From positions 1 through 27,252 of IMG/VR virus record IMGVR_UViG_3300002134_000093: a stretch of 27,252 nucleotides of DNA. The stretch is one strand, 5' to 3'. Position numbers and translations under genes: made by a program. Of this stretch, positions 1-27,252 are shown one piece after another; positions within the stretch are counted from its first letter, which is position 1, and every line of letters begins with the position of its first letter. This stretch comes from a virus. Under the pieces are notes generated by a model. It was not told the origin of the DNA. It was given only the letters and a program-made list of their open reading frames with translations, and did no database searches.

Positions 1-20
1 AACCTAAACAATAAAATAAA

Positions 21-389
21 ATGTATAATTTCGACTTAGCACAATTCCTTAGAGAGGGAGGCATAGAAAAGAAAGCCCAGCTTCTTAAAGAAGATCAAGC
101 ACCGGGCTTTGATACAAGAAAACAAGGTGAGCCGTTACCTACAGCAGAAAGCGTTAAAGCTGCTTACGAAGCTAAGCATAAAATGACTGAAGAGTACGAG
201 GACTATAATGAGGATTATGATACCGAGGGATACGTTGAAGCAATGGGTCCGGAATTAGATACTCATATCGACGAGATACTTAGAATCTTTACCGAATGGA
301 AATCCGGACCAATGACAGAACCGGGTATGGAAGGATATGCTAAAGATGATTTAGTGAACTACATACAGAGAAAAATAAGAAACGCCTAA
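21..389 (+). CDS. Small acidic phage protein, possible head-internal protein
   Basis: A complete 122-residue protein of unknown function. The N-terminus MYNFDLAQFLREGG is short and hydrophobic and ends in LRE followed by GG. That is the shape of the T4 capsid-targeting peptide, which prohead protease gp21 cuts after (L/I)xE. A second such site, LKE, lies near residue 24. The middle (about 55-75) is very acidic and tyrosine-rich. The C-terminal third carries a WKSGPMTEPG segment followed by a basic helix, which I recall as a recurring ending in small proteins of T4-like environmental phages (from memory, unchecked). No membrane segment or catalytic motif is visible. The ATG follows an A-rich stretch without a Shine-Dalgarno sequence. 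Packaging in the head is inference only. Confidence 0.75.
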   Translation: MYNFDLAQFLREGGIEKKAQLLKEDQAPGFDTRKQGEPLPTAESVKAAYEAKHKMTEEYEDYNEDYDTEGYVEAMGPELDTHIDEILRIFTEWKSGPMTEPGMEGYAKDDLVNYIQRKIRNA

Positions 390-449
390 TTAAAATACAA
401 CAGTACCGTATTGCTTACCATAAGAACAGCTTGCGGGTCTTTTTATTAA

Positions 450-869
450 ATGGATATAGATAAAATATTTTCGATGTTTACAGAATCTGAGAGTGAAGAG
501 ACTCTGAGATATGTTAAGCAATCTATATCATATAAAGACCACCCATACTTCGCTATGGGAATATTTCATAAGCTTATAAACAGAGAAGATAACACTTCGC
601 TACATTCAATAGTAGCAAGTTTAAATGTAGATGAAGAAACTCAAGCTGATATAATAAGCTTAAGCGTACACCTAACCTACAGCCAAGCTTATAATCAGTT
701 AAACACTATCAACCTAAAGAATGAAGAGCATCTTGATTTCTTAAGGACTTATAATGATCCCAGATTTAAAGTAGCAGCAAATAAAGCGCTCAACTACTTT
801 ACAGAAGTAGAGCAGTATGAGAAGTGTAGTTACCTAAAACAAATACTAGATCAAATTTTATTTCTATAA
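450..869 (+). CDS. Hypothetical helical protein
   Basis: A complete 139-residue protein that I do not recognise. It is predicted mostly alpha-helical and acidic overall, with no signal peptide, membrane segment or metal-binding cluster; there is one cysteine, near the C-terminus (YEKCSYLK). The helices are amphipathic and alternate with short polar turns, which suggests a small globular or binding protein. It is preceded by a 60-base gap with no TATTTATA box, and the next gene follows after 64 bases. It sits with other small unknown genes ahead of the HD hydrolase and late sigma genes, so an early or middle role is plausible but unproven. The ATG chosen is the first in frame after an AT-rich leader. 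Confidence 0.7.
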   Translation: MDIDKIFSMFTESESEETLRYVKQSISYKDHPYFAMGIFHKLINREDNTSLHSIVASLNVDEETQADIISLSVHLTYSQAYNQLNTINLKNEEHLDFLRTYNDPRFKVAANKALNYFTEVEQYEKCSYLKQILDQILFL

Positions 870-933
870 TAGAAGTTGCTATCCTAATCTATAAGTGGTA
901 TATTATCAATATAGATATTAAACTAGAATAGTT

Positions 934-1128
934 ATGAGATATAGACATTTAACAAATACTAAGATTGAAGTTATAGAAAACGACCTGAAGATCTTAAGAA
1001 TGATCGTACAGCGTCAAGAGCCTGTTGCAAAATACCTAGAACAACTTCAAAAGACAGAGGAAAATTTAGCGGAGGTTAAGAACCTAATCGCTTTAGAACC
1101 CTTCACTGATTCTGAAGTTGCTAATTAA
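934..1128 (+). CDS. Small coiled-coil hypothetical protein
   Basis: A complete 64-residue protein of unknown function. It is almost entirely helical, with heptad-like leucine and isoleucine spacing (IENDLKILRMIVQRQEPV, then LEQLQKTEENLAEVKNLIAL). That suggests a short coiled coil or a helical hairpin broken at the single proline. No cysteines or catalytic residues are visible. It lies between the 139-residue unknown and the HD hydrolase, in the same direction. The small size lowers confidence, but the frame is open and in phase with the tight gene packing, and no competing reading frame covers the stretch. Confidence 0.6.
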   Translation: MRYRHLTNTKIEVIENDLKILRMIVQRQEPVAKYLEQLQKTEENLAEVKNLIALEPFTDSEVAN

Positions 1129-1152
1129 GAGTTTCTATACTATCTTACATTT

Positions 1153-1923
1153 ATGAATTTAACCGCAGAACAAATACAAGCTAATTGGGGGACTTTCCTC
1201 AGTAATATAGAAACTTATATTTCTTCTCCACGAAAAGAGAAGCTACTAGAGTTCTACAACAATCAAGTGGATAGGTTTATACTCATGCCAGCTGCAGCTA
1301 ATATAAACTACCACAACTGCTTTCCTGGAGGATATGTTGAGCATGTAAACAGAGTAGTAACCGCTGCTTTAGAAGTTAGGGAATTATGGGGAAAGTTTGG
1401 AGCAGATATGAATACCTTCACAGTAGAGGAGCTAGTATTCTCTGCAATCAACCACGACTTAGGAAAAGTAGGAGACTCTACCAATGACTTATATATAGCT
1501 TCAGACAACGACTGGAGAAAAAAGAACCTAGGGGAATTATATTCATATAATAAAGAAGTCGGCTTCATGACCATCCCAGATAGATCCCTATTCTTATTAC
1601 AGGAAGCAGGAATTAAATACACATTAAACGAGATGTTAGCGATAAGATCCCATGATGGTTTGTATGATGATGCTAATAAAGGTTACTTTATTTCAAGAAT
1701 ACCGGAGAGTCGCCCAAAGAGTGTTATAATGTTCATACTACATCAAGCAGACTTCTTAGCTGCAGAAGTAGAGAGACATTTACATGCACCAACTAGAGAC
1801 ATATCTAAAAACTTTACAGCCGCTCCAAAAGTAAGAGTACAGGCTAAAGCAAGAACAACAGCATTAGGAGGAGTTAAAAGCGAAGGGTTAAAAGGATTAA
1901 TGTCTAATTTCTTCGATGAATAA
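1153..1923 (+). CDS. HD-domain phosphohydrolase
   Basis: A 256-residue metal-dependent phosphohydrolase of the HD superfamily. The visible ligands are H64 (GGYVEHV), the H101-D102 pair (INHDLGK), H167-D168 (IRSHDGL) and D200 (HQADFLA). This is the H...HD...H...D order expected for a complete active site. HD proteins of T4-like phages are usually thought to act on nucleotides or nucleic-acid ends; the substrate cannot be read from this sequence. The N-terminal 45 residues are helical and the last 40 are basic and probably disordered (KVRVQAKARTTALGG), which could bind nucleic acid or a partner. The stop codon overlaps the next gene by 8 bases. No TATTTATA box precedes it, in contrast with the structural genes. 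Confidence 0.88.
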   Translation: MNLTAEQIQANWGTFLSNIETYISSPRKEKLLEFYNNQVDRFILMPAAANINYHNCFPGGYVEHVNRVVTAALEVRELWGKFGADMNTFTVEELVFSAINHDLGKVGDSTNDLYIASDNDWRKKNLGELYSYNKEVGFMTIPDRSLFLLQEAGIKYTLNEMLAIRSHDGLYDDANKGYFISRIPESRPKSVIMFILHQADFLAAEVERHLHAPTRDISKNFTAAPKVRVQAKARTTALGGVKSEGLKGLMSNFFDE

Positions 1924-2230
1924 TATGGAAATCACAATAATAATAAGTGTAGTCCTAAACATAGTGCTTATTTACACTACCTTTAACCTGCTTAAAAAAA
2001 ATGAGAAGCAGGAAGATGTAATGGCAGGATATCTAATGTATATGGACCAACTCTCTAAAACTGTAGAGTATGCACAGGAGAAACTAGATGCACTAGATAC
2101 TAAAGGTGCATTTGAAGGTGATGATGAGATAGGATGGTTTTTTCAATCTATTAAACAATTACAGGGAATGTTAAGCAGGTTTAAATTAATAGAGGAGAAT
2201 GGAACCAAAGAAGAAAGCAAAAACGACTAA
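1916..2230 (+). CDS. Small single-pass membrane protein
   Basis: A 104-residue protein with one clear N-terminal membrane segment, roughly residues 5-25 (ITIIISVVLNIVLIYTTFNL). It is followed by a lysine-containing stop-transfer stretch and a soluble helical tail likely to form a coiled coil (MDQLSKTVEYAQEKLDAL). The tail would face the cytoplasm if the positive-inside rule holds. The start at 1916 overlaps the HD hydrolase stop by 8 bases. A second in-frame ATG at 1925 would give a protein three residues shorter and avoid the overlap. The 3' end overlaps the late sigma gene by 32 bases, so the two are probably translated together. Its function is unknown; it does not resemble the late co-activator gp33. 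Confidence 0.72.
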   Translation: MNNMEITIIISVVLNIVLIYTTFNLLKKNEKQEDVMAGYLMYMDQLSKTVEYAQEKLDALDTKGAFEGDDEIGWFFQSIKQLQGMLSRFKLIEENGTKEESKND

Positions 2231-2942
2231 TTACTTCTCACACGAGACAGAACTTGCAATAAATAGATATAATGCAACGGAAGATTATGAAGAGAAGAAT
2301 GCTATTTATAGAGATGAAATACACTACCCTCTCTTTAAGCTAACACAGAACTTAATACACACCTTTAAGTTCTACTATACAGAGGAATCCAATCTAGAAG
2401 ATCTACAGCACGAGGTTATTACCTTCCTATTAACGAAGCTACATAAATTCGACCCTACCAACGGAGCTAAGGCTTATTCCTACTTCGGTACAATTGCAAA
2501 AAGGTACTTAATAGCATCTAACCAGAAGAATTATAAGAAGAGATTAGAAATGATTTCTTTAGAGAATTTACATGTAGAGCAAGAGGACTCACAAAGCTCT
2601 TATAGAGAGTCTATAAACTTAGAAGAAAACACTCCTGAGACACTATTACTCCAGCAAGAAGAAGATCTAACTAAGTTTATGAATGATTATATAAAACATT
2701 GTACCGATAACATCTATAAACTATTCCCAAAGAAAGAACAAGCCCAGATCGCGGATGCAATATTAGAACTCTTTAGAAAGAGGGATACTATTAGTCTGTT
2801 TAACAAGAAAGCATTATACATTTATATTAGGGAAATAACAGATGTTAAGACTTCTAAGATCACCAAAGTAGCTAAAGTCTTAGGAGCTATCTATAAAAAA
2901 CATTATATCTTCTATCAAGAGAACGGGTATACGGGCTTCTAA
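2199..2942 (+). CDS. gp55: Late-transcription sigma factor, T4 gp55-like
   Basis: A 247-residue protein read as a divergent sigma factor of the T4 gp55 type, which directs host RNA polymerase to late promoters with the sliding clamp. The evidence is a sigma region 2-like segment at about residues 66-110. It begins EDLQHEVITFLLTKLHKFDP and continues with an aromatic, basic stretch (AYSYFGTIAKRYLI) that would contact the melted -10 box. The order of an acidic helix, FDP, then the YF.....RYLI helix matches gp55. No region 4 is evident, as is also true of T4 gp55. An acidic middle (about 120-150) leads to a helical C-terminus. The start lies inside the upstream gene. GAGGAG is only one base from the ATG, too close to act as a usual ribosome site. 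Confidence 0.8.
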   Translation: MEPKKKAKTTNYFSHETELAINRYNATEDYEEKNAIYRDEIHYPLFKLTQNLIHTFKFYYTEESNLEDLQHEVITFLLTKLHKFDPTNGAKAYSYFGTIAKRYLIASNQKNYKKRLEMISLENLHVEQEDSQSSYRESINLEENTPETLLLQQEEDLTKFMNDYIKHCTDNIYKLFPKKEQAQIADAILELFRKRDTISLFNKKALYIYIREITDVKTSKITKVAKVLGAIYKKHYIFYQENGYTGF

Positions 2943-2956
2943 ACTTAGTTAGTTTC

Positions 2957-2974
2957 TATTTATTAATATAAATA
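2957..2974 (+). promoter_or_regulatory. Candidate late promoter (TATTTATT and TATAAATA)
   Basis: The gap before the gene at 2988 contains TATTTATT at 2957-2964, a one-base variant of the box seen elsewhere in this window. It also holds an exact TATAAATA at 2967-2974, which is the T4 late-promoter -10 consensus in the correct orientation, 13 bases before the ATG. This is the first gap after the late sigma gene and opens the baseplate block. Promoter activity is inferred from sequence only. Confidence 0.45.
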
Positions 2975-2987
2975 AGAGTAATACCCT

Positions 2988-3329
2988 ATGAGTTTAGATA
3001 AAATAGTATTTAGCGATAAGAAATTTGCAGATATCCTAGAGGAGATTTACAATAATCAAAAAAAGAAAAGCAAACAGATCTCTGCAATGATAAGAGAATT
3101 ACAACCTCTTATACAAGATACCGGTGATGCAACTATTATAGTACCCTTAATTAGGGAGTACTTAGATGCAGGCATAAAGAATGATGACCACTTAATTAAA
3201 ATGGCAACCATCATTCAACGAATATTAAACACATCAGAAAGCACAGGAGATACTTTAGCAATTTCAGAAGAAGAAATTGAGCAACTAATGAAAGAAGTTA
3301 AGAATATAGAGGAAAGTAAAGGAAAGTGA
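2988..3329 (+). CDS. Hypothetical helical protein at the head of the baseplate block
   Basis: A 113-residue protein that I do not recognise. It is almost wholly helical, with a basic patch (NNQKKKSKQ, about 22-31) and an acidic C-terminal helix (EEEIEQLMKEVKNIEESKGK). The shape suits a small scaffold, chaperone or regulatory partner. A T4-type candidate late promoter lies just upstream. Its TGA stop overlaps the GTG start of the gp5-like gene by 4 bases (GTGA), so the two are probably translationally coupled. That position suggests a role in hub assembly, but nothing in the protein itself proves it. Confidence 0.72.
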   Translation: MSLDKIVFSDKKFADILEEIYNNQKKKSKQISAMIRELQPLIQDTGDATIIVPLIREYLDAGIKNDDHLIKMATIIQRILNTSESTGDTLAISEEEIEQLMKEVKNIEESKGK

Positions 3330-4474
3330 AGTTCGAAGTAGCGGTAGTAGAGGATATTGTACTAGATGTAAATAGTAAATACTTTGCAGATGCAGGGGAA
3401 TGGAACGGTATTGGTACCATTACATTTAGGAAAGTTAAAGGAGCATCCCGAAAAGGAGGCGGTTTTGCTAAACCATACTTCTCAAACTTCTCCAACCTAC
3501 CTCTTAAGAATGAATTAGTCTACATATTCACACTACCCTCCCCAGACATTCAAGAAGATGTCACTCGAGAGATATATTACTACCTTTCTCCCTTAAGCAT
3601 ATGGAATAGCCAACACCACAACGCTATACCTAATATATTTGAAAACACAAACATACCAGAATCTCAACGACAAGACTACCAGCAGACTAGCGCAGGAAGC
3701 ACCAGAAAAGTAACAGAAGGGTCAACAGATATTAATCTCGGAAACTACTTTAAAGAGTCCACGAATACGAAACCGTTAAAGAAGTTTGAAGGAGACGTAA
3801 TTGTTGAAAGTAGAGTTGGCAGCTCTTTAAGGTTCGGAACAACCTCTATACAGAACGGAGAGCCCCTTAATAACTGGTCAGCCGGAAGCTTTAACGGACA
3901 GCCTATAACCATACTTAGAAACGGACAAGGGAAACAGGGCTCAGTCGGATTCTTACCTACAGAGGAGAATATAAACAACGATAACTCCAGTATATACTTA
4001 ACTAACGGACAGCAAGTTCCTTTAGAGCCTAGCAGTATTAATGACTACTACAGCTATAATAGAAAACCTCAACCAGCAAAAGACTATAAAGGAGACCAGA
4101 TAATATTAAACTCCGGGAGACTGTTCTTTAATAGTAAGACAGACAGTATACTATTAAGCTCAAATCAAACAATAAACTTAAATAGCGTACTAAGTGTCAA
4201 TATAGATACCGAAGACTTAGTAGTACAGTCTACGAAAGTATATCTAGGTTCTAAAAATGCAAAAGAGCCTATACTGTATGGGGATAAAACAGTAGATATG
4301 TTAGGAGATATTATAGACTTATTAGAAGTGTTATTAACTGCTTCCGCAACAGCATCTGCATCTGGAGCTCCAATCGCTACCTTAAATGCAGTAGGGATAC
4401 TACAGCAAAACACTATAGGGTACCTAAAACAGAACTTAGAGAATTTAAAGTCCGAAACCGTCTTCATTGCATAA
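3326..4474 (+). CDS. gp5-like baseplate hub/spike protein lacking lysozyme
   Basis: A 382-residue protein most like the OB-fold part of baseplate hub/spike proteins (T4 gp5 type). The N-terminal 90 residues form a beta-barrel-like domain (VVEDIVLDVNS, ELVYIFTLPSP). A second beta stretch, GDVIVESRVGSSLRFG (about 155-170), is typical of these hubs. Residues about 255-310 are beta-rich (ILNSGRLFFNS, SILLSSNQTINLNS) and may start a needle. The last 70 residues are helical with an alanine/serine-rich turn. T4 gp5 is 575 residues and carries a lysozyme domain between OB fold and needle; no lysozyme motif is visible here. The start is GTG, overlapping the upstream stop. The place just before gp25 and gp6 supports a hub role, but the assignment is by pattern. 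Confidence 0.65.
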   Translation: MKFEVAVVEDIVLDVNSKYFADAGEWNGIGTITFRKVKGASRKGGGFAKPYFSNFSNLPLKNELVYIFTLPSPDIQEDVTREIYYYLSPLSIWNSQHHNAIPNIFENTNIPESQRQDYQQTSAGSTRKVTEGSTDINLGNYFKESTNTKPLKKFEGDVIVESRVGSSLRFGTTSIQNGEPLNNWSAGSFNGQPITILRNGQGKQGSVGFLPTEENINNDNSSIYLTNGQQVPLEPSSINDYYSYNRKPQPAKDYKGDQIILNSGRLFFNSKTDSILLSSNQTINLNSVLSVNIDTEDLVVQSTKVYLGSKNAKEPILYGDKTVDMLGDIIDLLEVLLTASATASASGAPIATLNAVGILQQNTIGYLKQNLENLKSETVFIA

Positions 4475-4480
4475 CCTACT

Positions 4481-5713
4481 ATGAAATCAAAGCAGCAAAT
4501 ACTAGAAGAGCTTAGAACTACGCAAGCAGCAGCAGCAGAAAAGGTTAAAATAAAACCTAAGATAAAAGCTTTACTTCAAAAAACCTTTAGCAAAATAAAA
4601 GCATCTGCAAGTGTAACAGGGCAGGATAGGATAAATGCACTAATTCTAACACAAGTGTCAGAGCTTCAAGAGATATTTGCAGAGCAGTTAACAGCCCTCT
4701 CTGATAAATTCGGGATAACTGGGATTGAAAACGGAGAACCGGTGCTTACTATACCGCCTCCATCAGTATCTTTAGAAGAGGTAAATAGCAAATTACCAAA
4801 ACCACCTGAAGAACTTAATATTCCAAACCTAACCTTAAACCCAGTACAGTTAAAAGTATCGGAGCTGGGAACATTACAAGAGGTAGTAAAGAAGCAATTC
4901 GAAGAACAACTGACAGACTATAGGAACGTAGCAGGCACTGCAGCAGCAGAAGAAGCTAAAGCTCGAGCACAGGAATTAGCAAAAGAGCTAACTACTGAGT
5001 ACTTACAGTCTCAAAACCCTCCATACTGCCCAGCAGATAAAGATTTAGAGAGAGTACTTAAACAGTTAAACAGCCTAATCTCCGTGTTAGAGGAGACATG
5101 CCGCATATTGAATATTACAGCCGCATCACTTCAGGTAGGAGCAGCTCTGGTACAAGGAACAATAAACGTTAAACAAGCCTTGACTGCTGCTAAACTAATA
5201 ACAAACCAAGCACTAAAACTACTACCCATAACCCCAGGTGCAATCCCCTCCCTCCTCGTAGATATTCAAGATATTATCACGAATACAACCTTCGCGGCGG
5301 ATGGATCTCCTAGACTTAAAGAACTTAAGAAAGGGTTAGAGATTGGAGCTTACTACACCTCAATAGCTTCTGCAATCGTAAATGAAGTGGTAATACTCTT
5401 AGAGATATTTATAAAACTTCTAAATAGATGCGGTGTAGAAGCAATTAACTTAGGTTCAGAAACTGAAAGGTTTCTTTCCGAGAATCGCACAAGACTATCT
5501 AGCAATACACAACAATCTTACCAAGGCTTTACATTTCAGATCATACAAAGACCCCTACCGAGCGACCCGAGAATCCAACGTAATGTAGCACAAGCATTAA
5601 ATACAGAGGGAATAGTAGCGTTAGAATCACAACCCTCCTTTACAGATAATCCAAAAGTATTAATAGAAGAACTAAAATTGATTATAGATAGAGATAACCT
5701 AAAAGCATATTAA
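4481..5713 (+). CDS. Helical baseplate/tail structural protein
   Basis: A 410-residue probable virion protein of unknown exact role. It is alanine-rich and helical (residues 1-95 and 150-340), with a proline-rich break around 90-120 (TIPPPSVS, KLPKPPEEL). A strongly hydrophobic helical zone, about 210-320, includes LPITPGAIPSLLVDIQDI and IVNEVVILLEIFIKLL. The C-terminus is a mixed domain (QSYQGFTFQIIQRPLPSDPR). It follows the gp5-like hub after 6 bases and precedes gp25, so a baseplate hub or tail-tube initiator role is likely. The hydrophobic helices could also mean membrane contact during DNA injection. A TATTTATA at 5406-5413 lies inside the coding frame and is probably chance. Confidence 0.7.
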   Translation: MKSKQQILEELRTTQAAAAEKVKIKPKIKALLQKTFSKIKASASVTGQDRINALILTQVSELQEIFAEQLTALSDKFGITGIENGEPVLTIPPPSVSLEEVNSKLPKPPEELNIPNLTLNPVQLKVSELGTLQEVVKKQFEEQLTDYRNVAGTAAAEEAKARAQELAKELTTEYLQSQNPPYCPADKDLERVLKQLNSLISVLEETCRILNITAASLQVGAALVQGTINVKQALTAAKLITNQALKLLPITPGAIPSLLVDIQDIITNTTFAADGSPRLKELKKGLEIGAYYTSIASAIVNEVVILLEIFIKLLNRCGVEAINLGSETERFLSENRTRLSSNTQQSYQGFTFQIIQRPLPSDPRIQRNVAQALNTEGIVALESQPSFTDNPKVLIEELKLIIDRDNLKAY

Positions 5714-5717
5714 CAAA

Positions 5718-5725
5718 TATTTATC
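5718..5725 (+). promoter_or_regulatory. TATTTATC box, variant late-promoter motif
   Basis: A one-base variant of the recurring TATTTATA box fills the 16-base gap before the gene at 5730 and ends exactly 4 bases (AAAG) before its ATG. The spacing matches the boxes at 8370, 12992 and 20631. It may be a late promoter giving a transcript that starts at or very near the ATG. Confidence 0.35.
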
Positions 5726-5729
5726 AAAG

Positions 5730-6080
5730 ATGAAACCATCAGAATTACAAAAACTAATCAAAGAAGCTGTTAAAGAAGCTATCGCAGAAGAACTAAAAGA
5801 TATCCTCTTAGAAGCTATACGTGCGCCTAAACAGCAAATAGTAACTGAAACTAGAGGAATAGATAATAACGGGGATGACAGGTTAAAATTAAGAGAGAAC
5901 ATGATGAACATCCTAGGAGATATGGGAGGCATTTCAATGAACTCTAGTCATGCTCAAAGCTTCACAGGAGCACCAGGGTATACTCCTAGTCCCTCTGCCA
6001 ATACCGCAGCACAAGGTTCCGCACTACCTCCTGGAGAGGTAAATATGGATCAAATTATGGGCTTCATTAAGAAAGCATAA
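5730..6080 (+). CDS. Small structural protein with N-terminal coiled coil
   Basis: A 116-residue protein, probably a minor baseplate component. Residues 1-32 form a highly regular amphipathic helix rich in KEA and AEE repeats (LQKLIKEAVKEAIAEELKD), likely an oligomerising coiled coil. A glycine/serine/proline linker follows (about 78-103, GAPGYTPSPSANTAAQG), ending in a short helix (VNMDQIMGFIKKA). LIKE followed by A, and IAE, match the (L/I)xE protease pattern, but such motifs are expected in any coiled coil and I do not read them as cleavage sites here. Its stop shares one base with the gp25 start (TAATG), so it is probably co-translated with the baseplate wedge genes. Confidence 0.7.
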   Translation: MKPSELQKLIKEAVKEAIAEELKDILLEAIRAPKQQIVTETRGIDNNGDDRLKLRENMMNILGDMGGISMNSSHAQSFTGAPGYTPSPSANTAAQGSALPPGEVNMDQIMGFIKKA

Positions 6081-6490
6081 TGGCTATCAATGCAACTAAC
6101 ATAGCTCCAATAGATAGAATACCAAGCAAAGCAGTGGGTATTAGTATACCCTTTAATGGCCCTGCTGTTTTTAAGTCAAACTATACCACAAAAGATGCTA
6201 CTAGGAATAACCTAATAAACCTACTCCTTACCGGACCTAGAGAAAGACCCTTTAAGCCAGGCTTTGGAGCAGGCTTACAGACCTTTATCTTCGAGCAAAT
6301 GGGACAGAATAATATCGACGGAATTCAAGAGTATATTGAAGTTGAAATAGCAAGGTACTTTCCAAATATACAGGCAACTGTAGAGTTAAGAGCAGATCAA
6401 GCAAACAACTCCCTCTTTACTGTAATCAACTATACGATAACTAACACAGGAGTAACAGATACAATACAACTAAACCTAACCAATGGCTAA
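6080..6490 (+). CDS. gp25: Baseplate wedge protein gp25
   Basis: A 136-residue member of the GPW/gp25 family, close to the length of T4 gp25 (132). The hallmark is NLLLTGPRERPFKPGFGAGL (about 50-70), the loop and helix conserved in sheath-initiator and wedge proteins. It is followed by a helix with FEQM and a C-terminal beta strand pair (LFTVINYTITNTG). In contractile tails gp25 joins gp6 in the wedge core and nucleates the sheath. It lies immediately before gp6 with an 8-base overlap, the classic gp25-gp6 order. The start is in a TAATG overlap with the preceding gene, and no better start lies upstream. Confidence 0.93.
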   Translation: MAINATNIAPIDRIPSKAVGISIPFNGPAVFKSNYTTKDATRNNLINLLLTGPRERPFKPGFGAGLQTFIFEQMGQNNIDGIQEYIEVEIARYFPNIQATVELRADQANNSLFTVINYTITNTGVTDTIQLNLTNG

Positions 6491-8342
6491 CACGAAAGAT
6501 ATAAAATACTTCAATAGGGATTTCACAGGACTTAAAGACCTGCTAGTAGACTTTACTAAAACCTACTATCCAAACACCTATAACGACTTTTCACCTGCTT
6601 CACCGGGAATGATGGTTTTAGAGATGTCTGCCTATGTTGGAGATGTACTTTCCTTCTACTTAGATAATCAAATACAAGAAACCTTCGTACAGCATGCAAG
6701 ACAGACAGAAAGCATCTATAACCTAGCTTATATGTTAGGGTACAGACCGAAAGTTACAAAAACCTCAACTGTCGGCATTGACCTATACCAACAACTTCCT
6801 GCAAAACTAGTAGGAGTTAATTATGTGCCAGACTTCGACTACGCTCTCTTTATCTCAGAAAATACAGTAGTAAAGACCGATGCTCAAGGCATTAACTTCT
6901 TAATACAGGACCCGGTAGATTTTACAGTCTCAAGCTCATACGACCCTACAGAGGTAACAATATATCAAACTAGTGGAGGAGATCCACAGTATTACCTCCT
7001 TAAAAAAACAAGACAAGCGATATCTTCTGCTATACAGACTACAAGCTTTACCTTTAATACTCCAGAATCTTTCGCAACAGTATCTATAGCAGATACAAAC
7101 ATTATTAAAGTTCTAGATATAATAGATTCAGACGGGAATACGTGGTACGAAGTACCTTACCTAGGGCAGGAAATGATCTACAAATCATTAAAGAATACTA
7201 ACGTAGTTAATCCAAATACATTTACTGATGCAGATGCACCGTACTTACTTAAACTAGAAAAAGTATCTAAAAGATACGTAACGAGGTTTAAAGCTAATAA
7301 CACATTAGAGATTCAATTCGGGTCAGGAACTACAGGAGATGTAGATGAAAGCATAATACCTAATAGCAATAATGTAGGTCTAGGGTTACCTTTCGAACAA
7401 GTAAAACTATATACAGCATTTGACCCTACCAACTTCTTACAGACAGATACTTACGGTATAGCACCAGCTAACACAACCTTAACAGTACGTTACTTAACCG
7501 GAGGAGGTGTAGCTTCAAATGTAGATGCAGAATCAATCACCACAGTAGTGTCTACGGGAAATGCTAAGTTTCAAAATAGCAACCTTCCCACCATCACCTC
7601 GAATTACATATTCAGTACCTTAGCAATATCTAACCCTATAGCAGCTTCAGGCGGCGGGGATGGAGATACTATAGAGGAGATAAGACAAAATACACTGGTA
7701 GGTTTTCAATCTCAATTAAGAAACGTAACAACTAAAGATTACACAATAAGAGCATTATCAATGCCTTCTGATTATGGGTCAATAGCTAAGACATACGTAG
7801 AAGCCACTAAAGCAAGTGAAAACATATTACCGGGGGAATTACCTGCTACACTTACATTGTATATTTTAGGGTTTGATAGAGTTAAAAACTTAAATACAGT
7901 ATCCTCTACGGTAAAGAAGAACCTAAGCACATACCTTTCTGAATATAGGATAATAGGGGATACCGTTACCATTAAGGACGGGTTTGTTGTAAACATCGGA
8001 ATAGACTTCGAGATCATAATACTTCCCAACTTTAATAGCAGTGAAGTTATAAGCAGATGTATAACAGAACTACAATCTTATTTTAATATAGATAATAGAA
8101 CATTTAACCAGCCGATACTTTTAAAAGAGTTATACATTAACTTAGATAAGATAAATGGAGTTCAAACTGTTAAAGATATTCAAATCACAAATAAAACAGG
8201 AGTATCCTTAGGATATTCGGAATACGCATACGATATAACAGGTGCTACACAAGATAACATTATATATCCGTCACTTGACCCATGTGTATTTGAAGTAAAA
8301 TATCCAAATACAGATATAAGGGGAAGAGCAGTATCGTTATAA
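6483..8342 (+). CDS. gp6: Baseplate wedge protein gp6 (baseplate J-like)
   Basis: A 619-residue gp6-type wedge protein (T4 gp6 is 660). The N-terminal signature reads MVLEMSAYVGDVLSFYLDNQ, then QETFVQHARQTESIYNLAYMLGYRP, which is strongly conserved in gp6/gpJ families. The middle is a beta-rich domain (about 100-360). It contains GGGDGDTIEEIRQN (about 390-405) and the ALSMPSDYGSIAKTYV segment of the baseplate J core. The C-terminal domain (about 500-619) forms the dimerisation part in T4. gp6 dimers make the ring that holds the baseplate together and drives its change of state at infection. It overlaps gp25 by 8 bases, so the two are translated together. Confidence 0.93.
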   Translation: MANTKDIKYFNRDFTGLKDLLVDFTKTYYPNTYNDFSPASPGMMVLEMSAYVGDVLSFYLDNQIQETFVQHARQTESIYNLAYMLGYRPKVTKTSTVGIDLYQQLPAKLVGVNYVPDFDYALFISENTVVKTDAQGINFLIQDPVDFTVSSSYDPTEVTIYQTSGGDPQYYLLKKTRQAISSAIQTTSFTFNTPESFATVSIADTNIIKVLDIIDSDGNTWYEVPYLGQEMIYKSLKNTNVVNPNTFTDADAPYLLKLEKVSKRYVTRFKANNTLEIQFGSGTTGDVDESIIPNSNNVGLGLPFEQVKLYTAFDPTNFLQTDTYGIAPANTTLTVRYLTGGGVASNVDAESITTVVSTGNAKFQNSNLPTITSNYIFSTLAISNPIAASGGGDGDTIEEIRQNTLVGFQSQLRNVTTKDYTIRALSMPSDYGSIAKTYVEATKASENILPGELPATLTLYILGFDRVKNLNTVSSTVKKNLSTYLSEYRIIGDTVTIKDGFVVNIGIDFEIIILPNFNSSEVISRCITELQSYFNIDNRTFNQPILLKELYINLDKINGVQTVKDIQITNKTGVSLGYSEYAYDITGATQDNIIYPSLDPCVFEVKYPNTDIRGRAVSL

Positions 8343-8369
8343 TAACAGTATAAGATTAAGATCTCCTTA

Positions 8370-8377
8370 TATTTATA
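8370..8377 (+). promoter_or_regulatory. TATTTATA box, candidate late promoter
   Basis: An exact TATTTATA lies in the 39-base gap after gp6 and ends 4 bases (CTAA) before the ATG at 8382. The left flank extends it to TATATTTATAC. A -10-like box at this distance would place the transcript start at about the ATG, giving a leaderless mRNA. Confidence 0.45.
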
Positions 8378-8381
8378 CTAA

Positions 8382-9506
8382 ATGGCAATTTATAAACTCT
8401 TTCCGACAGCAGATACAACTCTCTACTCAGGGTACGTAAATGCCAACACTGGGTTGGACGAAATACTAGAAGCTAGCACTAACTACAAGATTAATAACCC
8501 TGTAATAGACGGAGGAAATCCACAAGCTTCTAGATTCTTACTACAGTTCGATCACGCAGAACTTATCTCCCTGTTTGAAGATAGAATACAAGACAACACC
8601 TGGCAGGCAGATCTTAGATGCTTTACAGCAAATGTAACAGGACTCTCTAGTACAAGTGTTATAAAAGTAAACGCTCTCGCAGAGAACTGGAATATGGGGA
8701 TAGGGCGATTCTTAGACCTGCCGGAAAATCAAAGCGGGGCTTCCTGGCTATATAGAACATACACGGGAGGGACTCAATGGACAACAGCATCTTATGAATC
8801 CGGAACAACAGGATCTTATAATGTAGAAACTAATAGCGCCTCTAAAGGAGGTGGAACATGGTATATAAGCCCGGAAATATCCTACACATTCAACTACTAT
8901 ACAGATCCAGACATAACTGCTGATATAACCGACATAGTAACTAACTGGTCATCCTCTGCAATTGAAAATTATGGAGTGATAGTACGTCAAGATCCCTCAC
9001 AGGAATTCGTAGATAGTATACATGAGCAAATTACATTAAAATACTTTTCAAGAGATACACATACAATATACCCTCCCCAGATAGAATTTAAGTGGGACGA
9101 TTATGTATACAATACAGGGACCTTAGATACATTAAACACAGTACCAGCTACCTTCAGTATTAGCAACAACCCCGGAGTATTCTACAATGAAAGCGTTAAT
9201 AGGTTTAGAGTAAATGCTAGACCAACATACCCTTCAAGACTCTATCAAACCGGATCATTATACACAACCAATAATGCACTTCCTGTAGAATCCTTCTATA
9301 GCATAAAAGATGTATTTACAAATGAAGTTGTTATTGCTTACGATTCTACCTATACTAAGATAAGCTGCGACCCTACTGGAAGTTACTTCGACCTATACTT
9401 AAACGGATTAGAGCCGGAAAGATATTATAAGATTGAAATAAAAACAACGATCGGGGAAACTGTTCTTATAACAGAAGTAGATGAGTTTAAGATAAGCAAT
9501 GAGTGA
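8382..9506 (+). CDS. DNRLRE-like peripheral baseplate protein
   Basis: A 374-residue protein. The first 225 residues look like a DNRLRE/CBM96-type jelly roll: a PTADTTLYSGY opening, a strand with RFLLQFD, and ITADITDIVTNWSSSAIENYG (about 178-198), the usual strand-helix signature of that fold. Such domains bind glycans in extracellular bacterial proteins. After a linker the C-terminal 130 residues form a beta domain containing RFRVNARPTYPSR, ESFYSIKD and GLEPERYYKIEIKT. I recall that pattern as conserved in this position of environmental T4-like phages (from memory). It lies directly behind gp6, where T4 carries gp7 and gp8, so it is probably an outer wedge part that may touch host surface sugars. 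The receptor role is inference. Confidence 0.72.
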   Translation: MAIYKLFPTADTTLYSGYVNANTGLDEILEASTNYKINNPVIDGGNPQASRFLLQFDHAELISLFEDRIQDNTWQADLRCFTANVTGLSSTSVIKVNALAENWNMGIGRFLDLPENQSGASWLYRTYTGGTQWTTASYESGTTGSYNVETNSASKGGGTWYISPEISYTFNYYTDPDITADITDIVTNWSSSAIENYGVIVRQDPSQEFVDSIHEQITLKYFSRDTHTIYPPQIEFKWDDYVYNTGTLDTLNTVPATFSISNNPGVFYNESVNRFRVNARPTYPSRLYQTGSLYTTNNALPVESFYSIKDVFTNEVVIAYDSTYTKISCDPTGSYFDLYLNGLEPERYYKIEIKTTIGETVLITEVDEFKISNE

Positions 9507-9870
9507 GAATATTAATATACAGGTAGTAAATTATAATAAAGAACAGTTTGGAAAAGCTGTAAATACTCAATTCACTCAATTTGGAGTTACAGCAGTAACA
9601 GTAGAAACTCCTTCTGACACTATTGATATTCCCGGATTCTTCACTGCATACGATAGACTATTCTTAGAGATACCTAAAAGTGGAGAGATAAACTCTCATC
9701 AATACTTAGCGAATAAGAGCGGGGAGTACGCCGGCGGAGCGGATATAAGTGCGGAAGTACAAGCATTAACTGCAGAGGTAACTCAATTGAGAGAAGAGAA
9801 CTTATCATTACAGGGACAGGTAATAGAGTTAGCTAACACGACAGCAGTATTAGCAAAAAGCATAAGATAA
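9499..9870 (+). CDS. Small virion protein with C-terminal coiled coil
   Basis: A 123-residue protein that I do not recognise. The first 70 residues look beta-rich and globular (INIQVVNYNK, FTQFGVTAVTVETP, IDIPGFFTAYDRLFLEI). A glycine-rich hinge (GEYAGGADIS) leads to a clear coiled coil (about 86-123) with heptads VQALTAEVTQLREENLSLQG, which suggests a trimeric or dimeric connector. It overlaps the preceding gene by 8 bases and the following one by 1 base (TAATG). This tight coupling with two baseplate/fibre proteins points to a shared assembly. It could be an accessory factor for the 1037-residue protein that follows. Confidence 0.72.
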   Translation: MSENINIQVVNYNKEQFGKAVNTQFTQFGVTAVTVETPSDTIDIPGFFTAYDRLFLEIPKSGEINSHQYLANKSGEYAGGADISAEVQALTAEVTQLREENLSLQGQVIELANTTAVLAKSIR

Positions 9871-12800
9871 TGGCAGAACCAATAGTAACATCACTAGGCA
9901 CAAGCACTTTAGATAATACAACAGTAAGTACACTGCTCCCTACAGATGGAGCTAATGTAGGAAGTTTTGAAGTAGCTGGAGTTTTTGATCCCACCACTGA
10001 CATAATTCAAGCATACCTATACGACTTTAACAACACTTTCATATCAAGACTAACCACCTCCTATAATGTTACAGAAACAGATCCTACATCAGGGATCACT
10101 TCTATAAGCATAGACCCGGGAAGAGATTTAACAGTAAACGGGTACACTCAAGGGAGGTACAATACACAATACAACTTTATAGCTCCTTTAATTAAGAGTA
10201 ACCCAAACCTATTCATATCCGAGATATCTTTAGACAGGACAGAACTTAAAGTAAATAGCAGTAACTTAGTAGAAATACAGCTAAGAGCAATATACGAGCA
10301 ATTACAGACAGGGCTTACATCAAGTACCTCCTTTGCAGGATTGTACTTAGACTTTGGATCTAATCAAATACAACTAGCAGTTAATGTAGGATTTGAGGAC
10401 GGTACACTTCTTCTGAAACTATATCAACCTCTACCTACTACATTCGGAAGAAGTTCAAACTTCAACCTAGTAGAGAAAGTATCAGATTCAAATACCTTTA
10501 GCGTAATATATCCAGCTGAAGAAGTGCAAATGCCAAAAGGAAAAACCTTAAGAGGTCCTAACTTTAACCTTAAAACAAGCACACAGACAAACACTACTAC
10601 CGAATATCAGACATACACAAGTTTAACAACAGCTTCAGCGGCTGGAATGACAAATAGACTGCAAAGTGTATTAGCGGAAAATAGAGCAGAATTGAATACA
10701 GACTATAAAGACTATGAAAACTTTATATTCTTTAGCTCAGCTGAAACAAGATTAACAAACTTCAACTATAAAGCAACCCTTCTAGAATCATACACAAGCG
10801 CAATAAACACCTTAGACGGGCTCACCAACACACCCGCTACAGAGTTATCATCTAGTAAAGCATTCTACGAGAATGAGATAGATAGTATCACTCGAAACTT
10901 CGATGGATATGATTACCACCTCTACTATGAAAGCGGATCTACAGCATGGCCGAAGCAAAATGCCTCACCGCCATACATACCGTACTCTTATAGCTCCTCA
11001 GTAGCAACAAACTGGCTTACCGAACAATCCGGTATCGCCATCTTATATGACAATAATAATAGGAATAACTTATATAATATATTCCCTACCTACATAATAG
11101 ATGACGAAAGTAATGCACAATTCAAACTCTTTACAGAGTTAACTGCTCAAATGTTTGATGAAATCTGGTTATATACGGATGCATTAAAAAATAGACAAGA
11201 TGCAGATAACAGCTTAAGCGGAGGTATTTCAACCGACTTAGTTGCCGATGCGCTAAAATCTTACGGTATTGATTTATATGAAAGTAGCTTCACTAACGGA
11301 GATCTATTCACTTCTCTACTAGGAATAACAGAAGCAGGAGGAACTCTACCTTCAACAGGAAGTGAAGTAATAACTACATATGTAACCTCCTCCGCAGAAA
11401 CTATACCTTTTAATGATGCTCAAAAGCTAATCTACAAGAGACTCTACCATAACCTACCATACCTGCTTAAAAAGAAAGGAACAACATCAGGCTTAAGAGT
11501 ACTTCTAAACTGCTTCGGTATACCAGATACAGTATTAAGAATCTCTGAATTTGGAGGGAAAGATAAAAACACAAACACTTGGGACTACTGGTATAACGAA
11601 TTTAACTACTCTTTTAATACATCAGGATCAGGGTACATAAGTACACCCTGGGAAGGTGGAGCATTTGTGAGTACCTGGGGAGCAGCCAGCCCAATAGAAT
11701 TACCTTTAGTATCAGGGAGCGTATATAATATGACTGTAGATTGGGGAGATGGAACACCTATCGATACAATAACAGCTTGGGATGATGTATTAAAGACACA
11801 CAACTACGCGGTATCCGGATACTACGATATTACAATAAGAGGTACAATAGGAGGTTTCGCATTCAACAATACAGGATATAAATCTAGCATTACAGATATA
11901 AAAGAATTTGGACCTTTAGAACTAAGTACAAGTGCTTCTTTCTACGGAACCAACCTATTAGGATTAACATCTGCGAATTATAACCTAACCGCTATAGACG
12001 ATCCCGCTATATCCACAACAACATTAAAAGATACTTTTAGAGGAGCCTCGATAGTTAAAGGAAATTTCTCTAACTGGAGAATACAAAACGTTACTAGTCT
12101 GGAAAATACCTTTAGAGATGCAGAAGATTTTGATAGTCCTTTGACAGATTGGGACGTTTCCAACGTAACTACTCTAAAAAGTACATTCGAAGGAGCTGCT
12201 GCATTTAACCAACCCCTAAACTGGGATACCTCAGGAGTAACAACCTTTAATAGTATGTTTAAAAGCGCTTCTGCTTTCAACTCCCCGCTAGGTTTCGATA
12301 CAGTCTCTGGAACTAACTTTGCATACATGTTCAATGACGCTATCGCATTTAATCAAGATATCGGATCATTTAACATGGAAAACGCAACAGATATAAGTTA
12401 TATGCTGAAAGGAGCCACATCATTCAACCTTCCCCTTCTGAACTGGAATAACAATAGTTTTCAGACCACATCAAATACATTTGCAGGAACTAGACTATTC
12501 AACCAGAACTTAGGAGGATGGGATATGACTGCTGTAAGCAATACTAGCAATATGTTTGCTGAAGCTGTATCATATAATAATCAAGGAACAGATTTAAACA
12601 CCTGGGACTTACTCGGCGTTACGAACGCTTCCGGAATGTTCTACTCTGCCTCTGCTTTCAACCAGTCTTTAGCCTGGAACACTTTAACGTCTTTGCAGAA
12701 TGCAGATGAGATGTTCTATAATGCAGCAGCATTCAACCAAGATATATCAAGCATGCCTATACAAAACCTACAGACTGCATGGAAGATGCTAGATGGTACA

Positions 12801-12983
12801 AGCTTTAGTCAAACCAACTACGATACTTTACTAGTCACATGGGCAGCCCTCTCACCCATACCACCAAACATATCCTTTAGCGCAGCAGATACTAACTACA
12901 CAATAGCGACTAGTCAGATCGCGAGAAACGTATTGACTGGTGGACCTAATAATTGGTACATAGTAGATAAAGGAGGATTATAG
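9870..12983 (+). CDS. Large baseplate/fibre protein with PKD and BspA/DUF285 repeats
   Basis: A 1037-residue mosaic. Residues 1-594 form the phage part: beta-rich to about 230, then mixed helical, ending with LYHNLPYLLKKKGTTSG and LLNCFGIPDTVLRISEFGG. I recall that segment as highly conserved in large tail proteins of related phages (memory, unchecked). From about 595 the character changes. A PKD-like domain follows (VDWGDGT at 623-629, then THNYAVSGYYDITI). After it come about eleven 25-residue BspA/DUF285 repeats (from about 718; core MFxxAxxFNQ, W, VT). A typical cap ends the protein (YDTLLVTWAAL, then NNWYIVDKGG). PKD and BspA modules are surface adhesion parts in Bacteroidetes and mycoplasmas. 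Here they probably form a host-recognition tip. The protein ends where its expected downstream half begins as a separate gene. Confidence 0.82.
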   Translation: MAEPIVTSLGTSTLDNTTVSTLLPTDGANVGSFEVAGVFDPTTDIIQAYLYDFNNTFISRLTTSYNVTETDPTSGITSISIDPGRDLTVNGYTQGRYNTQYNFIAPLIKSNPNLFISEISLDRTELKVNSSNLVEIQLRAIYEQLQTGLTSSTSFAGLYLDFGSNQIQLAVNVGFEDGTLLLKLYQPLPTTFGRSSNFNLVEKVSDSNTFSVIYPAEEVQMPKGKTLRGPNFNLKTSTQTNTTTEYQTYTSLTTASAAGMTNRLQSVLAENRAELNTDYKDYENFIFFSSAETRLTNFNYKATLLESYTSAINTLDGLTNTPATELSSSKAFYENEIDSITRNFDGYDYHLYYESGSTAWPKQNASPPYIPYSYSSSVATNWLTEQSGIAILYDNNNRNNLYNIFPTYIIDDESNAQFKLFTELTAQMFDEIWLYTDALKNRQDADNSLSGGISTDLVADALKSYGIDLYESSFTNGDLFTSLLGITEAGGTLPSTGSEVITTYVTSSAETIPFNDAQKLIYKRLYHNLPYLLKKKGTTSGLRVLLNCFGIPDTVLRISEFGGKDKNTNTWDYWYNEFNYSFNTSGSGYISTPWEGGAFVSTWGAASPIELPLVSGSVYNMTVDWGDGTPIDTITAWDDVLKTHNYAVSGYYDITIRGTIGGFAFNNTGYKSSITDIKEFGPLELSTSASFYGTNLLGLTSANYNLTAIDDPAISTTTLKDTFRGASIVKGNFSNWRIQNVTSLENTFRDAEDFDSPLTDWDVSNVTTLKSTFEGAAAFNQPLNWDTSGVTTFNSMFKSASAFNSPLGFDTVSGTNFAYMFNDAIAFNQDIGSFNMENATDISYMLKGATSFNLPLLNWNNNSFQTTSNTFAGTRLFNQNLGGWDMTAVSNTSNMFAEAVSYNNQGTDLNTWDLLGVTNASGMFYSASAFNQSLAWNTLTSLQNADEMFYNAAAFNQDISSMPIQNLQTAWKMLDGTSFSQTNYDTLLVTWAALSPIPPNISFSAADTNYTIATSQIARNVLTGGPNNWYIVDKGGL
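12021..12830 (+). repeat. BspA/DUF285-type tandem protein repeats
   Basis: About eleven degenerate units of roughly 75 bases code for 24-28 residue repeats. The clearest are STFEGAAAFNQPLNWDTSGV, SMFKSASAFNSPLGFDT, NMFAEAVSYNN and GMFYSASAFNQSLAWNT. The conserved positions are Met/Thr-Phe, Ala, Ala-Phe-Asn-Gln and a Trp/Phe-Asp/Asn pair. The DNA copies are too diverged to be recent slippage products. The unit pattern matches the DUF285 (mycoplasma/BspA-like) leucine-rich-like repeat family, which is known from secreted bacterial surface proteins. Confidence 0.85.
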
Positions 12984-12991
12984 TATTAAAC

Positions 12992-12999
12992 TATTTATA
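12992..12999 (+). promoter_or_regulatory. TATTTATA box, candidate late promoter
   Basis: An exact TATTTATA in the 20-base gap ends 4 bases (ATAA) before the ATG at 13004. It would give the downstream half of the apparently split tail protein its own transcription or translation start. It shares spacing with the boxes at 5718, 8370 and 20631. Confidence 0.45.
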
Positions 13000-13003
13000 A
13001 TAA

Positions 13004-15772
13004 ATGCCAAAAGCAAAGAGTATACAATTTAGGTTTAAATCGCCAGTAGCTTCAATAAGCACACCCCCCTCCCAGTCTCTACTTGTAAGTATAGACAACT
13101 CAGACTATACTCAATTTGCAGCAGTACTAGAACATACCATAGCAGCAACCAGCGGATCCTACTCAGGCTCAATAATCAATCCGGACAGCGTATATGGGAC
13201 TTTAAAATTTATACACGAAGATATAGCCTTATCTGCCAGTATTGAATTACCTTTCCTAAATGGAGAATGGTGGTCTACAATGATAACTCAAGAGACGATT
13301 AGCGGAGGTTATAGTTATACAATATATGCAGGGAGTAAAGTCTACGATGGTGTAGACGGAAACACAGTCGGCTTTCAAGCTTCTGCATCATTCACCGGTT
13401 CTTTAGACTGGAAAAGAGTGGCTAATAACTACCTTCCCGGTTCCGGTTCTAGAGATGTACTAGGAGAAACCTATATACCTTTCACAGGGTCAGTACAGGA
13501 GTTAAGATATTTCTCAACCGTAGTAACAGAAGATCAGTTTAGAGATTACGTTCAAGATTCTAATTCAATAGAAGGAAGTAGTGGATTGTTCTTTAGAGCA
13601 GCATTAGGAGGAGAGTTATTTACAGCATCAAGTTCAATCCATCCAAGAGCAGGAGGATTCGGAAAAGTTAACTCCTTTACCTCCGGGAACGGATTTACTA
13701 TTGTAAGCGGAAGCTTTACACCTAACTACGAAATCGCTCTAGTAGATCAAGTACTAAGCGGGGTACGTAATAGAGTATCAGACAAGATAAAACAAGGTAA
13801 CTTAGTAATGCCTTCAAACTCGACAGAGTTTAGCAATATACCAATAGGTAGTGTATTATCATCTACCACATCATTGCAGCAAAGATTACAAGTAAGCCAG
13901 AGTTTCTCTAGAGATGTTAACTACTTAGAAGTAGCACTATCACCCCAGAATGAAATAAATGATGATATAAACGCAACATATGGCTACTTTAACATAGGGG
14001 AATATATAGGAGACCCGGTAAATTATACATCAACAGCAACAACCTACCCTTTATTAGAGAATTTAAAAAATTCATACTTTATTAAGTATAACACTGGATA
14101 TAACTTAAAGGACTATATAAGATTATCAAAATACTACGACAATGCAGTATTTCAGATGATAAAAGATTTCGTTCCAGTAAGAGCAGGAATAGCTACAGGA
14201 GTAGTTATAAAACAACATTTACTAGAGCGTAATAGAGTTAGACCTGCACAAGTATCCTATGAGGATCTACTATTAACAGGTTCAATCAAACCCCAGTCAA
14301 GAGGGTATGAAGAAGGAACTATTGAAGTATTCTCTGGAGGTCCGGGAGGATCTGTAAATAGTTTAGTAGGGCCGAATCAAGCCTGGACTGCTTCTTACAA
14401 CTCCCCTATAGGACTTGTAACACAAGTAGAATCCTCTCAATACGAATTTTATAACGGAGAATATTCCGGGTCTGTAATAACAGCTCAAATCTCATATTCA
14501 CTCAACGAAGAACCATTACTGAATAATGTATCTGCTGCAAGACTCTCTACATTCTACGAAGATGTAGACTACTCAACATCTGTAAGTACACCAGTAAACC
14601 TAGACTTAATACTCTCCGGCTCTGCAATTAAAGCATCAGTACCGGATTCAAATTACACTTCTTTAAGGAGCATAACACCTAGGTATTTAGGAAGTAAAAA
14701 CACAGGAGAAGTAAACTACAGTCAATCCTTCTCACCAGTTACAGTAGCAGCAGGCTATCCAGTAGATAGTAAGACACCTTGGTTTGCATTCTTTAACGGA
14801 ATATACAACTCTGTAGAGCTAGGGTCTGGAGTAGGAGGGAGCGTCAACGTATCCGCCCTTATAAATGCAGAAACATCCGATGTAATTACATTAACTAGTG
14901 ATAATCAAAATATTGATTTCCTAGGACAGCTCTTTAAGAACGGAGACTTCCCTGCAATAATACCCGCACTAGCGGATATTATATTAGAAGGACAGGTAGA
15001 AGTCCAAGCAGCAGGAGAAATATACCAAACTATTTTAATGAAGTCCGGAAGCATAGGCACCGGTTATCAAGGAACCTACTATCCTTCCGGAGCACTGTCA
15101 TTTAACTACTCAAGCCCTAGCCAATCTCCAGAAAACTTCTACGCTGGAGTAGGGATGACTCAATCGTATGTAGGATCTGATACCTACATCTACGGATATA
15201 ATAGAACAACCTCCCCCGTATACGAGGCAGGTTGGATGGCTTTCTTAACTGCAGACCCTGCAGGAATAGGCGCTGCTAACTTCCCTAGCACTGTACAAGG
15301 TTTAGGTAACATATACATATACAATAAATCTTCAGGCTCGTATTCACAGGAATACCTCTCAACTATTAAAGACACATACTTCCCAATCAAACCCACAGAC
15401 TTTATAAGAGTCGGCTCTAGCGCTTCGATAGATATACCGCAACGTGGTGGGGAAGCAACACTCTCCTCTCTTGAAGTATTAGGACAACTAAAGACTATAG
15501 AGTGGGGTGGATTTAACTCCCCAGCCCCTAACACAGGACAAGCTAGTGCAAGTGTTGTTGCTCCTTTCGAAAACGATGAAGGTTTCGCTAATATAAACAA
15601 CCAATCCTTTAGGGTAATTCGAAGAGTTCCTTCTGAATTCTATGTACTAGTAAAGACTAAACCGAACGCATTCACAGGAGAAGGACTCCTCCTACCGCAT
15701 AACTTCGATACCACATACGATGCTAGACAAGTCGCAACAACTCTAGGATTTATAAAAAAGACTCAACTTTAA
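13004..15772 (+). CDS. LamG-like large baseplate/fibre protein
   Basis: A 922-residue beta-rich virion protein. Residues about 1-200 resemble a concanavalin-like LamG fold: SIQFRFKSP, SVYGTLKFI, LPFLNGEWWSTMI, FTGSVQELRYFS, and FRAALGG at the end. Such domains bind sugars or protein partners. A helical segment (about 365-410) contains SYFIKYNTGYNLKDYIRLSK and FQMIKDFVPVRAG, probably the part that anchors it in the baseplate. The rest is Ser/Gly/Tyr-rich beta structure with a C-terminal domain (RVIRRVPSEFYVLVKTKP). The protein starts abruptly at the first LamG strand, with no leader of its own. That suggests it was once fused to the end of residue ~594 of the preceding gene. A TATTTATA box precedes it. 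It is probably part of the host-contact apparatus. Confidence 0.78.
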   Translation: MPKAKSIQFRFKSPVASISTPPSQSLLVSIDNSDYTQFAAVLEHTIAATSGSYSGSIINPDSVYGTLKFIHEDIALSASIELPFLNGEWWSTMITQETISGGYSYTIYAGSKVYDGVDGNTVGFQASASFTGSLDWKRVANNYLPGSGSRDVLGETYIPFTGSVQELRYFSTVVTEDQFRDYVQDSNSIEGSSGLFFRAALGGELFTASSSIHPRAGGFGKVNSFTSGNGFTIVSGSFTPNYEIALVDQVLSGVRNRVSDKIKQGNLVMPSNSTEFSNIPIGSVLSSTTSLQQRLQVSQSFSRDVNYLEVALSPQNEINDDINATYGYFNIGEYIGDPVNYTSTATTYPLLENLKNSYFIKYNTGYNLKDYIRLSKYYDNAVFQMIKDFVPVRAGIATGVVIKQHLLERNRVRPAQVSYEDLLLTGSIKPQSRGYEEGTIEVFSGGPGGSVNSLVGPNQAWTASYNSPIGLVTQVESSQYEFYNGEYSGSVITAQISYSLNEEPLLNNVSAARLSTFYEDVDYSTSVSTPVNLDLILSGSAIKASVPDSNYTSLRSITPRYLGSKNTGEVNYSQSFSPVTVAAGYPVDSKTPWFAFFNGIYNSVELGSGVGGSVNVSALINAETSDVITLTSDNQNIDFLGQLFKNGDFPAIIPALADIILEGQVEVQAAGEIYQTILMKSGSIGTGYQGTYYPSGALSFNYSSPSQSPENFYAGVGMTQSYVGSDTYIYGYNRTTSPVYEAGWMAFLTADPAGIGAANFPSTVQGLGNIYIYNKSSGSYSQEYLSTIKDTYFPIKPTDFIRVGSSASIDIPQRGGEATLSSLEVLGQLKTIEWGGFNSPAPNTGQASASVVAPFENDEGFANINNQSFRVIRRVPSEFYVLVKTKPNAFTGEGLLLPHNFDTTYDARQVATTLGFIKKTQL

Positions 15773-15782
15773 ACAAAACATA

Positions 15783-15790
15783 TATTTATA
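15783..15790 (+). promoter_or_regulatory. TATTTATA box, candidate late promoter
   Basis: An exact TATTTATA in the 36-base gap is extended to TATATTTATAATA. Here the ATG (15809) lies 18 bases beyond the box, so the transcript would carry a short leader. The motif is the same as in the neighbouring gaps. Confidence 0.42.
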
Positions 15791-15808
15791 ATAAATAAAA
15801 AGTACATC

Positions 15809-16468
15809 ATGGGCTTTCTTAACAACACCGCAGTAACGCTAGACGCTATATTAACTAAAAAAGGAAGAGAACTTCTCGCAAGAGGAGACGGCTCCTTTAG
15901 AATAACTCAATTTGCATTAGCAGATGATGAGATAGACTACACACTATATAACCCGAACCATCCATCAGGATCAGGCTTCTACGGTGAAGCTATTGAAAAT
16001 ATGCCTCTTATGGAAGCATTCCCGGATGAGACTCAAATAATGAAGTATAAGTTAGTAACTCTACCTAGAGGAACAGCTCGTATGCCAGTATTAAGTCTTG
16101 CGGATAGTCAGATAACATTAACACAAGGAGCATCTACAGTAGTAAGTCCGCAGACCTTAAACTACCTTTCTTCTGCAACCACATATGAACCTTCAGGATA
16201 CACATTTACAATATCCGATGTAAGGCTCCTAAACTCTTTCGCAGCAGCAGGAATAGATACACCGGAAGTGCAAAACTTAAACTCCACTTCAACAATAGGT
16301 ACTCAAGTATCTAAAACAGTAGTAGGAACAACTTTAAGCTTAACTGCTACTACAATTAATACTTTATTCGGAGCAGTAAACACTACCTTAACAGCAACCC
16401 TACAAATAGTAGGAAGAGACTCAGGAGCTAGATTATCAATACCTGTAACAGTTAGGAAGAAAAATTAA
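15809..16468 (+). CDS. Conserved T4-like phage virion protein
   Basis: A 219-residue protein. The N-terminal third (MGFLNNTAVTLDAILTKKGR, ELLARGDGSF, FALADDEIDYTLYNPNHPSG) is a pattern I recall as widespread in structural regions of environmental T4-like phages, though without a settled function. The KKGRELLARGDG and ALADDEIDY motifs lie within residues 18-48. The last 125 residues are threonine- and serine-rich beta structure resembling an Ig-like domain (TLTQGASTVVSPQTLNYLS, then TLTATLQIVGRDSG), which suggests an exposed decoration or fibre part. It has its own TATTTATA box and heads a three-gene run with the two paralogues that follow, spaced 13 and 5 bases apart. Baseplate-associated location is inferred from context. 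Confidence 0.75.
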   Translation: MGFLNNTAVTLDAILTKKGRELLARGDGSFRITQFALADDEIDYTLYNPNHPSGSGFYGEAIENMPLMEAFPDETQIMKYKLVTLPRGTARMPVLSLADSQITLTQGASTVVSPQTLNYLSSATTYEPSGYTFTISDVRLLNSFAAAGIDTPEVQNLNSTSTIGTQVSKTVVGTTLSLTATTINTLFGAVNTTLTATLQIVGRDSGARLSIPVTVRKKN

Positions 16469-16481
16469 ATAAAAAGATAAC

Positions 16482-17486
16482 ATGTCATATAAAAGATTAG
16501 ACCCGGAAGATTTCTTAGTTAGTATAGACTCTATAACCAGCACAGTCTGGTCAGGTAATACACCAACACTAATTACTTTTTTTACGTCCTCAACAACTAG
16601 TACAAACGACACATACTATAAGAACGTATATAAAGATAGTTCAAGGACTGATGTAGAATTTGCAATCTCTTACGGAGATAAACTAGGCTCAGGGAGTACT
16701 AACTTCAACGACCTAGTACCTTACATAACCCCTACAAGAACCGTTTACGGTCAATTTAGAAATTTAATATACGGAGACGAAAATACTGAATTTAACTTCG
16801 GAGGAACAGATTCTGAGACTTTCTGGGCAATTACAGTAGATAGAGCAAGATATAAAGAAAAACTACTACCAGGTACATTTAACCTCTCAATCTCTGGTTC
16901 AAGTGGCGATGGTCTAATATACTTAACAGACAACTCAGGAATGGTAGCAACCGATACTTATCTAGACTGCGGGAGAGTATATCAAATAATATCAGGTTCA
17001 AATGGAACTTCCTACAACGGTGGGACAGGATACTCTGCTACCCAAGGATCTTTCGGATTATATCTTCCAGACATCTCAACACTCATACTAAACCCAGCAG
17101 CTATAGCGTACCACACAGGCGTTACTCCAAACAGAACTTCTAACTCAGCAGGAGATAATATCTCTCTAATGTTTGAAGCTATCTCTGGATCGATTGCAGG
17201 ATTAGGTACAGGCTTTAGACTAAACAGCGAAGAGACACTAACATCCGATTACGTATTTGTAAGAGCAAGAAACTCCGAACTAAATTACTCAGAGAATCCT
17301 TCTTTCATATCAGGGTCTACAGGAGATGTTCTTTATGCTTCTTTCATAAACTCTCCACAGAGCTATGTAACAACTGTAGGACTATATAACGATACAAATG
17401 AATTGCTAGCAGTAGCTAAACTCTCAAAACCATTAGTAAAAGATTTCACAAAAGAAACTTTGTTAAGAGTAAAATTAGACTTTTAA
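16482..17486 (+). CDS. Tail/baseplate structural protein, paralogue A
   Basis: A 334-residue beta-rich structural protein. Recognisable segments are TVYGQFRNLIYGDE (about 86-99), the helix-strand unit ARYKEKLLPGTFNLSISG (about 123-140), and a conserved C-terminus (TTVGLYNDTNELLAVAKLSK) near residue 300. The same KL-PGTF unit and GLYND.NELLA.AK..KPL ending recur in the next gene, so the two are tandem paralogues. The C-terminal motif may be the docking surface that both use on the virion. There is no signal peptide or enzyme motif. Exact location in the tail is not known; the context is outer baseplate or fibre. Confidence 0.75.
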   Translation: MSYKRLDPEDFLVSIDSITSTVWSGNTPTLITFFTSSTTSTNDTYYKNVYKDSSRTDVEFAISYGDKLGSGSTNFNDLVPYITPTRTVYGQFRNLIYGDENTEFNFGGTDSETFWAITVDRARYKEKLLPGTFNLSISGSSGDGLIYLTDNSGMVATDTYLDCGRVYQIISGSNGTSYNGGTGYSATQGSFGLYLPDISTLILNPAAIAYHTGVTPNRTSNSAGDNISLMFEAISGSIAGLGTGFRLNSEETLTSDYVFVRARNSELNYSENPSFISGSTGDVLYASFINSPQSYVTTVGLYNDTNELLAVAKLSKPLVKDFTKETLLRVKLDF

Positions 17487-17491
17487 GATGA

Positions 17492-18439
17492 ATGAGCGTT
17501 TACAAACCACTACTAGCATCTGACATACTAGTTACACCCTTAGAAGTCGGAAAAGCATACAACCTACAATCACCCGCTGCTATACTTAATGCAGGTATAG
17601 GGAGGTACCTCGGTAAAAATATTACCGGACTCTTCTCAACTAGTGAAGATACTACCGGAGATACCGGAGTAGAATATCAAAGACTAGTATATAACGAGAT
17701 AAAAGAGATGTACTACTCTAATTATGAAAGTTCAAGTTATGGAGATCAACCACACCTACCTGTCTTCCTACCCAACGAATATGCTTCAGGATCTTCAAGC
17801 TCTGCAGGAAGGTTTGAAAACTATTTACAAACAGACCTAACATATGAGAGGTATTTCCCAACAGCTTCAAACGCTACTGTAGCAGTATATTCGATACCTA
17901 AAGCTTTATTTGGAGATAAAATAGAACCTAATTCATTCTGGCTAACAGATTCCGACAAAGGAACAATAGTAGATGATGGAGAAGGGAATCTTATAATGAA
18001 CACCTCTCCTAGAACGATAGTCGGAAATATAATATATCAACATGGAATAGCAGTAATCACAAAAAATACTGCTGAGGCCATAACAGGCATAGTAGAGGGA
18101 TTCCTAACCGGCTCCTACTTGCAATGTCAATTCTCATCTTCCTTTACCATTTATGAGACTCAATACAAGTGTACAGTAAGCCCTTCAGAGTATAACTTCT
18201 CATTGAATGAGACACTACTTTCAGGATCAAGTGCCTATATTTACGAATCCGGTTCATACTATCAGCCAGAAGGAGGAACACTCTCTAGCTTTGCAACAGG
18301 TTCTGAATTTAGCCCGTATATCACTGGAATAGGATTATACAATGATAATCAAGAACTACTCGCTATAGCAAAAATGGCTAAGCCACTGCCTACGAGCCCT
18401 ACATCAGACACAACAATAGTAATTAACCTAGACAGGTAA
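17492..18439 (+). CDS. Tail/baseplate structural protein, paralogue B
   Basis: A 315-residue structural protein and paralogue of the preceding one. Shared features are the IPKALFGDKIEPNSFWL unit (about 133-149; compare KEKLLPGTFNL) and the C-terminal GIGLYNDNQELLAIAKMAKP ending. Its N-terminal 100 residues differ (ILVTPLEVGKAYNLQSP, VYNEIKEMYYSNYES), which suggests each paralogue presents a different surface on a common docking end. A motif VDDGEGNLIM follows the shared unit. It begins 5 bases after its neighbour and has no promoter-like box, so it is probably translated from the same message. The ATG at 17492 is preferred; the ATG at 17488 is out of frame. Confidence 0.75.
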   Translation: MSVYKPLLASDILVTPLEVGKAYNLQSPAAILNAGIGRYLGKNITGLFSTSEDTTGDTGVEYQRLVYNEIKEMYYSNYESSSYGDQPHLPVFLPNEYASGSSSSAGRFENYLQTDLTYERYFPTASNATVAVYSIPKALFGDKIEPNSFWLTDSDKGTIVDDGEGNLIMNTSPRTIVGNIIYQHGIAVITKNTAEAITGIVEGFLTGSYLQCQFSSSFTIYETQYKCTVSPSEYNFSLNETLLSGSSAYIYESGSYYQPEGGTLSSFATGSEFSPYITGIGLYNDNQELLAIAKMAKPLPTSPTSDTTIVINLDR

Positions 18440-18444
18440 TATTT

Positions 18445-18888
18445 ATGGAAAAATGGTTATATAAAGGAGCAGAATGCTTCAACATAGAGGAACTCCCGGA
18501 AAATCTACATGGATTTGTTTATAAGATAACGAATCTAGATACCGGTAAGATCTACATCGGAAGGAAGATACTTCACAATACTATAACAAAGAAATTAACT
18601 AAAAAAGAGTTAGCAGAACAAGTAGGGCCGGGAAGGAAGCCTACAAAAAAGAAAGTTATAAAAGAATCAAATTGGCTTTCTTATTGGGGATCCTCTAAAT
18701 TACTGTTAGAAGATGTAAAAACACTAGGTAAAGATCGATTTGAAAGAGAGATTATTAAGCTAGCTTTCTCAAAAAAACAACTAACCTATTACGAACTTCA
18801 CTATCAATGTACATATAACGTACTAGGTATAGATTCTTACAATGAAAATATACTTTCTAAATTTTACCGAAAGGATTTGGAAGTTTAA
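18445..18888 (+). CDS. GIY-YIG family nuclease
   Basis: A 147-residue protein with the GIY-YIG fold signature: GFVYKITN at 23-30 and KIYIGRKI at 35-42, followed by R40-K41 and a helix. A conserved LTYYELHYQ near residues 113-121 supplies the likely catalytic glutamate (E117). The lysine-rich insert (about 50-72) could contact DNA. The family includes phage homing endonucleases, T4 endonuclease II (136 residues) and repair nucleases. Small size and lack of a separate DNA-binding module argue against a typical large homing enzyme. It begins the DNA-metabolism island with primase and a RecB-like nuclease, 5 bases after a structural gene. Substrate is unknown. Confidence 0.75.
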   Translation: MEKWLYKGAECFNIEELPENLHGFVYKITNLDTGKIYIGRKILHNTITKKLTKKELAEQVGPGRKPTKKKVIKESNWLSYWGSSKLLLEDVKTLGKDRFEREIIKLAFSKKQLTYYELHYQCTYNVLGIDSYNENILSKFYRKDLEV

Positions 18889-18912
18889 AGAAAAGTTCGT
18901 ATCTTACTGTTA

Positions 18913-19839
18913 ATGGTAAATCACCTACTTGTTAACCTAGTCGATAGTGTACTGGGAAAAGGTAAAGCTACTTCTGGCGATAACCAATCTTATCCGTGTC
19001 CTTTTTGTAATCACCGTAAGAACAAGTTAGAGATTAATTTTCAAGAAAACGAAGAAGGTATTAATCACTGGCATTGCTGGGTATGTAATGCAAGAGGTAA
19101 GTCAATCGCTAGTCTTTTTAAGAAAGTATCCGCTCCTGCTAGTAAAATGCAAGAGTTAAAGAGTTACGTAAAGATTTCTTTTCATGAGAATACAAAAAAT
19201 CAAGAGGAAATAGTAGAGCTTCCTAAAGAATACAAATCCCTAATAGATCCAGACACTAATGACGTAACAACTAGGCAAGCTTTACGTTACCTTAAGCAAA
19301 GAAATATAGGGCCTGTAGAAATAAAAAGATACGAGTTAGGGTTCTGTGCTTCAGGAAGATATAAAGATATGATAATAATGCCTTCATACACAGAAGAAGG
19401 TACTTTAAACTACTTCGTAGGTCGAAACTTCGGACCTTCGGACTATAAATACAAGAATCCAAAAGTAAGTAAAGACATATTACCTTTAGGACTTCATGTA
19501 AATTGGGAATCTCCTCTAATAATATGTGAAGGAATGTTTGACGCTATAGCAATTAAGCGTAACGCTATACCTTTACTAGGAAAAACAATACCTAAGAAAC
19601 TTATGCACAAGATTGTAGAATCTAGTGTTAAGCAGATTTTTATTGCTCTCGATAATGATGCTCTAAAGCAAGCATTTGAATACTGTGAGACCTTTCTAAA
19701 CCATGGAAAAGAGGTGTTTTTAATCGAATTGAACGACAAAGATCCTTCCGAGCTTGGCTTTGAGGAGTTTACCAAACTATTACATAGAAGTACACCAATG
19801 ACCTTTAGGACTCTCCTAGAGAAGAAATTTGAACTATGA
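18913..19839 (+). CDS. DNA primase, T4 gp61-like
   Basis: A 308-residue bacterial-type primase that makes RNA primers for lagging-strand synthesis at the phage fork. The CHC2-like zinc ribbon is seen as C29-x2-C32 (CPFCNHRKNKLEIN) and C55-x2-C58 (HWHCWVCNARG). The Toprim catalytic core shows E206-G207 with D210 (IICEGMFDAIA) and D247-N-D249 (IALDNDA), the metal-binding acidic residues. The length is near that of T4 gp61 (342) and no helicase domain is fused, so the helicase should be a separate gene outside this window. A 24-base gap without a TATTTATA box precedes it, in keeping with an early gene, and the stop overlaps the nuclease start (ATGA). Confidence 0.9.
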   Translation: MVNHLLVNLVDSVLGKGKATSGDNQSYPCPFCNHRKNKLEINFQENEEGINHWHCWVCNARGKSIASLFKKVSAPASKMQELKSYVKISFHENTKNQEEIVELPKEYKSLIDPDTNDVTTRQALRYLKQRNIGPVEIKRYELGFCASGRYKDMIIMPSYTEEGTLNYFVGRNFGPSDYKYKNPKVSKDILPLGLHVNWESPLIICEGMFDAIAIKRNAIPLLGKTIPKKLMHKIVESSVKQIFIALDNDALKQAFEYCETFLNHGKEVFLIELNDKDPSELGFEEFTKLLHRSTPMTFRTLLEKKFEL

Positions 19840-20630
19840 TTGAACAAAACAAAGACATTAAGAAAGATGCATTCGTCAAAAGGCTAATACATCCCGACTC
19901 TACCGCTCGTCAAATTACTTTGACTGATAGTAGATTCTACCAAAGAGACAAGGAAACCTATTATCCTTCTGTAACAACTGTACTCTCCTACTTTCCGAAA
20001 GGAAAATTCTTTGAGAGCTGGCTGAAAGATGTAGGAGCAAACGCAGATGTAATAATGCGAAGAGCGGGAAATGAGGGCACACAAGTGCATGAGGCTATCG
20101 AAGCGTACCTAAAAGGAGAAGAAATCCATTGGCTAGACCAATGGGGTAAAACTAAGTATAGCCTGCTCGTATGGAAAATGATCTTAAAGTTCGTAGACTT
20201 CTGGGAAACATACAAACCAACGTTAGTAGAATCAGAAGTACATGTATTCTCAGACGAATTAAAAATAGCAGGAACAGCAGATTTAATCCTAGAAATAGAC
20301 GGAGAGCTTTGGATGGTAGATATTAAGACCTCTAATTACCTCCATGATACTTACGACTTCCAACTCGCATGTTATACACAAGGATGGAATGAGTGTTTTG
20401 AAAGACCTATTGAGAGAATGGGCATACTATGGCTAAAAGCTTCGACTAGAGGAGAAAGTAAGAAGAAAGATATAATACAAGGAAAAGGATGGCAATTAAA
20501 AGAAGCAGATACACCTTTTGAGGAGTGTAAAAGGATCTTTAAACACCTTTATGAGATATTCTTAATAAAACAACCAAACCTAAAACCAGTAACAGAAGAA
20601 CTTCCTACAAGTATTAAGCTAAAAGTGTGA
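19836..20630 (+). CDS. RecB/Cas4-like PD-(D/E)XK nuclease
   Basis: A 264-residue nuclease of the PD-(D/E)XK superfamily. The visible core motifs are GTQVHEAIEAYL (H85, E86), AGTADLIL (D149), WMVDIKTS (D162-x-K164) and the QLACYTQG helix after the core. This is the motif order of RecB-C-terminal and Cas4-type exonucleases. Phage members process DNA ends in recombination or replication. No iron-sulphur cysteine cluster is evident, so a plain RecB-type enzyme is more likely than Cas4. It overlaps the primase by 4 bases, which indicates a replication or repair role. The N-terminal 45 residues include SVTTVLSYFPKGKFFESWL, also typical of this phage subfamily. Confidence 0.87.
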   Translation: MIEQNKDIKKDAFVKRLIHPDSTARQITLTDSRFYQRDKETYYPSVTTVLSYFPKGKFFESWLKDVGANADVIMRRAGNEGTQVHEAIEAYLKGEEIHWLDQWGKTKYSLLVWKMILKFVDFWETYKPTLVESEVHVFSDELKIAGTADLILEIDGELWMVDIKTSNYLHDTYDFQLACYTQGWNECFERPIERMGILWLKASTRGESKKKDIIQGKGWQLKEADTPFEECKRIFKHLYEIFLIKQPNLKPVTEELPTSIKLKV

Positions 20631-20638
20631 TATTTATA
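20631..20638 (+). promoter_or_regulatory. TATTTATA box, candidate late promoter
   Basis: An exact TATTTATA occupies the 12-base gap after the nuclease stop and ends 4 bases (CTAT) before the ATG at 20643. It would separate the early-type primase/nuclease pair from a late-type enzyme block. Confidence 0.45.
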
Positions 20639-20642
20639 CTAT

Positions 20643-21611
20643 ATGATTAGACTAACTGCCCTACTTAGAGAACTTATCACTGAAGGAGGTAATGTATTTG
20701 GTACTACTGCTCCTATAGCAAAGGATAAAATTGAACCTACTCTAGAGAAATTTGTAGAAGAGTTAAGTAAGGTATTTCCCAACAAAGCTAGTACTTTTAA
20801 CTCTTTTGAGAAATTAGGATCTGCAGGTAAGAAAGATATGTCCGGGGATATAGATATTGCCTACTCAGTTGACCATCTAACTAAAGATGGAAAACCGGAT
20901 TTAGCAGGGTGGACTTTAGATGAAGCTAAATTTAACGACTATTTTGAACGTATAAGGAAAAGAGCTAGAACGGCTTCTGAAACTCAATCCAAATTAAAAG
21001 CAATGCTTACATTGATAGCGGAGAAGATTAATGAGAAGAGTACACTACTAAAGGCTGACCCTAAATCAGCAGGCTCAAATTCTCTATTCTTAGAATTTCC
21101 CCAATATGGAGTAGACGGCGAGAAACAATCCGAACTGATACAAGTAGATATAAATGTAGGAGATCCAGAATGGCTAAAATTCAGTTACTATTCTAACATC
21201 TACAAAGGAGTCGTAAAAGGCTTACATAGAACACAACTTATGCTCGCATTATTTACCGCGAAAGGTAAAATGTTCAAACATGAACAAGGAGTATTGGACA
21301 AGGAGACGAGAGAGGTAGAAGCTTCAACACCTAAAGAAGCTTTAGCGCTTTTAAATAAACTCTACAGCATTGAATTAACTCAAGACCAGTTAAACGACTA
21401 CTTTGAACTATCAGATGCTTTAGAAAAAGGACTCTCTAAAGAAGATTACGGAAAGGTGATGGATATTTACTTAGGAATTCTAGATAAAACCGGGCCTTAT
21501 GCACACGTTCCTGAAAATTTAGAAGCTTATTGGATAGCAAATCAAGAAAGATTAGGCTTAACAGGTAAAAGGTTACCAGACGATTCAAACCTTAAAAAAT
21601 ACGCAAAATAA
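20643..21611 (+). CDS. Pol-beta-type nucleotidyltransferase, possible head-targeted protein
   Basis: A 322-residue protein with a nucleotidyltransferase core. G59-S60 is followed by D69-x-D71 (KLGSAGKKDMSGDIDIAYS), and a later strand supplies the probable third acid (IQVDINVGD). These are the metal-binding residues of the pol-beta/NTase superfamily, which transfers nucleotides to RNA, proteins or small molecules; the acceptor is unknown. The N-terminus MIRLTALLRELITEGG has ITE followed by GG, fitting the T4 capsid-targeting peptide cut by prohead protease. The C-terminal half is helical and ends KRLPDDSNLKKY. It shares one base with the next gene (TAATG), whose N-terminal domain is a second, diverged NTase. 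Delivery in the head is inference. Confidence 0.78.
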   Translation: MIRLTALLRELITEGGNVFGTTAPIAKDKIEPTLEKFVEELSKVFPNKASTFNSFEKLGSAGKKDMSGDIDIAYSVDHLTKDGKPDLAGWTLDEAKFNDYFERIRKRARTASETQSKLKAMLTLIAEKINEKSTLLKADPKSAGSNSLFLEFPQYGVDGEKQSELIQVDINVGDPEWLKFSYYSNIYKGVVKGLHRTQLMLALFTAKGKMFKHEQGVLDKETREVEASTPKEALALLNKLYSIELTQDQLNDYFELSDALEKGLSKEDYGKVMDIYLGILDKTGPYAHVPENLEAYWIANQERLGLTGKRLPDDSNLKKYAK

Positions 21612-24600
21612 TGTCAGGAGCAGCAGGAGGAGGGAGAATACCTAGATCAGCAGTCGAACAGACAGTAAAAGATTATAGTGAGAAGATACTATCTAAGATA
21701 GAAGGCTTCAAAGATGCTAAATTATCTGGATCCTTTAATAGACCGGATAAAGAAGACTTTGGAGATATTGATATTATAGTAACTATCGAAACAGGAGAGG
21801 ATAAAAAAACTGTTAAACAGAAAATAGCAACCCTCTTTCAAAGCCTACCAGACAGTGAACTACCGCCCCTGCAAAATCCTAAATATAAAGGTAAGAAATT
21901 TATAAATCACGGAGAGATGGTATCGAATTTATACCCTATCTCAGGAATGCCAGGAGAATATGTGCAGATCGATAACATTATCTCATTATCAGCAGAGGAA
22001 GGAGATTTTAAGAAAACAATTCTCGACTACCCTGCAGAACTTCAAGGACTAATACTAGGACTAGTAAAAGTTCCTTTACTAGAAGAGGATCCAAAAAAAG
22101 TATTCTCCAGGCTAGGTATAGATAATATACCAGAACCGAAAGAAGATCAAGAGTACGAATTCCACATAGATACATCAGGACTAACTTTGAGGCTAGTAAC
22201 CTACGGAGGTAATTATAAGATACTAGATAGCAATATAGTATGGCAATCTAGAAGCTTTGACGATGTAAGAACACTTCTTAAAGATTTTAACCTAGACGGA
22301 ACCTTTGAAGACCTTATGCAACAGCTACAAGGGCTAAAGAATGAACGATCTAAGAACAGAGTAAAAGGTTATTTTGCAAAATCTATAAAAGTTGGAGCAG
22401 CAGAACAAGGAACTCCTAAAGGAGATTCAAAACAAAATGCCTTAGACGCTGTAAGCATGTTGGAGGAAAATAGGAGAATATTATCACGAGCTAAGTTAAT
22501 GACTAAGTTCTTAGATGAAGACGAAAAACCTAGAATAGCAGTATTCCCCGGAGCTTTTAAACCTCCGCATAGAGACCATGTAGGTCGAATCCTAGCAGCA
22601 GCAAACAAGGTTGGAGAGGACGGTAAAGTATTAGTCTTAATATCCCCTCTAGATAGAGCTAAAGAAGGAGAGGAGCCTATATCTGCAAAACAAGCAGCAG
22701 CTGTATTTGAACTGTATAAGGAAAAAGGAATAATACCTTTAAATGTAACTGTTAGAGTATCAGAGATGAACTCCCCGATAGGTGCAGCTTATAAAGAATT
22801 TGAAAGCGACCCAACACAGCCCTACATAGCAGTATTCGGAAAAGATGATGCATCTAGGTACCGAAACATAGAAGATAGGCTCCCTAATGTAACACCTGAT
22901 AGTTTTGAAGACGCTAACGTAGGAGACATCTCCGCAAGTGACCTGAGAAAAGCTATAGCACAGAGAGATAAAGAAGTAATCACCAGGTATCTACCTACAG
23001 GAATTACTGCTGATGAGTACTTAAATACTCTAGGAATAGATAAACCTTTAGATGAAGGAGATATAGAATCTGCAGCAGACTTATGGACCCCGCATGCATC
23101 TATGCTAGCTAAGATGAGGAAAGAGCCTGAACTCCTCAAAGGACTGTGGAAGGGACTTTCAAAACCCTCTAGGAGAGCATTAGTACTTTACTTTAGAAGA
23201 GAGAAGCAGCGAGAAGCAGCAGCACCTCTAGAAGAAGCAGCTGAAACTGTAAAAGAGGCTCAAGGGAAAAAGTTAAGAGTGTTTGACTTCGACGATACTT
23301 TAGTTCATGTAGATGCTACAATATACATTACACATGAAGATGGTTCCAAAGAAGGACTAACTCCTGCAGAGTATGCAGTGTATGAGCCTCAACCGGGAGA
23401 TAAGTTCAACTTCAAAGAGTTTAGTTCTGTTATAAAAAAGGCAAAGCCTTTAGAAGATAACATACAAGATCTAATCAAATCCTACAACGACCCTACAGAG
23501 AAGACTACGATTTTAACTGCAAGGCTTTTAGGATACCCGGTTAAAAAGTACTTACGGGATGAGTTTAACATCGAACCTTACGTAGTAGGGCTAGGTTCAA
23601 GCGATCCTCAAGACAAAGCAAAATGGATTGAAGACCAGATAAAGAAAGGATACACCACTATAGAGTTTAGAGATGATTCTGCTAAAAACGTTGACGCTGT
23701 AGCAGCTCTACAGGATAAACATCCAGAAATAACACTCACATCTATATTGATAAAGGAAAATGCTTCATATTCTAGCGATATAGATTACAAAGGAAAGATA
23801 TTAGAGCTTACTAAGCATATGCTACGTAAAGGAATGAATATCAAACCTCTACCTAAAGTTAAATTCGTAAACGGTGACAGCGATAATGCAAGACAGTTCT
23901 TAGGGAAAACAGCATATTATGATCCGAATAATAAAACAATAGTACTTTATACAGAAGGTAGACACCCTAAAGACATAGTACGTTCCTTTGCTCATGAGAT
24001 GGTACATCACACCCAAAACCTAGAAAACAGATTAGGTGATGTTTCAACTACAAATACAATGGAGGATAGCAACATTGATAAGCTTGAACAAGAAGCTAAT
24101 CTAAAAGGTACAATGACATTCAGAAATTGGACTGATAGTTTAAATGAAAATATATTTCAAAAATCACTAGATCAAACAGAGAAAGAAGCCCTTGAAATAA
24201 CATATAAAAATTGGGATACCTTCGGAGGAAAAGAATGTAATAACGGGTTCTGTGATATCTTCGCTAAGAACTTAGCAAAACACCTCCCGGGATCTAAAAT
24301 ACTGAGCACAGAAGACCCGAGAAACGAAACATTAGGTCACGTATGGGTTGAATATGAAGGTAAGTACTTCGATGCCGAAACCCCTGATGGAGTATCTTCC
24401 TGGAAAGACCTACCCTGGATGAAAGAGTTCTATTCTAAAGTTAGAAGCTACCCTACTGACATCGAAACCTTAAACGAAGTAGGCGAAGCAAATCTTAAAC
24501 CGTATAAATGGCAAGAGGTAGATAGAGAAGGGTATTCTATTTACGTAAGATTCGAAACAGAATCTGAAACTACATATTCTGTAGACTTAAGTACAGACAA

Positions 24601-26134
24601 ATATAAAGAGACACCAGTCTTCCTTATAGAATTTTCAGCTAAAACTAAAGAGCACCAGGGTTCATCATCTAGAGTAGTAGTTAATAAAGGTGAAATGTAC
24701 AGAGTGATGTCTACTCTAACAGATATCATTAAAACATACTTAAAGAAATTTAAAAAAGTTAAAGGTATCGTATATTATCCTTCTAAAAAAGGAAATGAAG
24801 AATTCGGTACACAACGAGATAACCTTTACAGGGCATTTATTATAAAAGCAATACCGGGTATAAAATTTGAACCCGTCAATACTGCACTGTACGGTGACGG
24901 TATAGTTGCATTAATGCCAGATACAGTAGTTAAGGAAATAGTAACAGGGACATTCAGAAATTGGACTGATAGTTTAAATGAAAGTACAACGACCAATTCT
25001 TACCCATTTAAAGTTACGGATAAGACTTATGATGACGAAGATAATTCACTAATCACAGTTTCATATGAATTAACAACCCCGGACAATTCCTATAGAGTTG
25101 AATTTTATTCTGGAGAACATAGACCTGAAGCAAAAACATTTGATCTATCATTCGGTGTAAATACAGGAGACTTAAATACAATCGATACCTTTCAAATGAC
25201 AGGTGAAGGGAATGCTAGAAAAATATTTAAAACTATCCTTAATATCGTAGAAGATTTTATAAATAAAGAAGATGTTAAGAAAATAGTAGTAGATGGAACT
25301 GATGAAAAACGTAAAAGAATTTATAAAGCTATTTTTTCATCTACACCACCGAACATATATGATAAGATTGAGCTTAAAGAAGCTAAAAATAAAGACCCAT
25401 TTGGCCTAAACCAATATGCTCGTGAATTAGCTCAAGGATTAGAAGAAACAATAGTTATGGAAGGACGATACGATACAATAAGCAATCAAATATCCTCAGA
25501 GATATTTAACAACTGGAAAGCACAGTTCGACAAAAACAACACTACAGAGGAAGCGCTCTTTACAAAGAGTTATGACTTAGAAAACGCAGCAGGACGTCCT
25601 ATTGTATTTGATTTAGTAGCAAGCTTAACCTTCAAAGAAACAGAAGAAGGAACCTATAGCGTAAACGGCGATGCCGATGAGGGAGACGAGGAAATATACG
25701 ATTCAGATGGAGAGTTAGAAGACGAAGGCTTAGACGGCAGCATCTCCATGTATTTCCAAGTGGATCCCCGAGAGCTACCTCGACTCTGGTCTAAGATATC
25801 AATGGACCTAAAAGACATTGTCAGACACGAAATAGAACATTTAACTCAAGCAGGTTATAATGTAGTAGACTCTAAGAGACTTCCTGATGATAGAATGCTT
25901 AGGATGTATATACAGGACTTAAAAACGATGCCTGAAAGAGATTACTACCTTTTAGATAAGGAAATACCGGCAATGTTGCAAGGAATGTATTTTAAAGCTA
26001 AAAAAATGAAAGCGCCTTTTGCAAAAGTAGTGAACGATTACTTAACTATACAAAAAGTTTCTGATGAAGATAGAGAAATAATACTTAATCGTTGGAGACC
26101 TGCAGCAAAAACCTTAAATTTACCAAACTTATAA
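21611..26134 (+). CDS. Giant multi-enzyme protein, possible head-packaged polyprotein
   Basis: One uninterrupted 1507-residue frame. Visible modules in order: NTase (1-165; G40-S41, D52-x-D54); basic linker (about 235-275); NMNAT-like adenylyltransferase (306-475; GAFKPPHRDH with H320/H323, ISASDLR at 440-446); HAD phosphatase (553-715; D559-F-D561-D-T, TAR, DD); zincin 1 (720-835; HEMVH at 795-799, possible third ligand E828); a Cys/His/Asp hydrolase or transglutaminase-like domain (848-950; C876 or C881, H910, D921); unknown domain copy a (964-1093); copy b (1131-1255); zincin 2 (1285-1507; HEIEH at 1406-1410, possible ligand E1451). (L/I)xE sites fall at several borders: LDE303, LEE542, IKE, LNE956, LNE1124, LKE. 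These fit T4-type prohead protease processing, but such triplets are common by chance. Substrates and processing are unproven. Confidence 0.8.
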   Translation: MSGAAGGGRIPRSAVEQTVKDYSEKILSKIEGFKDAKLSGSFNRPDKEDFGDIDIIVTIETGEDKKTVKQKIATLFQSLPDSELPPLQNPKYKGKKFINHGEMVSNLYPISGMPGEYVQIDNIISLSAEEGDFKKTILDYPAELQGLILGLVKVPLLEEDPKKVFSRLGIDNIPEPKEDQEYEFHIDTSGLTLRLVTYGGNYKILDSNIVWQSRSFDDVRTLLKDFNLDGTFEDLMQQLQGLKNERSKNRVKGYFAKSIKVGAAEQGTPKGDSKQNALDAVSMLEENRRILSRAKLMTKFLDEDEKPRIAVFPGAFKPPHRDHVGRILAAANKVGEDGKVLVLISPLDRAKEGEEPISAKQAAAVFELYKEKGIIPLNVTVRVSEMNSPIGAAYKEFESDPTQPYIAVFGKDDASRYRNIEDRLPNVTPDSFEDANVGDISASDLRKAIAQRDKEVITRYLPTGITADEYLNTLGIDKPLDEGDIESAADLWTPHASMLAKMRKEPELLKGLWKGLSKPSRRALVLYFRREKQREAAAPLEEAAETVKEAQGKKLRVFDFDDTLVHVDATIYITHEDGSKEGLTPAEYAVYEPQPGDKFNFKEFSSVIKKAKPLEDNIQDLIKSYNDPTEKTTILTARLLGYPVKKYLRDEFNIEPYVVGLGSSDPQDKAKWIEDQIKKGYTTIEFRDDSAKNVDAVAALQDKHPEITLTSILIKENASYSSDIDYKGKILELTKHMLRKGMNIKPLPKVKFVNGDSDNARQFLGKTAYYDPNNKTIVLYTEGRHPKDIVRSFAHEMVHHTQNLENRLGDVSTTNTMEDSNIDKLEQEANLKGTMTFRNWTDSLNENIFQKSLDQTEKEALEITYKNWDTFGGKECNNGFCDIFAKNLAKHLPGSKILSTEDPRNETLGHVWVEYEGKYFDAETPDGVSSWKDLPWMKEFYSKVRSYPTDIETLNEVGEANLKPYKWQEVDREGYSIYVRFETESETTYSVDLSTDKYKETPVFLIEFSAKTKEHQGSSSRVVVNKGEMYRVMSTLTDIIKTYLKKFKKVKGIVYYPSKKGNEEFGTQRDNLYRAFIIKAIPGIKFEPVNTALYGDGIVALMPDTVVKEIVTGTFRNWTDSLNESTTTNSYPFKVTDKTYDDEDNSLITVSYELTTPDNSYRVEFYSGEHRPEAKTFDLSFGVNTGDLNTIDTFQMTGEGNARKIFKTILNIVEDFINKEDVKKIVVDGTDEKRKRIYKAIFSSTPPNIYDKIELKEAKNKDPFGLNQYARELAQGLEETIVMEGRYDTISNQISSEIFNNWKAQFDKNNTTEEALFTKSYDLENAAGRPIVFDLVASLTFKETEEGTYSVNGDADEGDEEIYDSDGELEDEGLDGSISMYFQVDPRELPRLWSKISMDLKDIVRHEIEHLTQAGYNVVDSKRLPDDRMLRMYIQDLKTMPERDYYLLDKEIPAMLQGMYFKAKKMKAPFAKVVNDYLTIQKVSDEDREIILNRWRPAAKTLNLPNL
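24115..24149 (+). repeat. 35-base direct repeat, copy 1
   Basis: An exact 35-base match to 24949-24983, same strand and same reading frame, coding for TFRNWTDSLNE at residues 836-846. The copy directly follows an ATG codon and the end of zincin 1. The start-to-start distance of 834 bases is exactly 278 codons. Nucleotide identity of this length inside diverged sequence suggests a recent duplication or recombination. Confidence 0.95.
24949..24983 (+). repeat. 35-base direct repeat, copy 2
   Basis: The second exact copy of the 35-base repeat, coding for TFRNWTDSLNE at residues 1114-1124. It sits between unknown domain copy a and copy b. Sequence on either side differs from that around copy 1, so identity stops sharply at both ends. 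Confidence 0.95.
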
Positions 26135-26146
26135 CGATACAGGTTA

Positions 26147-26154
26147 TATTTATA
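26147..26154 (+). promoter_or_regulatory. TATTTATA box, candidate late promoter
   Basis: An exact TATTTATA in the 36-base gap, extended to TATATTTATAC as at 8370. It lies 16 bases before the ATG at 26171, so the message would carry a short leader. Confidence 0.42.
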
Positions 26155-26170
26155 CCATACATACCACAAT

Positions 26171-27252
26171 ATGAAAGAAAATACTGCAAAGAAAGCTACC
26201 TGTTGCCATAAATGCGGCAGAGTTCACGTTAAAGGAACTGCTTGCAAAAGACCTTACCTGACAGGCAAAGATAGCTGCGCCGTAAATGAAGTACAGGACT
26301 TAAAAGAATTCTTTTCGAAGCCCTTGAAAGAAGCAGAATTAAAATTAGGAGTTAAATACAAACTTCCTAATGGAGATACAGGATATATTATGACCCAAAG
26401 TTCTGATGATCCTAAAGACTGGATATTTTCAGATGGATTTAAAAAAGTACCATACCTATCAGTTAAAAAGGAACTAAAACCATTAGCAACTCAACCTGGA
26501 AAGTACGATGGTGCCTTCGATCTTGGATTAGGAAAAGGACACCATATTGATGAAAGAATGGATGATGTTGATAATTTTGCAGGTTCTGATCCTAAAGCAG
26601 GTTCAACTATTAAAGGTACCGGATTTAATTGGGATAAAAATACAGCTAGAATAACATTTCTCCAAAAAGAAAGAGCTCAAATCATGAGAGATATGGAGCA
26701 AGAAGCAGAACCAGAAGGCGGCCCAATTGCAGATCGTTACGGTAAGATGCTTAACAAAATCGATAAAGAAATTTCTAAGATTGCGGGTCACGGTGAATGG
26801 GGTCCTGAGACTAATCCATACATGAGCAAAGATGAAATTGAAAGAAGAGCAAAGCTTATTGGTAAATATAAGCTAAGAGAATCAGGTAGAAAAGAAATGA
26901 CCTATGATCAAGCAATAGCTGAAGGACCTCACCAAGGAAAAACAGAAGAAGAGATACGAAGCTACATTAAAGGGCTCATGAAAGATAGAGCATCTGCTGC
27001 TTCGAAAGGACAAGATGGATTAGTTAGCGGAATAAATAAAGAAATTAAACAACTAGCTAAAGAATTAAAGAAACGAGAAACTACAATTACCGAAGGCGAA
27101 AAGACTATTAAGGGGCCTTTTACTTATGAAACAGTACAGGACTTAGTAAGCAGGTATGGGAGAGGTAATGGTTTATTCTTTAGAAGAAAATCTAACGGGG
27201 AGCTATACGGTGTCGGAAGTATCTTTTTAGCTTCTGACGAACCTGATTTCGC
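26171..27252 (+). CDS. Partial modular protein with Cys/His-rich N-terminus
   Basis: An open frame of 360 codons that runs off the right edge of the window, so the C-terminus is missing. The N-terminus ([18 protein letters not shown], residues 11-28, then a further Cys near 36) is a probable small zinc-binding knuckle. The rest seen is charged, mostly helical and modular. It includes a segment [20 protein letters not shown], a helical hairpin (about 165-200), and repeated basic-acidic helices ([14 protein letters not shown]). (L/I)xE sites LKE-A, LRE-S, IAE-G and ITE-G (the last before [12 protein letters not shown]) separate these pieces, as in the 1507-residue neighbour. I do not recognise an enzyme domain in the visible part. 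A TATTTATA box lies upstream. Confidence 0.75.

Follow-up and report, generated by a model that had tools for sequence, protein, structure and literature searches.

A BspA-type adhesion module at a gene break inside a LamG-like domain in one lineage of uncultured phages

Receptor-module exchange between phages is well known. The locus described here raises the question of how a bacterial-style adhesion module came to lie inside a protein that is encoded by a single gene in most relatives, and how the cut in the gene is related to it. The window (the whole stretch of DNA analysed, i.e., the 27,252-base virus record IMGVR_UViG_3300002134_000093) contains two adjacent genes, for which the initial annotation, made from the letters alone, had proposed that a PKD plus BspA/DUF285 module with a stop, a TATTTATA box and a new ATG was inserted into a conserved tail protein just ahead of its LamG-like domain.

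The two genes and the adhesion module

The two ORFs are present as described, at 9870-12983 and 13004-15772 and 20 nt apart, with the following features:

9870..12983, + strand: protein 1 (1037 aa), made up of a conserved N part, a retained LamG hairpin and the BspA module (ORF, Pfam, relatives)
9870..11585, + strand: conserved N part, residues 1-572, homologous to the start of one-gene relatives (tblastn, alignment)
11586..11642, + strand: stretch on protein 1 matching LamG strands 1 and 2 of the fused protein L022, residues 573-591 (alignment, L022 model, fold comparison, immuto boundary)
11655..11939, + strand: PKD-like, beta-rich head of the module, residues 596-690 (sub-threshold Pfam PKD, model)
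11940..12824, + strand: BspA/DUF285 leucine-rich-repeat (LRR) solenoid, residues about 691-985 (Pfam PF03382, LRR fold matches)
12825..12983, + strand: cap that closes the module at the C-terminus, with the stop codon (sequence; L173 ends similarly)
12984..13003, + strand: 20-nt intergenic gap with TATTTATA at 12992-12999, 4 nt before the ATG
13004..15772, + strand: protein 2 (922 aa), made up of the remaining LamG, the core and a variable C part
13019..13846, + strand: LamG from strand 3 onward, protein 2 residues 6-281 (alignment, L022 model, immuto)
13847..14698, + strand: conserved core, protein 2 residues 282-565 (in the LamG-less immuto protein up to about residue 492)

A gene matching baseplate-wedge proteins is found at 6483-8342 and the protein 1 gene is located two genes downstream; this gene order suggests that proteins 1 and 2 are located in the tail. 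Protein 2 matched no named family in Pfam, NCBIfam or PHROGs, none of 20 N parts had a match in PHROGs, and the N-part profile had no match to PDB sequences up to E 0.1. Elsewhere in the window, a 1507-aa protein (21611-26134) has four Pfam matches along its length, two of them over the cut-off (DUF6934, 50.4 bits; DNA polymerase beta palm, 25.4 bits) and two under it (YunG-like and DUF2608). A Toprim/primase-like gene (18913-20630; Toprim_2 22.6 bits vs 22.1, other matches under cut-off) is followed by a PD-(D/E)XK nuclease gene (28.3 vs 22).

Protein 1 changes character as had been noted: it is conserved to about residue 594 and then continues into the head, four DUF285 stretches and the cap. 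The BspA repeats are well supported by PF03382 (266.4 bits against a cut-off of 25, in four stretches; whole-protein E 2.6e-80), and the module model has the LRR solenoid fold by its match to internalin InlF (4fmz, Z 14.3), a match to be read with the high rmsd (6.7 over 322) and the ease with which repeats give middling Z values. The description of the head as a complete PKD domain was too strong. We call it no more than PKD-like, because no Pfam PKD model reaches its cut-off (13.2 of 23.5 bits in the window; 19.9 of 27 bits in L018, the best of four heads). The head is predicted to be beta-rich (mean pLDDT 79-89 over residues 601-660, falling to 58-72 over residues 661-690). No row for the head by itself was seen in the PDB fold comparison, the list being filled by LRR chains, and the module had no match to PDB sequences up to E 0.1. 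In the fold search against viral models, the best rows were uncharacterised phage proteins of 756-1287 aa together with BspA proteins.

Among the window protein and its split relatives L009 and L012, pairwise identity is 63-71% in the head, 40-44% in the repeats and 31-51% in the cap, compared to 62-67% in the N part. The outer part of the module thus appears to change fastest, as would be expected of a receptor-binding surface, and a receptor-binding role is suggested by the kind of module and by this divergence. The G+C content of the module (0.38-0.40) is like that of its surroundings, and no tandem DNA repeat of repeat-unit size was found within it.

A genome scan with two short peptide patterns of the module detected one relative, in a Bdellovibrionales MAG (31%), and no bacterial donor of the module. 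The nearest head relative seen is a 591-aa Bdellovibrionales MAG protein (42% identity over 92 residues) in which head, DUF285 repeats and cap occur together and whose start resembles a lipoprotein signal by eye. The initial annotation was also right about the cap and stop at the end of protein 1; the order head-DUF285-cap-stop recurs in the Bdellovibrionales protein. In the phage collection two records match the head (36% and 34%). Other phage proteins carry the same repeat family at or near the C-terminus, with a head at most 36% identical among the matches listed. The BspA match ends 4 codons (stop included) before the gene end in OBP and LAh10, at the stop in PAU gp103, and 214-268 codons before the gene end, with more repeat matches beyond, in Survivor, pEt-SU, SXP01 and AH04. 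Horizontal spread has been argued for the BspA/DUF285 (PARCEL) repeat proteins that bacteria and jumbo phages carry (PMC2996958). The module of the window may have been captured, as a receptor module, from a bacterium.

The TATTTATA box ahead of protein 2 is real: it is found 4 nt before the ATG in all four complete split types (the window, L009, L011 and L012). Its count in the window, 10 on both strands vs 5.3 expected, does not exceed chance (6 of 100 shuffles reach 10), the window positions including 8370, 12992, 15783, 20631 and 26147. Its placement does, as far as counts on mechanical ORFs with homologous places counted repeatedly can tell: among 97 occurrences in 21 near contigs, 76 lie wholly outside ORFs, where 5.3% of the sequence lies, and the box ends exactly 4 nt (33 occurrences) or 7 nt (21 occurrences) before an ORF start. 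In the same contigs, 28 reverse-complement copies are present, two of them outside ORFs. In 104 more distant loci there are 394 occurrences, 227 of them outside ORFs (11.3% of the sequence) and 41 at 4 nt. TATTTATA therefore appears to be a recurrent, directional gene-start element of these phages and may act either as a promoter or in translation.

One-gene relatives and the position of the break

The check proposed with the initial annotation was a search for single proteins that align to both window proteins. L022 (1492 aa) and L023 (1510 aa) do so, with about 13 residues separating the protein 1 match from the protein 2 match; proteins 1 and 2 are collinear halves of one protein that is single in relatives, the pattern of gene fission. 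Relatives were collected by profile scan (best 80 of 577) and represent the nearest part of a larger family; a contig was scored as fused when a tblastn match to the C-part query lay in frame in the same ORF. Among 142 distinct contigs including the window, 123 are fused in one frame and six, representing four sequence types, are split; two more end inside BspA, ten end before the junction and one is unclear. All six split contigs contain the BspA module, and no BspA match at E 1e-6 was found in the stretch analysed in any of the 123 fused contigs. Homologues are accordingly neither always two genes nor always equipped with the BspA part, two findings that would have spoken against the proposal. 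Contigs were made distinct by name and by hand, so that near copies from different samples are still counted (L009/L010, L012/L013); L030, L041, L046 and L048 (C parts only) and L050 were outside the scoring.

The four complete split types have a gene gap of 20-26 nt. They differ at about one third of N-part residues, except for the close pair L009/L011, and the split contigs other than the window, five in number, stem from four IMG/VR data sets. In L008 (9783-9907) and L018 (9782-10368), which also belong to the split clade, the contig ends inside the BspA module, and the module may be variable within populations. The N part of L018 is also interrupted by a frame break, near residue 419.

Three phage records (L005, L006 and L007), fused by annotation or ORF, stand outside the count of 142. 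Flavobacterium phage immuto (gp109, L005, NC_055915; 1265 aa) and Microcystis phage Mel-JY01 (PP395634; 1336 aa) each encode in one gene an N-part homologue (35% and 27% identity, respectively) plus the core, with neither BspA module nor split. The entire LamG unit is also absent from immuto gp109, so that LamG itself looks like a removable module.

The exact position of the break differs from the one first proposed, in which SIQFRFKSP near the start of protein 2 was taken as the first LamG strand. This assignment is wrong, since two strands (residues 74-86 and 91-94) precede the strand matching SIQFRFKS (110-116) in the AlphaFold model of fused L022, where mean pLDDT is 72, 84, 96, 94 and 93 in the blocks from 71-80 to 111-120. 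The unsplit model has the LamG/pentraxin-like fold by whole-domain structural matches: the best is 4dqa (Z 17.3), and others include C-reactive protein (1lj7, Z 14.4, its residues 5-206) and laminin alpha-2 (1dyk, Z 13.2). In most pentraxin, PAPP-A and laminin-G rows the alignment begins at residue 78-80 of the model and extends to about 340-351. Immuto gp109 gives the same boundaries: N residue 575 or so is followed directly by C residue 282 or so. By alignment to L022, protein 1 thus appears to hold one part of the modelled LamG unit (its residues 573-591) and protein 2 the remainder (its residues 6-281); where strands 2 and 3 would be joined by a loop, the alignment has the module, the stop and the new start instead. 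The fold is that of pentraxins and laminin-G domains (1lj7, 1dyk; about 9-16% identity), but two genes encode the domain in the window.

Only five residues of protein 2 precede strand 3, so that the alignment contains no substitute hairpin ahead of that strand. The 19-residue hairpin left on protein 1 keeps TSGSGY and TPW in five of five split sequences. Its pairwise identity is 63-79%, with 3-7 of 12-15 identical codons differing silently; this conservation is no better than that of the N part (62-67% over 565 residues) or the head. For so short a stretch, the conservation together with the silent changes would speak for use rather than decay. In the protein 1 model the hairpin is unordered, as part of a poorly modelled stretch (420-595). 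Relative to the N part, LamG is slightly more diverged between split and near fused proteins (ratio 0.80) than in fused pairs (0.87), but the difference disappears against L015/L016 (0.86), so that these relative rates speak neither for nor against the reading.

Direction of change and competing explanations

A quick tree of 107 N parts (96 with a known state) gathers the split sequences into a single clade (SH-aLRT 100) that lies among fused clades and requires one change of state. More careful N-part and C-part trees of 30 chosen rows each recover the four complete split types as a clade with 100/100 support, and within it both trees pair the window with L012 and L009 with L011; the stem of this clade is 0.71 long in the C tree vs 0.39 in the N tree. 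Because the split clade is nested among fused sequences in the tree of each half, a single origin of the split, from fused to split, is the simplest reading, and the direction first suggested holds. As the same clade with the same order appears in both trees, the two halves most likely descended together from a fused ancestor. The proposal that the module was inserted at the junction together with the split stands in its association (6 of 6 split contigs, 0 of 123 fused) and falls in its exact place, which is inside LamG instead of ahead of it. The module may have arrived with the gene break or after it, since every split contig has the module.

Fission also occurs elsewhere in this gene. At a second junction, near protein 2 residues 492-505 (window 14477-14518), a split is seen in 22 of 69 scorable rows (counted without the window, L009, L011, L012 and L127), and the tree requires at least 10 changes; fission of the gene is therefore common. 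In most of 18 such loci inspected by eye, a short segment precedes the break and a new one begins with the next gene. The first junction is special in that the break lies inside a domain, is confined to one clade and is accompanied by the module in every case seen. At another variable spot, L011 and L012 carry about 130-140 extra residues at protein 2 residues about 721-740 (window 15164-15223), another variable module that the window and L009 do not have.

We consider it fairly probable that the module was planted in the LamG loop as a receptor arm, that the gene was broken there, and that the hairpin completes LamG in trans. The ancestor would have been one large protein encoded near the baseplate genes, consisting of the N part, a LamG/pentraxin-like domain, the core and a variable end. 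In one step or in close succession, the adhesion module (PKD-like head, BspA solenoid, cap and stop) would have replaced the loop that joins strands 2 and 3, with translation restarting at a new ATG just before strand 3. Both products would remain together in the tail, where the protein 1 hairpin would fill the LamG of protein 2 in trans and the solenoid would project outward from LamG as an additional receptor-binding arm that changes fast. The ends of a solenoid are far apart, so that a tight loop could accept one only where the chain does not have to return; this would explain why the gene break accompanies the solenoid. More tentatively, the split LamG could serve as a joint, the break letting a distant-ended solenoid enter a tight beta-sandwich loop, and this could be a general route for phages to acquire receptor arms for which an in-frame insertion leaves no room.

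The fission could also be real with the hairpin now a mere linker, protein 2 folding alone as a trimmed LamG and the two proteins not needing to touch each other. This is a serious possibility, consistent with the unordered hairpin of the protein 1 model and with hairpin conservation that does not exceed that of its surroundings, but the invariance of TSGSGY and TPW in the split sequences argues against it, and in fused L022 the two strands belong to a domain that aligns to whole pentraxins. It is rather unlikely that a stop and new start in the LamG loop came first and the module was added later to the C-terminus of protein 1. Since fission without the module is common at the second junction, this order of events has a precedent within the gene, and BspA modules are located at or near the C-terminus of other phage proteins; all six split contigs nevertheless have the module, no intermediate was seen, and a LamG break without gain would be expected to be harmful.

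Three further explanations were rejected. Ancestral two-gene architecture, with the fused proteins arising by fusion and module loss, could appeal only to the general frequency of gene fusion in phages and is very improbable, as the split clade is nested among fused ones with one change and the cultured outgroups immuto and Mel-JY01 have one gene. The gap of just 20-26 nt might suggest that a programmed frameshift or readthrough still yields one product; in all four complete types, however, an in-frame stop lies within two codons before the protein 2 ATG, so that an upstream shift cannot read into protein 2, and we give this explanation almost no credence. An assembly or chimera artefact could be suspected from L008 and L018, which end inside the module, and from the frame break of L018, but the whole arrangement is repeated in six contigs of diverged types, those other than the window coming from four data sets, and an artefact is next to impossible.

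Known systems and significance

Among the closest known systems is the branched lateral tail fibre of the T5-like phages DT57C and DT571/2, made of LtfA and LtfB where T5 has one protein (PMC4728585). There too two tail-fibre proteins occur where relatives have one, one of them attached through the other. Both are said to carry receptor-recognition domains, LtfB lacks homologues among T5 proteins and the likeness of LtfA to T5 Ltf is confined to the N-terminal part; a gene was added in DT57C and DT571/2, whereas the proteins described here, from uncultured phages, are the two collinear halves into which a single ancestral protein was cut within a domain. PMC3118219 mentions an event in a tape measure gene, either fission or fusion, that was left unresolved. 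Among the matches listed for the open-licence PMC literature, no paper describing a BspA module that splits a tail gene was seen.

In the lineage described, which consists of uncultured phages, an adhesion module of bacterial style appears to lie inside a tail-region protein that is single elsewhere, with the gene cut at that place. The fused form, the derived split form and a LamG-less outgroup stand side by side, and gain of the module and gene fission are thereby polarised, not guessed. If the hairpin works in trans, the divided LamG would be a natural split-protein joint, and the notion that a gene break frees a phage from the geometry imposed on inserted domains would be open to direct test. 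The locus is probably a clear natural example of a phage gaining a probable receptor-binding arm by breaking a gene.

Follow-up and report, generated by a model that had tools for sequence, protein, structure and literature searches.

The window, a 27,252-base stretch of an IMG/VR virus record, contains an open reading frame (ORF) of 1507 residues (21611-26134, +), open throughout, which is probably a polyprotein of a T4-like (Immutovirus-like) myophage, cut by the phage's prohead protease and carrying enzymes into the head. We consider this the best explanation, since it accounts for module seams, tags and gene order together. The motif (L/I)xE stands at nearly all seams between modules, which suggests that the enzyme kit is probably loaded as a polyprotein, cut in the head and delivered at infection.

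The genes upstream of the ORF specify T4-like baseplate and tail proteins, a SegE-like GIY-YIG protein, a primase-like protein, an exonuclease and a small nucleotidyltransferase (20643-21611), whose stop codon shares one base with the ATG of the ORF. The phages concerned are mostly uncultured and T4-like. Among named phages, Flavobacterium phage immuto_2-6A comes nearest (47% identity across the whole baseplate wedge protein); in it, primase, exonuclease, nucleotidyltransferase, a 907-residue homologue of the ORF, terminase, portal, prohead protease (gp070), scaffold-like protein and major capsid protein are found in synteny. The window is a fragment that ends before the protease region. A related contig (L002), with an end 98% identical to the window's ORF, has its terminase and portal genes about 7 to 8 kb downstream.

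Modules and candidate cleavage sites

20643..20684, +, companion nucleotidyltransferase, N-terminal CTS-like tag MIRLTALLRELITE; predicted cut after E14, before GGNVF
21611..22468, +, module 1 (residues 1-286), Pol beta-type nucleotidyltransferase, no N-terminal tag
22469..22519, +, spacer (287-303; NRRILSRAKLMTKFLDE); candidate cuts after E286 and E303
22520..23056, +, module 2 (304-482), HUP adenylyl/cytidylyltransferase; candidate cut after LDE482
23057..23236, +, helical segment (483-542); candidate cut after LEE542
23237..23758, +, module 3 (543-716), HAD phosphatase; candidate cut after IKE716
23759..24148, +, module 4 (717-846), zincin 1 (HEMVHH), NASYS start, FRNWTDSLNE end; candidate cut after LNE846
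24149..24478, +, module 5 (847-956), YunG-like Cys/His domain; candidate cut after LNE956
24479..24982, +, module 6 (957-1124), DUF6934-type copy 1 and spacer ending GTFRNWTDSLNE; candidate cut after LNE1124
24983..25381, +, module 7 (1125-1257), DUF6934 copy 2; candidate cut after LKE1257
25382..25462, +, spacer (1258-1284), recurrent peptide KDPFGLNQYARELAQGLEE; candidate cuts after LEE1279 and VME1284
25463..26134, +, module 8 (1285-1507), zincin 2 (HEIEH), GRYD start
26171..27250, +, next gene, leaving the window; Cys-rich start, then a CTS-like 14-letter stretch before AELKLG

An initial annotation had described the ORF, with correct coordinates and real motifs, as a string of enzymes possibly processed in the head. 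Its nucleotidyltransferase and HAD phosphatase were recovered by profile and structure matches (module 1: Pfam DNA_pol_B_palm, 3e-6, and Foldseek matches to DNA polymerases lambda/mu/beta, best 1.9e-6 with DNA polymerase lambda; module 3: phrog polynucleotide kinase, 9e-5, and DUF2608, 5e-5), and its two HExxH zincins are evident from their motifs. Zincin 1 matches the profile PF18818 MPTase-PolyVal weakly (E 0.015, below cut-off), and zincin 2 has no Pfam match. Module 2, described as NMNAT-like, has its best PDB profile matches among phosphopantetheine and nicotinate-nucleotide adenylyltransferases (PPAT and NaMNAT, 3e-5 to 2e-4), with Pfam CTP_transf_like below cut-off; this supports a HUP adenylyl/cytidylyltransferase and nothing narrower, and NMNAT specificity was dropped. 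The domain described as Cys/His/Asp hydrolase-like is here termed a YunG-like Cys/His domain, its Pfam match (Phage_YunG-like, 2e-4) lying below the Pfam cut-off. Both copies of a domain left unnamed in that annotation are of DUF6934 type (Pfam 6e-3 for copy 1 and 3e-11 for copy 2), homologous yet diverged to 22% identity.

The four cleavage sites originally proposed, LDE303, LEE542, LNE956 and LNE1124, stand exactly at these positions and belong to a set of about ten candidate sites in the sequence, the others being LDE482, IKE716, LNE846, LKE1257, LEE1279 and VME1284; LEE286 also lies within a linker. LNE846 ends a second copy of FRNWTDSLNE, identical to the peptide that ends at 1124. By eye, the NRRILSRAKLMTKFLDE spacer resembles an N-terminal tag, MNxLTKFLVDxILNE, found before the same next module in other phages, and KDPFGLNQYARELAQGLEE is also present ahead of several unrelated modules in relatives. 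As cautioned from the outset, triplets of this kind are common by chance: the 16 (L/I)xE in 1507 residues (about 1 per 100) show no excess over base density, and their total was discarded as evidence. That their location is non-random is seen only through comparison with relatives.

E716 is E in 96/96 relatives, E1284 in 74/74, E956 in 17/17, E846 in 87/93, E482 in 18/19 and E303 in 34/38. Homology coverage doubles past E303, falls from 30 to 12 at E482 and shifts sharply across E716, E846 (from 115 to 6) and E1284. The LEE before the HAD module is kept in two relatives (L042 and L050) despite different preceding sequence, the MSGxAGG start of module 1 recurs in 11 distinct relatives, and module 7 has a similar context in three (L004, L047 and L156).

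Structure prediction fits an exposed position of the candidate sites, which lie in low-confidence AlphaFold linkers outside confidently folded domains. In the model of residues 1-846 (mean pLDDT 79.9), E542 and E716 fall in segments below pLDDT 50 (539-551 for E542), the stretch from E286 to E303 is at 55 to 73 (the spacer at 55-63), E482 coincides with a drop, E846 lies at the frayed terminus, and the LxE triplets within module 1 (158, 159 and 175) lie in confident structure. The model of residues 847-1507 is weak (mean pLDDT 59.8) and was therefore used for linker positions only; its low segments 949-962, 1105-1128 and 1257-1286 hold candidate sites. By a strict count about 6 of the 16 (L/I)xE lie in segments below pLDDT 50 (about 20% of residues), which alone is not significant, so that the structural argument is supportive only.

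An aliphatic-x-E motif at shuffled seams

Relatives were collected in two zincin-based scans of viral contigs, which returned 539 and 457 candidates, the best 80 of each being kept. Among these, related ORFs of up to 1614 residues contain the same modules in differing order and number, and zincins, two in the window's ORF, number up to several. Additional modules are also present (superoxide dismutase, Zeta-toxin-like kinase, plastocyanin-like, GNAT and 5'-nucleotidase). In L002 the DUF6934, YunG-like and zincin 2 modules are arranged otherwise although the shared parts are 96-99% identical to those of the window, which indicates that shuffling is recent.

Seams were located by BLASTP among 108 non-redundant polyproteins, a breakpoint being defined as similarity that starts or ends inside both proteins, and expectation was obtained by rotating breakpoint positions within each protein. 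Of the 502 starts, 52% have an (L/I)xE no more than 6 residues away, as do 47% of the 607 ends, versus 15% expected (z = 24.5 and 20.7, values that are not probabilities since the proteins are related by descent). Enrichment was 2.3 to 4 fold for LxE, IxE and VxE. Control ratios were 0.56 to 1.19 for motifs with a charged, small or aromatic residue at P3 or with D, K, N, Q, S or G at P1, 0.7 to 1.2 for LE and LxxE, 1.5 to 1.7 for MxE and 1.3 to 1.6 for the reversed ExL. Mosaic tail-side proteins of the same loci, taken as a control, gave 1.3 at starts and 0.8 at ends, and head-side proteins 1.7 and 1.5. Some breakpoints are without a site. For the tripeptide LDE enrichment is weak (1.25 and 2.4 fold), so that the case for E303 and E482 depends chiefly on where they stand and how well they are conserved. 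At the level of sequence, the seam motif is specific to aliphatic-x-E, which is the published specificity of the T4 prohead protease gp21, known to cut after (L/I)xE (PMC9026906).

The same pattern is apparent around individual modules. All 23 unrelated sequence families found upstream of zincin 1 (NASY start) end in [LIV]xE, as do all 6 upstream contexts of DUF6934 copy 1; the 20 families upstream of zincin 2 (GRYD start) all end in E, 17 of them always in [LIV]xE, with MAE among the others. A site follows zincin 1 in 56 of 71 copies where the module is internal, nearly all others listed having one a few residues later, and in 0/3 distinct copies where it ends the protein. These observations bear on the possibility that the ORF encodes a polyvalent protein packaged and injected whole, with LxE seams as traces of fusion between tagged genes or as convenient recombination seams. 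The N4 virion RNA polymerase, with a zincin domain, is indeed packaged unprocessed (PMC5512222), and some spacers do resemble old N-terminal tags (RAKLMTKFLDE, FRNWTDSLNE). However, the triplet is kept in the 23 zincin 1 contexts even after an ordinary module end instead of a tag, it is missing where zincin 1 is terminal, and relics would be expected to lose their aliphatic-x-E specificity. We regard packaging of the whole protein as unlikely, and as less likely than cleavage by the prohead protease. Modules that begin immediately behind one cut site, and as a rule finish at another, could be swapped, duplicated, fused or split off without losing processing.

Tags, protease and proposed entry into the head

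Portable N-terminal tags are a second feature of this phage group. As a separate gene, zincin 2 stands behind one of three different tags, MKDIQHIKEFFSKPINE (as in L101), MIKLIDILKE or MKYIKQFENFLINE, all three of which put [LI]xE immediately ahead of GRYD or GAYD, and 5'-nucleotidase and kinase occur as separate genes behind similar short tags. In the companion nucleotidyltransferase, similarity to the immuto protein begins exactly at GGNVF, directly after MIRLTALLRELITE; the immuto protein has M alone at this point and no tag, and other relatives carry differing tags that end in ITE, LTE or LNE at the same place. The gene that follows the ORF in the window probably encodes another internal head protein: its AELKLG is directly preceded in L003 (L003:10488) by a 17-letter peptide. 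Among 1267 proteins of these loci, similarity was confined to the first 30 residues in 2804 protein pairs versus 14 for residues 41-70, although some clusters with a shared N-terminus are probably not targeting tags (e.g. tail-side proteins starting MATLN...NGN).

In immuto, tags are concentrated among head genes: an early [LIV]xE, at residues 9-24, occurs in 14 of the 20 proteins from the nucleotidyltransferase to the capsid protein, compared to 38 of 143 elsewhere. Packaging in the head, as initially proposed, is thus supported only indirectly, through this concentration. The proposal of a T4-like internal protein holds for the sites, which are at the expected places, but not for the tag: the polyprotein starts MSGAAGGG, and an N-terminal tag is absent from it and from 11 relatives that begin with the nucleotidyltransferase, whereas other polyproteins of the group begin MNxLTKFLVDxILNE. 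Untagged members may enter the prohead via internal tag-like spacers or via the tagged companion nucleotidyltransferase. The ORF could instead encode a multifunctional enzyme of ordinary kind, active in the infected cell and unrelated to the head, given that its folds are metabolic or repair-like and that primase and exonuclease genes lie just upstream; this would leave the seam motif, the portable tags and their concentration among head genes unexplained, and it is to us the least likely of the alternatives to a prohead-protease polyprotein.

A candidate for the cutting enzyme, an S77 protease of T4-gp21 type, is present on 13 of 16 long contigs of relatives and absent from the 14 control genomes; the capsid protein is present on 12 of the 16. 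A gp21-like protease, for which the initial annotation suggested searching the rest of the genome, is thus seen in relatives and in immuto, the window itself ending short of the region. A site (LTE, LNE, LVE or the like) stands in the N-terminus of most of these proteases, and the capsid proteins have QLVTE, QIVSE or comparable sequences at the place where the propeptide of T4 gp23 is cut. The VxE in the capsid protein agrees with the enrichment of VxE at polyprotein seams. Processing at the (L/I)xE seams gains strong comparative support from breakpoints with control motifs, zincin 1 contexts, tagged standalone copies, and the protease and capsid-protein sites of relatives.

The embedded zincins might cut the polyprotein in place of the S77 protease, autoprocessing by zincins having been proposed for polyvalent proteins by Iyer et al. 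(PMC5512222), and such domains are present twice in this ORF and up to several times in relatives. Yet the seam motif equals that published for gp21, such sites occur in the same phages both in the capsid protein and at the N-terminus of the S77 protease, and tagged proteins without a zincin share the motif. Cleavage by the zincins appears to us somewhat less likely again than packaging of the whole protein, and less likely than cleavage by the prohead protease.

We propose that the polyprotein would enter the prohead core alongside other tagged internal proteins, and that the S77 prohead protease would cut it there after [L/I/V]xE. This would free about eight folded modules (nucleotidyltransferase, HUP adenylyl/cytidylyltransferase, HAD phosphatase, YunG-like domain, two DUF6934 domains and two zincins) together with short tag-like spacers, and the freed enzymes would remain in the head, probably to be delivered with the DNA. 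Judged from folds only, possible roles of the modules in infection include supply of nucleotides or NAD, repair of nucleic-acid ends and early proteolysis of host proteins. We lean slightly towards the broader view that this group makes much of its head cargo as true polyproteins, with interchangeable modules, prohead-protease sites and internal targeting peptides, to which new enzymes could be added by in-frame insertion.

Comparison with known systems

It is typical of RNA viruses and retroviruses to make polyproteins that a dedicated viral protease then cuts. In the open-licence literature, we found neither a phage polyprotein cut by a prohead protease nor serial enzymes at shuffled gp21-type junctions. 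If our reading is correct, a tailed DNA phage that uses its head-maturation protease on a string of enzymes represents a new way to fill a capsid. Moreover, (L/I)xE seams and portable tags would then provide a sequence rule to predict packaged, and therefore probably injected, proteins across a large group of uncultured phages.

By analogy, the protein would work like the T4 internal proteins with capsid-targeting sequences, and it resembles polyvalent proteins. Like the T4 internal head proteins (IPI-III and Alt; PMC9026906), the proteins of this group feature short (L/I)xE-ending tags on many members and share the cleavage consensus, with an S77 protease and gp20/gp23-type head genes found here in relatives. 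In T4, 10 residues of the tag suffice, and an aspartate at its final position prevents processing while leaving targeting intact (PMC9026906). T4 internal proteins, however, are single products of single genes, whereas one ORF here combines about eight modules, every seam has a site, and tags form internal spacers; packaging and cutting, proven in T4, are predicted here from sequence. Polyvalent proteins (Iyer et al. 2017, PMC5512222) are likewise large mosaic multidomain phage proteins with zincins and unrelated enzymes, for which packaging and delivery have been proposed, and the ORF shares their combination of several biochemically unrelated domains in one polypeptide of mosaic architecture. 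Their processing is ascribed for the most part to zincins that they contain, or to an assemblin-like peptidase domain of their own, whereas the seams here carry the motif of a separate gp21-type protease. In phiKZ and SPN3US (PMC10052503, PMC5694885) many head proteins are also cut after a short E-ending motif by a gp21-related protease, and injected proteins occur within the head; there, one mature protein is left after propeptide removal, the SPN3US motif is AxE, and no string of mature enzymes has been described. Also comparable is the syntenic homologue gp088 of immuto_2-6A (YP_010114595.1, annotated as NadR), with 907 residues comprising nucleotidyltransferase, HUP transferase, zincin 1 and zincin 2. 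It is without the HAD, YunG-like and DUF6934 modules of the window's ORF, and immuto encodes a 5'-nucleotidase as a separate gene after gp088, behind the tag MKKVMGNLADLLLEE. As a cultured member of the group, growing on Flavobacterium sp. LMO8, immuto makes the idea directly testable.

Cys-rich tag, exonuclease start and zinc ribbon

One gene set of relative phages (contig positions L010:16269, L012:16004 and L048:14637, among others) carries a recurrent Cys-rich N-terminal tag, MCKCGCNTCETKxxGPLLTE, which looks like a metal-binding variant of a targeting peptide. The exonuclease gene adjoining the polyprotein begins ...NRILEISE|DAKQIT in many relatives, and this start, with [LI]xE near the N-terminus, may be a tag or else part of the fold.

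Window 19836-20630: exonuclease gene
L021:7815 and L052:7592: exonuclease homologues in relative contigs

Several polyproteins (L003:4366-8304, L042, L018 and L156) have a short zinc ribbon of sequence CDNCGWxWxIKDGGDDLYICHKCGHDNTP inserted between modules, in most cases with LxE on either side.

Redox modules

Two relative polyproteins contain the same Fe/Mn superoxide dismutase sequence, and one polyprotein has a plastocyanin/azurin-like module; such redox enzymes are possible head cargo.

L091:8822-13666: superoxide dismutase module within polyprotein (Pfam 1e-28)
L027:3071-6832: superoxide dismutase module within polyprotein, same sequence as in L091

Comparison with immuto_2-6A and known repeats

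Four genes of Flavobacterium phage immuto_2-6A (NC_055915.1), the nearest named phage, share MENFDLKKFLVEN... or similar starts, and the window gene at 21-389 begins in the same style (MYNFDLAQFLREGG...).

NC_055915.1 1803-2318, 103806-104354, 117631-118632 and 118632-118931: genes with MENFDLKKFLVEN-type start
Window 18445-18888: SegE-like GIY-YIG gene (Pfam 4e-28)
NC_055915.1 100836-101273: gene in the equivalent position, annotated "NAD synthetase"

The PHROG matching the SegE-like gene is likewise labelled "NAD synthetase", probably a misannotation in both cases. Immuto_2-6A also encodes QueC, QueD, QueE, QueF-like, FolE and DpdA proteins (18607-37015), and its DNA therefore probably contains 7-deazaguanine bases. 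The C-terminal half of a tail-side protein (window 9870-12983) bears FNQPLNWDTSGVTTFNSMFKSASAFN-type repeats that, by eye, appear similar to BspA/DUF285 surface repeats.
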